Shown: piece after piece, positions 1 through 64,000 of the stretch | Position numbering within the stretch: position 1 is the stretch's first letter | Layout: every line of letters starts with the position of its first letter | Source of the DNA: Thermococcus sibiricus MM 739 | GTDB taxonomy: Archaea; Methanobacteriota_B; Thermococci; Thermococcales; Thermococcaceae | Assembly (NCBI RefSeq): GCF_000022545.1 | Contig: NC_012883.1 | Coordinates: forward strand, 372,001 to 436,000 | Direction: 5' to 3' | Length of the DNA stretch: 64,000 nucleotides | Program-made: the position numbers and the translations under genes | The notes under the pieces: model-generated | Seen by the model: only the letters and a program-made list of their open reading frames with translations | What the model was told of the DNA's origin: nothing | Databases searched by the model: none

Positions 1-3000
1 TCTTGGGAATGATACCAGTAGTGAAGGGGATTGAACAAGAGCCAGTTGAGGTAAGAATTGGTGAATTGCCGGTAATGCTGAAATCCAAAATCTGTCGTCT
101 TTACAACTTAAGTGATGAAGAACTTATAGCACATGGAGAGGATCCTAAAGATCCAGGAGGATATTTCATTATTAACGGTTCTGAAAGAGTTATTGTGTCT
201 ATTGAAGATTTAGCTCCAAACAGAACGCTTGTTGAGATCGACGAGAGACAAAATAGATACATAGCAAAATGTTTTTCATACAGACATGGTTATAGAGCTT
301 TAATAACAGTGGAGAGGAGAAAAGACGGTTTACTTTATGTTTCAATTCCGAATGTACCAGGTGTTCTTAAATTTGTACACATTATGAGGGCTCTTGGTCT
401 GGAGAGTGATAAGGAAATAGTTGATGCTGTGGGTAACAATCCTGAGGTTCAACAGGTTCTCTTTGACAATTTAGAGGATGCAAGTGATGTTCAAACTCAA
501 GAGGAGGCTTTAGATTATATTGGAAAGAGAGCAATGCCTGGGCAGCCCAAAGAATATAGGCTTAGAAGGGCTCACTCAATAATTGATAACAATCTTCTCC
601 CGCACATGGGGGTAAGTCCAGAGGACAGGATAAGGAAAGCATATTACCTTGGAATGATGGCACTTAAAGTAACTGAACTTTCTCTTGGACTGAGAGAGGA
701 GGATGATAAAGATCATTATGCTAGTAAGAGGCTTAAACTTGCCGGAGATCTCTTGAAGGACCTTTTTAGAGTTGCATTCGGCCAGCTTGTAAAGGACATG
801 CAATATCAACTAACTAAAACCTACCAAAGAAAGGGTGAGAAGTATACTTTCCAAGATATACAGAGGTTTGTGAGAAACTCTGTAAGGCCTGATGTACTAA
901 CTGAAAGAATCGAACATGCTCTCGCCACGGGGGCTTGGCCGGGAGGAAGAACTGGTGTTAGCCAGTTGCTTGATAGAACTAATTACATGTCTACGCTTTC
1001 CCACTTGAGAAGGGTCACTTCTCCACTAAGCAGAGAGCAACCTCATTTCGAGGCAAGAGATCTGCACGGTACTCATTGGGGAAGAATATGTCCAACTGAA
1101 ACCCCAGAAGGACCTAACTGTGGACTGGTTAAGAACCTCTCGCTAATGTCTCAAATTACTACTGCTATTCCAGAAGAGGAAGTTTTTGCATATTTGGAAA
1201 GTCTTGGGATCGTGCACATTGAGGAAAGAAGACCAGAACCCGATGATTGGAGGGTTTATCTTAATGGAGTTCTTGTTGGGACATATAAAGATGGCGTAGA
1301 GTTAATTAATAAAATAAAAACCGATAGGAGAGAAGGGAGAATAAGTGAGGTTATAAATGTCGCGTACTATGAGGATGTTAGAGAGATTTACATCAACAGT
1401 GATGAGGGTAGAGTCAGGAGACCACTAATCATAGTTGAAAATGGTGTTCCAAAATTAACCAAAGATCATGTAGAGGCAATAAAGAAAGGGACACTTAAGT
1501 GGAGTGACTTGATAAGAATAGGTGTCATTGAGTACCTCGATGCTGAGGAAGAAGAGAACGCTTATGTGGCTACATGGCCCTGGGAAGTTACTGAAGAACA
1601 CACACATTTGGAGATAATGCCTGCCACCATTTTAGGATTACCGGCGTCACTGGTCCCATATCCAGAACATAATGCTGCTCCAAGAAATACTTATGGAGCA
1701 GGTATGGCTAAGCAAAGCCTTGGCCTTGGTTGGGCCAACTTTAGGATAAGAGTAGACACTAGAGGGCATTTGATGCACTATCCTCAAGTCCCACTTGTTA
1801 ACTCCAGGATCATGGAAGCGGTAGGATTTGAACAAAGACCTGCTGGTCAGAATTTTATTGTCGCAGTCTTGAGTTATAGTGGATATAACATGGAAGATGC
1901 CGTTATAATGAATAAGGCCTCAATTGAAAGAGGATTGGCAAGGTCAACATTCTTTAGAACTTATGAAGCTGAAGAAAAGAAGTATATGGGAGGACAAACA
2001 GATAAGTTTGAAATACCAGATCCTACTGTTAGAGGATTTTTGGGTGAGAAATATTATAGAAACCTTGATGAAGATGGAATAGCATTTCCAGAATCAAAAG
2101 TTCAAGGAAAAGATGTGTTAGTAGCAAGAACCTCTCCGCCTAGGTTCCTCGAGGAGCAAACCAGTTTAGGTGCTGGTATTTTGCAAGGTAGAAGAGAGAC
2201 GAGCATCACTATGAGGCCCGGTGAAGAAGGTATTATCGACAAGATTATTATCACAGAAACAGGGGATGGTACAAAGCTTGTTAAGGTAACAGTTAGGGAT
2301 CTTAGAATTCCAGAATTTGGGGATAAGTTTGCCTCAAGACATGGACAGAAGGGCGTTATTGGTCTTATAGTTCCTCAGGAAGACATGCCCTGGACAGAAA
2401 ACGGAATAGTACCGGATCTTATAGTTAACCCTCATGGTATACCTTCACGTATGACTGTTGGACAGCTCATTGAGGCTATAGGTGGTAAAGTGGCATCACT
2501 TAAGGGAAGAAGAATAGATGGCACTGCATTCATTGGAGAGCCAGAAGAGAAGCTTAGAAAGGAACTTGAAGAGCTCGGGTTTAAGCATAGTGGAAGGGAA
2601 GTAATGTATGATGGAATCACAGGAAGGAAATTTGAGGCAGATATCTTCGTGGGTGTTATTTATTATCAGAGACTCCACCACATGGTAGCTGATAAGCTCC
2701 ATGCACGTTCAAGAGGGCCTGTGCAAGTTCTCACAAAGCAGCCAACTGAAGGTAGAGCTAGGGAGGGAGGTCTAAGATTCGGTGAAATGGAGCGTGACGT
2801 ATTAATAGGACATGGTGCCTCAATGTTATTAGTTGAAAGATTGCTAGAAGAGAGCGATAAGACAGAAGCATGGATATGTGAGAGTTGCGGTCATTTAGCA
2901 GTCGAAGATAAGCGTAGAGACAAAATTTATTGTCCAGTATGTGGAGAAGAGGAGAATATAAGCAAAGTAGAAATGAGTTATGCATTCAAGTTATTACTGG

Positions 3001-3056
3001 ATGAGATAAAGGCCATGGGTATTAGACCATCATTAAAACTTAAGGAGAGGGTGTGA
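1..3056 (+). CDS. rpoB: DNA-directed RNA polymerase subunit B (5' end outside window)
   Basis: Second-largest core subunit of archaeal RNA polymerase, forming one wall of the active centre. About 1017 residues are visible. The first visible residues already lie well inside the family sequence (full-length archaeal B subunits are about 1120 residues), so the true start is upstream of the window. Seen: the conserved segment with ATWPWEV and [13 protein letters not shown] (hybrid-binding region), the [13 protein letters not shown] motif, and a C-terminal zinc finger with CESCGH...CPVCG. No intein interrupts these blocks. The stop overlaps the region of the next start, so translation with rpoA1 is probably coupled. 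Identity is certain; only the N-terminus is missing. Confidence 0.98.
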
Positions 3057-3061
3057 TAGTC

Positions 3062-5779
3062 ATGCACTCAATGAAAAAAGTTATTGGAAGTATTGAGTTT
3101 GGTGTGCTTTCCCCTCAAGAGATTAGAAAAATGAGTGCTGCGGAGATAACAGTCCCTGATACCTATTCAGAAGACGGTTATCCAATAGATGGGGGCCTAA
3201 TGGACAGAAGATTAGGAGTTATAGATCCCAACCTTAGATGTGAGACATGTGGGGCCAATTATAAAGAGTGTCCTGGACATTTTGGTCATATAGAGCTTGC
3301 AAGACCAGTTATTCATGTTGGATTTGCTAAAACAATTTACAGAACATTGGAAAGTACTTGTAGAGAATGTGGAAGGATTAAGTTAACGGATGAAGAAATT
3401 GAAGACTATTTCGGTAAATTAAATATAAATGAGGCTAGAAAAAGTGAGATTGATGCGTTAATATCAGAGATACACAAAAAGGCAAAAGAAAGAATGGTAT
3501 GTCCTCATTGCGGGGCTCCTCAATTTTCAATTAAATTTGAGAGACCAACAATATACTGGGAATTGAGGACTGATGAAGAAGGAAACGAATACAGGCACAG
3601 AATGATGCCAAGTGAGATAAGAGACAGGCTTGAGAAAATCCCAGATAAGGACTTACCCCTCTTAGGCCTTAATCCGGAAAATTCAAGACCCGAATGGATG
3701 GTTCTCACGGTTTTGCCCGTTCCTCCAGTTAGTGTAAGGCCTTCAATAACACTTGAGAGTGGTATAAGAGCTGAAGATGACCTTACTCATAAGCTTGTAG
3801 ATATCATAAGAATTAATGCACGTTTGAAGCAAAACATCGAAGCTGGAGCTCCACAACTTATTATCGAAGATCTTTGGGATCTCCTTCAATATCACGTTAC
3901 CACATACTTCGACAATGAGACTTCAGGTATTCCTCCAGCAAAGCACAAGAGTGGAAGGCCACTTAAAACCCTTGCCCAAAGACTTAAGGGTAAAGAGGGT
4001 AGATTCAGGAAAAACCTTAGTGGTAAACGTGTTAATTTCTCGGCCCGTACGGTAATTAGTCCTGACCCCATGATAAGCATAAATGAAGTAGGTGTTCCAT
4101 TAATCGTTGCAATGGAACTTACAGTTCCAGAGAAAGTGACTGACTTCAATCTTGAAAAGCTCAGAAAAATGATCCTTAATGGTCCAGAAAAGTATCCAGG
4201 AGCTAATTATGTTATAGATCCACAAGGTAGAAGAATTCGTCTTATGGAGAGCAATCTAGAGACAATAGCTGACATGATTGACATTGGGTGGACAGTTGAA
4301 AGGCACCTTATGAATGGAGATGTTGTATTATTTAACAGACAACCATCTCTTCACAGAATGAGTATTATGGCTCATAGAGTTAGAGTAATGCCATATAAAA
4401 CATTTAGGCTTAATTTGGCAGTTTGCCCGCCATATAACGCTGACTTTGATGGGGACGAAATGAATCTTCACGTTCCACAAACAGAAGAAGCTCAGGCAGA
4501 AGCCAGAATTTTAATGGAAGTCCAAAACCACATCTTATCTCCGAGATATGGTGGACCAATTATTGGTGGAATTCAGGATCATATATCAGGAGGGTACCTC
4601 CTGACTAGAGAGGGGGCATACTTCACCAAATATGAAGTGGAGCATATGTTAATGTTTGCAGGGGTTGAAGTAAAAGAACTTCCAAAGCCAGATAAAGTTG
4701 AGAATGGCATTGAGTATTGGAGTGGAAAGACCGTATTCTCACTTCTACTTCCTGAAAACTTGACGATATGGTACAGGAACAAGCTATGTGATGATCCTTC
4801 CCAATGTGAGCCTATTGAAAAACTTATTGAGGAGAAGCTAATCCCAAGTGAGAAAGAAGTTAAAAAAGTGGCCACAGATGGCTTTGTTTATATTTTAAAA
4901 GGTAAGTTATTAAGTGGTGCAATAGACAAAAAAGCTTACGGTAGAGAAGATGGGGAGCTACTTAATATTATAGTTAGAGAGTATGGTGTAGAAAGGGCCA
5001 GACAATTCCTTGATCAAGTAACAAAACTAGCAATATGGGTAATCACCCATAAGGGATTCACCACTGGAATAGATGATGAAGATCTTCCGGGCGAGGCCAA
5101 GGCTAGAATTAAAGAAATAATAATGGAAGCAGAGGGTAAAGTGCAAAGACTGATAGAAGCATATAAAAACGGAGAGCTGGAACCCCTGCCTGGTAAGACT
5201 TTGGAAGAAACTCTCGAAAGCAGAATAATGGCTGTTCTATCTGAAGCGAGAGATAATGCTGGTAAAGTTGCTGAGAGATATTTGGGTATGAACAACCATA
5301 CAGTAATCATGGCCAAAACCGGGGCAAGAGGTAAAATCCTTAACATTACTCAAATGGCAGCCATACTTGGACAGCAGTCTATTAGAGGTAAGAGACTTTA
5401 TAGAGGTTACAGGAGCAGGGTATTGAGTCACTTCAAAGCTGGTGACCTTGGTGCAAGGGCAAAAGGTTTCATCGTTAACTCATATAAGAGCGGTCTAACA
5501 CCCCAAGAATACTTCTTCCATGCAATGGGTGGTAGAGAAGGTCTCGTTGATACTGCAGTTAGAACGGCTCAAAGCGGTTATATGCAGCGTAGACTTATAA
5601 ATGCTCTACAAGACCTCAAAGTAGATTATGATGGAACTGTGAGAGATCCAACAGGAATTGTAGTTCAGTTCAGGTATGGTGAAGATGGTGTAGACCCAAT
5701 GAAGAGTTGGGGTGGAAGAACGGTAAATATTGATAGAATTGTGACAAGAACATTGATAAAACTCAGGGAGAAGGGGTGA
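3062..5779 (+). CDS. rpoA1: DNA-directed RNA polymerase subunit A' (RpoA1)
   Basis: N-terminal two-thirds of the largest polymerase subunit, carrying the catalytic centre. The signature NADFDGDEMN, whose three aspartates hold the catalytic Mg2+, lies at about residues 459-468. N-terminal zinc-binding motifs are visible (CETCGANYKECPGHFGH and CRECG...CPHCG), and there is no intein at the usual DFDGD insertion point. The open frame reaches back to a GTG at 3053, but I choose the ATG at 3062 (MHSMKKVIGS) because the GGTGTGAT Shine-Dalgarno stretch sits before it and family members start there. It ends by overlapping the rpoA2 leader. Archaea encode this subunit as two polypeptides, A' and A''. 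Confidence 0.98.
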   Translation: MHSMKKVIGSIEFGVLSPQEIRKMSAAEITVPDTYSEDGYPIDGGLMDRRLGVIDPNLRCETCGANYKECPGHFGHIELARPVIHVGFAKTIYRTLESTCRECGRIKLTDEEIEDYFGKLNINEARKSEIDALISEIHKKAKERMVCPHCGAPQFSIKFERPTIYWELRTDEEGNEYRHRMMPSEIRDRLEKIPDKDLPLLGLNPENSRPEWMVLTVLPVPPVSVRPSITLESGIRAEDDLTHKLVDIIRINARLKQNIEAGAPQLIIEDLWDLLQYHVTTYFDNETSGIPPAKHKSGRPLKTLAQRLKGKEGRFRKNLSGKRVNFSARTVISPDPMISINEVGVPLIVAMELTVPEKVTDFNLEKLRKMILNGPEKYPGANYVIDPQGRRIRLMESNLETIADMIDIGWTVERHLMNGDVVLFNRQPSLHRMSIMAHRVRVMPYKTFRLNLAVCPPYNADFDGDEMNLHVPQTEEAQAEARILMEVQNHILSPRYGGPIIGGIQDHISGGYLLTREGAYFTKYEVEHMLMFAGVEVKELPKPDKVENGIEYWSGKTVFSLLLPENLTIWYRNKLCDDPSQCEPIEKLIEEKLIPSEKEVKKVATDGFVYILKGKLLSGAIDKKAYGREDGELLNIIVREYGVERARQFLDQVTKLAIWVITHKGFTTGIDDEDLPGEAKARIKEIIMEAEGKVQRLIEAYKNGELEPLPGKTLEETLESRIMAVLSEARDNAGKVAERYLGMNNHTVIMAKTGARGKILNITQMAAILGQQSIRGKRLYRGYRSRVLSHFKAGDLGARAKGFIVNSYKSGLTPQEYFFHAMGGREGLVDTAVRTAQSGYMQRRLINALQDLKVDYDGTVRDPTGIVVQFRYGEDGVDPMKSWGGRTVNIDRIVTRTLIKLREKG

Positions 5780-5784
5780 TGATC

Positions 5785-6972
5785 ATGGTATCACAGTCAA
5801 CTATCAAGAAACTTGTAGAGGAGAAGGCATCTAGTTTGCCAGAAAGATTGAGAGAGGAATTGTTTGAGAGGTTGATACATTATAGCGGGAAATATAAACT
5901 AAAGAAAGCTGAGATAGAGGCAATAATTGACGAGGTAGTTCAAGAATATGAGCAAGCCTTGGTAGAACCGGGAGAAGCGGTGGGCACTGTAACAGCTCAG
6001 TCCATAGGCGAGCCCTCTACACAGATGACACTTAACACTTTCCACTATGCTGGTGTTGCGGAAATTAACGTTACTTTGGGTCTTCCCAGAATTATTGAAA
6101 TAGTGGATGCTAGGAAAAACCCCTCAACACCAATTATGACAGTTCACTTGGATGAAGAACACAGGTACAACAGTGAAAAGGCCCTTGAGGTCGCAAAAAG
6201 AATAGAAGGGACTACTCTTGAAAGTTTAGCAAGGAGTATGACTCTAGATATACTTAACATGGAATTTGTAGTGGATATAGACCCAGAACGTCTCGAGAAA
6301 AGTGGCTTGACTATGGAAAAGATTCAAGCAAAAATTGAGCGGTCATTTAAGTCTGCTGAAATTGAAACAGAAGGAACTACTATAATAATTAGATTGAAGA
6401 AGGCTAAGAATGTTTCAACCCTTAGAAGGCTTGCCGATAAAGTTAAAAAGCATCGTTTAAAAGGACTCTCAGGCGTAGGGAAAACAGTTATCAGAAAGGA
6501 AGGAGATGAATACGTTATCTACACCGAAGGTTCAAACTTTAAGCAGGTACTTAAAGTTCCGGGTGTTGATCCCACGAGAACAAAAACAAACAATATTCAT
6601 GAAATAGCTCAAGTGCTTGGTATCGAGGCTGCGAGAAATGCAATAATTGAAGAGATAGTTAACACAATGCAAGAACAAGGTCTTGAAGTTGATGTGAGAC
6701 ATATTATGCTCGTCGCTGATATGATGACCATTGATGGTGTTGTGAGACCCATTGGAAGGCATGGTATTGTGGGTACAAAAGCAAGTGTACTTGCAAGAGC
6801 AGCATTCGAGATTACAGTTCAACATTTACTCCAAGCTGCTGAAAGAGGAGAATTAGATCCTCTCAATGGAGTAGTGGAAAATGTTCTAATTGGTCAGCCC
6901 GTTCCAGTGGGGACGGGAATCGTTAGATTGGCAATGAAGTTACCGATTAAAAAAGCGGTGAAAGAAGAGTAG
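5785..6972 (+). CDS. rpoA2: DNA-directed RNA polymerase subunit A'' (RpoA2)
   Basis: C-terminal third of the archaeal largest RNA polymerase subunit. It carries the trigger-loop region, visible as the conserved QSIGEPSTQMTLNTFH block at about residues 70-85, and the jaw/clamp C-terminal part. At 395 residues it has the usual length for Thermococcales. The frame is open from a GTG at 5776, but the ATG at 5785 follows an ideal GGTGATGATC spacing, which recurs before rps12 in this operon. It sits between rpoA1 and rpl30e with almost no spacing, so the set is one transcript. Confidence 0.97.
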   Translation: MVSQSTIKKLVEEKASSLPERLREELFERLIHYSGKYKLKKAEIEAIIDEVVQEYEQALVEPGEAVGTVTAQSIGEPSTQMTLNTFHYAGVAEINVTLGLPRIIEIVDARKNPSTPIMTVHLDEEHRYNSEKALEVAKRIEGTTLESLARSMTLDILNMEFVVDIDPERLEKSGLTMEKIQAKIERSFKSAEIETEGTTIIIRLKKAKNVSTLRRLADKVKKHRLKGLSGVGKTVIRKEGDEYVIYTEGSNFKQVLKVPGVDPTRTKTNNIHEIAQVLGIEAARNAIIEEIVNTMQEQGLEVDVRHIMLVADMMTIDGVVRPIGRHGIVGTKASVLARAAFEITVQHLLQAAERGELDPLNGVVENVLIGQPVPVGTGIVRLAMKLPIKKAVKEE

Positions 6973-6986
6973 AGGAGGTGTAGGGA

Positions 6987-7289
6987 ATGGATTTGGCATT
7001 TGAACTTAGAAAAGCTATTGAAACTGGAAAAGTGGTCATCGGGTCAAATGAAACCATGAGACTTGCTAGGACAGGTGAAGCTAAGCTTATAATCATGGCT
7101 AAGAATGCACCTAAAGAGGTTAAAGATGATATTAATTATTATGCAGGTCTCAGTAGCATACCTGTATACGAATTTGAGGGAACAAGTGTGGAGCTAGGAA
7201 CTCTTTTGGGTAAACCATTCGTAATAGCATTAATGGCGATAGTAGAGCCAGGAGAAAGTAAAATACTCTCACTAGCTGGAGGTAAGTGA
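6987..7289 (+). CDS. rpl30e: 50S ribosomal protein L30e
   Basis: Ribosomal large-subunit protein of the L7Ae/L30e/S12e/Gadd45 fold, 100 residues, the standard length. The family pattern is clear: a basic N-terminal helix, then [12 protein letters not shown] and the [11 protein letters not shown] strand typical of this RNA-binding superfamily. A GGAGGTG Shine-Dalgarno lies just upstream. The position after rpoA2 and before nusA is the conserved archaeal order. The stop codon overlaps the nusA leader. No anomaly seen. Confidence 0.95.
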
Positions 7290-7291
7290 AT

Positions 7292-7729
7292 ATGCCACTA
7301 AAGCTAAATACAGATCAGATAAAGTACATAGCCCTATTCGAGAGTCTTACAGGAGCTACAGTACTTGACTGTTTGATTGATACAATAAAGAACAGACTAG
7401 TTATCGTAGTAAAGAATGGTGAAATGGGTTTGGCATTAGGAAAGAGAGGCAGCAATGTTAAGAGAGTACAGAGCATGATTGGCAAAGATATTGAATTGAT
7501 AGAGCACTCAGAAAATCCCGAAGAATTCATTAAGAACATTTATAAAACAATGGGCGTAAGGGTTAAAAAAGTACATATAACTGAAAAGAAAAATGGGAAA
7601 AAGGTTGCCCTCCTAGATGTGAATCAGCGGGATAAACCGAGAGCCATAGGCAAAGGGGGGCAAAATATAAATCTCGTCAAAGAATTGATGGAGAGGCATC
7701 ACGGAATTGAAGAAGTTGTAGTAATCTGA
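7292..7729 (+). CDS. nusA: Transcription elongation protein NusA (archaeal short form)
   Basis: Archaeal NusA consists only of two KH RNA-binding domains and lacks the bacterial N-terminal polymerase-binding domain. At 145 residues this protein fits. Both KH signature loops are visible: [15 protein letters not shown] in the first half and [14 protein letters not shown] near the C-terminus. The open frame begins with a GTG overlapping the rpl30e stop, but the ATG at 7292 ([11 protein letters not shown]) is the more likely start. It probably acts with RNA polymerase on nascent RNA; the archaeal role is less well defined than the bacterial one. Confidence 0.93.
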
Positions 7730-7739
7730 GGTGATGATC

Positions 7740-8183
7740 ATGGCTGGAAAGAAAGCTCCTTATGGTGAATTTGCTGGAAGAAAGCTCAAACTTAAAAGAA
7801 AAAAGTTTAGATGGAGCGACATAACATACAAGAGAAGAGTGCTTAGGCTTAAAGAGAAGAGTGACCCACTTGAAGGTGCACCGCAAGCGAGAGGAATAGT
7901 GCTTGAGAAAATTGCAGTTGAAGCTAAACAGCCCAACTCAGGTATGAGAAAGGCCGTTAGAGTTCAGCTCATAAAAAATGGTAAAGTAATCACTGCCTTC
8001 ACTCCTGGTGATGGTGCTATCAAGCATATTGATGAGCATGATGAAGTTCTCATCGAAGGAATTGGTGGTCCAAAGGGCGGATCTATGGGTGATATCCCAG
8101 GAATTAGATACAAGGTTGTCATTGTTAACAGAACTTCCCTCAAAGAAATAGTTAAGGGTAAGAAAGAAAAGCCAAGAAGGTGA
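7740..8183 (+). CDS. rps12: 30S ribosomal protein S12
   Basis: Universal small-subunit protein at the decoding centre (uS12), 147 residues. The highly conserved segment around [15 protein letters not shown], which contains the loop reaching the decoding site, and the [13 protein letters not shown] segment are intact. The start is the ATG at 7740, preceded by AGGTGATGATC; the in-frame upstream GTG at 7731 is part of that leader. The gene ends by overlapping the leader of rps7, the universal S12-S7 pair. Confidence 0.97.
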
Positions 8184-8188
8184 TGCTC

Positions 8189-8836
8189 ATGGCCAAGTCA
8201 TTAGAAGAGAGATTTTTTGTGCCTAAGGACCTCAAAGTCTTTGGAAGATGGAGTGTTGAAGAAGTAGTTGTTGAAGACCCATCTCTTAGACCTTATATTA
8301 ACCTTGAACCAAGGATTCTTCCCCACAGTCATGGAAGATATGCAAAAAAGCAATTTGGTAAAACGAACATTCATATAGTTGAGAGGCTCATAAACAAGGT
8401 AATGAGAAGCGGTGCTTCAAGTTATAAAATTGGCGGGCACTTCATGAGAAGAGAGCACCGCTCATTAATGAGCAAAAAGATGAAAGCCTATGAAGTTGTA
8501 AAAGAGGCATTCAAGATAATAGAAAATAAAACAAAGCAAAACCCACTTCAAGTTCTCGTTAAGGCGATTGAAAACTCCTCCCCAAGGGAAGACACTACAA
8601 ATATCATGTTTGGTGGAGTTAGATATCACTTGGCAGTAGATATTTCTCCAATGAGAAGGCTTGATGTCGCTTTAAGAAACATTGCCCTCGGTGCATCAGC
8701 GAAGTGCTATCGCAATAAGGTTAGCTATGCTGAAGCCTTGGCTGAAGAAATTATAGCTGCAGCTAACAAAGATACAAAGAGCTTCGCATACAGCAAGAAA
8801 GAAGAAATTGAGAGGATTGCACAATCCTCAAGGTGA
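8189..8836 (+). CDS. rps7: 30S ribosomal protein S7
   Basis: Primary 16S rRNA-binding protein of the small-subunit head (uS7), 215 residues, typical of archaea, which carry an N-terminal extension relative to bacteria. Conserved stretches include the [19 protein letters not shown] segment and [17 protein letters not shown]. The start is the ATG at 8189 after AGGTGATGCTC. This is the last gene of the polymerase/ribosome operon: a T-rich stretch follows and the next gene is on the opposite strand. Confidence 0.97.
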
Positions 8837-8839
8837 GCT

Positions 8840-8854
8840 CTTTTATTTCTTTTT
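8840..8854 (+). terminator. T-rich terminator after rps7
   Basis: Pyrimidine-rich run (TTTTATTTCTTTTT) starting four bases after the rps7 stop. Archaeal RNA polymerase terminates at such U-tracts without needing a hairpin. The tract also covers the last codons of the convergent, frameshifted gene on the other strand. Confidence 0.55.
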
Positions 8855-9393
8855 CAACTGCATATCAATTACGCTATCTCCTCTGTATCTTTTAAATCCC
8901 TCAGAGAACTCAATTTCGGCTTTTATGGTAATTAAAATCGCTTTTGTTCTTTCCAAGGGTATCACAATAAAGTCTAATCTTGTGCTCCTACTCTCTGAAA
9001 GCCGAGGTCGGGGATTTCTAATACAGCAGAATTTGGATCATCCTTACTCCTCTGCAATTTTAGAGGATTCCAAGGATATCCATCGGGAGTCTTTAAATAA
9101 ACTTCCGCACTAACATTTGGTGTTATAACAAGCTTTAGGCTCCTAGTTTTCCATCCATCTCTATGCCACACATGAACTCGGAAAGAAATTACATCCTCTG
9201 AGTAATAGCCTCTCTCCATAAGGGAAAGAGTTGCAGCCCTTTCGCCTTTTGAATCATAAAAGTTGGAATGGACTTCATCAGGTTCTCTGACTTCTTCGTT
9301 TCTGAGACTTTCGACTGAAAGAGCCTTAACGCTCAATGCACAAACTACAAGCAATAGGATTATGGATATCGGCAGTTTAGAACTTTTCTTCAT
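8843..9393 (-). pseudogene. Secreted protein gene interrupted by a -1 frameshift
   Basis: From the ATG at 9393 the frame encodes a signal peptide (MKKSSKLPISIILLLVVCAL) and an extracellular beta-rich domain, and stops at about 8974 after 139 residues. The next frame continues cleanly with SESRSTRLDFIVIPLERTKA and on to a C-terminus DMQLKKK, with its stop at 8843-8845. One extra base in the AAA run at 8998-9000 (TTT on the coding strand) would join the two parts into a protein of about 183 residues without disturbing either. So either the gene is broken or the sequence has a one-base error. A TATA box (TATAAAAAT on the coding strand) and GGTGG Shine-Dalgarno precede the start. Function unknown; I do not recognise the family. 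Confidence 0.75.
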
Positions 9394-9481
9394 ACCTATC
9401 CACCATTAAGTATTTTTATACTTTTGACGTATTTATGTGTTTTCATTGTTAGGTAGTAATGCTCGAGATTTTAGAAAAGCT

Positions 9482-10600
9482 TCATAGTAGGCTTTTTCCT
9501 ATCATTTCCTTTGGCTTCTCCACGCCAAAGAACTTCAGTATTGTGGGAGCAATATCATAAAGAGTCGGATTTTCTAAGTTTGCTTTCTCAAAACCCCATA
9601 AAATAAGCGGAACCTTTATCACGGGCTTATTTAAAGACCCATGCATGCCTTTTACCCAGTGACTTGGGCCTTTTATTCCATCGCAAAACCTGTGGGAACA
9701 GAACCAGTAACCTTCTTTGGCAGAAACAATGAGCTCTCCACTGTTTGGAGTATTTAGGTGTGGTAAGTCCTCTCTGAAAAAGACGTACTTTACACCGGGA
9801 GCTCTTTTCAATATTGAATATACCTCCTCGGCTTCTGCGGGGTTTTTTAGATAAACGTGTACTCCTCCCCCAGATGAGACTCTAAGGGTCTCGATGCTAT
9901 GTTTCTTGAGATAGTTTTTCAGGTTCACCCACGTGTGAACATTTTCCTGCCCGTGATCGGCAAATATTATAAACGCATACTCGTCCCTAAGTCTCTCCCA
10001 CAAAACGTTTAGTGCTGTATCTACGGTTTCAACGGCTTTCATAGCTTCATCGCTCAAAGGTCCATAATCGTGTTGCATTCCATCAATCGAGCAGAGGTGG
10101 ACTAAAAGCAAATCGGGTTTGCATTCTTCATAGAGATACAGAGCCGAATTCAAAACCCAGCGATCTTTTCTCCAGTCTCTCCCATATTCTCTATAAAGAG
10201 TATCATCATTGAAGAATGGTGGAAAGATTCTAACGTGGGTGCCGCTGAAGGGAGGCATTGTATAGCCACTAACAGAAGCGCTTCTTATTCCCCTTTCTCT
10301 GAGAATATCAACTACGGTTTTTGTCGTTATGATCTTGTGGGGATTAAAAGCAATTTCATAGTCGTAGAAATTTACCTTTCTATCAGATATTCTATCGTAA
10401 TAACCGTTTTCCACAACGCCATGAATCCTCGGAGGAACCCCGGTAACTACGCTTGTATGAACTAAATCCGTAAGTGTGGGAAATATTGACTCAACAACTT
10501 CAAAAAATCCTTTCTCTACCAGCTCACTTAAAAACGGCATGTGTTTTAAATTGTAAACTCCACTACCATCGATGCTTATAAGCGCGAGTTTTCTCCTCAT
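9482..10600 (-). CDS. Alkaline phosphatase-superfamily phosphodiesterase / nucleotide pyrophosphatase
   Basis: A 372-residue enzyme of the type I phosphodiesterase/nucleotide pyrophosphatase family. Metal-binding and catalytic motifs are in order: SIDGSG near residue 9, the FPTLTDLVHTSVVTG segment holding the nucleophile threonine, SIDGMQHDYG in the middle, FADHGQ, and a late GMHGS. No signal peptide or membrane segment is seen, so it is probably cytoplasmic. The substrate cannot be told from sequence. Family members hydrolyse phosphodiesters or act as phosphoglycerate mutase-like or phosphonate enzymes. It is probably transcribed separately from the DUF835 gene, which lies upstream on the same strand. 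Confidence 0.85.
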   Translation of the reverse strand: MRRKLALISIDGSGVYNLKHMPFLSELVEKGFFEVVESIFPTLTDLVHTSVVTGVPPRIHGVVENGYYDRISDRKVNFYDYEIAFNPHKIITTKTVVDILRERGIRSASVSGYTMPPFSGTHVRIFPPFFNDDTLYREYGRDWRKDRWVLNSALYLYEECKPDLLLVHLCSIDGMQHDYGPLSDEAMKAVETVDTALNVLWERLRDEYAFIIFADHGQENVHTWVNLKNYLKKHSIETLRVSSGGGVHVYLKNPAEAEEVYSILKRAPGVKYVFFREDLPHLNTPNSGELIVSAKEGYWFCSHRFCDGIKGPSHWVKGMHGSLNKPVIKVPLILWGFEKANLENPTLYDIAPTILKFFGVEKPKEMIGKSLL

Positions 10601-10668
10601 AAAGTAAGCTACGAAAAGTGGGTTAAAAAGTTTAACTTTGGTGGAGCTTGAAGTAGGTTGTATCTCTA

Positions 10669-11508
10669 CTATTCCTTTTGGACAACTTCAATCTCTTCCA
10701 ATTTTGGAAATTCTCTTAAAAGCAATGCATATTGTTTCTCTTCAAGGGCTTCTCTCTTTACTGGAATGACTGTTACGGTATCGGTAAGGGTGGAGTAATC
10801 TTTCAGAGATGTGAGGAACTTAAACACCGATTCAAAGCCATTCTCTATCATTAAGTACTCAAAACCATCAATTATGATGCTTTTTGGTCCTTTTTCTGAT
10901 CTCATAAAAGAGATTAGTTCGTGTGCAAAGCGTTCAAGATTGTGTGGATGAATCGCGTCGGGGACTTCAACTTTTGCTAACCATATAACTGGAACTTCGA
11001 CTCCTAGTTTTGATTTTAAGTCTTCAGGTTTTTGTCGTGTTATTATGATAGCTTTTCTTCCTTGTAGCAGAGTTTTGCATTTTTCGTAGAATCTTTTTTG
11101 CTCTGTTATATAAACTCCTGAGGGAATGATCTTAGCAAGTTTGCCAGGTAATGGTTGAACAATAGGTATAATTCTATATTTTTGAATTAAACTCCTAAAC
11201 AGCTTTATCCAAGCATAGACTAGAATGATCCCAAAAATGTTTATCAGGAAATTAGCGATGCTATTTAATATCCTAGCAGTTTTTTCATCTACCTCAATGA
11301 GACCTGCTCTATCTAAGTTTAGGGGTAGAAAGAATAACTTTGATATAGCATAAATGGCGAAACTAATTATCAACAGGTCATAAAACCGAAGAATATGTTG
11401 TGGAGCTCTTTTCTTAAGTTCTCTACGAACTAAGAGGGCCAAAAATACGATAATAAACCGAAGAATTAAATTCCCAATTGCAGCGGCAGCCCCTATTAGA
11501 TCAGCCAT
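10669..11508 (-). CDS. DUF835 membrane protein
   Basis: A 279-residue protein with an N-terminal membrane part. Hydrophobic segments lie near residues 8-27, 43-62 and 85-105. A cytoplasmic C-terminal domain of about 145 residues begins near GVYITEQKRF; its pattern (PVIWLAK, then SIIIDGFEYLMIENGF) is that of DUF835, a family frequent in Thermococcales. The IIIDGFEYL segment resembles a Walker B-like strand, but no P-loop is seen. Function unknown. It may be a membrane sensor or scaffold; that is inference from the domain arrangement only. TATA-like elements lie upstream near 11551-11575. Confidence 0.8.
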   Translation of the reverse strand: MADLIGAAAAIGNLILRFIIVFLALLVRRELKKRAPQHILRFYDLLIISFAIYAISKLFFLPLNLDRAGLIEVDEKTARILNSIANFLINIFGIILVYAWIKLFRSLIQKYRIIPIVQPLPGKLAKIIPSGVYITEQKRFYEKCKTLLQGRKAIIITRQKPEDLKSKLGVEVPVIWLAKVEVPDAIHPHNLERFAHELISFMRSEKGPKSIIIDGFEYLMIENGFESVFKFLTSLKDYSTLTDTVTVIPVKREALEEKQYALLLREFPKLEEIEVVQKE

Positions 11509-11581
11509 AGTCTATCCCTTCTTGGAAGACTCTCTAGCCGAATAAAGCAATTTTATATTAGGCTTTGGAAGTATATAAAGG

Positions 11582-12808
11582 TTATCTAAGTTTTAAGTAA
11601 TAATCGAGGGTTCTCTGCTTTCTCAATTGTAGAATCCAGCTTTTTTCCAGATATTTCTCAAGCTTCAGCTCGAGTAACTTCTTGAGTTCATTAAGGGCTT
11701 CTTGGAGTGTGTTAAATCTTCCCACCGGGTTCCCCATGGCCTTTTTGACTCCAACCCTTATCTGCCATACCCCTACTGGGGCATAATACTTTGGGGTTAC
11801 TTCTCTGAAGACTATTATTCTCGCTTGTCTTCTTCTCTGCCTGAGACTTTCAAGAACACTCAGTCTAGCCGCATAATAAGCCCCGGTAGTCTCTTCAGCG
11901 TAGCCTTTAATTCCGCGAAAGTCCTCATAATCGTGAATTACTTTCGGTTCATCACTTCCAAAAAGAGAACCCTTAAGCCATACTTCAAGGAGCTCAAAAG
12001 CATAAGTTTCAGGCATTAAAATAACTGCATATCTGTTGCCTAGGAATTCGTGAAAGTAAAGCTCAAATTCATTTATGGGTTCATAATGCAGAATTTCTTT
12101 CCTTAGCCTTTTACCTATTGTATCTTGCACCGCCGTGATGCTCCACCTTGTTGGAACGAGCTTTCTGTTGATTCCAAGAAGGCCAGCTGAGAGAAGCCTT
12201 ATTATGTAATACTCATCAAAGCTCCAGTTATATAGACGCATAATGGCTGTTTCAGCTTTTAACTCGTCATTAACGATGTAGTCCGTTCTTTTTGGAATTT
12301 TTGGATTTTCAGTGAGTTCAAAGTCGAGGAGTTCGGCTTTTGGGCCCACAGGAGGTGCAAACTCACTTGGAAGAACTTTTAGAATGGGTCTCTTCTTAAG
12401 CAAAATTTCACTATCAACTGGCCTTACTGACATTGCTAGTTCTTGAACTTCACTTAAAATTCTTTCACTCTTTCTAACATTAACATCAGCTTTCATCTCT
12501 CCCATCACAAGTAGAGAACGGTAATACAGGATATCTTTAATTCTCTTGTTTTCCCATTTTAGAGGGCTATCGAGGTGGGAAGTGTTCCCCTCGATTGGTG
12601 GCACAAGAGGGCCAATTCGAACTTTGGGGTAACCATATTCTCCAACAAAGATGCTGGGGGGAGATGAACCGAAAATATCCCTGCGATTTATTCGCTCCTC
12701 TATGGTCTTAGCTACTCTAAATCGTTCGAGAATTGGACAGGTAGGTCGACCACACAGTAGTTTTCTCCCTTTGCAAATAGCACACAATTTTGAGTTAAAG
12801 AGCTCCAT
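11582..12808 (-). CDS. nreA: DNA repair protein NreA with C-terminal PIP motif
   Basis: Archaeal Nre family protein, implicated with PCNA in the DNA damage response in Haloferax. It has an N-terminal zinc motif (CAICKGRKLLCGRPTC) followed by the conserved Nre core, with IFGSSPPSIFVGEYGYP and RIGPLVPP. The last residues contain QRTLDYYLK, a PCNA-interacting peptide. The longest frame starts at 12886, but I prefer the ATG at 12808 (MELFNSKLCAIC). It places the zinc motif at the N-terminus, as in the family, and lies about 25-30 bases from a TATA box (ATATAAAT, 12833-12842 region), implying a very short leader. The promoter region is shared divergently with tRNA-Ser. Confidence 0.88.
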   Translation of the reverse strand: MELFNSKLCAICKGRKLLCGRPTCPILERFRVAKTIEERINRRDIFGSSPPSIFVGEYGYPKVRIGPLVPPIEGNTSHLDSPLKWENKRIKDILYYRSLLVMGEMKADVNVRKSERILSEVQELAMSVRPVDSEILLKKRPILKVLPSEFAPPVGPKAELLDFELTENPKIPKRTDYIVNDELKAETAIMRLYNWSFDEYYIIRLLSAGLLGINRKLVPTRWSITAVQDTIGKRLRKEILHYEPINEFELYFHEFLGNRYAVILMPETYAFELLEVWLKGSLFGSDEPKVIHDYEDFRGIKGYAEETTGAYYAARLSVLESLRQRRRQARIIVFREVTPKYYAPVGVWQIRVGVKKAMGNPVGRFNTLQEALNELKKLLELKLEKYLEKSWILQLRKQRTLDYYLKLR

Positions 12809-12905
12809 CAGTTTTAAATAGCGAGGAGGAGTATTTATATCTATCCTCAGCGTTGCCGTTTGCGAAAGATTTAAATACCCTCCCAAACTCCTTAATGTTG
12901 AACGT

Positions 12906-12992
12906 GCCGCGGTAGCCTAGCCTGGTATGGCGTCGGCCTGCTAAGCCGATGGGCGTGGTCCCTCCGGGGTTCAAATCCCCGCCGCGGCGCCA
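12906..12992 (+). tRNA. tRNA-Ser (GCU anticodon)
   Basis: Cloverleaf with acceptor GCCGCGG pairing CCGCGGC, anticodon loop CTGCTAA (anticodon GCU, reading AGC/AGU), a long variable arm as expected for serine, T-loop TTCAAAT, discriminator G and an encoded CCA. The promoter ATTTAAATA at 12869-12877 sits about 30 bases before the mature 5' end. Confidence 0.96.
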
Positions 12993-13013
12993 AAAAACTT
13001 CTTTGAGTAAAAT

Positions 13014-13088
13014 GCCGGGATAGCCTAGAGGCGAGGCGGCGGACTGCAGATCCGCTTTACGGGGGTTCAAATCCCCCTCCCGGCTCCA
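13014..13088 (+). tRNA. tRNA-Cys (GCA anticodon)
   Basis: Acceptor GCCGGGA pairs TCCCGGC; the anticodon loop CTGCAGA gives GCA. The discriminator is U73, the identity base of cysteine tRNA, followed by an encoded CCA. It lies 21 bases after tRNA-Ser with no separate TATA box, so the two are probably cotranscribed. Confidence 0.96.
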
Positions 13089-13090
13089 GT

Positions 13091-14137
13091 TTAGAGGTTT
13101 TTTAGACCTGAGCCAGTGAGGGGTATTAGAACTTTTGAACCCGTTTCAAAGTATCCCTCTTCTAAAAGGGACTTGAATGCACCATAGGCCGTTGCAGATG
13201 TGGGTTCTACCAAAAACCCCATAGAAGTCAATTCTTTTAGGGCACTGCTTATCTCTTCATCGCCAACAGAAATACAAGTTCCTGCGGTCTCCTCTAGGAT
13301 TTTGAGCATCTGTTCTTTTCGTGGTGGTTCTGGAATTGCTATTCCCTCTGCAAGTTTGCTCTCTTCATGACTTTTTTCACATAAGCTCTCGTAACCTTTT
13401 CCCTGAACAGCTATCATTTTGGGGATTTTGCTATTTCCAAGGATATGTAGCTCTTTAAATCCTTTGTAAAGGCCTAAAAATAGGCTTCCACTACCTACAG
13501 GAGTCATGGCATAATCTACATTTCCAATTTGTTCATAAACTTCATATGCGGCTACTTTTGTTCCTTCAATGAAATAGGGATTGTACCAGTGGGAGATATA
13601 CAGGCCCTTCTCGAAGCTTACTGCTTTTTTATGTACTTCCATTCTTGAACCCTTTATTTCGTGGACTTCAGCTTCTAATCGCTTAAGAAGCTTTTTCTTT
13701 CCTTCACTTGTGTGATCTGGAATGAAGAGGTGAGCTTTTATCCCCTCGCTTTTTGTAAATAGAGCTAAGCTTAGGGCTGCATTTCCAGAGGAATCCAGAG
13801 TTACTTCATTTATTCCATTTTCTTTAAGTTTGGATATTGTTACGTAAGTTCCTCGGTCTTTAAAGGATCCACTTGGCATGAGGTACTCAAGTTTGAAGAA
13901 AACTTTAATCCCTTTTATTTCTCTTTCGACGGTTGGAGTTATTGGAAGCCTTAAATGTGGTAGAAATTCTTCCTTTACAGGAATGAAATGAAGGTATCGT
14001 CTCACGTCTAAGTATTCTCTCTTAAGTGAAGAGTCAAAATCACCTCCAAATTCTTCGACATAGTCCAAAACCCCTCCACAGTCACACATAATTTTGAAGC
14101 CTTTATGCATCTTTCCACATTTCTGGCATCTTAACAT
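13091..14137 (-). CDS. Threonine synthase-like PLP enzyme
   Basis: A 348-residue fold-type II pyridoxal-phosphate enzyme. The N-terminus is a zinc ribbon (CQKCG...CDCGG), as in archaeal threonine synthases. The PLP lysine lies in PSGSFKDRG, the substrate/phosphate loop is SSGNAA, and a late glycine-rich segment PVGSGSLFLG binds the cofactor phosphate. The likely reaction is O-phosphohomoserine to threonine; a related beta-eliminating or diaminopropionate activity cannot be excluded from sequence. The ATG at 14137 follows GAGGGTGATATT. The gene diverges from uridine phosphorylase and its 3' end abuts tRNA-Cys. Confidence 0.85.
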   Translation of the reverse strand: MLRCQKCGKMHKGFKIMCDCGGVLDYVEEFGGDFDSSLKREYLDVRRYLHFIPVKEEFLPHLRLPITPTVEREIKGIKVFFKLEYLMPSGSFKDRGTYVTISKLKENGINEVTLDSSGNAALSLALFTKSEGIKAHLFIPDHTSEGKKKLLKRLEAEVHEIKGSRMEVHKKAVSFEKGLYISHWYNPYFIEGTKVAAYEVYEQIGNVDYAMTPVGSGSLFLGLYKGFKELHILGNSKIPKMIAVQGKGYESLCEKSHEESKLAEGIAIPEPPRKEQMLKILEETAGTCISVGDEEISSALKELTSMGFLVEPTSATAYGAFKSLLEEGYFETGSKVLIPLTGSGLKNL

Positions 14138-14166
14138 AATATCACCCTCTTGTTATATGGGTTTCT

Positions 14167-14174
14167 TTTATATA
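14167..14174 (+). promoter_or_regulatory. TATA box of uridine phosphorylase gene
   Basis: TTTATATA about 37 bases before the ATG, giving a predicted transcript start near 14195-14200 with a short leader containing the GGGGGTGG ribosome-binding site. Confidence 0.6.
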
Positions 14175-14207
14175 GGTCTTTTTCAAAATAATTGTGGGGG
14201 TGGCGAC

Positions 14208-15041
14208 ATGAAGAAGTTTATGCCTGCAGATAGACCTCAAACTGAAGAAAGGTATCAATATCATATAGCTTGTAAACCTGGAGATGTTGCGAGATATGTG
14301 CTCCTTCCAGGTGACCCAGAGAGGGTTCCTAGGATAAGTGCACTTTGGGATGAAGCAAAAGAAATAGCTTTTCATAGAGAGTACAGAACTCACACTGGAA
14401 AATACAAAGGGGTGCCGATAAGTGTTGTTTCAACAGGGATTGGAGGACCATCAGCAGCAATAGCTATTGAAGAACTTGCAGCTATAGGGGCTGATACTTT
14501 CATTAGGGTAGGTTCTACCGGTGCAATTCAACCCGGAATTGAAATTGGCGATTTGATAATAGCAAAGGCAGCTGTGAGGCTTGAAGGAACATCGAAGCAG
14601 TATGTAAGGGCCGAATATCCCGCAAGTGCAGACATTGAGGTCACTTTGGCATTGATTGAAGCTGCTGAAACTTTAGGAGTTAAGTATCATGTAGGAATAA
14701 CTGCCTCTACTGATAGCTTCTATGTGGGACAAGCGAGACCTGGATTAGATGGTTACTTCCCAAGTTTTGCAAAGCACCTTATAGATGATCTAAGGCAGGC
14801 TAAAGTTACGAACTTCGAGATGGAAGCTGCAACACTGTACACTTTGGCGAACATTTATGGCCTCAGAGCTGGCTGTGTCTGTGCAGTCTTTGCGAATAGA
14901 ATAACGAATGAGTTTGGAAAAGCTGGGGAAAAAGAAGCGACATTGGTTGCAAGTGAAGCTGTCAAAATCCTTCACGAATGGGACGAAGAGAAAGAGAAAA
15001 AAGGCAAAAAAGTCTGGTTCCCAAGTTTGAGGAAGCTTTAA
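14208..15041 (+). CDS. udp: Uridine phosphorylase
   Basis: A 277-residue enzyme of the PNP/UDP phosphorylase family: uridine plus phosphate gives uracil and ribose 1-phosphate, for nucleoside salvage. Seen are the family nucleoside-phosphate signature YVLLPGDPERVP near residue 27, the GSTGAIQPGIEIGD segment, and the NFEMEAATLYTLA motif whose Glu-Met-Glu contacts the ribose. The longest frame begins at 14094, but the ATG at 14208 (MKKFMPADRP) follows the TATA box and the GGGGGTGG site and matches family length. It could favour other nucleosides, but the archaeal relatives are uridine phosphorylases. This fits the pyrimidine synthesis cluster further along. Confidence 0.93.
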   Translation: MKKFMPADRPQTEERYQYHIACKPGDVARYVLLPGDPERVPRISALWDEAKEIAFHREYRTHTGKYKGVPISVVSTGIGGPSAAIAIEELAAIGADTFIRVGSTGAIQPGIEIGDLIIAKAAVRLEGTSKQYVRAEYPASADIEVTLALIEAAETLGVKYHVGITASTDSFYVGQARPGLDGYFPSFAKHLIDDLRQAKVTNFEMEAATLYTLANIYGLRAGCVCAVFANRITNEFGKAGEKEATLVASEAVKILHEWDEEKEKKGKKVWFPSLRKL

Positions 15042-15044
15042 CCC

Positions 15045-15057
15045 TTCTTTTTTATTT
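15045..15057 (+). terminator. T-rich terminator after udp
   Basis: TTCTTTTTTATTT three bases after the udp stop, in the short gap to the convergent DUF257 gene. Confidence 0.6.
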
Positions 15058-15750
15058 AATTAAGGAATTCTGGAGTTCTTGAGCTTCAATACTAAATGTC
15101 TTTCCATAGTCCTCAAAGTCAATCGATTTTATTACTTGGAAGTGTATTTTCCTTTCCGATAGCAGCACAAGGAAGCTCCTGCTCGAATGTTCCCTGAACT
15201 CCTGAAGAATTTCTTCGTTTATAAGTGATGTGTTAATTAAAGTTACCAGTATCCTTTTTTCATTACCAAGGAAAGGTCGTATTATTGTTCCGAAAAACGT
15301 TTCTAGGGCCCTAGGATCATCTTCGTAAAGCTTTATAAGCTTCTCAATTCCAACAACAATTCTTATGCCAAACTCATTATCTTCTTCCCTTTGAAACTCT
15401 TTAAGAGCTTCCAGATACTGTTCTCTCCATATGGAAATCTCACTTTTTAGCTCTATTCTCTTGAGAATTTTGCCTGTTTTTATTATTCCACCGAATTTAA
15501 TTACTGGTAAATTTTCTATAAAAGATGAGTCAATACCTGCAAGCTCAAGATGGGCTTTTAAAAGGTGAAGTTGGTCAAGTATGTCAACCAGAAGTACTTT
15601 CGTGTTTCTTTGCTTTCTCTGCTTTACATAGTTAATGATGGTGCAGAAGGTAAGGTGAATTGGCTCGGAAGAAGTATGCTCCACCAAGACATCTTCTCCC
15701 TTTCTTATTTTTTTAAGCTGATTAAAAATATCTCTCTCAAAAGTTTCCAT
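15052..15750 (-). CDS. DUF257-like protein
   Basis: A 232-residue soluble protein resembling DUF257, a family known mainly from Thermococcales and distantly related to KaiC/RecA-type folds. Seen: the N-terminal half contains GEDVLVEHTSSEP in the place of a nucleotide loop but no Walker A lysine, followed by a strand VLLVDILDQLHLLKAHL. Later come LIKLYEDDPRALETFFG and ILVTLINTSLI. The absence of a P-loop suggests it does not hydrolyse ATP. Function unknown. The ATG at 15750 follows GGAGGGCGAG. It is alone, convergent with udp. Confidence 0.65.
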   Translation of the reverse strand: METFERDIFNQLKKIRKGEDVLVEHTSSEPIHLTFCTIINYVKQRKQRNTKVLLVDILDQLHLLKAHLELAGIDSSFIENLPVIKFGGIIKTGKILKRIELKSEISIWREQYLEALKEFQREEDNEFGIRIVVGIEKLIKLYEDDPRALETFFGTIIRPFLGNEKRILVTLINTSLINEEILQEFREHSSRSFLVLLSERKIHFQVIKSIDFEDYGKTFSIEAQELQNSLIK

Positions 15751-15783
15751 GTTTCTCGCCCTCCTATGGATTTTGTCATATGA

Positions 15784-16045
15784 ATATTCTAAAATTGAAA
15801 TAGTTCATCCTATATGGGATACTCATGGGACTATAAAAAGTTTCTTACGAATATTTTTAGGTTATATATAGCATTACTTAAAATGCAAAACCTTTGCCAA
15901 TATTAGGTAAATAAACTTCAACGAACACAGAAAAAAACACTCCTAATCAAAAGTCCAAAAGCTCCAAGAATGCCCTGCCGTGTTTTAGGCTTGTTGAGTT
16001 TACTTGTTTGAGATGCTCTAAAAAAGAAGGTTACTTCTAAAGGAA
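15784..16045. other. Gene-poor stretch beside tRNA-Leu with a short orphan reading-frame tail
   Basis: About 260 AT-rich bases between the DUF257 gene and tRNA-Leu. On the minus strand one frame encodes about 27 residues between stops, including NSTSLKHGRAFLELLDF before a stop near 15957. This looks like the C-terminal end of a lost protein rather than a gene with its own start. A small hairpin GCAAA-ACC-TTTGC lies near 15890. I see no promoter-gene pair or guide RNA boxes here. Confidence 0.35.
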
Positions 16046-16133
16046 TGGTGCGGGGGACGGGATTCGAACCCGCGTAGCCCTACGGCACCGGATCTTAAGT
16101 CCGGCCCCTTTGGCCAGGCTCGGGCACCCCCGC
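16046..16133 (-). tRNA. tRNA-Leu (UAA anticodon)
   Basis: On the minus strand: acceptor GCGGGGG pairs CCCCCGC, anticodon loop ACTTAAG with anticodon UAA, a long variable arm as in leucine tRNA, T-loop TTCGAAT, discriminator A and an encoded CCA. The flank beyond its 3' end is the gene-poor stretch 15784-16045. Confidence 0.95.
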
Positions 16134-16248
16134 TCATAAGTGAAAGAGCGAGGTTTGATTAAAAAGCTTTCGGTACTAAAGATAAAAAGGTAAAGCTTAA
16201 AAAGAAATGTTTGTAAGTGAACACAGTCAAGATCATGGAGGGATTAAA

Positions 16249-16407
16249 ATGGCGAGGTTTCCTGAAGCTGAGGCAAGAATATTTAGGAAGTATATATGTA
16301 TGAGATGCGGTGCCACTAACCCTTGGAAAGCAGAGAAGTGTAGGAAGTGTGGTTACAAGGGATTAAGAGCAAAAGCCAAAGAACCTAGAGGAGGAGTTGG
16401 ACGTTAG
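16249..16407 (+). CDS. rpl40e: 50S ribosomal protein L40e
   Basis: A 52-residue zinc-ribbon ribosomal protein. The four cysteines are CMRCG and CRKCG, separated by TNPWKAEK, the L40e pattern, followed by a basic tail. The open frame extends upstream to 16207, but the ATG at 16249 ([12 protein letters not shown]) is the family start and follows a GGAGGGATTAAA Shine-Dalgarno stretch. It stands alone between tRNA-Leu and the convergent PadR gene. Confidence 0.93.
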
Positions 16408-16409
16408 CT

Positions 16410-16733
16410 TCATTTGAGCTTTTCTAAAAGCTCTTCTATAAATTTTATTCCTTCTTCGAGGAGCTTTTCTCCCTTTTCAGTGAGTTTGTAATATTTTCTT
16501 GAGGGCCTTCCAGTCTCACTTTCTTGCCATTCTGAGGTGACATATCCGTCGTGTTCGAGCTTATAAAGTACAACATAGCTACTTACTGTGGCAGGTTCAA
16601 ATCCAAAGTTTTCTCTAATTTTGTTTTTAAGTTCATAAGCATACATTGGTCGGTCTTTTAAAAGTCTAAGAATGTACATCCACAGGACTTCTTTTGTTAT
16701 TTTTTCTTTTAATCTTTCCATAGGGGTTGTCAT
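16410..16733 (-). CDS. PadR-family transcriptional regulator
   Basis: About 107 residues. The winged-helix PadR pattern is clear: a helix with MYILRLLKDRPMYAYELKNKI, a recognition helix around EPATVSSYVVLYKLEHDGYV, and a wing with ETGRPSRKYYKLTEKG, followed by a C-terminal dimerisation helix. The start at 16733 (MTTPMERLKE) is chosen because GGTGATACAA lies just before it; an in-frame ATG at 16748 overlaps that site. It probably controls nearby or transport/stress genes; the target is not visible. The partial palindrome CACC-N6-GGTG spanning its ribosome-binding site could be an autoregulatory operator. Confidence 0.85.
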   Translation of the reverse strand: MTTPMERLKEKITKEVLWMYILRLLKDRPMYAYELKNKIRENFGFEPATVSSYVVLYKLEHDGYVTSEWQESETGRPSRKYYKLTEKGEKLLEEGIKFIEELLEKLK

Positions 16734-16888
16734 TTGTATCACCTTCAATGGTGCATATTATTTGAGTTTAAAACTTTTTAGTTGTATAAATATTTTAGCT
16801 TTCATAACATTTAAGCATTTTGTAATCAGCGAATCAAGACACAAAAGTATTTAATCCTAAGTTTCTAAAAAGTGAGTGGTGAAGCACC

Positions 16889-17188
16889 ATGAATTTTGAC
16901 TTTAGTGGAATAATGGGTGATATGAGTATTGGAGCCGTGGTGGGCTTTATAACTGGTTATGCACTTAAAAAGTTCATAAAAATAGTGCTCACATTAATAG
17001 GAGTTTATTTATTAAGTCTTTTTTGGCTTCAGCAAAAGGGAGTCATAACTATTAACACCGATGCACTCTTCAATCTTGCAGAAAGTGCGACTACATCAAC
17101 TTTAACATTGGCAGATAAGGTAGTGGGGATTCTTCCAGGCACAGGGGCCTTTGTCGCTGGATTCTATCTTGGGTTCCGCAAAGGTTAA
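16889..17188 (+). CDS. FUN14-family small membrane protein
   Basis: A 99-residue protein with glycine-rich hydrophobic helices: VVGFITGYALKKFIKIVLTLIG, then a short loop, then GTGAFVAGFYLGFRKG at the C-terminus. This matches the FUN14 family, best known from the eukaryotic mitophagy receptor FUNDC1; the archaeal role is unknown. It follows a TATA-like TATTTAATCC and GTGGTGAAGCACC leader. The flippase gene follows after a 24-base T-rich gap. Confidence 0.8.
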   Translation: MNFDFSGIMGDMSIGAVVGFITGYALKKFIKIVLTLIGVYLLSLFWLQQKGVITINTDALFNLAESATTSTLTLADKVVGILPGTGAFVAGFYLGFRKG

Positions 17189-17212
17189 ATCCTGCTTTAT
17201 TTATTTTCTTTT

Positions 17213-18535
17213 ATGAGCTATGAGAAGAAACTCATGGTGCGGCATTCTATAGCGAGTATAATTGCTCTTGCACTTTTCGGTGCTAGTAGGTTCATTTATA
17301 GCGCGGTTATTTCTCGGAGGTTTGGAGTAGAAGTGCTTGGTATAGCAAATTCTCTAATCTCTCAGGCCTTTTTGATTGCAATACCATTAAGCTTTTTTGC
17401 AGTTGCTTTGGGCAAGTATGCATCAGAGTTTTTGGCAAAGGGAGAGGATAGTAGAATAAGATCCATAGCCACATGGGGATTTTCATTTCCTTTTTTAGGG
17501 ATACTTATAGGACCGTTTAATATTTATCTTGCTCTTTTGTCAACCCTGAGAGCATTTCAATTGACATTTAGAAGCTTTATTTATGGCCTCCACAGGGGAG
17601 AAGTATATGCTTATACAATGATCTTGGCGTTTTTCTTCTTTCTTGGCGGTTTCATATCTGAGAATTATTATCTTCCTTACATAGTCCTTCTCTTAACTAT
17701 CTCGCTTTTTGCATTTTTTTATTTAGTTAAGAATGGGCTATTTGGAAGACCAAAAGCTAGAGATTTTAAGCTTCTTGTGAATTATTCTTCTTTTGCATTT
17801 CTTGGGACTCTTTCTGGAGTTTTTTTAGTCCAAGGCCCTTATTTTTTGAGTGAAAAACTGGCCAGCCCAAGGGTTGCTGGCATTGTCTCAGCCTCTCTTT
17901 CCTCAGCTTTTTTGCTTACTTATCTTCCTCAGGTTTTCCAATCAGCGGTAATGCCCCTTTATTCCTATAAATATGGGAAAGATGAAATGGATTATGTAAA
18001 AAGACTCGCCGAGAGTTCTACGAGAATCCTCTCATTTTTTGTGGCCATTATAGTTTTTATTCTCATTCTCTTGGGAAGAGAGATCCTTTCGATAATTTTT
18101 GGGTTTAACCTTGGTAATGAATTTTACTTGGCCCTTATGGCAATTGAAACATATATTGCCTATAATCCAAGCATAGTTGCCCTAAACTCAACAAAATACG
18201 TGAAATATGGGACTTTTGTGGCACTTTTTGGGGCGTTAGCTTCTTCTATTTTTTGGCTATTGTTGATAGCACCATTTGGAGAATATGGAGCTGTTGGAGG
18301 TTTGTTCTCTGGCTACTTAATTATACTTATTGGTACGGCACTTATTTCACGTAAAAAGCTTGGTGTTTCTTTTAATTCTTATTTTCCTTTTGCGACCGCT
18401 CTTTTATTCCAAAGTTTGATTTTTATGTCGAAGATAGCTGTTTTAGCCGGGTTCGGTGTATATTTAGTACTTAGGAGAAATGAGATACGGGAGTCTCTGG
18501 AAGTTTTTAAATCCCTCTGGATTGAAAGACAATAG
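17213..18535 (+). CDS. Polysaccharide/lipid-linked oligosaccharide flippase-like protein
   Basis: A 440-residue integral membrane protein with about 12 hydrophobic segments and a short basic N-terminus. The pattern (an N-terminal helix RHSIASIIALALFGASRFIYSAVISRRFGVEVLGIANSL) is typical of Wzx/RfbX polysaccharide transporters in the MOP superfamily. It may export lipid-linked sugars for cell-surface glycans. The nearby glmS-aglB and GT39 genes show that the cell makes glycoproteins, but they are 10 kb away and no direct link is seen. The ATG at 17213 is preceded by a T-rich stretch with no clear Shine-Dalgarno. Confidence 0.8.
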   Translation: MSYEKKLMVRHSIASIIALALFGASRFIYSAVISRRFGVEVLGIANSLISQAFLIAIPLSFFAVALGKYASEFLAKGEDSRIRSIATWGFSFPFLGILIGPFNIYLALLSTLRAFQLTFRSFIYGLHRGEVYAYTMILAFFFFLGGFISENYYLPYIVLLLTISLFAFFYLVKNGLFGRPKARDFKLLVNYSSFAFLGTLSGVFLVQGPYFLSEKLASPRVAGIVSASLSSAFLLTYLPQVFQSAVMPLYSYKYGKDEMDYVKRLAESSTRILSFFVAIIVFILILLGREILSIIFGFNLGNEFYLALMAIETYIAYNPSIVALNSTKYVKYGTFVALFGALASSIFWLLLIAPFGEYGAVGGLFSGYLIILIGTALISRKKLGVSFNSYFPFATALLFQSLIFMSKIAVLAGFGVYLVLRRNEIRESLEVFKSLWIERQ

Positions 18536-18566
18536 AGGTTCTACATTGGAGAGTTCTTAGAAGTGG

Positions 18567-18644
18567 TGGCGCCCCGGCGGGGATTTGAACCCCGGACCTT
18601 GAGGTCCGCAGCCTCACGCCCTATCCAGACTAGGCCACCGGGGC
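18567..18644 (-). tRNA. tRNA-Arg (GCG anticodon)
   Basis: On the minus strand: acceptor GCCCCGG pairs CCGGGGC; the anticodon loop CTGCGGA closed by TGAGG/CCTCA gives GCG, reading CGC/CGU. T-loop TTCAAAT, discriminator G, encoded CCA. Confidence 0.94.
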
Positions 18645-18708
18645 ATCCAAGGAAACTTTTGGAGGAGGCCTTATAAAATTTGCCTAACAATATTATTGAG
18701 GTGATCTA

Positions 18709-19779
18709 ATGAACAGGCTCAATAAATTTTTGGGATACCTCGAGGAGTACAGTGGGGCATTAATAACTCCGGGAACAAACCTTTACTATCTAACCGGAAT
18801 TTCTCCTCAGGCAACAGAAGAGAGGCTTTTCCTTTTGGTAATAAACAAAGGGGGTGAAAGCACTCTAATAGCACCCAAATTATATGAAAATGAAGTTGAC
18901 TGGGAGAGCACAATATTCTGGAGTGATGAGGAAGATCCCTATAAGCTCCTTAAAAAAGTCCTGACGTTGTTAAACTTAACGAGTGGTAGAATTCTGGTGG
19001 AGGATACAATGAGGGCGAGCTTTCTGATTAACATTGAGAAGCTTTTGAGAAACTACGAGCTTGTCCCCCTAAGCAATGTTACTAGGGAAATGAGAATGAG
19101 AAAAGACGAAGAAGAAATAAAGTTGATGAAAAAAGCAGCTCAGATAGCGGATGAAGTTTTCTATGAGATGATAAGTAGAGGCCTGGATGGCAAAAGTGAG
19201 AAGCAGGTGGCACTGGAGATTGAGTTTTTGATTCGAGAAAAGGGCGATGGGATCTCATTTGCTCCTATAGTTGCAGCTGGTGAAAATGCAGCAAATCCTC
19301 ACCATACTCCCAGTGAGAGGAAAATAAGACGTGGAGACATTGTGGTGCTCGACTTTGGAGCAAAATACAGAGGATACTGCTCAGATATAACACGAACCGT
19401 AGCAATTGGAGAGATTAATGAAAAACTCAGAGAGGTGTATGAAGTCGTTAGAGAGGCCCAAGAAAGGGCTTTTCAAACGGTTCGCGAGGGAATAAGGGCT
19501 AGGGAAGTTGATAGTGTAGCGAGAGAATACATATCGGCCAAAGGTTATGGAGAGTATTTCATTCATAGGACAGGCCACGGTTTGGGCCTGGATGTTCATG
19601 AAGAACCTTACATAGGCTCAAAAAATGAAAGGGTGCTCGAGAGGGGCATGACATTCACCATCGAACCCGGAATTTATATCTCCCAGCTTGGAGGAGTGAG
19701 GATAGAGGACGATGTTGTGGTAGAAGGGAAAAAAGGGAGAAGACTGACGAATGCAGAGAGAGAGTTAATAAAGCTTTGA
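18709..19779 (+). CDS. pepQ: Xaa-Pro dipeptidase (prolidase)
   Basis: A 356-residue M24B metallopeptidase that cleaves dipeptides with C-terminal proline. The creatinase-like N-terminal domain is followed by the pita-bread catalytic domain. The metal ligands are visible in order: VLDFGAKYRGYCSDITRT (two Asp), HRTGHGLGLDVHE (His), FTIEPGIY (Glu) and GGVRIEDDV (Glu). Length and sequence fit the dinuclear cobalt prolidase of Pyrococcus. TATA box CTTATAAAATTT near 18669-18680; the ATG follows GAGGTGATCTA. Its 3' end overlaps the convergent amidohydrolase by 15 bases. Confidence 0.95.
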   Translation: MNRLNKFLGYLEEYSGALITPGTNLYYLTGISPQATEERLFLLVINKGGESTLIAPKLYENEVDWESTIFWSDEEDPYKLLKKVLTLLNLTSGRILVEDTMRASFLINIEKLLRNYELVPLSNVTREMRMRKDEEEIKLMKKAAQIADEVFYEMISRGLDGKSEKQVALEIEFLIREKGDGISFAPIVAAGENAANPHHTPSERKIRRGDIVVLDFGAKYRGYCSDITRTVAIGEINEKLREVYEVVREAQERAFQTVREGIRAREVDSVAREYISAKGYGEYFIHRTGHGLGLDVHEEPYIGSKNERVLERGMTFTIEPGIYISQLGGVRIEDDVVVEGKKGRRLTNAERELIKL

Positions 19780-21285
19780 ACCTCCTACATACGCTTCCAG
19801 AACTTTTATATTTTTCAGTTCCCTTTCCTCCACCTCAAAGGGGTCTTTATCAACAATAATAAAGTCTGCGAGTTTCTCCTCTTCAAGTGTCCCGAGCTCA
19901 TTTTCGGAATGCATTATGTACGCGGAGCCATAGATGTAAAGATGCAGGGCTTCTTCAAGAGATACGCACTCTTCTTCTGTGTATTTGTAGGTCTCAATGC
20001 CCTCGAATTTCCCCCTAGTTACCGCTGCATACACCGTCTCCCACGGGTTTACTACCTCTATTGGAGAGTCTGTCCCAAAGCCTATTGGAATGCCTTTTTT
20101 GAGCATGCTGTTAAATGGGTAAATCCACTTGGCCCTCTCTTTTCCAACTCTCTGCACGGCCCACCAGTCACTTATCACGAATCTCGGCTGCACCGAGACC
20201 ACAACCCCAAGTTTTTTCATTCTCTCTATCTGATCCTCTCTGATAATTGAAGCATGCTCTATGCGGTATCTCTCTTCCCCAAATTTTTCATAAATGTCCA
20301 GCACCATGTCAATGGTTCTATCCCCTATTGCATGGACTGCCATTTGGAGACCTAGTTGTTGTGCTTCTTGAACGATTGTTTCTAGCTCTTCTTTGCTTAT
20401 ATTGGGATGGCCGCTTGTAGGAGCATCTTCATAGGGTTTAGAAAGCCATGCTGTTCGAGCTCCAAGGCTCCCATCAGCAAGAATCTTTATCCCCATGATC
20501 TTTACCCTCTTACTTCCAATATTTTTAGTAAGGCCAAGTTTTTTCAATTCCTCAAGAAGGGAGGGATTGAGGTATACAAACACCCTAATAGGGAGCTTTC
20601 CTTCGCTATCTAATTCCAAAAGTGCCCTAAGGCTTTTTTCGTTTACACTCACGAAGCCAATGCTTGTAACTCCTTGAGAGAGCGCAAACTTGGCTCCTTC
20701 TTCAATAAATTGTTTGTAGTCTTCAATCGTTAGATTTTGGTTGATTACATCTCTAACCCTCTCTAAAGCGTTTTCTTTTACTATTCCCCTTTCCAGATCT
20801 ACGTCTTCCCCTTCCTCAAGCCCTATGAGCTCAATTGCCTTTGTGTTTAGAACCGCCGCATGGAAGCATGTACGAGACAGAAATACCGGCCGGTCTTTAA
20901 TAACCTCATCTATGTCTTCCTTTGTTGGATATCGCCCCAAATCTTCTTGGTCCCATCCGAAGCCGAGAATCCATGTTGTCTTCACGCTTTCTGCATATTT
21001 TTTGAGCTTTTCCTTAAACTCATCGATACTAGTTGTTCCATTGAGATCCAACATGTGCAGAGACTGACCGAGGGAGTTTAGGTGCGTATGAGAATCTATA
21101 AACCCCGGCAAAATCGTTTTTCCTTGAAGGTCTATTATCTCTCCTCCAAGTTCTTTGACAATTTTGGTAGCTTTTTTGCTATCTCCAACATAGAGTATTT
21201 TCTCATGTGCTATTACAATTCCATCTGCAACTTTCTTTGGTTGAAAAGATGTGTAGATTTTTCCGTTGACAAAGGCATGGATCAA
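19765..21285 (-). CDS. Amidohydrolase family protein (YtcJ-like)
   Basis: About 506 residues of the metal-dependent amidohydrolase superfamily, YtcJ-like group. Metal motifs: GFIDSHTHLNSLG near residue 58, a mid-protein MAVHAIGDR, EHASII, and GTDSPIE near the C-terminal third. The substrate is unknown; relatives act on amides or N-acyl compounds. The longest frame starts at an ATG at 21309, but a GGGTGAG Shine-Dalgarno lies six bases before a TTG at 21285. Starting there gives LIHAFVNGKIYTS, matching the usual N-terminus of this group, so I choose the TTG. TATA box ATATAAATAAA lies near 21311-21322. Confidence 0.8.
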   Translation of the reverse strand: MIHAFVNGKIYTSFQPKKVADGIVIAHEKILYVGDSKKATKIVKELGGEIIDLQGKTILPGFIDSHTHLNSLGQSLHMLDLNGTTSIDEFKEKLKKYAESVKTTWILGFGWDQEDLGRYPTKEDIDEVIKDRPVFLSRTCFHAAVLNTKAIELIGLEEGEDVDLERGIVKENALERVRDVINQNLTIEDYKQFIEEGAKFALSQGVTSIGFVSVNEKSLRALLELDSEGKLPIRVFVYLNPSLLEELKKLGLTKNIGSKRVKIMGIKILADGSLGARTAWLSKPYEDAPTSGHPNISKEELETIVQEAQQLGLQMAVHAIGDRTIDMVLDIYEKFGEERYRIEHASIIREDQIERMKKLGVVVSVQPRFVISDWWAVQRVGKERAKWIYPFNSMLKKGIPIGFGTDSPIEVVNPWETVYAAVTRGKFEGIETYKYTEEECVSLEEALHLYIYGSAYIMHSENELGTLEEEKLADFIIVDKDPFEVEERELKNIKVLEAYVGGSKLY

Positions 21286-21371
21286 TTTACTCACCCATAA
21301 TTTTTTCATTATTTTATTTATATCATTGATGGTGGGGAAAAAGTCTTAAAGAGTGAGATTAATAATGAAAT

Positions 21372-21428
21372 AACCGATGACGAGCGGTTTCGGAACTGAA
21401 GGGTGATGTGACCAGCTATCGCTGAGGC
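21372..21428 (+). ncRNA. C/D box guide RNA (2'-O-methylation)
   Basis: All four boxes are present in order: C (CGATGA, 21375-21380), D' (CTGA, 21396-21399), C' (TGATGT, 21404-21409) and D (CTGA, 21422-21425). Spacers are 15 bases from C to D', 4 from D' to C' and exactly 12 from C' to D, the canonical archaeal architecture. The guide before D, GACCAGCTATCG, is complementary to CGAUAGCUGGUU of 23S rRNA (11 Watson-Crick pairs plus one G-U). By the five-bases-upstream rule it would methylate the second A of that target (CGAUA). The guide before D' is complementary to UUCCGAAACCGC, target not identified. It lies alone in the amidohydrolase-ftsY gap, on the ftsY strand. Confidence 0.88.
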
Positions 21429-21432
21429 TCAT

Positions 21433-21443
21433 ATTTATAAATT
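21433..21443 (+). promoter_or_regulatory. TATA box of ftsY
   Basis: ATTTATAAATT lies 31-41 bases before the ftsY ATG, just downstream of the D box of the guide RNA. ftsY transcription is therefore probably independent of the guide RNA. Confidence 0.6.
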
Positions 21444-21474
21444 CGGTCGGTAATCATAAGCCCGGTGAAGATAA

Positions 21475-22377
21475 ATGTTCGGGAAACTTAAGGAAAAATT
21501 AAGCTTATTCGTTGATAAAGTTGCTCAGACTGAAATAAGCGAAAAGGACGTTGAGAATGCCCTTTGGGACCTTGAACTGGAACTCTTAGAGGCAGATGTT
21601 GCATTGGAAGTCGTAGATGAGCTCAAGGAGAGAATAAAGGAAAAGCTTGTGGGCCAAAAGGTTAAGATAGGTACTAACAAAAGGAATATTGTTGAAAACG
21701 CTGTTAGAGATGCTGTTTTGGAAGTTTTAACCCCTGAAAGGCATATAGATCTTTTGGAAATGATAAAGTCAAAGGAAGAAAAGCCATTTGTAATAGTTTT
21801 TGTAGGGTTCAATGGAGGCGGAAAAACAACTACAATAGCAAAACTGGCCAACTGGCTTAAGAAAAATGGTCTAAGTGTTGTTATAGCTGCAAGTGATACC
21901 TTTAGGGCCGGTGCAATAGAACAGGTGGAAGAACATGCAAAAAGAGTTGGAGTTAAGGTTATTAAGCATGGATATAAGTCGGATCCAGCTGCAGTAGCGT
22001 ATGATTCCATAGAACATGCAAAGGCAAGAGGTATCGATGTAGTTTTAGTTGACACCGCTGGAAGAAATGAATTAAACAGAAACCTGATGGATGAAATGAA
22101 AAAAATAGCAAGAGTCACTAAGCCTGATCTTGTTATTTTTGTTGGAGATTCCCTCGCTGGAAATGCCATATTAGAGCAGGCAAGGCAGTTCAATGAGGCA
22201 GTTAAGATAGATGGAGTTATTTTAACAAAACTAGATGCAGATGCAAGAGGGGGAACAGCTCTAAGTGTAAGTCATGCTATTGGGGCTCCGATACTTTTTG
22301 TTGGGATTGGCCAAGGATATGATGATTTGATACCCTTTGATGAAAAATGGATACTGGAGAAGATCTTCGGTGAGTGA
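21475..22377 (+). CDS. ftsY: Signal recognition particle receptor FtsY
   Basis: A 300-residue SRP GTPase that receives the SRP-ribosome complex at the membrane. The NG domain is complete: four-helix N domain (residues 1-95), P-loop [10 protein letters not shown] at about 111-120, DTFRAGA, DTAGR and [10 protein letters not shown] guanine-recognition region. As usual in Thermococcales, the acidic A domain of bacterial FtsY is absent. The ATG at 21475 follows GGTGAAGATAA. Its last codons overlap the leader of the MarC gene, suggesting coupling. Confidence 0.96.
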
Positions 22378-22379
22378 TA

Positions 22380-23018
22380 ATGGAGCTGCTTTTATTTTTT
22401 AGAACCTTTCTTTATGTGTTTGGAACTCTCTTTGCAGTGATGAACCCTATTGGGGCAGTTCCAGTGTTTTTATCTATTATTCAACACTGTAAATCCTATG
22501 AAGGAATGATAAGCCTAGCAAAGAGAACATCTGTGGCTGTTTTTGTGACTTTAACAGCTTTTGCACTTTTGGGTGAGTGGATATTCAAGTTTTTCGGTTC
22601 TACAATAGATGCATTTGCAATTGCAGGAGGAATTTTACTTTTCAGAATGGCCTTGGAGATGTTGAGTGGTAACTTATCAACTGTGAAGATAAGTCATGAG
22701 GAGGAAGAGGAAGCGGTAAATTTAAGCGAGATCGCTATAGTCCCCTTGGCAATCCCCTTGATATCTGGTCCCGGTTCAATAACTACCGTGATGATACACA
22801 TGGCAAAAAATGCCAGCTATTTAGGGAAAGCAGCTGTAATGCTTGCTATTCTTATCACAAGCTTCCTAGTTTACGTAGTGCTTAGGTCAGCGGAAAAAGT
22901 GCAACAAAGGCTCGGTAAAGTTGGAATAAGGCTTATAACAAGAATGATGGGACTTATATTAGCTTCAATGGCTGTTCAGCTTGTAATCAATGGAATTAAA
23001 GGAGCTTTTGGACTCTAA
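22380..23018 (+). CDS. MarC/SnatA-family membrane transporter
   Basis: A 212-residue membrane protein with six predicted helices. Signatures of the family are FAVMNPIGAVPVFLSI near the N-terminus and the related repeat LAIPLISGPGSITTVM in the second half, reflecting an inverted two-fold repeat. A Thermococcus relative (SnatA) was described as a small neutral amino acid transporter; here that function is inferred by family. Charged loop EEEEEAV between the halves. The ATG at 22380 lies just after the ftsY stop and follows GGTGAGTGATA. Confidence 0.85.
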   Translation: MELLLFFRTFLYVFGTLFAVMNPIGAVPVFLSIIQHCKSYEGMISLAKRTSVAVFVTLTAFALLGEWIFKFFGSTIDAFAIAGGILLFRMALEMLSGNLSTVKISHEEEEEAVNLSEIAIVPLAIPLISGPGSITTVMIHMAKNASYLGKAAVMLAILITSFLVYVVLRSAEKVQQRLGKVGIRLITRMMGLILASMAVQLVINGIKGAFGL

Positions 23019-23038
23019 TCGCAAATTTTTTAAATTTT

Positions 23039-23052
23039 TTAGGTAGACCTAA
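23039..23052. promoter_or_regulatory. Palindromic operator TTAGGT-AG-ACCTAA before metal ABC genes
   Basis: A perfect six-base inverted repeat with a two-base spacer, directly between the AT-rich promoter (TTTTTTAAATTTTTT) and the ribosome-binding site of the ABC ATPase gene. The half-site resembles DtxR/MntR/IdeR-type metal-regulator operators. Location and symmetry support a repressor site; the regulator is not in the window. Confidence 0.6.
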
Positions 23053-23066
23053 TTGAAGGTGAGAAT

Positions 23067-23849
23067 TTGATAATTGCGGAAAACTTGACTATCTATTATG
23101 ATAGGCAGAAAGCAGTCGAAAATGTAACATTTAAACTAGATAGTGATCAAACTCTTCTTTTACTTGGGCCTAATGGGGCAGGTAAGACTACTCTTTTAAG
23201 AGCAGTTGCAGGCCTTCATCAAAACTATAAAGGAACCCTTTTAGTCTTTGGAAAGCCTCCCATTGAGAGCAGGAATGTTATCTCCTACGTTCCCCAAAGT
23301 TATTCTTTGAATGAAAGAGTGCCCTTAACAGTAATTGAAGTAGTTGCTATGGGGGCATTATACAAAAGAGGTCTCATGCACTTTAATATCCCAAGAAATC
23401 TTTTAAGGGAGGCAACAGAGGCACTGGAGTTTGTAGGCCTTGGAAGTTTAAAAGATAAAAGGTTTTCAGAACTTAGTGGTGGTCAAAAGCAGAGAGTATT
23501 GCTTGCTAGGGCACTTATCTCTAAACCTAAGCTTCTCCTTCTGGATGAACCATTATCTGCCCTTGATCCCAGCGCGAGGGTAGAGGTGGTTTCGGTACTT
23601 GCGAAAATAAAGCAGGAGATAGGATTAGCAATGATCATAACAACACATGACCCAAATCCTCTAACAGAAATAGGGGATAAGATAATGCTCCTCAATAAGG
23701 AGTTGATAGCATTTGGTTCTCCAGAGGAAGTTCTCAGAGATGAAATAATTACCAAAGTTTATGGTTCACAATCCAAGGCTATTAAAGTGGGAAAAAGAAT
23801 GTATTGCTTTATAGGTGATGTCCATCTGCACAGGGGGGAGAGAAAGTGA
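23067..23849 (+). CDS. Metal ABC transporter ATP-binding protein
   Basis: A 260-residue ABC ATPase of the Zn/Mn importer family (ZnuC/MntB-like). Walker A GPNGAGKTT at about residues 34-42, Q-loop VPQSYS, signature LSGGQKQR at about 136-143, Walker B LLLLDEP, switch histidine TTHD. Starts with TTG at 23067, eight bases after AAGGTGAG; no better start exists in frame. It overlaps the permease start by four bases. No substrate-binding protein is encoded next to it, so that subunit must lie elsewhere. Metal specificity (Zn, Mn or Fe) cannot be read from sequence. Confidence 0.9.
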   Translation: MIIAENLTIYYDRQKAVENVTFKLDSDQTLLLLGPNGAGKTTLLRAVAGLHQNYKGTLLVFGKPPIESRNVISYVPQSYSLNERVPLTVIEVVAMGALYKRGLMHFNIPRNLLREATEALEFVGLGSLKDKRFSELSGGQKQRVLLARALISKPKLLLLDEPLSALDPSARVEVVSVLAKIKQEIGLAMIITTHDPNPLTEIGDKIMLLNKELIAFGSPEEVLRDEIITKVYGSQSKAIKVGKRMYCFIGDVHLHRGERK

Positions 23850-24667
23850 TTCCAGAATATTTGTTTAGGGCCCTCCTGGGTGGTATAATGGTGAGCATTT
23901 TGTTAGGTATGCTAAGTCCTTTGATAAATATGCGGGGCTTAGCATTCTTAACGCATGCTACTTTTCACTCTCTTCTCTTTGGAGCAGTTTTGGGCATGAT
24001 ACTTGGGCTGATTTTTGAAAATTCCTCTTTAATACTTTGGGTAGCATTAGTAATAACAATATTCGTAGTTGCTTCAATAGCCTTTCTAGAAGAAAAAGGT
24101 TTTAGTAGTGATACGGCAATAGGAATAATAGCGAGCTTCATAGCTGGATTTACAGTTTTGGCCTTTGGGATTTTGTATAAAGTCATGGCCACTAGGCCTT
24201 ATTTTGCTCTCTCCCAAAGCATAGTTTCTTACCTCACAGGGGAGCTTTTCTTGATCACCATTAATGACCTTCTTTTCTTGGTTTTAGGAGGAGCATTGAT
24301 ATTTTTTGTCATGCTGTTGTTTTATAGGGATTTCTTATATGTGAGCTTTGATGCTGAGGGCCTTGAAAGTTATTCTGGAAATGCAAAGCTCTATCTTACT
24401 CTCCTTTACATAATAGTCGGAGCTACAGGAGCGTTGATAGTTAGGACTGTTGGATTAATTACCCTACAAGTTATCGCTGTTTTACCCGGTGCAATAGCGT
24501 TAATGCTTAGTAATGATCTTAGAAAGATTCTAGGAATTAGTTTAGCTTTAACACTCTCCATTCAAATACTTTCCATAATATTGGCATATCTTACAAACAT
24601 TCCACCAAGCGGAATAGCTACAATAATGCTTGGATTTGTTTATGGGGGTTTGGTTCTCAGGAGGTAG
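23846..24667 (+). CDS. Metal ABC transporter permease
   Basis: A 273-residue membrane protein of the ABC-3 family (ZnuB/MntC-like) with about eight helices. It starts with GTG at 23846 inside the ATPase stop codon (GTGA overlap). The family pattern LSPLINMRGLAFLTHATFHSLLFGAVLG in helices 1-2 and the coupling segment near TVGLITLQVIAVLPGAIALML are visible. It should form the transmembrane dimer for the ATPase upstream. The palindrome at 23039 probably controls both. The rnhB gene follows after four bases and may be part of the transcript. Confidence 0.9.
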   Translation: MIPEYLFRALLGGIMVSILLGMLSPLINMRGLAFLTHATFHSLLFGAVLGMILGLIFENSSLILWVALVITIFVVASIAFLEEKGFSSDTAIGIIASFIAGFTVLAFGILYKVMATRPYFALSQSIVSYLTGELFLITINDLLFLVLGGALIFFVMLLFYRDFLYVSFDAEGLESYSGNAKLYLTLLYIIVGATGALIVRTVGLITLQVIAVLPGAIALMLSNDLRKILGISLALTLSIQILSIILAYLTNIPPSGIATIMLGFVYGGLVLRR

Positions 24668-24671
24668 GAAT

Positions 24672-25346
24672 ATGAAACTTGGAGGAATAGATGAAGCTGG
24701 GAGAGGGCCTGTAGTAGGGCCACTTGTTATAGCTGCTGTAGTTATTGATGAATCAAAAATTGAAAAGTTTGAGGCCTTGGGGGTTAAGGACTCAAAGAAG
24801 TTGAGCCCAAAGAAAAGGGAGGAACTCTTTGAGAAGATAATAGAACTTGTTGATGATTATTTCATACTTGAACTATCTCCGGAGGATATAGATAAGAGGG
24901 AAGGAACAATGAATGATTTTGAGGTTGAAAACTTTGCTAAAGTTTTGAACTCTCTTAAAATTAAGCCTGATCTTGTTTATATAGATGCAGCTGACGTGAA
25001 CGAAGAGCGATTTGGGATTGTTGTAAGGGAAAAACTCTCTTTCTATCCAAAAATAATAGCGGAACATAAAGCAGATTCTAAGTACATCCCCGTAGCTGCT
25101 GCTTCAATACTCGCTAAAGTTACAAGAGACAAGGCAATAGAAAGACTCAAAGAAATTTATGGAAATATAGGTTCAGGGTACCCGAGTGATCCCATTACAA
25201 GAAAGTTTTTGGAAGAATACTACAAAGAACACGGAAGCTTCCCTCCTGTGGTGAGGAGAAGCTGGAAAACATTGAAAAAGATTGAAGAAAAGTTACAAAA
25301 AGAAAAGAATCAATCTAACCTCTTAAATTTCTTAAAAAAGTCCTAA
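24672..25346 (+). CDS. rnhB: Ribonuclease HII
   Basis: A 224-residue enzyme cutting RNA in RNA-DNA hybrids and at single ribonucleotides in DNA. The acidic active site is visible: GGIDEAGRGPVVGPL (Asp, Glu), LVYIDAADVN (Asp) and HKADSKYIPVAAASILAKVTRD (Asp). The Gly-Arg-Gly that recognises the RNA-DNA junction is present. The frame opens earlier at 24630, but the ATG at 24672 (MKLGGIDEAG) is the family start with AGGAGGTAGGAAT before it. The C-terminus overlaps the convergent glycosyltransferase gene by about 30 bases. Confidence 0.95.
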   Translation: MKLGGIDEAGRGPVVGPLVIAAVVIDESKIEKFEALGVKDSKKLSPKKREELFEKIIELVDDYFILELSPEDIDKREGTMNDFEVENFAKVLNSLKIKPDLVYIDAADVNEERFGIVVREKLSFYPKIIAEHKADSKYIPVAAASILAKVTRDKAIERLKEIYGNIGSGYPSDPITRKFLEEYYKEHGSFPPVVRRSWKTLKKIEEKLQKEKNQSNLLNFLKKS

Positions 25347-26889
25347 AACTTCCAATCTTATCCCATAACCATATTAAGATCTCTTTTATCCACTCCCAGT
25401 AAATTCTGAGAGAGTTCTCAAAGTACTCCCATTTTATTATATCATAGGCCATTACTCCCAAAGTAACTGCTCCTGCTGGCACTAATGGCGTTGCATAGAA
25501 GCTAAATTGAGTTTTACCTCCCAAAAGCCATTGTAAACCATAAAAAGCTATTGTGCTCCAAAAGATTCCGAAGGGTATTAAGAGTTTTTTTCTTCTTATG
25601 GCGGCATATGGGATTGCAAATATGAACACTGCCATGGAGAGCATTAGGATAGGATCAGTGACTGCAAAGATATCTGGATTATAATGGAACGCAAAAGGCC
25701 TTAAGCTTATAAACCATTCCCAGAAGGGTGAATTTGCCGGATGACTGCCTTTGTAGCTCAGGTGCCATCCAAAACTTCCAATAAAATCTGAAAGCCAGGG
25801 AAAGAAGCCTATGCTAGCAATTATGGGAATCTGCGGAATTAAGAATCCTGTTACCGGGAGGAGAAATAGCGAGGTGAATAGCTTTTTAAGTTCGATTTTG
25901 GATTTTAAGGTTTTTATTAGTATAATTGGATAAGAAAATGCTCCATTCAATTTTGTAGCTGCTGCAAGGCCAATAGAAATACCACTGGAATTGTATTTTT
26001 CTGAAATTAAAAGATACATGAAAAGGGTTGTAAAGAATGCTACGTGAATATCAAGCATGCCTGTTAAAGATGTGGCATATAATAGAGGATCAAAAGCGGA
26101 GAATACTAATGCTATAAAACTTGCTAAATAGCTTCTTGCTATTCTGTAGGTTGCTAGGAGCACGAGTATATTTATTATGACATGTTCTATCAGGCCAGGC
26201 AAGCGCCAAAAAATGGGTTTGTCTTCTATGAGCATTCCCAACATTATAATATCTTTTCCTAGGAATGGGTGTTCTGTGTTGAGGTAGTTTTGGATGTTTT
26301 CTTTGTCTGGATAGCGAAAGCCCTTTACAATATCAACTCCATCAATCTTCTTCACTTCTTCTATAAAACTCTCAATATTCTCTTTTGGAATTTCATAATA
26401 AACCCCCGGAAAGTTAGAATATGGTTTATAGTAAGTATAATTGTATTTCCTAGCTATCGGTTCAATTTTAAACTTAATTTGATCAAAATCTGAGGCCTGA
26501 GTTCTGTTTAAGGGTATGAAATCAAGTTTTATCCCAAGTTTTGATAGAAGGGGAGGGGTTTGAGGATTCACATTTCTTGTATAGGGTCTTTCAAATTCGA
26601 ATCCAAGTACACTAACTTTTACGTACCCTTTTATTATTGTTCCTGTCGATATGATGTTTATACCTTCTGAATTTGTTGTTTTGTTTACATAATGTAGCTC
26701 GATTCCAAGGCGGTGAAGGACGTTTCTAGCGGCTGGAATGTACCATACTTCGTCTCCGATATAATCATGAAGTTCTGTGCTTGAAGCTTTTTCATATGAA
26801 TACCAGAAAGTTCCAAGTATTATTAGGGCCACCAATGCAAAGTAAAGCTTTTTCTTCATTCCCATCATTTTTATCCCACTAAATTTCAT
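25315..26889 (-). CDS. Membrane glycosyltransferase, GT39/PMT type
   Basis: About 524 residues: an N-terminal anchor helix (LYFALVALIILGTFWYSY), then a first extracellular loop with YIGDEVWYIPAARNVL, the acidic motif of dolichyl-phosphate-sugar-dependent (PMT/ArnT-like) transferases. A soluble insert and about ten membrane helices follow. It probably transfers a sugar from a lipid carrier outside the membrane. The frame is open far upstream to 27102, but AAGGAGGTTCG sits just before the ATG at 26889, and starting further up would run into the divergent gene at 26958. Acceptor unknown. Confidence 0.85.
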   Translation of the reverse strand: MKFSGIKMMGMKKKLYFALVALIILGTFWYSYEKASSTELHDYIGDEVWYIPAARNVLHRLGIELHYVNKTTNSEGINIISTGTIIKGYVKVSVLGFEFERPYTRNVNPQTPPLLSKLGIKLDFIPLNRTQASDFDQIKFKIEPIARKYNYTYYKPYSNFPGVYYEIPKENIESFIEEVKKIDGVDIVKGFRYPDKENIQNYLNTEHPFLGKDIIMLGMLIEDKPIFWRLPGLIEHVIINILVLLATYRIARSYLASFIALVFSAFDPLLYATSLTGMLDIHVAFFTTLFMYLLISEKYNSSGISIGLAAATKLNGAFSYPIILIKTLKSKIELKKLFTSLFLLPVTGFLIPQIPIIASIGFFPWLSDFIGSFGWHLSYKGSHPANSPFWEWFISLRPFAFHYNPDIFAVTDPILMLSMAVFIFAIPYAAIRRKKLLIPFGIFWSTIAFYGLQWLLGGKTQFSFYATPLVPAGAVTLGVMAYDIIKWEYFENSLRIYWEWIKEILIWLWDKIGSFRTFLRNLRG

Positions 26890-26957
26890 TCGAACCTCCT
26901 TAAATTCTTTTGCACAAATCTTTAAAAATTTAAGAGATAGGAAACAACGGTGGGAAA

Positions 26958-28094
26958 ATGGAAGAATATATTGAGCAGACTGTAGAATTGATAAAGCGAG
27001 GGTTCGATGAGAAGAAAATAAGAGCGAGACTTCCGAGAGAGCAGGCTGATGAAATAATTGAAATAGCCAGAGCGAGAATAAAAGCAAAAAATAAGTTTTC
27101 AAGAAGTGATTTATGGATGGACTTAGAAGGACTTAGATACGCGACTCATGAAATAGTGGCTGATTATAGGGCAAAAAGAGTAAACCCTGAGAGCATAGCA
27201 GATGTAAGCTGTGGAATTGGGATTCAACTTATATTCTTCGCAAAATATGCTGATAGGGCTTATGCAGTAGACATTGATGAAAAGAAGCTTTTCTATGCAA
27301 CGAAAAATGCGGAGAAGTATAGAGTTAAGGATAAGATAACTTTCATTCATGGGGATAGTTTGAGTAAAAATGTTGTTGATAGAATTGATGCTGATGTAAT
27401 CTTCTCTGACCCTGCTCGACCACCAGAGATGCCTGAAAGAAGGCTTGAAGACCTTTTGCCGAGTCCACTTCAGATTTATGAAGCTTACAAACATAAAACC
27501 GATGCGTTTATCTTTGACTTGCCCCCTCAGATAAGAAGAGAAAAGGTACCGTGGAGCGGTGAATTTGAGTATATAGATCTCTATGGAGTACTTAACAGGT
27601 TAACCTTTTACTTTGGACCTCTCGCTAAATCAGAGCGTTCTGCAGTTATGTTGCCTAAAGGCCTTAGATTGGAAAGCAATCCTTCTCTTGAGGATATTGT
27701 GGAATGGTGTGAAACGCCTAAAAAGTATCTCTACGAAATTCCACAGAGCGTGGATTATGCCGATTTAATTAATGAGCTTTTTCACGAAGTTGATCAAAAC
27801 ATTTGGATGTTAATTAGGGAAAAAAGACGGACACTAGCTACTAGTGAGGAAGAGATAAAAAGCGATTATTTCAAGAGACGCTATATAGTTAGGGGTATCC
27901 TTGGGTTCCATCCGGTAAAGATTAATGATTTTCTAAAAAAGGAAGGCTATGGAAGGGTGACACTCAAGCTCTTTATACCTGATAATGAATACTGGAACTT
28001 TAGAAGAAAAGTTGAACAGGGTCTGAATGGTGATAAAAGGGCTTATCTTTTTAGATTTAAGGACAAAGCAATAGTGGCAGAGGGAATGGATTAA
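26958..28094 (+). CDS. Class I SAM-dependent methyltransferase, probably acting on RNA
   Basis: A 378-residue Rossmann methyltransferase. An N-terminal helical region (residues 1-55) precedes motif I IADVSCGIGIQLIFFA, acidic post-I YAVDID, and motif IV VIFSDPARPPE, which resembles the DPP/NPP loop of base-methylating enzymes. The C-terminal part (from about 270) resembles the THUMP-like domain of such enzymes (RRYIVRGILGFHPVKIND). The target is not known. It diverges from the glycosyltransferase gene; the ATG follows GGTGGGAAA. It is convergent with the small PCNA-inhibitor gene. Confidence 0.75.
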   Translation: MEEYIEQTVELIKRGFDEKKIRARLPREQADEIIEIARARIKAKNKFSRSDLWMDLEGLRYATHEIVADYRAKRVNPESIADVSCGIGIQLIFFAKYADRAYAVDIDEKKLFYATKNAEKYRVKDKITFIHGDSLSKNVVDRIDADVIFSDPARPPEMPERRLEDLLPSPLQIYEAYKHKTDAFIFDLPPQIRREKVPWSGEFEYIDLYGVLNRLTFYFGPLAKSERSAVMLPKGLRLESNPSLEDIVEWCETPKKYLYEIPQSVDYADLINELFHEVDQNIWMLIREKRRTLATSEEEIKSDYFKRRYIVRGILGFHPVKINDFLKKEGYGRVTLKLFIPDNEYWNFRRKVEQGLNGDKRAYLFRFKDKAIVAEGMD

Positions 28095-28309
28095 TTCTTT
28101 CTCCTTTCGATTGGGATTTCGAGTATTTTCATTCTTTGCACTCTCTTTGAGCCTATGCGAAGGGCCTTGAAGTATTCAACTTGTTCATTGGGTAGGAATC
28201 GATCTAATCTTGTAGATTTGAGCTTTTTTTTACTGTTTTTGTGATTCGATGGCCCTTTTCCATTGATTTTAATACTCCCATTAATGAATTCATCAAGAGT
28301 CTTATTCAT
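28091..28309 (-). CDS. PCNA inhibitor (TIP-like)
   Basis: A 72-residue, highly charged protein with low complexity in the middle (NSKKKLKS). It has two PIP-box-like peptides: KTLDEFI at residues 3-9 and TRLDRFLP near 38-45, followed by EYFKALRIGSKRV. This matches the small Thermococcales-specific PCNA inhibitor TIP, which binds PCNA and blocks replication-factor access. The assignment is by motif and size from memory. Start at 28309 chosen for GGTGGGTTA just before the ATG; TATA box CCTATATATTGG lies at about 28336-28350. It is convergent with the methyltransferase gene by a four-base overlap. Confidence 0.7.
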   Translation of the reverse strand: MNKTLDEFINGSIKINGKGPSNHKNSKKKLKSTRLDRFLPNEQVEYFKALRIGSKRVQRMKILEIPIERRKN

Positions 28310-28603
28310 TAACCCACCCAAATTAATACCCACAAACCAATATATAGGTTTTTTGGAACTAAGTTTTCATGCACCTGAAGACTCGTTGGATAGTTAAGAG
28401 TAGCTTAAATGTTTTAAAAGGTGTTATTTAGAATGAAATATGCTTTTGAGGCCCAAAAAAGGAATTGAAATTGTTTTAAACTGTTAGGGCCAAAAAACAA
28501 CTTTTTAAACTGAAATTACGCATACTATTTCAAAGATTTTAGGGAAACCCTTTTAATTTGTTTAGAATCTTACTATTTACAGTACAAACAAGGAGGCAGT
28601 AAA
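28310..28603. other. Long AT-rich leader region of glmS
   Basis: Nearly 300 bases without a convincing gene, holding the divergent TATA box of the PCNA-inhibitor gene and the glmS promoter. A GGCCC/GGGCC inverted repeat (28450-28454 and 28487-28491) has each arm followed by six A. A probable glmS TATA element lies near 28550 (CTTTTAATTTG), with AAGGAGG close to the start. No riboswitch or ribozyme core recognised. Confidence 0.4.
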
Positions 28604-30409
28604 ATGTGTGGAATAATAGGGTACATTGGGGAGAGAGATGCTGCTGAGGTTCTTGTTGATGGTCTCAAAAGACTTGAATATCGTGGTTATGATTCGGTTG
28701 GGTTAGTGACAGAAGAAGGAAAGCTCTTTATAAAGAAAGGGGCTGGGAAAATAAATGAGCTTAAAGAAAAATTGGGCCTCACCAATCTTCCTGGAAGGAG
28801 GGGAATTGGACATACAAGATGGGCAACTCACGGAATTCCCAACGACATCAATGCTCATCCGCACACTGATTGTAGTGGTAAGATAGCTATTGTCCATAAC
28901 GGAATAATCGAAAATTATATCGAACTTAGGGAGAAACTCGAAGGGAGTGGTCATGAATTTAAGAGCGACACTGATACTGAAGTCATCGCTCATTTAATTG
29001 AAGAGGAGTTAAAAAGTTCAAAATTATTTGAAGACGCTTTGAGAAGGGCACTTCTACAACTTAAAGGTTCTTTTGCATTGGGAATTATATACACAGATGA
29101 TAAGGAGCATTTATATTTTGTGAGAAATGAAAGCCCTCTAGTTCTTGGGGTTGGTAATGGGGAGATGTTTGCTGCTTCAGATATTCCTGCTTTCCTTCCA
29201 TACACAAACAAAGTCGTTTTTTTGGATGATGGAGAATACGCAGTAGTGGGTAAAGATTCATTTTATGTGAAAGACCTGAAAACGGGAAATATAAAAGACA
29301 AGAAGATCCATGAAATCAACTGGACATTAGAGATGGCAGAAAAACAGGGTTATGCTCATTTTATGCTTAAAGAAATTCATGAACAAGCAAAAGCGGTAAA
29401 AGATGCAATATATGGGAATCTCAAGACGATAGACAAGGTAGCGGAGGAAATTGCAAATTATGAAAAAGTGTTTGTAGTGGCTATGGGGACATCTTATCAT
29501 GCTGGAATTGCTGCCAAATACTTCCTTCAGCGATTGGTCAATAAAGTTGTTCTTGTAGAAGAGGCGAGCGAATTTAGATATGAGTTTGAGGATATAGTTG
29601 ATGGGAATTCCCTCGTGATTGCCATAACTCAAAGTGGAGAGACGGCAGATACATTGGCAGCAATAAAACTTGCCAAAAGGAAAGGGGCAAAAGTTCTAAG
29701 TGTTGTAAACGTTGTTGGGAGCATGGCCACAAGACTGAGCGATCTTGTTTTATATACACATGCTGGGCCAGAAATAGGAGTAGCTGCTACTAAGACTTAT
29801 ACAACACAGCTCACGGTTTTAGCAATGCTCGCAATAGCGTTGGCGAAGAGACTGGGCACAGGGGATAAGGGGTATATCAACTTCCTTGAGGGTCAACTTC
29901 AGGATCTTCCGAAATATGTTGAGGCTGTTCTTGGATATGAAAATAAGATAAAAGCCCTTGCTGAAGAACTAGTGAATAAAAAAGACTTTTTCTACATAGG
30001 GAGAGGGGTTAGTGTTGCAACTGCTCTTGAGGGTGCTCTAAAACTTAAAGAGATAAGCTACATTCATGCAGAAGGGCTATCTGCTGGGGAACTCAAGCAC
30101 GGGCCCTTGGCCCTAGTTGAAGATGGAGTTCCAGTAGTAGCGATTGTCCCAACAGGGAAAACTTTTGATAAGATGGTTTCTAATATTCAGGAAGTAAATG
30201 CTAGAAAGGGCCTTGTAATCAGTTTGGGAGATAATGAAGAGCTAGAAAAAGTTAGTCAAGTCTTTTTGAAAATGCCAAGAATAGATGAACTTTTAAGCCC
30301 CGTTGTGTATATAGTACCACTTCAATTGTTAGCATATTATTTAGCAGTACTTAGGGGTAACGACCCGGATAAGCCTAGAAACTTGGCAAAATCCGTTACT
30401 GTGGAGTGA
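28604..30409 (+). CDS. glmS: Glutamine--fructose-6-phosphate aminotransferase (isomerizing)
   Basis: Makes glucosamine 6-phosphate from fructose 6-phosphate and glutamine, the entry to UDP-GlcNAc for N-glycans. 601 residues. Catalytic Cys2 (MCGIIGYIG) begins the glutaminase domain with RWATHG and HNGIIENY. Two SIS sugar-isomerase domains follow, with [33 protein letters not shown] and the C-terminal [13 protein letters not shown] that closes the active site. AAGGAGG lies 9 bases before the ATG. It is followed at once by aglB on the same strand, linking sugar supply to glycosylation. Confidence 0.97.
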
Positions 30410-30419
30410 GGTGATTAAG

Positions 30420-33275
30420 ATGGTTGGGACTAAAGCTAAGGAGAAAAACAAAGAAAAATCTATATCCTCTTTTGATTTTTCGAAGATTAGAGTATATATA
30501 CTTCCTTTAACAGTAATTCTCATCGCCATTATTGGTTACAAAATTAGGGCTGCAACTGGCCAGACTAGGTATTTTATAGATCCAGATACGTTTTATCACT
30601 TTGAAATTTATAAACAAGCAGTTCAAGAATGGGTTCCCAAGTATTATCCATTAGCCGATGCCCCATTTGGTTCTCTAATTGGTGAACCTTTGGGCCTTTA
30701 CATAATCCCTGCTTTACTCTATAGGTTCTTATCTGTACTTGGGCTTGAAGCAATTGAAGTCTTTAAAATGTGGCCACCAATTGTTGGATTTTTCAGTATA
30801 ATAGGAGCTTATTTCCTTGGAAGAAAACTCCACTCAGATTGGGCAGGAATCTGGGCAGCATTAGTTATGATGTTTTCAGTAGCTCATTGGACAAGAACTT
30901 TCTCTGGAAACGCTAGAGGAGACGGCCCATTCTTAATGTTCTTCCTCTATGCAGTGTTGTTCATGTTTTATTACCTTGAAATAAACGAAATCAAAAGGAA
31001 AGCAGTGTTTGGAAGTCTTTTTGTAATCTCGGGAGTACTAATGCTTTCAGTTTGGAATGGTTCACCATTTGGCCTCATGGTTTTGCTCGGATTTGCGAGC
31101 CTTTATGCAGTTGGAACATTTATCTTTGGAAAAGTTGAAGATGTTAAGAAGTTTGCCAAGGAATTTTATCCATCATATCTGGCAATATTGCTCATTGGGT
31201 ATGCTCTCACTTCAAGTGGAATTGTAAAAGTTGGAGGACACATAAGATTTGCCTTTGAGGTTTTTTTAGGCCTAGCATTGCTTACCTTAATAATGCTCTA
31301 TGGTGGCAAGTATCTTAACTACTCTGACAAAACCCATAGATTTGGAGTTGTCGCAGTTGTAGTTCTTTTGGGCTTTACTGGAGCTTACCTTTACGTGGGC
31401 CCCAAGCTATTCTCCCTCATGAGCGGCGCTTATCAATCAACACAGGTTTATGAGACTGTTCAGGAGCTTGCAAAAACCACATGGGAAGACGTGAAAAGAT
31501 ATTACTCAGTAAGAGGTACTGATGGTTTATTGTTCTTGCTTTCGCTTTTAGGGATTGCAATAGTAATATTTAGGTTTTTAAAAGCTCTAAGTCAGAATAA
31601 AGTTGATGCAAAGAACTTATTTCTCTTGGTATTCTATGGACTCTCAGTATACCTTATGTGGACAGCTGTTAGGTTTCTATTCCTTGCTTCGGGTGCAGTT
31701 TTGTTAACTTTTGGAATTTTTGTAGGGGAGTTGTTTGGAATAGTGGAAGCCATGCAAGAGAAAGTTTCAACAAAAGCTCTTTACGCCACATTGCTGATAC
31801 TTCTCTTCATACCAATTCCAATAGTGGGAGCAAACACTACCTACAATTCAGCGAAAGTTAGCGGTGAGGCAGTAACCCCAAGCTGGGAAGAAACCCTCAA
31901 GTGGCTCAGGGAAAGCACAAATGAATACGACACTGCTACTTCTTGGTGGGATTATGGCTACTGGATTGAAAGTTCTCTCCTTGGAAACAGAAGGGCAAGT
32001 GCGGATGGAGGACATGCGAGAGATAGAGATTATATAATAGCTCGATTCCTTGCAAACGATGGAAATCATAGTGAAGTTGATTTTGAGAGCTGGCAGCTCA
32101 ATTATTTCATCGCATGGATTCAAGACTGGGCTAAGTTTAACGCCATAAGCTATCTTGGTGGAGCAATAACAAGGTATGAAAGAGATAATCGGGGCATGAT
32201 ACTTCCCTTTGATCAAAAAATTGGAGAAAATTCGTATTACAGCAGATATGCTGGCATTCAATTCCACATAATTGAACAGGAAGGTAAGAAAATAGGAGTT
32301 ATTGTAGCAGGAAACCAACAGGGAGAACCAGTCCAGACAATAAATATGCAAACAGGTGAAGTTATTCCTGGAAGCGGGAACTTCCCATATGTTGTTTATG
32401 CGTTCTCAAATTACGCAGTGGCAGTTTATTATAAAGTGGCAACGAGTAACTTCTTAAAGCTTGCTTTTGGCATCCCTATTAGTTCTGAAGCAGAGTTTAG
32501 TGGCAAGTTACGTTCAAACTTTAGAATAGTTAAGAGCACTGGAGATTTATCCACATACGAATTTGTTCCATTTGGACTTTATAGAATTGAAATTTATGAA
32601 AACAATACCTGGAAATCCGTCTCAAAGCTCATTCCCGGGAATTACAAAGCTAGGCTCTACATCTCGGCATTTGGAAGGGATGTTAAAGATGCAGTCATAA
32701 AGCTTAGGGCTTATGATGGAGATAGGATTGTAAGCGAGCAGGTTATAGCTCAAAATGTCAACATTAATCACTTAAATGAAATCCCTATAGAAGTAAGCCT
32801 TGAGGTTCCAAACGCTACAAGGTATCAGCTGGTCCTCATACAAGAAGGCCCGGTTGGAGCGCTTACAGAAGCTCCAAAGTTAAACGGTAATCTTGTTAGT
32901 CCAATAAGAATCTTGAACGATGGACAAAGCGGAGAGCTTGAATTGAAAGCCGGATTCAGAAGGGACTATTCCAAGATGGACCTTTATCTCAGAGCTACGG
33001 TTATATACTTGGTAAGAACCCAGGGAGAGAACAGAGATGATCCAAAAGCTGCGTTTGAGCCCCACATGGATATAATCCACTATGAAAAAGTTGCTGGTGG
33101 CTTAAGTACCACCAATAAGGAACTCTACTTTAAAGGTCAAGTTTCGTTCCCCGAAGTTATCCAGCCCTATATAGAGAAACTCAATGGCGAATACGGAGAT
33201 AAAGTGGAGGTAAGGGGAATAAGGGTTGAGCCGGTGTTTATAGCAGATAAGGAATATATTCTTTATGAGGGGTGA
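30420..33275 (+). CDS. aglB: Oligosaccharyltransferase AglB (STT3)
   Basis: Catalytic subunit transferring lipid-linked glycan to Asn in N-X-S/T sequons on the outer face of the membrane. 951 residues: about 13 N-terminal membrane helices, with an acidic DPDTFYHFE motif in the first external loop and GNARGDGPF in a later one. The signature WWDYG lies at residues 509-513. A large soluble beta-rich C-terminal domain follows. Start at 30420 after GAGGTGATTAAG; the in-frame codon at 30411 overlaps the ribosome-binding site. Directly downstream of glmS, ten bases after its stop, so the two form an operon. Thermococcales may carry more than one AglB; this looks like a long form. Confidence 0.95.
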   Translation: MVGTKAKEKNKEKSISSFDFSKIRVYILPLTVILIAIIGYKIRAATGQTRYFIDPDTFYHFEIYKQAVQEWVPKYYPLADAPFGSLIGEPLGLYIIPALLYRFLSVLGLEAIEVFKMWPPIVGFFSIIGAYFLGRKLHSDWAGIWAALVMMFSVAHWTRTFSGNARGDGPFLMFFLYAVLFMFYYLEINEIKRKAVFGSLFVISGVLMLSVWNGSPFGLMVLLGFASLYAVGTFIFGKVEDVKKFAKEFYPSYLAILLIGYALTSSGIVKVGGHIRFAFEVFLGLALLTLIMLYGGKYLNYSDKTHRFGVVAVVVLLGFTGAYLYVGPKLFSLMSGAYQSTQVYETVQELAKTTWEDVKRYYSVRGTDGLLFLLSLLGIAIVIFRFLKALSQNKVDAKNLFLLVFYGLSVYLMWTAVRFLFLASGAVLLTFGIFVGELFGIVEAMQEKVSTKALYATLLILLFIPIPIVGANTTYNSAKVSGEAVTPSWEETLKWLRESTNEYDTATSWWDYGYWIESSLLGNRRASADGGHARDRDYIIARFLANDGNHSEVDFESWQLNYFIAWIQDWAKFNAISYLGGAITRYERDNRGMILPFDQKIGENSYYSRYAGIQFHIIEQEGKKIGVIVAGNQQGEPVQTINMQTGEVIPGSGNFPYVVYAFSNYAVAVYYKVATSNFLKLAFGIPISSEAEFSGKLRSNFRIVKSTGDLSTYEFVPFGLYRIEIYENNTWKSVSKLIPGNYKARLYISAFGRDVKDAVIKLRAYDGDRIVSEQVIAQNVNINHLNEIPIEVSLEVPNATRYQLVLIQEGPVGALTEAPKLNGNLVSPIRILNDGQSGELELKAGFRRDYSKMDLYLRATVIYLVRTQGENRDDPKAAFEPHMDIIHYEKVAGGLSTTNKELYFKGQVSFPEVIQPYIEKLNGEYGDKVEVRGIRVEPVFIADKEYILYEG

Positions 33276-33280
33276 TGGGG

Positions 33281-33297
33281 TTCTCTTTTCTTTTCTC
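33281..33297 (+). terminator. Pyrimidine-rich terminator after aglB
   Basis: TTCTCTTTTCTTTTCTC six bases after the aglB stop, before the TATA box of the rpl7ae operon. Confidence 0.5.
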
Positions 33298-33314
33298 TCA
33301 TTTCAAAAGGAAAG

Positions 33315-33323
33315 ATTTAAAAA
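33315..33323 (+). promoter_or_regulatory. TATA box of rpl7ae operon
   Basis: ATTTAAAAA, centred about 64 bases before the ATG. The predicted transcript start near 33343 would give a leader of about 40 bases that begins at the first of three GATGA repeats. Confidence 0.55.
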
Positions 33324-33382
33324 GCAAGCATCCTTCCCTAACTTGATGACTCGATGAACGATGAAGTTTGGAGGGATGTGAA

Positions 33383-33754
33383 ATGGCAAAGCCAAGTTAT
33401 GTAAAATTTGAAGTTCCAAAGGAACTTGCTGAGAAAGCCCTTGAGGCTGTTGAGATTGCAAGAGACACCGGAAAGGTAAGAAAAGGTACAAACGAGACAA
33501 CAAAGGCCGTTGAGAGGGGTCAAGCTAAGCTTGTGGTAATTGCCGAGGATGTTGATCCTGAAGAGATTGTTGCTCACTTGCCACCCCTCTGTGAGGAGAA
33601 AGAGATACCCTACATTTATGTTTCAAGCAAAAAAGAGCTTGGAGCTGCTGCCGGTATTGAGGTTCCATCTGCAAGCGTTGCTATAATTGAGCCCGGTAAG
33701 GGTCGTGAGCTTGTTGAGGAAATTGCAATGAAAGTTAGGGAGCTTGCTAAGTGA
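33383..33754 (+). CDS. rpl7ae: 50S ribosomal protein L7Ae
   Basis: A 123-residue kink-turn binding protein, part of the large subunit, C/D and H/ACA RNPs and RNase P in archaea. Conserved RNA-binding segments are [28 protein letters not shown] and the late loop [15 protein letters not shown]. The frame opens at 33368, but the ATG at 33383 ([11 protein letters not shown]) is the family start with GGAGGGATGTGA upstream. First of three ribosomal genes. It would be the core protein bound by the guide RNA at 21372. The leader may carry its own L7Ae site. Confidence 0.97.
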
Positions 33755-33822
33755 GCTCCCTTTTCCACAACTCATTAAATTGGGCGAGCTTTTACATTTA
33801 CAATCATTTAGAGGTGTGAGGA

Positions 33823-34035
33823 ATGTCAGATGAGGGATATCCAGCAGAGGTTATTGAGATTGTAGGAAGAACAGGAGTTACTGGTGAGGTTACTCAGGTA
33901 AAGGTTCGTGTTCTTGAGGGAATGGACAAAGGGAGAGTTATCAGAAGAAACATCAAAGGCCCAGTTAGGCTTGGAGATATAGTAATCCTCAGAGAAACCG
34001 AAAGGGAAGCTAGAGAAATTAGAGCAAGAAGGTGA
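33823..34035 (+). CDS. rps28e: 30S ribosomal protein S28e
   Basis: A 70-residue OB-fold protein of the archaeal/eukaryotic small subunit. Pattern [25 protein letters not shown] and a C-terminal [15 protein letters not shown] tail fit the family exactly. The ATG at 33823 follows GAGGTGTGAGGA. The stop overlaps the rpl24e leader. Between L7Ae and L24e, the conserved order. Confidence 0.95.
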
Positions 34036-34040
34036 GGGAC

Positions 34041-34244
34041 ATGGCAAGGTGGAACGTTTGTTCATACTGTGGAAAAGAATTCGAGCCTGGAACGGGAAAA
34101 ATGTATGTTAGAAATGATGGAAGAGTGTACTTCTTCTGTTCAAGGAAATGTGAAAAATACTTTTTCATGGGCAGAAATCCAAGAAAGCTTAAGTGGACAA
34201 AAGCATTTGAAGAAGCAAAGCTTCAAAGAGCAAAGAGGAAGTGA
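34041..34244 (+). CDS. rpl24e: 50S ribosomal protein L24e
   Basis: A 67-residue zinc-binding ribosomal protein: CSYCGKEF and CSRKCEKYF provide the four cysteines, followed by [10 protein letters not shown] and a basic tail. The ATG at 34041 follows AAGGTGAGGGAC, which contains the S28e stop. Last gene of this operon, followed by a T-tract. Confidence 0.95.
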
Positions 34245-34246
34245 CC

Positions 34247-34262
34247 TCTTTATTTTTTCTTT
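34247..34262 (+). terminator. T-rich terminator after rpl24e
   Basis: TCTTTATTTTTTCTTT two bases after the rpl24e stop; the next gene (dnaG) is convergent. Confidence 0.6.
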
Positions 34263-34326
34263 GCATGATTAGATTTACTCTACTTTTTGAAGATTAAGAT
34301 TTAATAAGGAAATAAAGAATAGAAGT

Positions 34327-35652
34327 TTACTCAGCGAAGGTCAGTATTTTGAGATTTATTGGTCTTCTTACAACGTTGCTCTTTCTTGCCCCAATCAGGT
34401 ATTTAACACCTTTCTCACTCACTGTATCAATGAGGCGCTGGGTTATTATTCCATTGAAGATTATTGCATGAATATTCTCTTTATTGTTTAACGAATTTGA
34501 TAGGTCTCTTATTGGTATTTCTGCTAGGATGCTTTCGTTTTCATCTAGGAGGATTGCTTTTGGGTCTCGTTTAACTTCTTCAATCCATTTACTGAATTTA
34601 TCAATCTCTGATAGTTTAGGGGGTCTTATCGGCTTTATAAACCTCTCTTCTTTTTTCTCAACTTCAACTTTTACCTCTTCTATTTTGGGTTCTTTTTCAT
34701 GGATTTCTTCTTGTACTTCTGTTTTACTCTCCATTGGTACTTCTTCAACTTTTTCAATAGGCGTGGGGGGTTTTTGTTCTCTTTCTTTCATGAGTTCATA
34801 GAAGCTCTTCCCTTTTGCAAACAGCTCATTAATAACTTGTTCTGCAGGCACTTTACTTCTTAATGATTTGATTATTTCTTTCTTTGTAAGCTCCTCAACT
34901 TCCTTTCCTTCAGGCGCCCTAGCCACATAATCGATGTCGGCCACTTGAAGTAGCTCTTTAAGAATTAATTCTCCTCCCCTGTCCCCATCTGTGAATGCTG
35001 TAACGATTCTCTCTTTGCTAAGTTTTATTATGGTTTCTGGAATCGATGTACCTTCTACAGCTATGGCATTTTTTATTCCGTGTTTGAGGAGATTAAGTAC
35101 ATCAGCTCTTCCTTCTACTATGATTATTGAGTCTGAAAATGGAATATGTGGTCCGGCAGGGAGTTTTTCTGATCCATATTCGATTAGTTCTTTAGCTCTT
35201 ACCTCTTTTTTGACTTCTTCAGTAATCTCTTGTGTTTCGGGAATTTCTTCTTCCATAAGGGTTTCTAGGATTTCTTTGGCTCTTTCAATGATGTATTTTC
35301 TCTTCGTTGCTCTGACATCCTCAATTCTCATTACATTTATCCTTGCTTCTGAAGGGCCTATTCTGTCTATGGTCTCTAAGGCCGCTGCTAAAATTGCCGT
35401 TTCAACTCTATCTAGGCTAGAAGGGATTGTTATAGTTCCATAACTCTTTCCAGCTCTTGTGTGAACATCAACCTTTATCCTTCCGATCCTCCCGGTTTTT
35501 TGGAGTTCTCTTAAATCTAAATCATCTCCGAGTAAACCTTCTGTTTGCCCAAAAATAGCACCAACCACATCTGGTCTTTCTACGATTCCACTTGCTTCAA
35601 ATTCTGCGTGTATAACATATTTAGTCGTTCCAAAATCATCCTTTGCAGCCAT
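34327..35652 (-). CDS. dnaG: DnaG-type primase/exosome-associated protein
   Basis: Archaeal DnaG, 441 residues. The N-terminal RNA-binding domain starts MAAKDDFGTTKYVIHAEF. The central Toprim domain (about residues 170-250) has IIVEGRADVLNLL and AFTDGDRGG for metals. A Pro/Glu/Lys-rich linker varies between species, and a conserved C-terminal domain ends VNLKI-type (PINLKILTFAE). In archaea it is a stable subunit of the RNA exosome; primase activity has also been reported. The ATG at 35652 follows GAAGGTGATAGC and matches the known N-terminus. The same frame stays open upstream with a possible TTG start at 35736 after GGAGGGG. Confidence 0.95.
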   Translation of the reverse strand: MAAKDDFGTTKYVIHAEFEASGIVERPDVVGAIFGQTEGLLGDDLDLRELQKTGRIGRIKVDVHTRAGKSYGTITIPSSLDRVETAILAAALETIDRIGPSEARINVMRIEDVRATKRKYIIERAKEILETLMEEEIPETQEITEEVKKEVRAKELIEYGSEKLPAGPHIPFSDSIIIVEGRADVLNLLKHGIKNAIAVEGTSIPETIIKLSKERIVTAFTDGDRGGELILKELLQVADIDYVARAPEGKEVEELTKKEIIKSLRSKVPAEQVINELFAKGKSFYELMKEREQKPPTPIEKVEEVPMESKTEVQEEIHEKEPKIEEVKVEVEKKEERFIKPIRPPKLSEIDKFSKWIEEVKRDPKAILLDENESILAEIPIRDLSNSLNNKENIHAIIFNGIITQRLIDTVSEKGVKYLIGARKSNVVRRPINLKILTFAE

Positions 35653-35758
35653 GCTATCACCTTCTATCTCTTTCTTTTTTAACATTCTTTGCTTATCAAG
35701 CAAAATTTGCTGGATTGTAGTCTTTTTCCTCTTCAATCCATACCCCTCCTGTTGGGGG

Positions 35759-36139
35759 TCAGAAACGGAGACTTTTAAACCGCAAATATAGTCCATATAG
35801 ATCTTCAATGCCTTTAATGTCCTTCTTTGCTATTTTTTTGAGTTCTCTTCTTGTGTTTGTATCTACTCTACACTTATATCCTTCTAAATACTGAGTTAAT
35901 TTTTTTGCCAGATCTTCACCTTTTCTGTCGAAGTCTGTTAATATCATTATATCATGATAGTGAGAGGCTGTTAGAGCGATCTCCGCTAATGGAAAGCGGG
36001 AGAGCTTAATTATCTCCGTTTCGACCCCCAATTTTCGTAAAGCCACCTCGTCTCGCATTCCTTCTACAAGGATAACACCATTAAACTCTCGCAATTTGTC
36101 TATAAGTTGCTCAAGTCTTTTATAATTTTCGGCATACAT
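35759..36139 (-). CDS. Toprim domain protein (UPF0292-like)
   Basis: A 126-residue stand-alone Toprim protein. Motifs GVILVEGMRDEVALRKLG (Glu) and IMILTDFDRKGEDLA (Asp-x-Asp) are the metal-binding pairs of the Toprim fold, as in RNase M5-type nucleases and DnaG. It may be a small RNA/DNA-processing nuclease; nothing shows the substrate. Directly upstream of dnaG on the same strand, with 106 bases between, so a shared transcript is likely. The pairing of two Toprim genes is noteworthy but also known from relatives. TATA box TTATAATATCC lies near 36168-36177. Confidence 0.75.
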   Translation of the reverse strand: MYAENYKRLEQLIDKLREFNGVILVEGMRDEVALRKLGVETEIIKLSRFPLAEIALTASHYHDIMILTDFDRKGEDLAKKLTQYLEGYKCRVDTNTRRELKKIAKKDIKGIEDLYGLYLRFKSLRF

Positions 36140-36225
36140 CTTGCCTTCATAGGGATGGACGTAGAGGATATTATAAAGTTTTGGGAAAGTTTTTATTATG
36201 AATAAGTCCTATCTAGTTGAGGCAT

Positions 36226-36268
36226 TTTATCCTCCTGGAAGACCCCTTCCGAAAGGGGGGTAGTTCAC
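36226..36268 (+). repeat. Hairpin repeat, copy 1 (candidate solo IS200/IS605 right end)
   Basis: Shares TTTATCCTC-TGGAAGACCCC-TTCCGAAAGGG...TAGTTCAC with the copy at 42891-42935. The core CCCCTT-CCGA-AAGGGG (36243-36258) is a perfect six-pair hairpin. Similarity to the second copy stops sharply after TTCAC. A hairpin followed a few bases later by the element end resembles the right end, and omega-RNA 3' end, of TnpB-carrying IS200/IS605 elements. No tnpB is next to it. Confidence 0.5.
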
Positions 36269-36410
36269 TTTAACAATTCGCATTATGAATAGCATGCTAT
36301 ATCAAACATGGCGGATTTTTAATCAACAGTAAGAGTAGCAAAATTGCACTATTATACATTTTAAATAAAATTGTCATGTAGAAAAAGAGCAACTAAGGAT
36401 AATAAGAAAA

Positions 36411-36419
36411 ATTTATATA
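36411..36419 (+). promoter_or_regulatory. TATA box of trmBL2
   Basis: ATTTATATA; the predicted start near 36440 leaves a leader of about 18 bases with GAGGTGG. A second TTTTATAAAT at 36431-36440 is closer to the ATG and is the alternative. Confidence 0.5.
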
Positions 36420-36457
36420 GATGGTCAACTTTTTATAAATAAGTAGAGGTGGTTAGA

Positions 36458-37252
36458 ATGGTAAAAGAGAAAATTGTAGAACTTCTACAGGAACACTTCG
36501 AGTTGAACCTATATGAAGCTAGGGCGTATGTTGCCTTAGTTGGTTTTGGGGTTCTCACACCAGCAGAGCTTGCTAGTGTCTCTGAAGTGCCGGCTCCAAG
36601 AACATATGATGTTTTGAGAAGTCTTGAAAAGAAAGGTTTTGCATTAAGCCAACCTGGAAAAGCCAATAAATATAGGCCAGTTCACCCCAAGAATATTCTT
36701 GAGAAATTCATAGAAGAATGGCAAGATAGAGTGAAAGAGGAGCTTGAGGCGAAGAAAAAAGCAAAAGAGGAACTCATAGAATTAATGACACCGTTGATAG
36801 AGACAGAGATCCCCAAGTATGGGGTTGAAAGAGTATGGATAGTAAGGGGTATCCGGAACTCTACGCTAAAAACTCAAGAAATGTTAGAAGGCGTTGAAAA
36901 GGAAATACTCCTCGCTGACAATGGATATGTTGCAGCAAATCTTGATACGGAGATAACGGCTGCAGTTGATAAAGGAGCTAAGGCAAAAATATTGGTCTTA
37001 AAACAGATCTTGCCTAGACTTGAAACATCAAAGATTATGGATTACTACAAAGCTGGAAAACTTGAACTTAAGACACTTGACAAAATAGAGTTGCCGATGT
37101 TAATTTGTGACGAGGAAGTATTTTTTGCTTTGGAAGATTTAGCAGCAAGATACTTTAATTATGAGACACAAGTTTGGGTCAAAGATTTCAGAGTTGTTGA
37201 ATTATTCAAGAGCAAATTCAATGAATACTGGAAGAAAGGGAAAAAGGTTTAG
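36458..37252 (+). CDS. trmBL2: TrmBL2 chromatin/transcription regulator
   Basis: A 264-residue TrmB-family protein with an N-terminal winged helix (ELNLYEARAYVALVGFGVLTPAELASVSEVPAPRTYDVLRSLEKKGF), a coiled linker rich in EELEAKKKAKEEL and a C-terminal domain. The sequence and length match TrmBL2 of T. kodakarensis, which coats DNA as thick filaments and represses genes broadly rather than sensing sugar. The sugar-binding residues of TrmB are not evident. Start at 36458 after GAGGTGGTTAGA; the codon at 36449 is part of that site. Convergent with a winged-helix gene with a four-base overlap. Confidence 0.93.
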   Translation: MVKEKIVELLQEHFELNLYEARAYVALVGFGVLTPAELASVSEVPAPRTYDVLRSLEKKGFALSQPGKANKYRPVHPKNILEKFIEEWQDRVKEELEAKKKAKEELIELMTPLIETEIPKYGVERVWIVRGIRNSTLKTQEMLEGVEKEILLADNGYVAANLDTEITAAVDKGAKAKILVLKQILPRLETSKIMDYYKAGKLELKTLDKIELPMLICDEEVFFALEDLAARYFNYETQVWVKDFRVVELFKSKFNEYWKKGKKV

Positions 37253-37461
37253 AGATATTTGAACCTCTCTTCAGTTTTGTTCTTTTCTTTAATTTTCCAG
37301 AACAATTTTCCATCTTTTTCAAGACTCTCTATCTTTCCTTGGGCCAGGAGCCTTAACAAAAGCCTTTTCGTTTGAGCTAGGGTTATTTTTGTTTCATGTG
37401 CGATCTCTTCTGCTGTTTTCTCTTTAGTTCTTACAACATCTAAAATTTTCTCATGTTTCAT
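37249..37461 (-). CDS. Small winged-helix DNA-binding protein
   Basis: 70 residues, essentially one winged helix: ILDVVRTKEKTAEEIAHETKITLAQTKRLLLRLLAQGKIESLEKDGKLFWKI. The helix-turn-helix (TAEEIAHETKITLAQTKRLL) and the beta-wing (KIESLEKDGKLFWKI) are clear. Probably a transcription factor or part of one. It overlaps the UPF0148 gene upstream, so the two are cotranscribed. No ligand domain. I do not recognise a named family. Confidence 0.75.
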   Translation of the reverse strand: MKHEKILDVVRTKEKTAEEIAHETKITLAQTKRLLLRLLAQGKIESLEKDGKLFWKIKEKNKTEERFKYL

Positions 37462-37777
37462 TGGTTTTCTCCCTCCGTTTGTATTTTTCTAGCAAGGTTA
37501 TTATCATGTCCATGACCTCTAAGTACTTCTTTAACTCATCAATGTCATCTGGAAGAGTGTTTGCAAGCATGTTAAGTTTTTCTATTAAGCTTTCTTCAAC
37601 ACCTTTTAGCTCAGATTTTCTAAGTTTTTTTCTATGTTCACATACAGGACAGAATATTTTCCCATTTAGTTTAAATAGGGGAGATCCACACTGGGGGCAG
37701 TGTCTATCGAGCATTTTTGCTCCAGAAAGCAAGAGTGGTGTTATTATTTCCTTGATTTCTTTGTCGCTGAGAGCCAT
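37451..37777 (-). CDS. UPF0148 / autoantigen p27-like zinc-ribbon protein
   Basis: 108 residues. N-terminal helix with SDKEIKEIITPLLLSGAKML, zinc ribbon CPQCGSPLFKLNGKIFCPVC, then a helical C-terminal half. This is the pattern of the UPF0148 family, related to the Sjogren syndrome/scleroderma autoantigen 1. Function unknown. It lies directly downstream of the arginase-like gene (two bases) and overlaps the winged-helix gene. Confidence 0.85.
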   Translation of the reverse strand: MALSDKEIKEIITPLLLSGAKMLDRHCPQCGSPLFKLNGKIFCPVCEHRKKLRKSELKGVEESLIEKLNMLANTLPDDIDELKKYLEVMDMIITLLEKYKRREKTNET

Positions 37778-37779
37778 TA

Positions 37780-38508
37780 TTATCCCTCCGTGAGGGCAAT
37801 ATAAACCTCAATTAGGGCTTTTTTTCCAAGTTTAGAGCGCTTTATTTTATCTGAGACCTCAGCTATATCACAACCAATTATGTTGAAATTCTTTTTGATT
37901 TCGTTTATAATATCAAGCAGTTCACTTAAACTTAGTTCCCCGTGTTGGAATCGGGATATTTTGTATTCTGGCGATAGGACGTCTAGATCAACGGTTAAGT
38001 AGACATCTTTACCTAAATATTTCTTTATATCTTCAATGATTTTCTCAATGGAGGATGTTTTCAGGCTTTTATATGCTTTCCATGATCCTTTAACCCGTCT
38101 GCTTCTTGGGAGGGCAGGGAAAATTTTGACTCGTCTAGTCCATAAGCTAGTTCTTTCTGTTGTGGGTATCATCAAAACAGGCCCAACTATACTAGCTCTC
38201 TCAATGATCTTTTCTTCCAAAGTATATGCAAGCCATGAGCCGTGATCAAGATAGTCGTGCATCAAATCTGTATGGGCATCAATACTTATTAAAGACCTTG
38301 TTTTCACGCGTTTAAGCACACCGTAGGTTGCTAGGTGGTCGCCTATGATATAACACTTATCTATTGGAAGTCTGTCTGCTAGGAGTTCCACATTGCTTGA
38401 TTCGACTATTACAAAATCTTCTATTATTCTATTCCTTTTGAGTAACTCAAGAGCGTACATCACACCATCTCTATTGGGTTTTTCTCCAAAGGGAATAAAA
38501 GTCACCAT
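37780..38508 (-). CDS. Arginase/agmatinase-family hydrolase
   Basis: About 242 residues of the ureohydrolase fold. The dinuclear metal ligands are all present: His in IIGDHLATYG, Asp-His-Asp in SIDAHTDLMHD, and Asp-Asp in TVDLDVLSP. The protein is shorter than arginase or agmatinase (about 290-320) and the substrate-binding loops differ. The guanidino substrate is therefore unclear; agmatine, arginine or formiminoglutamate are possible. Start taken at the ATG 38508 (MVTFIPFGEK); a GTG at 38517 in frame is an alternative. Head of a three-gene cluster. Confidence 0.75.
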   Translation of the reverse strand: MVTFIPFGEKPNRDGVMYALELLKRNRIIEDFVIVESSNVELLADRLPIDKCYIIGDHLATYGVLKRVKTRSLISIDAHTDLMHDYLDHGSWLAYTLEEKIIERASIVGPVLMIPTTERTSLWTRRVKIFPALPRSRRVKGSWKAYKSLKTSSIEKIIEDIKKYLGKDVYLTVDLDVLSPEYKISRFQHGELSLSELLDIINEIKKNFNIIGCDIAEVSDKIKRSKLGKKALIEVYIALTEG

Positions 38509-38639
38509 ATTCTTCACGAAGCCTATTTTGAGGTTATTATTTTTAAATTTATAGGATGGACATATTCAAGAAGAAAGAGTTAAAGTTAAAAACAACCCTC
38601 TTGAAGTTAAGTTTGAGAGTTATTGGGGGGTAAATCAAG

Positions 38640-39860
38640 ATGATCTTACAAGTAGCTCTTGATGTAACGGATATAGAACATGCTATTTCTATAGCGGAAA
38701 AAGTGGCACGTGGAGGAGCCCATTGGCTTGAAGTTGGAACTCCACTAATAAAGAAGGAAGGAATTAGGGCAGTAGAGCTTATGAAGAGGAGATTTCCGGA
38801 TAGAAAAATAGTGGCTGATCTGAAGACAATGGATACTGGAGCTTTGGAAGTGGAAATGGCTGCAAGACATGGAGCTGATGTCGTTTCCATACTTGGAGTT
38901 GCCGATGATAAAACAATAAAAGATGCAGTTACCGTTGCTAAGAAGTATGGTATAAGAGTTATGGCGGATTTAATCGGGGTTAAGGATAAAGTAAAAAGAG
39001 CAAAAGAATTGGAAAATATGGGTGTTAATTACATTTTAGTCCATACGGGGATAGATGAGCAAGCTCAAGGAAGAAATCCTCTAGAAGATCTAGAAAAAGT
39101 AGTAAAAGCTGTAAAAATCCCGGTTGCAGTTGCCGGAGGTTTAAACTTAGAAACTATTCCGAAGGTTATAGAAGCAGGAGCTACAATTATTATCGTTGGA
39201 GGAGCAATAACTAAGGCAAAAGACCCTGAAAATATTACTAGGAGGATACTTGATCTATTCTGGGCCGAATATATGCAAACAATCGTAAAAGTTATTCAGG
39301 ATATAACAGACCACATAAAAACAGTAGCTACATCACTAAAACTAGAGCAGGTTAGAGGGATGGTAGACGCAATGATTGGAGCAAATAAAATATTTATCTA
39401 TGGCGCTGGAAGAAGTGGTTTAGTAGGGAAGGCATTTGCAATGCGTCTAATGCACCTTGATTTCAATGTTTATGTTGTTGGGGAAACCATAACTCCTGCT
39501 TTTGAAGAGGGGGACCTTCTAATTGCAATCAGTGGGAGTGGTGAAACTAGGACTATAGTTGACGCTGCGGAAATTGCTAAAAATCAGGGAGGAAAAGTCG
39601 TAGGAATAACCTCCTATAAGAATTCAACTCTTGGGAAACTTTCTGATGTTGTCGTAGAAATTCCGGGAAGAACAAAAGCAGACATTCCTACAGATTATAT
39701 CGCTAGACAAATGCTCACCGAATACAAGTGGATGGCTCCAATGGGAACACTCTTTGAAGATTCAACAATGCTACTCTTGGATGGGGTTATAGCTCTATTA
39801 ATGGCCACATTCCAGAAAAGCGAAAAAGATATGAAGCGGAAGCACGCTACACTAGAGTGA
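38640..39860 (+). CDS. hps-phi: Bifunctional 3-hexulose-6-phosphate synthase / 6-phospho-3-hexuloisomerase
   Basis: A 406-residue natural fusion. Residues 1 to about 210 form the HPS barrel of the OMP-decarboxylase suprafamily (LQVALDVTD, IVADLKTMDTGALE, VAVAGGL). From about 215 a SIS-domain isomerase follows (FIYGAGRSGLVGKAFAMRL, ISGSGETRTIVDAAE). In Thermococcales the enzyme works in reverse ribulose monophosphate direction, making ribulose 5-phosphate from fructose 6-phosphate, because the oxidative pentose pathway is absent. This feeds PRPP for the pyrE-pyrF pathway in this window. The ATG follows GGGGGGTAAATCAAG. First gene of a compact five- or six-gene run. Confidence 0.96.
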   Translation: MILQVALDVTDIEHAISIAEKVARGGAHWLEVGTPLIKKEGIRAVELMKRRFPDRKIVADLKTMDTGALEVEMAARHGADVVSILGVADDKTIKDAVTVAKKYGIRVMADLIGVKDKVKRAKELENMGVNYILVHTGIDEQAQGRNPLEDLEKVVKAVKIPVAVAGGLNLETIPKVIEAGATIIIVGGAITKAKDPENITRRILDLFWAEYMQTIVKVIQDITDHIKTVATSLKLEQVRGMVDAMIGANKIFIYGAGRSGLVGKAFAMRLMHLDFNVYVVGETITPAFEEGDLLIAISGSGETRTIVDAAEIAKNQGGKVVGITSYKNSTLGKLSDVVVEIPGRTKADIPTDYIARQMLTEYKWMAPMGTLFEDSTMLLLDGVIALLMATFQKSEKDMKRKHATLE

Positions 39861-39865
39861 TCTAT

Positions 39866-40621
39866 ATGCCCTCTTTTCCTCATATTTTTATTGGCATTGG
39901 CAGTAATGGGAACAGAGTTGTCCAAAATATTAATATAGAAAAGATTTCAAAACTTTCTATAAATCCCTCCTATTACCTACTTGGCAAATTCCCATTCCGT
40001 CAAAAACTTAGAGATCTTTTCCAGAAAGTTCCAAATGATGCAATATTATGGGTCGTGTTTGAGAATAAGCCAATAAATCTGGAAATACTGAGTGTCCTCT
40101 TGGAATATTTACCTGAGAACCCATTGAAACTTGCATACGTACTTAGTCCTGAAAAAGAATTGATTCACGACCAAAAACCACCATGGGCCCAAGAGTTTGA
40201 TACAGTCTTTTATGATTCTCTCTGGGAATCCCTGCATGATTACAGGGATGCTTCATTGGAGATGGCTTTCCAAATGGCTACCCAAAACATAGGGACCATG
40301 TTTACTAGACTTCATTACTACCTTGAAAACCAAATGCTGGTGAATGTTGATTATGCAGATTTCTTCAACATGGTTAGGGGTAATAACATTGGGATTTTAC
40401 GGTTACTATCCAAAGTTAACTTTGAATGGCATTGGGGGGTTTGGGATAAAGGCCTGATAAACATCTTAGTAGGAGAAAATGTGCCGTTAAGTGATGCTCA
40501 TAGGATACTCTCTAATTTTCAGAAGTTTTTGAAGGAAAAGGATATAATATGGGGTATAAAAATGGAAGAAGGCCTAAATGATCACATTGAGATTCTCTCC
40601 CTTTTAGTGAAGAGGTGGTAA
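39866..40621 (+). CDS. Degenerate FtsZ/tubulin-family protein lacking the GTP-binding loop
   Basis: 251 residues. The N-terminus IFIGIGSNGNRVVQNI (7-22) parallels the FtsZ T1 loop. Residues 127-170 (DASLEMAFQMATQNIG, then NQMLVNVDYADFFNMV) align with FtsZ helix H6-H7 and the T7 loop: NVDYAD at 160-165 equals the catalytic NxDxxD. Residues 196-245 (KGLINILVGENVPLSDA, KDIIWGIKMEEGLND) align with the FtsZ C-terminal domain. The glycine-rich GGGTGTG T4 loop is replaced by WVVFENKPIN (62-71), and the protein is about 120 residues shorter than FtsZ. It probably does not bind GTP as FtsZ does. Start at the ATG 39866, five bases after the HPS-PHI stop. Function unknown. Confidence 0.7.
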   Translation: MPSFPHIFIGIGSNGNRVVQNINIEKISKLSINPSYYLLGKFPFRQKLRDLFQKVPNDAILWVVFENKPINLEILSVLLEYLPENPLKLAYVLSPEKELIHDQKPPWAQEFDTVFYDSLWESLHDYRDASLEMAFQMATQNIGTMFTRLHYYLENQMLVNVDYADFFNMVRGNNIGILRLLSKVNFEWHWGVWDKGLINILVGENVPLSDAHRILSNFQKFLKEKDIIWGIKMEEGLNDHIEILSLLVKRW

Positions 40622-40622
40622 T

Positions 40623-41282
40623 ATGAAAGCTGTTTTTTTCGATATAGATGGAACCCTTCTGACAGAAAAGCCCTTAATAATGCTCCTTCTTCCCCAAGTA
40701 TATGATAAGCTATCAAAAAAGTTCGGGATTTCTAAAGGCGACGCCCGATTAAGATTTCTTAGAGAAATATCTGAAAGAAAAAACACTTACGAATGGCATG
40801 ATTGGGATTTCTTTTTTGAGAGTTTTGGGATTGATTTTAAATATGAGAATTTAATAAAGACATATCCACACAAGATTCAAGTATTTCCCGATGTGATTCC
40901 CACTTTAGAGTGGCTGAGAGGGGAGGGATATAAATTAGGAGTAATAACCAGTGGCCCCGAATATCAGAGATTAAAACTTCGAATAGCTAAGTTGGACAGG
41001 TACTTTGACGTGGTTGTGACGAGGGAAGATGTAAAAACTGTGAAACCTGATCCTAAGATATTTTTATATGCATGTGAGAAGGTAGGAGTAGAACCAAAAG
41101 AAAGTATAATGATAGGAGATGACTTAAATCAAGACGTTTATGGCCCTAGAAATGTAGGTATGCTACCAATTTGGATAAACCGGGAAGGAACGGAGGATTA
41201 TAACTTTGCTGACTTTGAGATTAGAAGCCTTCATCAACTTAGAAGTATCTTAGGGGGGTTTAGAGATGAAAGAGATATTTAA
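40623..41282 (+). CDS. HAD-superfamily hydrolase
   Basis: A 219-residue phosphatase-type HAD protein. Motif I FFDIDGTLLT (nucleophile Asp and acid Asp), motif II VITSGPEYQ, motif III lysine in VKTVKPDPKIF and motif IV IGDDLNQDV are all present. The helical cap (residues 20-85) makes it a C1-cap member, like phosphoglycolate phosphatase or beta-phosphoglucomutase; substrate unknown. It starts one base after the FtsZ-like stop and overlaps the next small gene by 17 bases. The ATG follows GAGGTGGTAAT. Confidence 0.88.
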   Translation: MKAVFFDIDGTLLTEKPLIMLLLPQVYDKLSKKFGISKGDARLRFLREISERKNTYEWHDWDFFFESFGIDFKYENLIKTYPHKIQVFPDVIPTLEWLRGEGYKLGVITSGPEYQRLKLRIAKLDRYFDVVVTREDVKTVKPDPKIFLYACEKVGVEPKESIMIGDDLNQDVYGPRNVGMLPIWINREGTEDYNFADFEIRSLHQLRSILGGFRDERDI

Positions 41283-41445
41283 GAGGGAAGGGGTTTTTGT
41301 AGAGTTTGAAGAAAAACGAGTGAGACTTGAGAATGGAGATGAAGTTGTTCACAAGCAAGAACACCCTACAGAACTCTGGTGGGGGCTTAAAGAGACTATA
41401 AAGGGCAAAAGAGTTAGATTAATTGTATACGAGATTGAGGAATGA
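41266..41445 (+). CDS. Small conserved-looking protein of 59 residues
   Basis: ATG at 41266 after TTAGGGGGGTTTAGAG; the frame runs MKEIFKREGVFVEFEEKRVR to a C-terminus RLIVYEIEE with a TGA at 41443-41445. It contains two amphipathic beta strands, a short acidic turn (ENGDEVVHKQ) and PTELWWGLKE. Fills the otherwise empty gap between the HAD and DUF4392 genes: it overlaps the former by 17 bases and ends three bases before the latter. Its codon use and ribosome-binding site are like its neighbours'. I do not recognise the family. Confidence 0.75.
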   Translation: MKEIFKREGVFVEFEEKRVRLENGDEVVHKQEHPTELWWGLKETIKGKRVRLIVYEIEE

Positions 41446-41448
41446 AAA

Positions 41449-42258
41449 ATGATCGGGCATTTGATTAATACTGATATCTATGGTAGGGATATCTTAAAAG
41501 TATATTTAGAGTACAGAGAGAAAAATTTCAATTTTTTGGAAAAGGCCAAGAACCTTTTCATAGAAAATCTTGATAATGTTCTTATTGTAACATGCTTTCC
41601 AATACCCCCGATGCAAATAGCAGAAACTGATGGTCCACCAGGAGCTGTGGCTTTATATAGGGCTATTGAGAGACTTGGGGGGAGAGCGGAGATACTAACA
41701 TGTGAAAAAATAAGTTCTGCCCTTAGAGGATTTAAAATCAATTTTGCAAAGAAACCACGAGTTAATCAATATTCTTTGTTAATAAGTGTTGAAACACCAG
41801 GGAGAGCAAAAGATGGCAAGTATTATTCCATGAGCGGGTTAGAAATTGAAATGTCACCATTTGATGAGTTATTCTTCCAGGCTAAGGAACTTGGGGTTCC
41901 CACAATTGGTATCGGAGACGGAGGGAATGAGATAGGGATGGGGAATATTGCGGAGATCGTGAAGAAGTACGTTAAATTTGGGGATAAAATAACCAGCATT
42001 GTAAAGGTTGATGAGTTAATACTCTCAGCAGTCTCTAATTGGGGGGCTTATGGTCTGATTGCTCAAGCTTCCCTTGAAGTTGGAAAAAATCTCCTGAGAG
42101 ATTGGGACGAAGAAAAGGTTCTAAGAGCTTTAGTCTCTGAGGGGGTTATAGATGGCGTCATTAAAAAACCTCAGCTTAGTGTTGATGGCATTCCACTTGA
42201 GGTTCACAAAAGGTTCCTAAACCTGCTTAATTCAATAATAGAAAGTAAAATTAGGTGA
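41449..42258 (+). CDS. DUF4392 (glutamate cyclase-like) protein
   Basis: 269 residues of the DUF4392 family, related to the C-terminal domain of mammalian D-glutamate cyclase. Hallmark segments are ETDGPPGAVALYRAIERLGG, a mid-protein SVETPGRAKDGKYYSMSG and the acidic GIGDGGNEIGMGN. The enzyme probably acts on an amino acid-derived ring or lactam; the archaeal substrate is unknown. It starts three bases after the 59-residue gene; its ATG follows GAGGAATGAAAA. The stop overlaps the leader of the HD gene. Confidence 0.8.
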   Translation: MIGHLINTDIYGRDILKVYLEYREKNFNFLEKAKNLFIENLDNVLIVTCFPIPPMQIAETDGPPGAVALYRAIERLGGRAEILTCEKISSALRGFKINFAKKPRVNQYSLLISVETPGRAKDGKYYSMSGLEIEMSPFDELFFQAKELGVPTIGIGDGGNEIGMGNIAEIVKKYVKFGDKITSIVKVDELILSAVSNWGAYGLIAQASLEVGKNLLRDWDEEKVLRALVSEGVIDGVIKKPQLSVDGIPLEVHKRFLNLLNSIIESKIR

Positions 42259-42263
42259 GAAGT

Positions 42264-42878
42264 ATGAGGATTGAAGATTACATAACTGATGAAATTAGCC
42301 TAAAACTTATTAAAAAAGCAGAGGAGTTTGCTAGAAATTTTTTTGAACGAGAGGGAACCCATGGATTTTCACATGTAAAGAGGGTCTTCAACCTTTGTAT
42401 GCATATTGGTAAGGCTGAGGGGGCGGATTTAGAAGTTTTAGCATTAGCGGCTTTTCTTCATGATGTTGCAAGGCCCTTGGAGGACAAAGGAATCGTTGAG
42501 GACCATGCTAAAGAGGGTGCAAAAATTGCCTACAGATTTTTGACTTCGCTCAAGTATTCCAAAGTAGACGAAGTGGTTCATGCAATAGAGGCCCACAGGT
42601 TTTCAAGGCCACCAGACCCAAGAACACTTGAAGCAAAGATTCTCAGCGACGCTGATAAGCTTGATGCAATAGGAGCTATTGGGGTTGCAAGGGTTTTCAT
42701 GTACTCTGGAGAGCATGGGAGAGATATAGAGTTTTCAATTAAACATTTTGAAGAAAAAATTCTGAAACTTAGATATTTGATGTATACACATACGGCTAAA
42801 AAGCTTGCCGAGGGAAGAAACAAATTTGTAGAAGAGTTTATTGACAGACTGGTAAGGGAGATTGAGGGAGAGCTTTAG
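42264..42878 (+). CDS. HD-domain phosphohydrolase
   Basis: About 204 residues of the HD superfamily. Metal-binding pattern: HGFSHVKRV (His), FLHDVARP (His-Asp), then a conserved AHRF segment and LSDADKLDAIGAIG (Asp). Related to YedJ-type nucleotide or phosphate-ester hydrolases; substrate not known. Start at the ATG 42264 after AGGTGAGAAGT. Last gene of the HPS-PHI run. A copy of the hairpin repeat begins 13 bases after its stop. Confidence 0.85.
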   Translation: MRIEDYITDEISLKLIKKAEEFARNFFEREGTHGFSHVKRVFNLCMHIGKAEGADLEVLALAAFLHDVARPLEDKGIVEDHAKEGAKIAYRFLTSLKYSKVDEVVHAIEAHRFSRPPDPRTLEAKILSDADKLDAIGAIGVARVFMYSGEHGRDIEFSIKHFEEKILKLRYLMYTHTAKKLAEGRNKFVEEFIDRLVREIEGEL

Positions 42879-42890
42879 GAATGCTCTCTC

Positions 42891-42935
42891 TTTATCCTCT
42901 TGGAAGACCCCTTCCGAAAGGGTGGGGTAGTTCAC
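42891..42935 (+). repeat. Hairpin repeat, copy 2 (candidate solo IS200/IS605 right end)
   Basis: 45 bases nearly identical to 36226-36268, with the same orientation. It differs by C/T in the 5' part and a two-base longer G-tract (GGGTGGGG). Core pairing is CCCTT-CCGA-AAGGG. Similarity ends after TTCAC, as in copy 1. In this copy the plus-strand frame reads SSWKTPSERVG and then a stop, compatible with but not proof of a tnpB-end remnant. Lies between the HD gene and the KH-protein promoter. Confidence 0.5.
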
Positions 42936-43010
42936 GGTTGCCCATCCAATAGTGAAGTTCTCTCTTGGAGGAATTGTTAGCTCATTTTGTTCTTTTCTGG
43001 ATAGGATAAG

Positions 43011-43022
43011 GTTTTTAAATAA
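43011..43022 (+). promoter_or_regulatory. TATA box of the KH-protein gene
   Basis: GTTTTTAAATAA about 60 bases before the ATG; predicted leader about 40 bases with GGGAGGTGAGCT. Confidence 0.45.
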
Positions 43023-43081
43023 CCTCCTCAAAAGAATGTTAGCTTATGTTCATTTTTTGCAAATAACTGGGAGGTGAGCTA

Positions 43082-43591
43082 ATGAAAGCGCCAATCTGTG
43101 AGGTGTGTTTAAAAACAGAGGATATTTTGTGCCCGGCGGATGAAAAGAAACTTCAAGATGGTGTGATTTCTGAGCTGGATGTTAAAATTTCGAGGATGCT
43201 TTACAAGCTCCTAGGCGATGCTGATGTAGAGTTCAAGAAAGCCGTCGAAGCCGGAGACCTGGTAGTCATAATGGTTGGGGAAGGGAATGTTCCGCTTGTA
43301 ATTGGTAAGGGTGGTAAAAACATCAAGCTCCTTATGAGGGAGCTTGGCAAGAGAGTGAGAGTAATTGAAGGCTTGGAAATAAAAGGGACAGATGAAATCA
43401 AAAAACTTGCTACTGATCTCTTGTATCCAGCAAGTGTTTTTGGGGTTAACGTCGTATACGCACCAAGTGGCCAATATTACAAAGTCTTGGTAATTAGAAG
43501 GGATCAACAAAAGCTTCCTGCAAAACATGAAACTCTGGAGGACATTCTTTCCAAAATAATTGGTTCGGATGTAAAGATATCTTTTATTTAA
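43082..43591 (+). CDS. KH-domain NusA-like RNA-binding protein
   Basis: 169 residues: an N-terminal cysteine cluster (CEVCLKTEDILCPAD) that could bind zinc, a linker, then two KH-type regions. The first has the canonical loop VIGKGGKNIKLLMREL. This is the second, longer archaeal NusA-like KH protein, distinct from the NusA at 7292. It probably binds RNA in transcription or ribosome assembly; the exact role is unknown. Followed 21 bases later by aspS. Confidence 0.8.
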   Translation: MKAPICEVCLKTEDILCPADEKKLQDGVISELDVKISRMLYKLLGDADVEFKKAVEAGDLVVIMVGEGNVPLVIGKGGKNIKLLMRELGKRVRVIEGLEIKGTDEIKKLATDLLYPASVFGVNVVYAPSGQYYKVLVIRRDQQKLPAKHETLEDILSKIIGSDVKISFI

Positions 43592-43612
43592 TTCCATTTT
43601 GGAGGTTTAAAC

Positions 43613-44929
43613 ATGTATAGAACGCACTATTCGGGCCAAATAACTGAGGAGTTAAATAATCAAAAGATAAGAGTTGCAGGATGGGTGCATGAAGTTAAGG
43701 ATTTAGGCGGAATAAAATTTCTGTGGATACGGGACAGAGAGGGAATAGTTCAAGTAACCGCCCCAAAGAAAAAAGTCTCTGAGGAAGTTTTCAACCTCAT
43801 CCCAAGTCTTCACAATGAGGATGTGGTATCTGTTGAAGGAATTGTCAACTTCACACCTAAGGCCAGATTAGGATTTGAACTTATACCGGAGAAAATAATA
43901 CTCCTTTCGAAAGCCGAAACACCACTCCCCTTAGATCCCACAGGGAAGGTTAAAGCTGAACTGGATACAAGGCTTGATAACCGTTTTATGGATCTTAGAA
44001 GGCCTGAAATCATGGCAATATTTAAGATTCGTTCAAGTACTTTCAGAGCAGTTAGAGATTTCTTTCACAATGAAGGGTTTGTGGAAATCCATACACCCAA
44101 AATAATCGCTACAGCTACAGAGGGTGGAACTGAACTTTTCCCCATGAAGTATTTTGAAAAAGATGCATTTTTGGCTCAATCTCCCCAGCTTTATAAACAA
44201 ATTATGATGGCCTCGGGGTTGGACAGAGTATTTGAGATAGCCCCAATATTCAGAGCTGAGGAACACAACACAACTAGACATCTAAATGAGGCTTGGAGTA
44301 TTGATGGAGAAATGGCTTTTATAGAAGATGAAGATGAAGTAATGAAGCTTCTTGAACATCTTATAACTTATGCAGTCAATTATGTCCGAGAGAATAATGA
44401 AAAAGAACTTCAAACTCTCGGTTTTGAACTTGAAGAACCAAAACTTCCCTTTAGACGTGTTACATACACTGAAGCTCTGGAGATTTTGAGAGATCTTGGA
44501 AAAGAGATCTCTTGGGGGGAGGATATAGATACTGAAGGAGAAAAGCTCCTCGGCCAGTATATCAAAGAAAATTATGATGAGGATCTTTACTTTATATATC
44601 AGTATCCAAGCAGTGCAAAGCCCTTCTACATAATGAGGTATGACAACAAACCAGAAATCTCGAGGTCATTTGATCTTGAATACAGAGGGATAGAAATAAC
44701 ATCTGGAGGTCAAAGGGAGCACCGTTATGAGAAACTTAAGGCACAAATAGCAGAACAGGGATTAAATGTGGAAAGTTTCGACTTCTACCTAAAAGCATTC
44801 CGTTATGGTATGCCGCCGCATGGAGGTTTTGGTCTAGGGGCTGAGAGGCTCATCAAGCAGATGTTGAACTTGGGTAATATCCGAGAAGTTATGTTATTCC
44901 CAAGAGACAGAAGAAGGTTGGAACCATAA
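43613..44929 (+). CDS. aspS: Aspartyl-tRNA synthetase
   Basis: A 438-residue class II synthetase. N-terminal OB anticodon-binding domain ([22 protein letters not shown]). Catalytic core with motif 1 near [19 protein letters not shown], motif 2 [14 protein letters not shown] and motif 3 [14 protein letters not shown]. The archaeal short form without the bacterial GAD insertion; the T. kodakarensis enzyme has 438 residues too. The ATG is preceded by GGAGGTTTAAAC. Whether it is discriminating or also charges tRNA-Asn depends on residues I cannot weigh here. Confidence 0.96.
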
Positions 44930-44990
44930 GAGCTTTATATTCTTTTACCTTTTTATGAATTTAGGAAACAAGTTGGTGGAGGAGAAAAAG

Positions 44991-47126
44991 ATGAAAAAAT
45001 TACCTCTGATTATGATGGGGTTGTTGATTTTATCATTTATGCCCTATGTGGAATCAGCTAGTGTTGGAAAAGCTAGTATTGATCAAATAATGCTTGGTTT
45101 AGGGGAATCAGTGACTTTTGGAGATTATAAGATCCAATTTGCCGATGTTGATCAAGCGTGGAGTCAGGCTTTAATAAAAGTGTATGCCAAGGATGGAAGT
45201 GTTGTGGCTAGTAAAGTACTTCCAACGGGTTATTCCCTCCCAGTTCCAGACAATCAAAACACTCTATTTTCAGTTAGACTTTCATGGATATTGGCAAGCA
45301 ACCAGAAGATTTTAATCTCACTGGGGTCTGATCTTGAATTAGTCGAAGGCGATGTACAGATTAACAAAAATAATGCATATAGCCTGCCCTACAAGTTTAA
45401 CGATGTGGTAATCCCTGCTATAAAGGTGAAGGTCACAAACACATATGAAAATAAAGCAGATGTTCAAATAACACTACCATATGAAACCGTAACTGCTACG
45501 ATTTTTGAAGGTGATTATTATGCGGTCCCGTATAAGTTAACCACTGACTTTCAATACTCGCCCTACTTATATCTCTACCTAAAAAATGCAACCACAAGCT
45601 ATGCAGTTTTTGATGTTTATCTTCCAAAGTATCCAACAACAGTTTTCCAATTGAGTGGGGGAGGCACTGGTGGCACTACACCAACAGAACCGATAGTTGA
45701 ACCGACAAAACTTGTGTACAATACTCTTCCTGAACTTTATAAAGGAGAGGAGCTTTTAATCCATGTTAATGGAACAAAATATAAATTACTTCTTGGCAAA
45801 GTTGAAGGGAAAATTATTTCTGAGGATCTTGTTGAATACTCTGCATACTTTACTTTGTTTAGAGGAGATGGCTCAAATGAACCATTAGAAACATTTAAGG
45901 TGTCTGCTGGAGGCAGTTATCTCGTAAAAGGAATTCCAATTAGAGTAAAGATTCCAGTAGGTGGTATCAATTTAGATTATAACAAAACGAAGTTAGAGTT
46001 GTATGTTCCAGAAGATGTAGAAGTGGAGTTTCCTAAAAGGGAAGCAAATCTAATGATTAATTTTAGGATTAACTCTGATAAGATCTTGATAAACGAAGAT
46101 CTAGTGGTCATGGTGGATGTGGAGAATAGAGGTAGAGGGGCAGCTATTGCAGCTAATGTTGAGTTGAAGTTTCCCGAATCGGGATTTAAGCCTTATAGCG
46201 GAACTTGGTCAGTTGATGTGATAGACCCATTTAAGAAATTGCCTACAATAATCTATATATTAAGAGCTACAGAAATTGGGACTTATGAGATTGGTCCAGT
46301 TAATGTGAGTTATTACAATCCCAATGATGAACTAACAGATAGTCCATCATCAATGTCCTCTAACCAATTGAAAGTGACAGTCTATGCAATTCCAAAGCTT
46401 TCTGTAATGGGAGAAGCCTTCAACGGAACTTGGAGTACTTATGTGCACACTCAAGAAAAAACTGCCAAATTAAAATTCACGATTTCTGCGGAAGGCAAAG
46501 ATCCAAAGTATGAATTTATTAAAAATGCTACCCTCCAACTGATAATCCCTGATACTCTTGATGGAGAGACAAAACTTTACGTTGGAGATATCAAGGCAGG
46601 GGAAACGAAGACTCTTGAAAGTGATGAAAGTGATTATGCAATACTAAAAGCTAGCAATTCTATAATAAGTGCAAAACTCGTATATCAAGATCCCGTAGGA
46701 AACTGGCATGAAGAGAACTTTGAAAACCTTGTTGTAGTTAACTCACTTCCACCTGCAGTGGAAATCAAGGAAGTGAAAGTTTATCCAGAACCAGAAGAAT
46801 TGCCATCCTATGTAAATACAACACTTGCTAACTTAGACAATGAAAGCAAGGTTGAACTCGCCGAGGCCCTAAAGAACATAAGTGTTTCATACCTACCACC
46901 CGAAACTGGTGTCAACTGGTGGCCAATCATTGCAATCCTCTTCATTTTAGTATCAGCAGTTTTAGGGTACAATTATGTGGGTCTAAAAGCAAAATACGAT
47001 AAAGCCCTTAAAGAACTTGGAAGGAAGAAGAGGAGACCAGGAGGACTCCCAAAGAAAGAAGAACCCCAAGTACTAAAAGTCGAAGAGACAGAAACTACTG
47101 AAACCAAAGAAGAACAACAACTTTGA
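44991..47126 (+). CDS. Large membrane-anchored cell-surface protein
   Basis: 711 residues. The signal peptide (KLPLIMMGLLILSFMPYVESAS) is followed by an ectodomain of beta-sandwich type, a flexible glycine/threonine/proline linker (SGGGTGGTTPTEP, about 221-233) and more Ig/CARDB-like repeats. These include VMVDVENRGRGAAIAANVELKFP and a related later repeat. A membrane helix (WWPIIAILFILVSAVLG, about 641-660) precedes a short charged tail rich in Lys and Glu. Several N-X-S/T sites make it a likely AglB substrate. The ATG at 44991 is chosen for GGTGGAGGAG; an in-frame ATG at 44955 is closer to the TATA-like TTTATATT. Possibly S-layer-associated; function unknown. Confidence 0.8.
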   Translation: MKKLPLIMMGLLILSFMPYVESASVGKASIDQIMLGLGESVTFGDYKIQFADVDQAWSQALIKVYAKDGSVVASKVLPTGYSLPVPDNQNTLFSVRLSWILASNQKILISLGSDLELVEGDVQINKNNAYSLPYKFNDVVIPAIKVKVTNTYENKADVQITLPYETVTATIFEGDYYAVPYKLTTDFQYSPYLYLYLKNATTSYAVFDVYLPKYPTTVFQLSGGGTGGTTPTEPIVEPTKLVYNTLPELYKGEELLIHVNGTKYKLLLGKVEGKIISEDLVEYSAYFTLFRGDGSNEPLETFKVSAGGSYLVKGIPIRVKIPVGGINLDYNKTKLELYVPEDVEVEFPKREANLMINFRINSDKILINEDLVVMVDVENRGRGAAIAANVELKFPESGFKPYSGTWSVDVIDPFKKLPTIIYILRATEIGTYEIGPVNVSYYNPNDELTDSPSSMSSNQLKVTVYAIPKLSVMGEAFNGTWSTYVHTQEKTAKLKFTISAEGKDPKYEFIKNATLQLIIPDTLDGETKLYVGDIKAGETKTLESDESDYAILKASNSIISAKLVYQDPVGNWHEENFENLVVVNSLPPAVEIKEVKVYPEPEELPSYVNTTLANLDNESKVELAEALKNISVSYLPPETGVNWWPIIAILFILVSAVLGYNYVGLKAKYDKALKELGRKKRRPGGLPKKEEPQVLKVEETETTETKEEQQL

Positions 47127-47181
47127 TCATTTTCTTAACTTTTATATACTCTCTCTTCTTTTGCTTCTCTTGGGATGAAAG

Positions 47182-47538
47182 ATGTTCAAGTATAAACAGG
47201 TCATGATAGTTAGGAGTGATTTAAAACTTAGTAAGGGAAAACTGGCTGTCCAGGTAGCTCATGGTGCAGTGACAGCAGCATTTAAAGCATACAAAGAAAA
47301 ACCTGAATGGTTTAAAGGATGGTTCAATGAAGGCCAGAAAAAGGTCGTAGTTAAAGCGGAGAGTGAACGTGAGTTATTTGAACTAAAGGCAGAAGCAGAA
47401 AAACTTGGGATTCCTAATTCGTTAATAAGGGACGCTGGGTTGACGGAAATCCCTCCAGGGACGATAACATGCCTAGCGATAGGTCCGGGGCCAGAAGAAA
47501 TTGTTAATAAGATCACTGGGAATCTAAAACTTGTGTGA
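47182..47538 (+). CDS. pth2: Peptidyl-tRNA hydrolase (Pth2 type)
   Basis: 118 residues of the archaeal/eukaryotic Pth2 fold, which releases peptides from stalled peptidyl-tRNA. Conserved elements are [20 protein letters not shown] with catalytic Lys, Gln and His, then [21 protein letters not shown] near the C-terminus. The start is near TATA CTTTTATATACT (about 47138-47149). The truD gene follows after ten bases. Confidence 0.95.
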
Positions 47539-47548
47539 GTGGGAGAAA

Positions 47549-48817
47549 ATGGATTATAAACAATTTTTTTCGAATTTCAGGTACTTAAGTTCATCTAAGG
47601 GGATAGGGGGAAAAATCAAATCTAAACCAGAGGATTTTATTGTTAGAGAGGTTATTCCGAGGAGTGTGTTTAGGAGTGACCAATGTCTGATATATCTTAT
47701 TAAAAAACAAAATTGGGAAACAATGGCAGCAATAAAAGAGATTGCTAAGCGTATAGGGATTGATTATAAGAATGTAGGATTTGCAGGGACAAAAGATAGG
47801 CATGCTATAACTTATCAGTACATAAGCATATGCTCTGAGAATTTGGAGAGTATAAAAGAGAGTATCGCATCGTTAAATATTGAGGGAATTTCTTTGAAGT
47901 TTGTTGGACGTGGTAAACCATTAAAACTTGGTATGCTCATTGGGAATCATTTTCAAATCATTTTGAGAGGTTTAGAGGATCCAGAAAGGGCCCTAGAGAG
48001 AACTAAAAAGATTTTGAAAGAACTGAAACTTAAAGGGGGATTTCCAAACTATTTTGGTTCCCAACGCTTTGGTGAAAGGAGAGTTATTAATCATGAAGTT
48101 GGAAAGCTTTTACTAAAAGGAGACTTCGAAGGAGCAGCTTTGAAGTTTTTGGGCGAGTATACCGGTGACATGACGGGAGATGAAGCCCGTAAAGACTTCT
48201 TAAAAACCGGAGATGTGGAAAAAGCTTTAGAGGAATTTCCTAATTTTCTGAGATATGAGAGGGCAATGCTCTACAAGTACAGAGAAACTAGAAGCTGGAA
48301 AAAAGCCTTTGCGGTTCTTCCAAGGCCTATAGTTAGGATATTCATACACTCTTATCAGTCTTACCTATTTAATAAAGCCCTTTCTAGGAGGATTGAGGAG
48401 GGCTTATCTCTTAACGAGGCCCTTTCAGGGGATATAGTTTGTCAAGTGAAAAAAGGACTTCCAATCAGAAACAAGACCTTTAAAGTAACAGAGAGGTCTT
48501 TGAAATTTGTCAACGAGAGAGTTAAAAGAGGAGAAGCCATGGTGACTGGCCCAGTTTTTGGTTTTGCTTCAAGATTGGCCGATGGGCCAATGGGGAAAAT
48601 AGAGAGGGAGATCCTAGATGAAGAAGGAATAGATTTAAACGGATTTAAAATGAAGCAACTACCGATCTTGGCCGAAGCTGGCGGTAGAAGGGAGCTTCTG
48701 ATCAAACCTAGAGGGTTTAAGTATAAATCATCTGAAGAAGGCCTGATATTTAGATTTTTCCTCCCGAAGGGAGTTTACGCCACAAGTGTTATGAGGGAAA
48801 TAATGAAAGACCATTAA
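47549..48817 (+). CDS. truD: tRNA pseudouridine synthase TruD
   Basis: 422 residues. Converts uridine 13 of tRNA (position 35 in some eukaryotic tRNAs) to pseudouridine. The catalytic Asp is Asp83 in [13 protein letters not shown]. Other family segments are [21 protein letters not shown] and the TruD insertion domain with [15 protein letters not shown]. The frame opens at 47531, but the ATG at 47549 ([10 protein letters not shown]) after GTGGGAGAAA is preferred. Between pth2 and phosphoglycolate phosphatase on one strand. Confidence 0.95.
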
Positions 48818-48828
48818 GGTGAGTTCTC

Positions 48829-49533
48829 ATGATTAAGGCAATTTCAATAGATATAGATGGGACAATAACATATCCAAATAGGAGATTACAGGAAAATGCA
48901 GTAGAAGCTATAAGATTAGCAGAAAACCTTGGAATTCCTGTCATGCTTGTTACTGGAAATAGTGCATGTTTTGCTTATGCTGCCACCATTTTGATAGGTA
49001 CTACCGGCCCATTCATCGCTGAAGATGGAGGAGTAATAGGAGATAAAAGCAACAATCGTATCTTTTTGGGTGATATGGGGGATTCAATGATTTTGTGGAG
49101 TGAGCTAAAAAAGCGTTATCCCAATGCTGAGATGAGTGATACAATGAAATATGGGGAGAGACGGGCAGGCTTAGTAATAAAAAGAACAGTGCCAGTGGAA
49201 GTGGTTAGGGGAATAATTGAGGAGTTAAATTTGGATTTGATTGCTGTGGATAGTGGATACGCGATCCACGTAAAGCAGCCTCACGTTAACAAAGGTGAAG
49301 GAATAAGAAATGCATGTCAGAAACTTGGAATAACTCCTGAACAAGTTGCACATATTGGAGATGGGGAAAATGATCTTGATGCGTTTAAAGTGGTTGGGTA
49401 TAGGGTTGCAGTGGCTCAGGCCCCTGAAGTTTTAAAAAGAGAAGCAGACCATGTCACGACTAAACCCTACGGAGATGGAGGAGCTGAAGGGATTATTCAT
49501 ATTCTAAAAAAATTTGGATACTTAGAGATCTAA
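48829..49533 (+). CDS. Phosphoglycolate phosphatase (archaeal HAD, Cof-type)
   Basis: 234-residue HAD hydrolase with C2 cap. Motif [12 protein letters not shown], motif [13 protein letters not shown], and motif [14 protein letters not shown]. The segment [10 protein letters not shown] and length match the archaeal phosphoglycolate phosphatase of Thermoplasma/Pyrococcus type; sugar-phosphate activity is an alternative. The ATG follows AAGGTGAGTTCTC. Its stop overlaps the convergent pyrF by four bases. Confidence 0.88.
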
Positions 49534-50282
49534 CCGAAATAGTATTTATCTAAGAGATCCTTGAATTTTTCTGCGCTTTTTTTAATGTCTTCAGCAAAAA
49601 TAATTGCTCGTGAGACATTTACCATAACATCTTTGCCTTTTAAGTCCCTAAGAATCTCTGGATTCCCTCCTTGGGCCCCGATTCCGGGGATTAACCACGA
49701 AAGGTGCCCACTTTTTTTGGATATCCCCTCTATAAACTCCTCTTTTGTGGCCCCAACTACGATACCAACTTTTTTAGGGTATGCGAGTTCAAGTTCCTTC
49801 GAAAGTTCAAGAACCCGAGAATACACTGGCACTTCAATTTCATTAGCCGATTTGTTGCTTGTTAAAAGAAGAATAAAAGCATGTCCTTTTTTTAAAAAGG
49901 GAATTATAGCATCTCTACCCATGTAGGGATTAACAGTTACAGAGTCTACCTTTAGTTTCTCAAAATATGCTTCTGCATAGGCCTTTGCGGTGTTCCCTAT
50001 GTCTCCTCTTTTGGCATCTAAGATTATGGGCACGTTAGTTTTTTGTTTTATCAGTTCTATGGTTTCTTCCATGACTTTGTATCCCTTCCATCCAAGTTTC
50101 TCATAAAATGCAATGTTGATCTTATAGGCACAAACAAGATCTGCAGTTTCATGCACAATATGTTCATTGAATTCCAAAATATCCTTGAATCTCTTAGGAA
50201 TCTTATCTATATCACTATCTAGTCCCACCACTAGGATTGAGTTGTTTTTTTCTCGGGATTTTCTATATTTATTAATGAACAT
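49530..50282 (-). CDS. pyrF: Orotidine-5'-phosphate decarboxylase, type 2
   Basis: About 250 residues; last step of UMP synthesis. The active-site signature is [20 protein letters not shown] (about residues 93-112), followed by [13 protein letters not shown] and [11 protein letters not shown]...[10 protein letters not shown]. These are the marks of the longer type 2 PyrF common in bacteria, not the 210-residue ADLKLADIPN type usual in Pyrococcus and Thermococcus. Start at 50282 ([12 protein letters not shown]), which overlaps the pyrD stop; GGTGGCCTCA precedes it. Last gene of the pyr operon. Confidence 0.9.
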
Positions 50283-51201
50283 TGAGGCCACCTTTGTGTG
50301 CTACCCCGATGATCTTATTAAAACTTTCAATTTTTTTACGCTCAAGAAATGCTTTAATTCCCTCTATGATTCTGACAGGAGCTTCTGGATCAACCATAAC
50401 TGCTGTACCCAGCCCTAGAAGCGATGCGCCCGCCATAGCATACTCGATGGCATCTTGCCAGTTCATGATACCGCCAATTCCTATTATTGGAACGTCTAAG
50501 GCCTCTCTGGTTTTGAAAACTTTTGCAAGGGTTATGGGTTTTACTGCAGGCCCGCCAAGACCTCCCGTTTTGAGCTTGAGTATAGGTAATCCAGTTTCAA
50601 CGTCTATTCTCATGGCTTGGGCCCCGTTTCCTATAGTTAGACCATCTGCACCAGCATCTACTGCGGTTTTTGCTATCTCTACTATATCTGTCACATCTGG
50701 TGCCAATTTTGCAATTATTGGTTTGCCTGTCAATTTTCTTACAATTTTCACGACTTTCTCTGTGAGTTTTGCATCCTCTGCCCACCTTCGTTTTCCTTTA
50801 ACATTGGGACATGAGAGGTTGATCTCAATAATCTTGATTTCCTTTATTTTATCCATTTCTTCCCCTAAAATTTCCCATTCATCCATACTAAACCCCGCAA
50901 TGCTCCCGATTTTGATGGTTTTGAGTTCCTTAAGGCGTGGAGCAATTTCCTCTACAAATCCTTCTATTCCGGGGTTTTGGAGTCCGATAGAGTTAATAAC
51001 TCCCCCATGTGAATCTACCAGTCTTGGAGGGGGATTTCCTTCTCTTGGCTTGAGAGTAACTGTTTTCAAAGTTATTGCACCAATATTTGAAAAGTCAAGA
51101 TAGGGCATGAGTTCAAAACCAAATCCAACAGGTCCAGAAGCCAGTATTATTGGATTCCTGAACTTTATTCCAAATACATCGATGCTTAAATCCACTCCCA
51201 T
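50272..51201 (-). CDS. pyrD: Dihydroorotate dehydrogenase catalytic subunit (class 1B)
   Basis: 309-residue FMN barrel oxidising dihydroorotate to orotate. FMN and substrate motifs: ILASGPVGFG, LKTVTLKPREGNPPPR, INSIGLQNPG, INLSCPNVKG, IIAKLAPDVTDI, GGLGGPAVKPI and GIGGIMNWQDAIEYAMAGAS. The 1B class uses an iron-sulfur/FAD partner, which is the pyrK gene directly upstream with a 16-base overlap, so the enzyme should be NAD-dependent or use another carrier through PyrK. Start ATG 51201. Confidence 0.95.
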   Translation of the reverse strand: MGVDLSIDVFGIKFRNPIILASGPVGFGFELMPYLDFSNIGAITLKTVTLKPREGNPPPRLVDSHGGVINSIGLQNPGIEGFVEEIAPRLKELKTIKIGSIAGFSMDEWEILGEEMDKIKEIKIIEINLSCPNVKGKRRWAEDAKLTEKVVKIVRKLTGKPIIAKLAPDVTDIVEIAKTAVDAGADGLTIGNGAQAMRIDVETGLPILKLKTGGLGGPAVKPITLAKVFKTREALDVPIIGIGGIMNWQDAIEYAMAGASLLGLGTAVMVDPEAPVRIIEGIKAFLERKKIESFNKIIGVAHKGGLNVH

Positions 51202-51902
51202 ATTATCTCCTCCTTTCTGAATAGTGGCCCATTTTTACAGACAAGCTTCACGCCTTTTTTGGTCTTTACAGCACAGCTTTTACAAGTACCTATTCCACAT
51301 CCCATCATAGCCTCAAGCGATACATAGGAAGTTGCAGGCAGATTCTTTAACATCGGCACCGGCCCACATGCTAAAATTCCGATTTCTTCTGAATATACAT
51401 CTTTTAAAACATCTACCACTGTTTTTTCACTTTCCTCTTCGATTATTAGATTCTTCTGTTCTTTTTCAGTAAATAGTTCCCGTATATAACTTCCTTTAAA
51501 TCCATAGAGCTTTTCATAAACCATGGCCGGATGAAGTTCGGAGAAAAAGTTTAATGGGGCTACTCCACTTCCACCCCCAACGAGTATATATTGTTTTTCA
51601 CCGTCTATTAAGTCAATATAGGGATTTCCGTGGGGCCCTCTTATGTAGAACATCTCCCCAATTGGGCTTGAGAAGATTTTGCCTGTTAATCTTCCCACTC
51701 GTTTTATAAATAATGTGAGTTCTCTGTTCTTGTAGGAGTAGATAGAAAATGGTTTCGCTAAAATTGGTTCATCTGAGGCTTTAAGCATCACAAATTGACC
51801 AGCCTCGGGATTTTCCAGATCTCCATAAAGTTTGAACGTGAAAAAACCATAATCCTTGGATATTTTTTTCTCTTTTAGTTCAGCTTCAATCAACGTTATC
51901 AC
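51186..51902 (-). CDS. pyrK: Dihydroorotate dehydrogenase electron transfer subunit
   Basis: 238 residues of the ferredoxin-reductase family with FAD and a [2Fe-2S] cluster. FAD binding: PILAKPFSIYSYKN; NAD-type domain VGGGSGVAPL and LACGPVPML; C-terminal cluster MGCGIGTCKSCAVKTKKG...LVCKNGP with four cysteines. It passes electrons from PyrD. Overlaps pyrC and pyrD by about 16 bases on each side, showing tight translational coupling in the pyr operon. Confidence 0.93.
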   Translation of the reverse strand: MITLIEAELKEKKISKDYGFFTFKLYGDLENPEAGQFVMLKASDEPILAKPFSIYSYKNRELTLFIKRVGRLTGKIFSSPIGEMFYIRGPHGNPYIDLIDGEKQYILVGGGSGVAPLNFFSELHPAMVYEKLYGFKGSYIRELFTEKEQKNLIIEEESEKTVVDVLKDVYSEEIGILACGPVPMLKNLPATSYVSLEAMMGCGIGTCKSCAVKTKKGVKLVCKNGPLFRKEEIIWEWI

Positions 51903-53151
51903 CTCTGTATACTATTTTGCCATTTTTAATAGTTAATTCAACAACTCCTGGGAGAGTTCTGTTTAAAAATGGAGTGTTTTTTCCTTTAGAGAGGAGGCTC
52001 TTCTCAGTAACTTTCCATCTTTTGTTTGGGTCAACTATTACAATGTCCCCAACATAGCCTGGGGCAAAATCGCCTCGAAGGCCTAAATTAAAAATTTTTG
52101 CAGGCTTCCAAGTGACCTTCTCCAGAAGGGATACGAATGATATTTCATACATCTCTGCTATAAGAAATAAAGATGAGAGAAGGGTTTCAATACCACTTAT
52201 CCCAAATGGAGCGCTCTCTATATCTGTAGACTTCTCTTCTTTTGAATAAGGCGCGTGATCTGTAACTATTATGTCTATTGTACCGTCTATGAGTCCTTTA
52301 ACTAAGGCTTCTTGGTCCTCTTGTGTTGGCAGTGGAGGATTAACTTTTTTGAAAGGAGAGCGATCCTTTAAATCTTCATCAGTAAAGAGTAGGTGGTGGT
52401 GAGTTACTTCTCCCGTAACTGGAATTGTCCTTTTCTTTGCGTTTTTCAAAATCTCTACAGATGCCTTTGTAGATAAGTGCTGTATATGAATATGGGCCCC
52501 AGTATAGCGGGCAACTTCTATATCACGTGCAACGGCAATGGATTCAGCTATATCTGGGATTCCACTTACCCCATACCTCTTTGAGAATTGCCCCTCTCTC
52601 ATACTTCCTCCTGAAAGTTCTTTTATTTCCGCATGATCGGCAATTGGCTTTCCAACTGCTCTGGCAAATTTTGCTGCCTCAAGGAATATTTTGAAACTTT
52701 GAGGAGTTGTGCCATCATCACTGAATGCTATCACATGGCTAGCTAAGCTTTTAAAATTTACAAGCTTATTTCCTTTCCGTCCTTCTGTTATTGCGCTTGT
52801 TGGAAAAATATCTATGAGCCCAACTTCATGGGCCCTTTGTTTTACATGTTCAATAATCCGCGGGCTATCTAAAGCAGGGTTTGTGTTGGGCATTACTGCC
52901 ACAGTAGTGACGCCTCCATGAATGGCTGCTTTAGATCCACTCTCTATTGTTTCCCTATGTTCGTAGCCGGGTTCTCTGAAATGAGCATGCATATCTATTA
53001 AACCTGGAATTACAAGTTTATCCTCAGCATCTATATAGTCTTTTCCTTCTTTGGGTTTATCCTGTTGAACTTTTTTGATTAGCCCGTTTTTTAACACAAT
53101 ATACCCTTTTCCCTGGTAGCTATGTGAAAGTATTTCTCCCTTAATTATCAT
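51886..53151 (-). CDS. pyrC: Dihydroorotase
   Basis: 421-residue amidohydrolase cyclising carbamoyl aspartate to dihydroorotate. Metal ligands: DMHAHFREPGYEHRE (His-x-His), HADH-equivalent DHAEIK, HIQHLSTK, and TDHAPYSKEEK. The 420-residue length and HAHFREPG motif mark the class I (type PyrC2) dihydroorotase rather than the 340-residue E. coli type. The ATG at 53151 lies nine bases downstream of the pyrI stop. Third gene of the operon. Confidence 0.95.
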   Translation of the reverse strand: MIIKGEILSHSYQGKGYIVLKNGLIKKVQQDKPKEGKDYIDAEDKLVIPGLIDMHAHFREPGYEHRETIESGSKAAIHGGVTTVAVMPNTNPALDSPRIIEHVKQRAHEVGLIDIFPTSAITEGRKGNKLVNFKSLASHVIAFSDDGTTPQSFKIFLEAAKFARAVGKPIADHAEIKELSGGSMREGQFSKRYGVSGIPDIAESIAVARDIEVARYTGAHIHIQHLSTKASVEILKNAKKRTIPVTGEVTHHHLLFTDEDLKDRSPFKKVNPPLPTQEDQEALVKGLIDGTIDIIVTDHAPYSKEEKSTDIESAPFGISGIETLLSSLFLIAEMYEISFVSLLEKVTWKPAKIFNLGLRGDFAPGYVGDIVIVDPNKRWKVTEKSLLSKGKNTPFLNRTLPGVVELTIKNGKIVYRGDNVD

Positions 53152-53160
53152 AATCGTTCC

Positions 53161-54573
<1,413 letters not shown>

Positions 54574-54608
54574 GTTAACATATCTGTGCGGATATAGAGG
54601 TGGTTTAC

Positions 54609-55169
54609 ATGAAAATGTCAAAGGAAAAGCAGCTTTTAATTGAACTTATCTTTGAGGAGAAAGCAATTGAGTTTGGGCATTTTATTCTCAGTTCTGGAAA
54701 AGAAAGTAACTATTACATTAACATTAAAAAACTTATAACGAATCCCAAAGCATTAAGGCTCATTGCGTCCCTTATGAAAATCAAGATAGATGAGTTTGCT
54801 CTTGAATATGACAAAATAGCAGGGCCGGAACTTGGAGCGGTCCCCATAGCAGTTTCTTTGGCTTTAGTGACTGATAAGCCTCTGCTAATAGTACGAAAGA
54901 AGAAAAAAGAATATGGAACAGGGAGGCAAATTGAGGGTGAAGTGAAAAAAGGTGAGAGAGTACTTCTTGTAGAAGATGTTACAACTACTGGTGGAAGTGT
55001 TCTCAGGGCAGCGAAAGCTTTGGAAGAGGAAGGTGCCAAAATAGTTGGGATAATGGTAGTAGTTGATCGGGAAGAAGGTGCTAAAGAAGCTTTAGGAAAA
55101 GAAGGTTACACCCTGATTCCGCTGGTAACAGTGGGAGATCTATTCAAATATAGAGAAAAGAGAGAATAA
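54609..55169 (+). CDS. pyrE: Orotate phosphoribosyltransferase
   Basis: About 186 residues; adds orotate to PRPP giving OMP. The PRPP loop is [37 protein letters not shown] marks the orotate-binding N-terminus; the flexible loop with [15 protein letters not shown] closes the site. Start at 54609 after GAGGTGGTTTAC. Divergent from pyrB, it completes the six-step pathway except carbamoyl phosphate synthesis. Confidence 0.94.
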
Positions 55170-55170
55170 A

Positions 55171-55449
55171 TCAAAAATAATCTTCAAGGGTTTTTGCTTT
55201 AACCATTATCATTGCCTTTTCGTTTCCATAGAAGATTTCAACAAGGCCTTCTGATTCTAACGTTTTTAACATGCGTAAAAGCCACGGCATTGGTGTTTCA
55301 AGCTCTTCACTTAACTTTTGTAAAGAAGTAGCCCTCTTTTTTGTTACCAAGAGTTTGTAGATAACATTTTTCCTAGCAACCATTCCAAGAACACCAAATG
55401 TTATATTGTCTTTGATTCTAATAAACGTTTCTTGGTATACTATTGACAT
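55171..55449 (-). CDS. Small winged-helix transcriptional regulator
   Basis: 92 residues. The winged helix core is VIYKLLVTKKRATSLQKLSEELETPMPWLLRMLKTLESEGLVEI, with a wing FYGNEKAMIMVKAK. No sensor domain. Convergent with pyrE (one base between stops), so a link to pyrimidine control is possible only by position. Not recognised as a named family. Confidence 0.7.
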   Translation of the reverse strand: MSIVYQETFIRIKDNITFGVLGMVARKNVIYKLLVTKKRATSLQKLSEELETPMPWLLRMLKTLESEGLVEIFYGNEKAMIMVKAKTLEDYF

Positions 55450-55475
55450 TGTGACAAATCCACTTAACCAGCATC

Positions 55476-55484
55476 TTTTTATAT
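55476..55484 (+). promoter_or_regulatory. TATA box of the m5U methyltransferase gene
   Basis: TTTTTATAT centred 25 bases before the ATG, so the transcript should be leaderless or nearly so. No Shine-Dalgarno is present before this ATG, which agrees. Confidence 0.6.
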
Positions 55485-55504
55485 GCTCCCTCTAAACATG
55501 ACAC

Positions 55505-56764
55505 ATGCGAGTGGAGATAGAAAAACTAAGTTCTGAAGGTTTTGGAGAAGTAAAAATTAACGGTAAAAAGTTATTTATTCCATTCACGGCTCCTGGGGAT
55601 ATAGTTGAGGTTAGAAAGTGGCGTAAAGAAAAGAAGAAACGGGTGGCATATGAATATGCAATACTTGAGCCTTCCTCCATTAGGGTTAAACCAGAGTGTA
55701 AGCACTTTGGTGTATGTGGAGGATGTTTGCTTCAGCATATTCCTTATGAAGAACAACTAAAATTTAAGGAGCAAAAACTATCTGAACTTCTGGAAATGAA
55801 CGTTGAAGTGCTTCCATCTCCAAAAATCTATGATTATAGGAACAGAATTGACGTGGCAATAACTACAGGGGGAATTGGCTTTAGGCGAAGGGGTACTTGG
55901 TGGGATGTTATAGATGTGAAAAACTGTAGAATCTTCGGTGATAAGAGTGAGAAAGCCCTAAGGTCAGTTAAAGACCTTATCGAAGATCTTAATCTAGTCC
56001 CATGGGACTTAAAGAAAAGTAATGGCTTTCTAAGGTATGTAGTCTTGCGGGAAGGCAAATTTACGGGAGAATTCATGGTGAATCTGGTAACATCTGAAGG
56101 CACCCTTTCCAAGGAAGTCACTGAATACTTTGATTTTGCAACTTCTCTCTACTGGAGTGTTAACAGCACTAAAAGCGATGTGTCATATGGGGCCCCTAGG
56201 AGATTTTGGGGGGCAGAATTTATTAGAGAAAAAATTGATGATGTTACTTATCTTATTCATCCGAATTCATTTTTTCAAACAAATTCTTATCAAGCCGTTA
56301 ATCTTGTAAAAAAGGTTGGTGACTTTGTTGAAGGCGAGAAGGTTCTTGACCTTTACTCCGGTGTAGGGACTTTTGGAATATATTTGGCAAGAAGAGGATT
56401 TAAAGTGGAGGGAATTGAGGTAAATCCCTTTGCAGTAGAAATGGCGAATAGAAATGCAAGAATAAATGAAGTAAATGCGGAGTTTAAGGTGGGGGAAGAT
56501 AGAGAGGTGAGGGACTTAGGGGTTTATGATACCCTCATTGTGGATCCTCCAAGAGCGGGTCTTCATCCGAAACTTATAAAGAAACTACTCAAGGATCCAC
56601 CTGAAACGTTGGTATATGTATCCTGCAACCCAAGAACATTTTCAGAAAATTTGAAAAAACTTAAAGAGGGATATGCTATTGAGGAGATAGTGGCTCTTGA
56701 TATGTTCCCCCATACTCCTCATATTGAAATTGTTGCAAAACTAGATTTGAAGAACAAAATATAG
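55505..56764 (+). CDS. RNA m5U methyltransferase (TrmA/RumA family)
   Basis: 419 residues. An N-terminal TRAM-like domain is followed by a [4Fe-4S] cysteine set (CKHFGVCGGC plus the cysteine of KNCRIFG), the central domain, and a Rossmann methyltransferase with motif I VLDLYSGVGTFGIYLA. NPNSFFQTN-equivalent HPNSFFQTNSYQA precedes it; catalytic motif VDPPRAGLHPK and the nucleophile cysteine YVSCNPRTF close the site. In Pyrococcus, RumA-like enzymes act as tRNA m5U54 methyltransferase (TrmU54) or on 23S rRNA; I cannot tell which this is. The neighbouring TtuA makes a tRNA U54 role attractive. Confidence 0.88.
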   Translation: MRVEIEKLSSEGFGEVKINGKKLFIPFTAPGDIVEVRKWRKEKKKRVAYEYAILEPSSIRVKPECKHFGVCGGCLLQHIPYEEQLKFKEQKLSELLEMNVEVLPSPKIYDYRNRIDVAITTGGIGFRRRGTWWDVIDVKNCRIFGDKSEKALRSVKDLIEDLNLVPWDLKKSNGFLRYVVLREGKFTGEFMVNLVTSEGTLSKEVTEYFDFATSLYWSVNSTKSDVSYGAPRRFWGAEFIREKIDDVTYLIHPNSFFQTNSYQAVNLVKKVGDFVEGEKVLDLYSGVGTFGIYLARRGFKVEGIEVNPFAVEMANRNARINEVNAEFKVGEDREVRDLGVYDTLIVDPPRAGLHPKLIKKLLKDPPETLVYVSCNPRTFSENLKKLKEGYAIEEIVALDMFPHTPHIEIVAKLDLKNKI

Positions 56765-56815
56765 AGTTCAAAAAGTTAATATACTCGGTTAATAAAACAA
56801 TTATGGGGTGAATGT

Positions 56816-57241
56816 ATGTTAGACGAAAGAGACAGGATTATAATTGAGATGTTGACAAGAGATGCAAGAACGCCCTTTACTGAAATAGCAAAGGCTTTGG
56901 GCATAAGTGAGACAGCTGTAAGGAAAAGAGTCCGATCATTGGAAGAGAAAGGGATTTTAAAACAGTATACTATTAGAGTAGACCCTCAAAAGCTTGGTTA
57001 CAATCTGGTAAGTATCACAGGGGTGGACACAACACCAGAAAGACTTTTTGAAGTTGCCAGTAAGTTAAAGGAGTTTGAATTTGTAAGAGAGCTCTATCTA
57101 TCAAGTGGTGATCACATGATAATGGCAGAAATATGGGCAAGGGATGGTGGGGATTTAGCAGATATTATGTCAAATAAAATAGGAAAAATTGATGGTGTTA
57201 CCAAGGTTTGCCCGGCTATAATTTTGGAACGGTTAAAGTAA
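56816..57241 (+). CDS. lrpA: Lrp/AsnC-family transcription regulator (LrpA-like)
   Basis: 141 residues, the length of Pyrococcus furiosus LrpA. N-terminal helix-turn-helix ([33 protein letters not shown]) and C-terminal RAM domain ([25 protein letters not shown], then [15 protein letters not shown]). P. furiosus LrpA represses its own gene by blocking RNA polymerase recruitment; autoregulation is likely here too. TATA box TTAATATAC near 56777-56785; the ATG follows GGGGTGAATGT. Confidence 0.9.
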
Positions 57242-57276
57242 AGCTTTTAAACCTTTTTTGTATTATCTTTCGTTGA

Positions 57277-57354
57277 GCGGTGGTAGTCTAGCCTGGTCTA
57301 GGACACCGGCCTCCCAAGCCGGTAACCCGGGTTCGAATCCCGGCCACCGCACCA
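57277..57354 (+). tRNA. tRNA-Gly (CCC anticodon)
   Basis: Acceptor GCGGTGG pairs CCACCGC; anticodon loop CTCCCAA gives CCC; T-loop TTCGAAT, discriminator A, encoded CCA. TATA element CTTTTAAACC at 57244-57252 lies about 29 bases upstream of the mature end. Confidence 0.95.
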
Positions 57355-57618
57355 CAGATTTTTACACACTTATTAGTTAGATGTGTGATCTGAAAACCTT
57401 TTTTGTGATGGGGATGAAATTATTCAATTATTTCAATTGTAGGTTCTCAGTCTCAAATACACAATAATCGTAACTCAATGATTTTTTCGTTGTCATGTAC
57501 AGTCCCTAAGCTTCATAAACCTTGTATTCTTCTCTTCTTTCTTTGAGAAGCTTCTTTGTGGCCTGTAATATTCACAATCGAAATACTAAGAAATGTATGT
57601 AAAGAAATGTTGTTTGTA
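57355..57618. other. Intergenic stretch between tRNA-Gly and antiporter gene
   Basis: 264 AT-rich bases following the tRNA and the 3' end of the convergent antiporter gene. Short T-runs could end transcription from both sides. I find no gene, guide-RNA boxes or repeat in it. Confidence 0.5.
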
Positions 57619-58743
57619 CTATCTTTTGTAAACCCATTTCAGTAGCGGAGGTGTCAGGATTGTGGTTGCAAATACCATAGAAATGGCTATTGTAAGGCCC
57701 TCTGGCCCAATTACACCACTTGAGAGAGCTATTGTAAGCATTGCAAGCTCAACACCGAGTCGTGGAATCATTCCAATACCAATCCTTAGAGATGATTTGA
57801 GATCAAAGCCAGCTAAATATGCTCCTGCTCCACACCCAAGGATTTTGCTTATTATTGCTGCAAGAGTGTATAAAATTGCAAAGAAACTTGCATGTAAGAT
57901 ATAGCTGATTTCGATTCTCATACCGACCTCTACAAAGAAGAGGGGAATAAAGATGGAGTAACCAAGGATGCTTATGTGATTTTCAACCTGTTTTCTGTAG
58001 CTAGTTTGTCCTATTGTTAGTCCTACCAAATATGCCCCTAGAATAGATGCGAGGTTTAGATGCTCTGCCATATAAGCAAAAATTATCAGAAAGATTATTG
58101 CAAATGATGTCGTGGACTCGGGCAAGTCTATGTGTGAAATTCTTTTGAATGCTTTCTCTGCAAGGACTGGCCCAAAATACAAGAAAACTGCAAGAAAACC
58201 ACTCACTTCTACGAGAATCTCGAAGATTGTAATGTAATCTATGCTCCCTTCCCGAAGAAGGGAGATAATAACAGTTAAAAGAAGAATCCCCAAAACATCA
58301 TCTACAACTGCGGCAGCTAAGATTGTTGTACCCTCCGTACTCCTAAGTTTTCTGAGTTCCATTAGTACCCTTACAGTTATACTAACACTTGTTGGTGTCA
58401 TTATAGCACCATAAAGGAGGGCCTCATGAAAATCTACGAACGGATAAGCTACTAAAAACCCGAATACAAATGCAAATATTACACCAACACCAGCTACAGA
58501 AATACTTGGTTTTCCCACCCGTTTAAATTCTGTAAGATCACTTTCAATACCTGCCAGGAATAGAAGCAAAAGAACGCCGAGGTTTGAGAATTCTCTGATT
58601 ATTTCGTTACTCTCCACAAAAAGCCCTATCATCAAACCTCCCAAAATTTGTCCAAGAACTACTGGCTGGTTGAGTTTTTCGAATACCCATCCCAGAAGCT
58701 TTGCCATTGCCAACATCATGGCTATCATGATAAGTGTTTCCAT
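57619..58743 (-). CDS. Na+/H+ antiporter, CPA2 family (second of tandem pair)
   Basis: 374 residues, about 12-13 membrane helices, NapA/KefB type. Family segments: LGQILGGLMIG, GVLLLLFLAGIESDLTEFKRVG in helix 3-4, and AAAVVDDVLGILLL with the adjacent Asp-Asp that bind the ion in electrogenic exchangers. No C-terminal RCK/KTN nucleotide-binding domain, unlike Kef systems. It lies one base downstream of the homologous gene at 58745-59887, clearly a tandem duplication, and is cotranscribed with it. Ion preference (Na+ or K+) not shown. Confidence 0.87.
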   Translation of the reverse strand: METLIMIAMMLAMAKLLGWVFEKLNQPVVLGQILGGLMIGLFVESNEIIREFSNLGVLLLLFLAGIESDLTEFKRVGKPSISVAGVGVIFAFVFGFLVAYPFVDFHEALLYGAIMTPTSVSITVRVLMELRKLRSTEGTTILAAAVVDDVLGILLLTVIISLLREGSIDYITIFEILVEVSGFLAVFLYFGPVLAEKAFKRISHIDLPESTTSFAIIFLIIFAYMAEHLNLASILGAYLVGLTIGQTSYRKQVENHISILGYSIFIPLFFVEVGMRIEISYILHASFFAILYTLAAIISKILGCGAGAYLAGFDLKSSLRIGIGMIPRLGVELAMLTIALSSGVIGPEGLTIAISMVFATTILTPPLLKWVYKR

Positions 58744-58744
58744 A

Positions 58745-59887
58745 TTAATCCCTCGAGAATATCCATTTCAGTAGGGGAGGTGTTATAATAGTTGTGATTA
58801 TTACCATAGTAACGGGGATCGAGAAAATTCCCTTATCAAACACATTTTCTGTAAGTGCGACGTTTGCCATAATTAGAGCCACTTCCATTCTGGGAATCAT
58901 TCCAATACCAACTCTAAGTGCTTCTTTTGGTTTGAACCTGGCTAATAGCGCACCAACACCGCAACCTACTATTTTTCCTATTATCGCTATCACTGAATAG
59001 AGAATTGCAAAAGTTCCTGCATGGAGAATGATGCTTATGTCTGTTTTTATACCAATTCCAACAAGAAAAACAGGAACAAAGAGAGAATATGAGACGGTTA
59101 TCATTCTGTTACTTATTCTTTTTGCTTCGTCTGTTTGTGCTATCAAAACTCCTGCTAGATATGCTCCGGTTATTCCAGCTATTCTAAACTGCTCGGCTAT
59201 ATACGCAAAGATAAGAGTTATAGCGAGGGCAAATGCTGTTAATGTCTCAGGCAAGTCAATTCTTTCAGAGAGAGATAAGAATTCTTTCACAATAGGTTTT
59301 CCAACAAGCCAGCTCACTACAAAGAATACAGCTACTTCTCCAATAAGAATTCCCACATCTTCTATGTAAACATGCCCTTTTCTATACATGGCAATTAGTG
59401 TTGTGAGAAGTATAATTCCAAGGATATCATCAACAACCGCACCGGCTAAAATGGCCGTTCCCTCTTTTGTGCGAAGTTTTTTCATTTCCATTAAGATACT
59501 TACGGTTAATCCAACGCTTGTGGCAGTTAAGATTCCTCCCAAAAACAAGGCTTCAGTTCGCTCATATCCAAACCATTCAGATAGGAAGTATCCCATCACA
59601 AAAGGGATTGCAACTCCCCCAAGAGCGATAAGAAAAGAGGGTACACCAACTCTTTTGAATTCTTCAACATCCGTTTCAAGGCCAGCAAGAAAAAGAAGTA
59701 AAACCACACCTATCTCGCTTATTAAATGAACTCCCTCAGAATAACTCACTATGTTTAGAATAGAGGGTCCAATAAGCATCCCTCCAATAAGCTGACCGAG
59801 AGCTCCAGGCATCTTCGCTTTTGTAGCAATATAACCAAATAGCTTAGCCACTATCAGGATCACTGCAAGTTCAAGGAATACATCCAT
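58745..59887 (-). CDS. Na+/H+ antiporter, CPA2 family (first of tandem pair)
   Basis: 380 residues with the same architecture: LGQLIGGMLIGPSILN, GVVLLLFLAGLETDVEEFKRVG, and AGAVVDDILGIILLTTL carrying the paired aspartates. Shares about half its residues with its downstream neighbour by eye, with conserved spacing, so both come from one ancestor. The upstream gene encodes a CBS-domain protein that might regulate one or both. No soluble regulatory tail. Confidence 0.87.
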   Translation of the reverse strand: MDVFLELAVILIVAKLFGYIATKAKMPGALGQLIGGMLIGPSILNIVSYSEGVHLISEIGVVLLLFLAGLETDVEEFKRVGVPSFLIALGGVAIPFVMGYFLSEWFGYERTEALFLGGILTATSVGLTVSILMEMKKLRTKEGTAILAGAVVDDILGIILLTTLIAMYRKGHVYIEDVGILIGEVAVFFVVSWLVGKPIVKEFLSLSERIDLPETLTAFALAITLIFAYIAEQFRIAGITGAYLAGVLIAQTDEAKRISNRMITVSYSLFVPVFLVGIGIKTDISIILHAGTFAILYSVIAIIGKIVGCGVGALLARFKPKEALRVGIGMIPRMEVALIMANVALTENVFDKGIFSIPVTMVIITTIITPPLLKWIFSRD

Positions 59888-59905
59888 GCTTTCATCTCCT
59901 GCTGA

Positions 59906-60463
59906 TTATAGTGTCACAATTCTAATAAGCCGAATAATGTCATTGACCTCTAACAAGCCATGAACTTTTTTTTCGTCATCAATAACAGGAAGATGATGTT
60001 TTCCAGTTTCTATCATGAGTTTAATAGCATGTCCAAGGTTATCCTCTATGTGGATGGTTATTGGCTTTGTTACCATTATATCTTCTACCATTGAAGCACG
60101 AGTTATTGTGTATTTTTTTAATAAACCTAACCCCACAACAGAGTATCTTTTGGGAGTTGTGAAAAATTGAAGGAGGTCTTTCATTGTAATAAATCCTAAA
60201 AGTCTCCCTTCATCGTCAACTACTATGGCGGAGGTTTCCTCACTAGTAAATTTTCTTATAAGATGAGTTAGGGGATCCTGAGGATGAACGGTCAAGAAAT
60301 CTTTGTCCATGACTATTTTCACAGGAACCTTTGAAATATACCTGATATTGTGACTTAGCTCTTCCTTCCTTTGAAGCATTAAATGGCGTTTTTTTCCGGT
60401 AATTATTGACATTTTTTTATGTTTTGCATTTTTGGGTTTATTTGGAGGTGGTAAATATTCCAC
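59906..60463 (-). CDS. CBS-domain pair protein
   Basis: 185 residues: a basic N-terminus, then two CBS motifs (from about 60 with FLTVHPQDPLTHLIRKFTSEETSAIVVDDEGRLLGFIT, and from about 128 with ITIHIEDNLGHAIKLMIETGKHHLPVIDDEKKVHGLLE). Such modules bind AMP, ATP or SAM and sense energy state. Start is GTG at 60463, with a possible later ATG in frame 17 codons on. The two antiporter genes follow 18 bases downstream, so a regulatory link to ion exchange is a reasonable inference. Confidence 0.82.
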   Translation of the reverse strand: MEYLPPPNKPKNAKHKKMSIITGKKRHLMLQRKEELSHNIRYISKVPVKIVMDKDFLTVHPQDPLTHLIRKFTSEETSAIVVDDEGRLLGFITMKDLLQFFTTPKRYSVVGLGLLKKYTITRASMVEDIMVTKPITIHIEDNLGHAIKLMIETGKHHLPVIDDEKKVHGLLEVNDIIRLIRIVTL

Positions 60464-60609
60464 GTTTATCCCCTATACTCTTTATCTAGTTTCCACTTAA
60501 ATTTTTCTCTTATATGTAACGTTTTCAATTTGAGAGAAAGAAAATCTACATCTACATGGCAAAAATTGGAATGGTGATGTGATGCATTAAGCTTATATCA
60601 AGCAAAAAC

Positions 60610-60617
60610 TTTATAAG
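60610..60617 (+). promoter_or_regulatory. TATA box of FAD oxidoreductase gene
   Basis: TTTATAAG centred about 35 bases before the ATG; predicted leader of roughly ten bases. Confidence 0.55.
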
Positions 60618-60648
60618 AGAATTATGCCCAAACATCGGTAAGGGAAAT

Positions 60649-62103
60649 ATGGTTTTTGAAGAAAAATTTGATGTTGTTATAATTGGAGCAGGCCCTGCAG
60701 GTCTTTTTTCAGCCTATGAGCTCGCTGAAAAGAGTGATTTAAAAGTTGCAGTGATTGACGAGGGAGGAGACATTGAAAGCCGTGTATGCCCCATGGACGA
60801 ACTTGGCTACTGTATTGAGTGCAAGCCTTGCCACATAATGAGTGGTGTTGGTGGGGCTGGTGGACTTAGTGATGGAACCATAAATCTAAGGCCGGATATT
60901 GGAGGAGACCTAACAAAACTTACAAGGGATGAGAATTATTCTTGGCAGCTTATTTGGGAAGTTGACCAGGTTTTTCTAACACATGGAGCTCCTAAAGGGG
61001 TTTACAAGGGGCACGAGGATGAGATACGGAAATGGGAAAGAAGAGCGGCCCAAGCAGGGGTGAAATTCATACCTATAATTCAGCGGCATATTGGCTCAGA
61101 TCACACTAAAGGAGTTATAAAGAGTATTAAAGACTACTTGGAAAGCAAGGGTATCAAGTTTATCCTCTGGACAAAGGTTGAAGAGTTTAGAAAAGGAGAA
61201 GTTGTTGTTAGAAAAGGAGTTGATGTTTTCACGATAAAAGCACGTTATATAATAGTGGCACCAGGCAGAGGAGGAGCAGAATGGTTCCATGATGTTGCTC
61301 AAAAAATAGGTTTGAAGTCAAGTCATGGTCCTATTGATGTTGGAGTTAGGGTCGAGGTCCCTGCAATAATAATGGAGCAAATAACAAAAATAAATCATGA
61401 TCCCAAGTTCCACATCTATACTGAAACTTACGATGATTTTGTGAGAACTTTCTGTGCCAATCCAAATGGATTTGTTGTTGAAGAGAAATATGATGGTTAT
61501 GTGGGTGTAAACGGCCATTCAATGAGGGATAAAAAAAGCAACAACACCAATTTTGCATTCCTTACAAGGATTGAACTTACTGAACCAGTGGAAGATACCA
61601 CAGCCTATGGTAGAAGCATTGCTCAGCTTGCAACTACAATTGGTGGAGGAAAGCCAATACTTCAAAGACTTGGAGACTTAAGAAGGGGAAGAAGGAGCAC
61701 GTGGAGCAGGATAAAGAAGAGCGACGTCGAACCCACTTTAAAGCACGTTACTCCAGGAGACATAGCAATGGCACTTCCTCACAGAGTTGTTACAAACATT
61801 ATTGAGGGCCTTGAAAAGCTTGACAGAGTAATTCCCGGAGTTGCAAGTGATCATACTCTCCTCTATGCTCCGGAGATAAAATATTATGCAATGCAAGTTG
61901 AGGTTAACAATCTCCTTGAAACCACAATCGAAAATATTTTCGCAGCTGGGGATGGAGCTGGATTGAGCAGGGATATTGTTAATGCTGCAGCAACAGGGCT
62001 TTTGGCTGCGAGGGGTATATTGATCAAAGAGGGCCTTTATCAGGAGAGGGATTTCAAAAAATCTGGCAATTGGAAAAAGGTCGTCGAGAGTTTGGAAGCA
62101 TAA
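60649..62103 (+). CDS. FAD-dependent oxidoreductase/dehydrogenase
   Basis: 484 residues. The dinucleotide fold is VVIIGAGPAGLFSAYELA at residues 9-26, and the second FAD contact is AAGDGAGLSRDIVNAAATGLLAARG near the C-terminus. An unusual cysteine cluster (CPMDELGYCIECKPCHIMSG, about 46-65) could bind a metal or an iron-sulfur cluster. It belongs to the group of uncharacterised archaeal/bacterial FAD dehydrogenases (COG2509-like). Substrate unknown. Its downstream neighbour, the TtuA-type thiolase, is an iron-sulfur enzyme; a link is unproven. Confidence 0.82.
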   Translation: MVFEEKFDVVIIGAGPAGLFSAYELAEKSDLKVAVIDEGGDIESRVCPMDELGYCIECKPCHIMSGVGGAGGLSDGTINLRPDIGGDLTKLTRDENYSWQLIWEVDQVFLTHGAPKGVYKGHEDEIRKWERRAAQAGVKFIPIIQRHIGSDHTKGVIKSIKDYLESKGIKFILWTKVEEFRKGEVVVRKGVDVFTIKARYIIVAPGRGGAEWFHDVAQKIGLKSSHGPIDVGVRVEVPAIIMEQITKINHDPKFHIYTETYDDFVRTFCANPNGFVVEEKYDGYVGVNGHSMRDKKSNNTNFAFLTRIELTEPVEDTTAYGRSIAQLATTIGGGKPILQRLGDLRRGRRSTWSRIKKSDVEPTLKHVTPGDIAMALPHRVVTNIIEGLEKLDRVIPGVASDHTLLYAPEIKYYAMQVEVNNLLETTIENIFAAGDGAGLSRDIVNAAATGLLAARGILIKEGLYQERDFKKSGNWKKVVESLEA

Positions 62104-62149
62104 GGGTAAGATTTAAATTTTTTAGCCTTTTCTCATTTTTGGTGAGAGT

Positions 62150-63058
62150 ATGAAGTGCAGGTTCTGCGAGAACAGGGCATATATAAAGCTCCACTACCCA
62201 AAAATGTATCTATGTTCCAATCACTTTATCGAATATTTCGAAAAAAAGGTCAAGAAAACGATTGATAAGTATAAACTTCTTAAAGCTAGTGAAAAAGTAC
62301 TCGTAGTCATCAGTGGAGGGAAAGATTCTGCTGTAACAGCTTATGTCCTCAAAAAGCTTGGCTATGATGTAGAATGTCTGCATATAAATTTGGGTATTGG
62401 GGGATACTCAGAAAAGAGTGAAGAGTATGCAAAAAAGCAGTGTGAGTTAATGGGGGTTCCCCTTTATGTAGTTAGAGTTAGAGAGCTTTTAGGAGCTGGT
62501 ATTGGGGAAGTAAGAACTAGAAGACCTGCTTGCTCTTATTGTGGCCTTACAAAGCGTTACATATTCAACAAATTTGCTTATGATAATGGATTTGGTGTTA
62601 TTGCCACGGGACATAATTTGGATGATGAGGCCAGCTTTATCTTTTCTAACCTCATGAATTGGAATACAGAGTATCTGGCCAAGCAAGGCCCGGTTTTACC
62701 AGGAGAAGGTACCTTTGTAAAGAAAATTAAACCGCTTTATGGACTCACAGAGAGAGAAGTAGTGGCATATGCTCTTGCAGTTGGTTTGGAGTACATTATC
62801 AATGAATGCCCGCATGCGAGAGGAGCAACCACAATAGAATACAAAGAAATTTTAAATAAAATGGAAGAAAAGAGACCTGGAACGAAAATAAATTTTGTCA
62901 AAGGTTACTTGAGGAAAAAACACTTATTTGAAGCCGAACTAGAAGAAATAGAACTTAAAAAGTGTAAAATTTGTGGAATGCCGTCTCAAGACGAAAAATG
63001 TTCATTCTGCAGATTCTGGGGCTTGAAAGAGCCCTTGGTCTTCAAAGTGAAAAGTTAA
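62150..63058 (+). CDS. ttuA: tRNA 2-thiouridine-54 synthetase TtuA-type
   Basis: 302 residues of the TtcA/TtuA family. N-terminal zinc finger (CRFCENRAYIK...LCSNH), PP-loop ATPase motif VISGGKDSAVTA, catalytic/iron-sulfur cysteines (RRPACSYCGLTKRY and ECPHARG), and C-terminal zinc finger CKICGMPSQDEKCSFC. In thermophiles TtuA thiolates U54 of tRNA to s2U or, after methylation, m5s2U, stabilising tRNA at high temperature. The Pyrococcus horikoshii homologue has the same length. ATG at 62150 after GGTGAGAGT. Confidence 0.92.
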   Translation: MKCRFCENRAYIKLHYPKMYLCSNHFIEYFEKKVKKTIDKYKLLKASEKVLVVISGGKDSAVTAYVLKKLGYDVECLHINLGIGGYSEKSEEYAKKQCELMGVPLYVVRVRELLGAGIGEVRTRRPACSYCGLTKRYIFNKFAYDNGFGVIATGHNLDDEASFIFSNLMNWNTEYLAKQGPVLPGEGTFVKKIKPLYGLTEREVVAYALAVGLEYIINECPHARGATTIEYKEILNKMEEKRPGTKINFVKGYLRKKHLFEAELEEIELKKCKICGMPSQDEKCSFCRFWGLKEPLVFKVKS

Positions 63059-63069
63059 AAGAGAGAAAA

Positions 63070-64000
63070 TCAGAGTTCCTTGAATTTTATTTTAAATTTT
63101 ATTTCCTTTTCAATGGGAAAGAGCAAGGTATAACTTACCCCTTGCTGTATAAAGTCCCATCCTGCTTCACTTTGGCTTAGAGTTTTTATCGGGAACTTCC
63201 AGATCTTTGCCTGTTTGTCAGTTTCAATCTTCACCCTTCCAAGTCCGTATGGATCATTTACCTCAAATTCCTTTTCATCAAATTCTCCTGGAGTTTCCAT
63301 GACACTGTGCACCGCTAGGTTCAGCTCGACTCCAAAGAGAATCTTAAAGGGCTTTTCAAGTGAGACCCTGTAATGGGCTACAAAGCCTTCTTCATTTAAT
63401 TCTATCTCCTTTTCAACTGTAGCAGGTATTTTTTCTTTTGCATAAATTCCTCCATTGCGCCATAGTTTGACTTTGTTACCCCTTAATATATATTCGTAAG
63501 GCTGATTAACAAAATCCCCGAATTCGTGATATTTTACGAGTCTGTAGTTATCGAGTGTTTCTTCCGGTTTAATGAAGTGATCTTGGAGGATTGCTCTTAA
63601 CTGCCAATCATAAGCCAGTTCCCTCTTAATTTCCTCAGGGATTGCTTTTCCAAGCTCGTGTATGCTTGCAACCCCATCCTTGTTTTCTTCTTCTGGAACA
63701 GCTGCCTCAGGAACTTCATGGTAGTGTTCCCATCTCCTTGGAAGCACATCGTTGTAGTTGACAGCCTTTCTCTTTGAGCTAAGCTCGAAAATGCTTCCAC
63801 CGTAGTGGGGTTTTAGGGTAGCTATAAAGTTGTCATTCTCTAACATTATCTCTTTTCTTCCATCAAAATCTATATCTAGGACTTTATTTTCTGGGTTCAA
63901 GTAGCTTTGTGCTTTTATGATATTTTCCCATACGGTTCTCCTTAGGTGGGGAAGGTAAACTCCTCCAAAGACACCATGCCAGTAAGCGTCATTACACTGG
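63070..64000 (-). CDS. GH57 4-alpha-glucanotransferase/alpha-amylase (N-terminus outside window)
   Basis: C-terminal 310 residues of a family 57 glycoside hydrolase. The minus-strand frame is open to the window edge and reads QCNDAYWHGVFGGVYLPHLR just inside it, the characteristic GH57 motif, then a C-terminal beta-sandwich ending KIKFKEL. Sequence and arrangement match the 650-660-residue T. litoralis 4-alpha-glucanotransferase and P. furiosus amylopullulan-type AmyA. The start is beyond the window; the TTG at 63900 is internal. It disproportionates maltooligosaccharides in starch/glycogen use. Convergent with ttuA. Confidence 0.87.
   Translation of the reverse strand, partial: QCNDAYWHGVFGGVYLPHLRRTVWENIIKAQSYLNPENKVLDIDFDGRKEIMLENDNFIATLKPHYGGSIFELSSKRKAVNYNDVLPRRWEHYHEVPEAAVPEEENKDGVASIHELGKAIPEEIKRELAYDWQLRAILQDHFIKPEETLDNYRLVKYHEFGDFVNQPYEYILRGNKVKLWRNGGIYAKEKIPATVEKEIELNEEGFVAHYRVSLEKPFKILFGVELNLAVHSVMETPGEFDEKEFEVNDPYGLGRVKIETDKQAKIWKFPIKTLSQSEAGWDFIQQGVSYTLLFPIEKEIKFKIKFKEL

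Follow-up and report, generated by a model that had tools for sequence, protein, structure and literature searches.

Directly downstream of the gene for HPS-PHI, the genome of Thermococcus sibiricus MM 739 carries a gene, the product of which recalls FtsZ but has no GTP-binding loop. Is this protein truly derived from FtsZ and, if so, does it still act on FtsZ or does it serve the sugar metabolism to which it is genetically linked? We here examined the locus in a window of 64,000 nucleotides, that is, the whole stretch of DNA analyzed, corresponding to positions 372001–436000 of the 1,845,800-base single-contig genome. The features discussed below, including the protein in question termed mini-FtsZ, are as follows.

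38640–39860, plus strand: HPS-PHI, bifunctional 3-hexulose-6-phosphate synthase/6-phospho-3-hexuloisomerase, linked upstream (NF041755, 536.6 bits against a cut-off of 500)
39866–40621, plus strand: mini-FtsZ (pseudo-FtsZ), 251 amino acids, identified from the ORF, orthologues, and profile and fold matches
39893–39910, plus strand: T1-like loop G10-I-G12-S-N-G15, with the three glycines in every orthologue reaching this region (A15 in one)
40058–40078, plus strand: F65-E-N-K-P-I-N71 replacing the GGGTGTG T4 loop, with N71 invariant in 56/56
40148–40222, plus strand: rebuilt T5/T6 region, residues 95–119, with invariant P95, E98, L99, P105, W107, D117 and S118
40343–40360, plus strand: T7 loop N160-V-D162-Y-A164-D165, with N160, D162, A164 and D165 present in 56/56
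40454–40597, plus strand: C-terminal domain (FtsZ_C match, residues 197–244), without a C-terminal tail past the last strand
40623–41282, plus strand: HAD-family phosphatase, linked downstream, a close relative of the solved 4ygq
41266–41445, plus strand: ORF of 59 amino acids overlapping the 3' end of the HAD gene; many relatives have a comparable short ORF after HAD
41449–42258, plus strand: DUF4392/D-glutamate-cyclase-like gene (GLUCM-like_C), a less constant neighbor
42255–42878, plus strand: HD-domain gene, a less constant neighbor

The mini-FtsZ ORF runs from an ATG at 39866 to a stop codon ending at 40621 and encodes 251 amino acids, in agreement with the earlier note on this DNA. The five-base gap given there is also correct, as the stop codon of HPS-PHI ends at 39860 and the spacer occupies 39861–39865. 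An alternative in-frame GTG is present at 39857, from which mini-FtsZ would overlap the HPS-PHI stop codon, but the alignment of the orthologues led us to prefer the ATG as the start. On the other side, a single base separates the mini-FtsZ stop codon from the HAD phosphatase gene.

The affinity to FtsZ was hardly visible to the family models. When searched alone, mini-FtsZ matched FtsZ_C over residues 197–244 with an E-value of 0.016, and the best FtsZ_C match of any family member was 4.7e-4. The scores fell below the cut-offs of both TIGR00065 (17.4 bits against 295.2) and PF12327 (16 against 27), and PF00091 was not among the family models listed. Comparisons based on profiles were far more decisive. 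The profile of the orthologues retrieved the FtsZ of M. jannaschii with an E-value of 1.5e-7 and, in hhalign, matched the profile of Thermococcaceae FtsZ2 locally over residues 109–244 (4e-13) and FtsZ1 over almost the whole length (8.7e-9), FtsZ2 being the best match. The single CetZ sequence compared, that of the same genome, showed no similarity in hhalign (probability of 1.3%), and we dismissed CetZ as the origin on the basis of this comparison. In the tree with FtsZ1 and FtsZ2, the stem of mini-FtsZ was too long for it to be placed as the sister of FtsZ2.

The predicted structures agree with the profiles. The first AlphaFold2 model, built from the alignment of 27 orthologues without templates, had a pLDDT of 86.4 and a pTM of 0.86, and all of the 50 best PDB matches listed by Foldseek were FtsZ (E-values from 2.8e-11, TM scores up to 0.72). 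A second AlphaFold model, made for a divergent member with 48% identity to the protein studied here, had a pLDDT of 78, and its 50 listed PDB matches were again all FtsZ (E-values from 1.5e-11, TM scores up to 0.74). FtsZ structures were part of the training of AlphaFold, while the alignments supplied for both models held no FtsZ sequence. In a search against viral folds, phage FtsZ-like proteins came out on top, albeit with weaker matches than those in the PDB. Thus, the profile search and structural model proposed earlier as checks both point to FtsZ, with no significant match to an unrelated family, and uphold the core of the initial reading, namely a FtsZ paralogue devoid of the GTP-binding loop but equipped with the loop acting on the GTP of a neighbor.

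Orthologues of mini-FtsZ, normally in a single copy, were detected in 89 of the 94 Thermococcaceae genomes, so that the distribution check across Thermococcales suggested at the outset reveals a family-wide protein. The named relatives are all Thermococci, and no match reached 1e-8 in the 302 genomes outside Thermococcaceae among the 396 sampled across archaea. True loss was rejected for the five remaining genomes: in four (G050, G057, G062 and G064) contigs break at or in the locus, and in the other (G036) the whole region is missing from a draft that is 69% complete. No homologue was found on plasmids or viral contigs besides an ordinary plasmid FtsZ. Nearly all of these genomes possess three canonical tubulin/FtsZ genes, and mini-FtsZ is additional to FtsZ1, FtsZ2 and CetZ. 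Intact FtsZ proteins, which are possible targets of mini-FtsZ, are present in all Thermococcaceae examined.

The protein evolves faster than FtsZ2 (mean distances of 0.71 and 0.31, respectively), yet a decaying pseudogene or an annotation artefact can be virtually dismissed. One genome, G070, does hold a broken extra copy; on the other hand, dN/dS was approximately 0.05–0.2 in the unsaturated pairs, and the orthologues are intact family-wide, with about 50 invariant residues. These values led us to discard both a spurious ORF and a decaying gene. Consequently, the term "degenerate" used in the earlier note misleads, as the gene is under strong purifying selection throughout the family and its nucleotide face has not decayed but has been rebuilt with new invariant residues. 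We regard mini-FtsZ as an almost certain descendant of FtsZ maintained by selection. The broken copy of G070 lies in a second hps-phi/mini-FtsZ/HAD locus (L138; G070:C2:359000-364500) with a remnant of HPS-PHI and an apparently intact HAD gene, and the intact mini-FtsZ of this genome is located elsewhere.

What has been kept of FtsZ, and what has been lost? T1, the NVDYAD of T7 and the C-terminal domain, which had initially been aligned with FtsZ by eye, are all recognizable. The replacement of the T4 loop by FENKPIN was confirmed as well, GGGTGTG being found in none of the 27 orthologues scanned. In the profile-profile comparison with FtsZ2, mini-FtsZ has no T3 segment and no T4 loop, and the stretch following T7 is partly missing. 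In the predicted structure, mini-FtsZ ends one residue past the last strand, whereas FtsZ1 and FtsZ2 of the same genome extend further. In FtsZ, subunit association or hydrolysis hinges on six conserved residues: a nucleotide-side set of D46, Q48 and R143, and a T7-side set of N208, D210 and D213 contributed by the neighboring subunit (S. aureus FtsZ numbering; PMC8936486). The T7-side residues, corresponding to N160, D162 and D165 of mini-FtsZ, were each kept in 56 of 56 orthologues, while those of the nucleotide side were found in 0 of 56 at each position. D46 is replaced by A, S, T, G or N, Q48 by Y, and R143, the position of which was located via the spacing from the conserved T5 glutamate, mostly by E. 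Mini-FtsZ has therefore preserved the trans half of the composite active site and lost the cis half. The aspartate of H7 was likewise absent from all 56 sequences, which have S, A, T or G instead. Altogether, mini-FtsZ very probably does not bind GTP in the canonical manner.

The former nucleotide face has nevertheless not been left to drift. G10, G12, G15, N71, P95, E98, L99, D117 and S118 vary little or not at all, and the predicted secondary structure puts them in or close to the C-terminal ends of strands, the position of a Rossmann-like pocket. We infer that this face may have been rebuilt to accommodate a new ligand or partner. Retention of the residues invariant in FtsZ2 showed no significant excess in the C-terminal half of mini-FtsZ over the N-terminal one (p=0.18), and we abandoned the idea of a preferential retention of the T7/C-terminal half.

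Mini-FtsZ belongs to a fixed group of genes. Among the 43 loci compared, in which a few genomes are counted twice, HPS-PHI is located immediately upstream of mini-FtsZ in 39, a histidine-phosphatase-superfamily gene intervening in the remaining four, and HAD immediately downstream in 42, overlapping or at most three bases apart. This trio is constant while the outer neighbors vary. The neighbors named earlier, HPS-PHI and the DUF4392 and HD genes, are indeed present, in the order HAD, 59-amino-acid ORF, DUF4392 gene and HD gene, but the tightest neighbor, the HAD phosphatase, had been left out. In the loci compared, neither ftsZ1 nor ftsZ2 nor any other division gene was linked to mini-FtsZ. 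The HPS-PHI fusion scored above the cut-off in 87 of the 396 genomes, with all matches listed belonging to Thermococcaceae, and thus shares its taxonomic range with mini-FtsZ. In Thermococcales, HPS-PHI converts fructose-6-phosphate to ribulose-5-phosphate and formaldehyde for nucleotide synthesis (PMC12628685). In one distantly related archaeon, the HPS and PHI genes are adjacent and no mini-FtsZ accompanies the pair.

Some further observations were made on the locus. In one Thermococcus subgroup (L040, L044, L058 and L089), a gene of the histidine phosphatase superfamily (phosphoglycerate-mutase-like, approximately 233 amino acids) lies between hps-phi and mini-FtsZ, and the mini-FtsZ/HAD pair is unbroken. 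The HAD neighbor at 40623–41282 matches the solved structures 4ygq, 4ygr and 4ygs with an E-value of 3e-100, and coordinates therefore exist for work on this possible partner. The 59-amino-acid ORF at 41266–41445 matched no family above the cut-off, with a weak RecJ_C-like match (E=0.07). The sugar-regulator motif of Thermococcales, TATCAC-N5-GTGATA, was not found upstream of hps-phi.

How could a protein with only one half of the site act? In a published model, a free FtsZ monomer joins via its GTP-bound top face at the filament end exposing T7 (PMC8936486). The likeliest reading, at odds not far short of even, is that mini-FtsZ docks via T7 onto GTP-loaded FtsZ as a cap, a sequestering partner or a GAP. 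The target would be the cell's own FtsZ, FtsZ2 or FtsZ1. The T7 face of mini-FtsZ would meet the exposed, GTP-bearing top face of a monomer or of the terminal subunit of a filament, and D162 and D165 would be supplied for the hydrolysis of the GTP of the bound FtsZ. As mini-FtsZ offers no GTP face, the next subunit would have no place to dock, and FtsZ would end up capped, sequestered or discharged. Co-production with HPS-PHI, which provides ribulose-5-phosphate for nucleotides, would tie filament dynamics to the supply of pentose or GTP, with the rebuilt pocket as a possible metabolite sensor; we hold this coupling to metabolism as tentative. The most far-reaching form of this reading is a family-wide pseudo-FtsZ that keeps only the trans half and serves as a dedicated cap, sequestrant or GAP of FtsZ produced from the ribulose-monophosphate gene group, so that the supply of pentose or nucleotides would set division. 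We assign it a probability of roughly 0.3.

Several lines bear on this reading. The retention of T7 is notable because a thaumarchaeal FtsZ without the GTP-binding motif is devoid of T7 as well (PMC3684127); by analogy, a pseudo-FtsZ could dispense with T7. Against an action on FtsZ, mini-FtsZ is linked to sugar metabolism and not to division genes, and its T7 could be conserved for another role, such as the binding of an ion or a partner. The strong conservation of the former GTP face also counts against a simple one-sided cap, which needs no such face. A mirror-tree comparison of evolutionary rates with FtsZ2, HPS-PHI and HAD singled out neither FtsZ2 nor another partner, the signal being dominated by phylogeny. 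Mini-FtsZ might instead have left the cytoskeleton and, as a subunit of HPS-PHI and/or HAD, regulate or scaffold them; its pocket would perhaps bind a sugar phosphate or a nucleotide, and its T7 acids would now serve to bind a metal or a partner. The nearly constant positions of HPS-PHI upstream (39/43) and HAD downstream (42/43) amid variable outer neighbors, the common taxonomic range with the HPS-PHI fusion and the invariant polar residues at the C-terminal ends of strands all fit such a subunit, and we take it as a serious candidate, albeit clearly below even odds. It sits less well with the rates, since HPS-PHI is near-invariant (mean distance of 0.09) and mini-FtsZ is fast (0.71), and with HPS/PHI enzymes that function without mini-FtsZ elsewhere, including in the archaeon with adjacent genes. 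Furthermore, a metabolic subunit would have no obvious reason to retain the exact NxDxAD catalytic motif. The two roles combine if mini-FtsZ reports metabolism to FtsZ.

The conservation of both faces allows yet another arrangement, in which copies of mini-FtsZ stack head to tail with no need of GTP, T7 of each packing against the rebuilt face of its neighbor, into an oligomer that is independent of nucleotides or dependent on another ligand. The faces that would meet, T7/S7/S9 and the replacements of T1, T5 and T6, are indeed conserved, but the canonical contact loops T3 and T4 are gone, and we consider self-assembly improbable. Still less credit is due to a divergent but working GTPase, the altered pocket of which would still bind GTP or some other nucleotide: the three glycines of T1 and P95 and E98 of T5 are in its favor, but T3 and T4 are absent, and D46, Q48, R143 and the H7 aspartate occur in 0 of 56 sequences.

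UgtP and OpgH are metabolic effectors of FtsZ; they couple metabolism with division, as proposed here for mini-FtsZ, and their folds are unrelated. The FtsZ regulators SulA and MciZ, also of unrelated folds, block one face of FtsZ, again as proposed for mini-FtsZ. MciZ attaches to FtsZ at the bottom (T7-side) face (PMC8936486), whereas mini-FtsZ would dock with its own T7 face on the GTP face of FtsZ.

Within the superfamily, archaeal FtsZ2 and then FtsZ1 are the closest to mini-FtsZ, sharing the fold, the T1 glycines, H7, the NxDxAD of T7 and the C-terminal domain. In contrast to them, mini-FtsZ is of 251 amino acids, lacks T3, the GGGTGTG of T4, the nucleotide-side catalytic residues and the C-terminal tail, scores under the family cut-offs, and is linked to hps-phi and HAD. 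The T4 loop of FtsZ2 itself is GNGTGTG rather than GGGTGTG in most Thermococcaceae (L056, L065, L109–L112, L115, L119 and L066), and GGGTGTG is kept in L067, L113 and L114. Nmar_1262, the FtsZ of Nitrosopumilus maritimus, is likewise an archaeal relative without the GTP-binding motif; it lacks T7 and did not polymerize in yeast (PMC3684127). Mini-FtsZ differs from it in keeping T7, in being much shorter, and in coming from a different lineage, one in which full FtsZ is present too. FtsZl-1 and FtsZl-2 are, as mini-FtsZ, divergent prokaryotic relatives of FtsZ/tubulin, but they keep GGGTG(S/T)G and were found with it (PMC2875224). Mini-FtsZ, which has no such motif, would escape that survey because GGGTG(S/T)G was its search motif. 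CetZ, including that of Thermococcales, shares the superfamily and the genomes with mini-FtsZ; it differs in keeping the GTP site, and the CetZ of the same genome has no profile similarity to mini-FtsZ. The cetZ gene of Thermococcales adjoins pilus genes, and a survey of the archaeal superfamily reported a further divergent member for just two strains of Thermococcales (PMC9856176).

In open-licence papers, we found no literature on mini-FtsZ or on any dedicated FtsZ pseudoenzyme. While the superfamily is known, the mini-FtsZ subfamily, a pseudo-GTPase with a half-site, appears to be undescribed. Whatever its role, Thermococcaceae have a fourth protein of the FtsZ family, which escapes surveys based on motifs and family models. 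Two subunits together form the hydrolysis site of FtsZ, and a natural protein with one half would directly show how a one-sided FtsZ behaves. Mini-FtsZ could be a pseudo-FtsZ dedicated to regulation; should it be a metabolic subunit instead, it would represent a clear recruitment of a cytoskeletal GTPase into sugar metabolism. The genetic systems of Thermococcus make its role testable.
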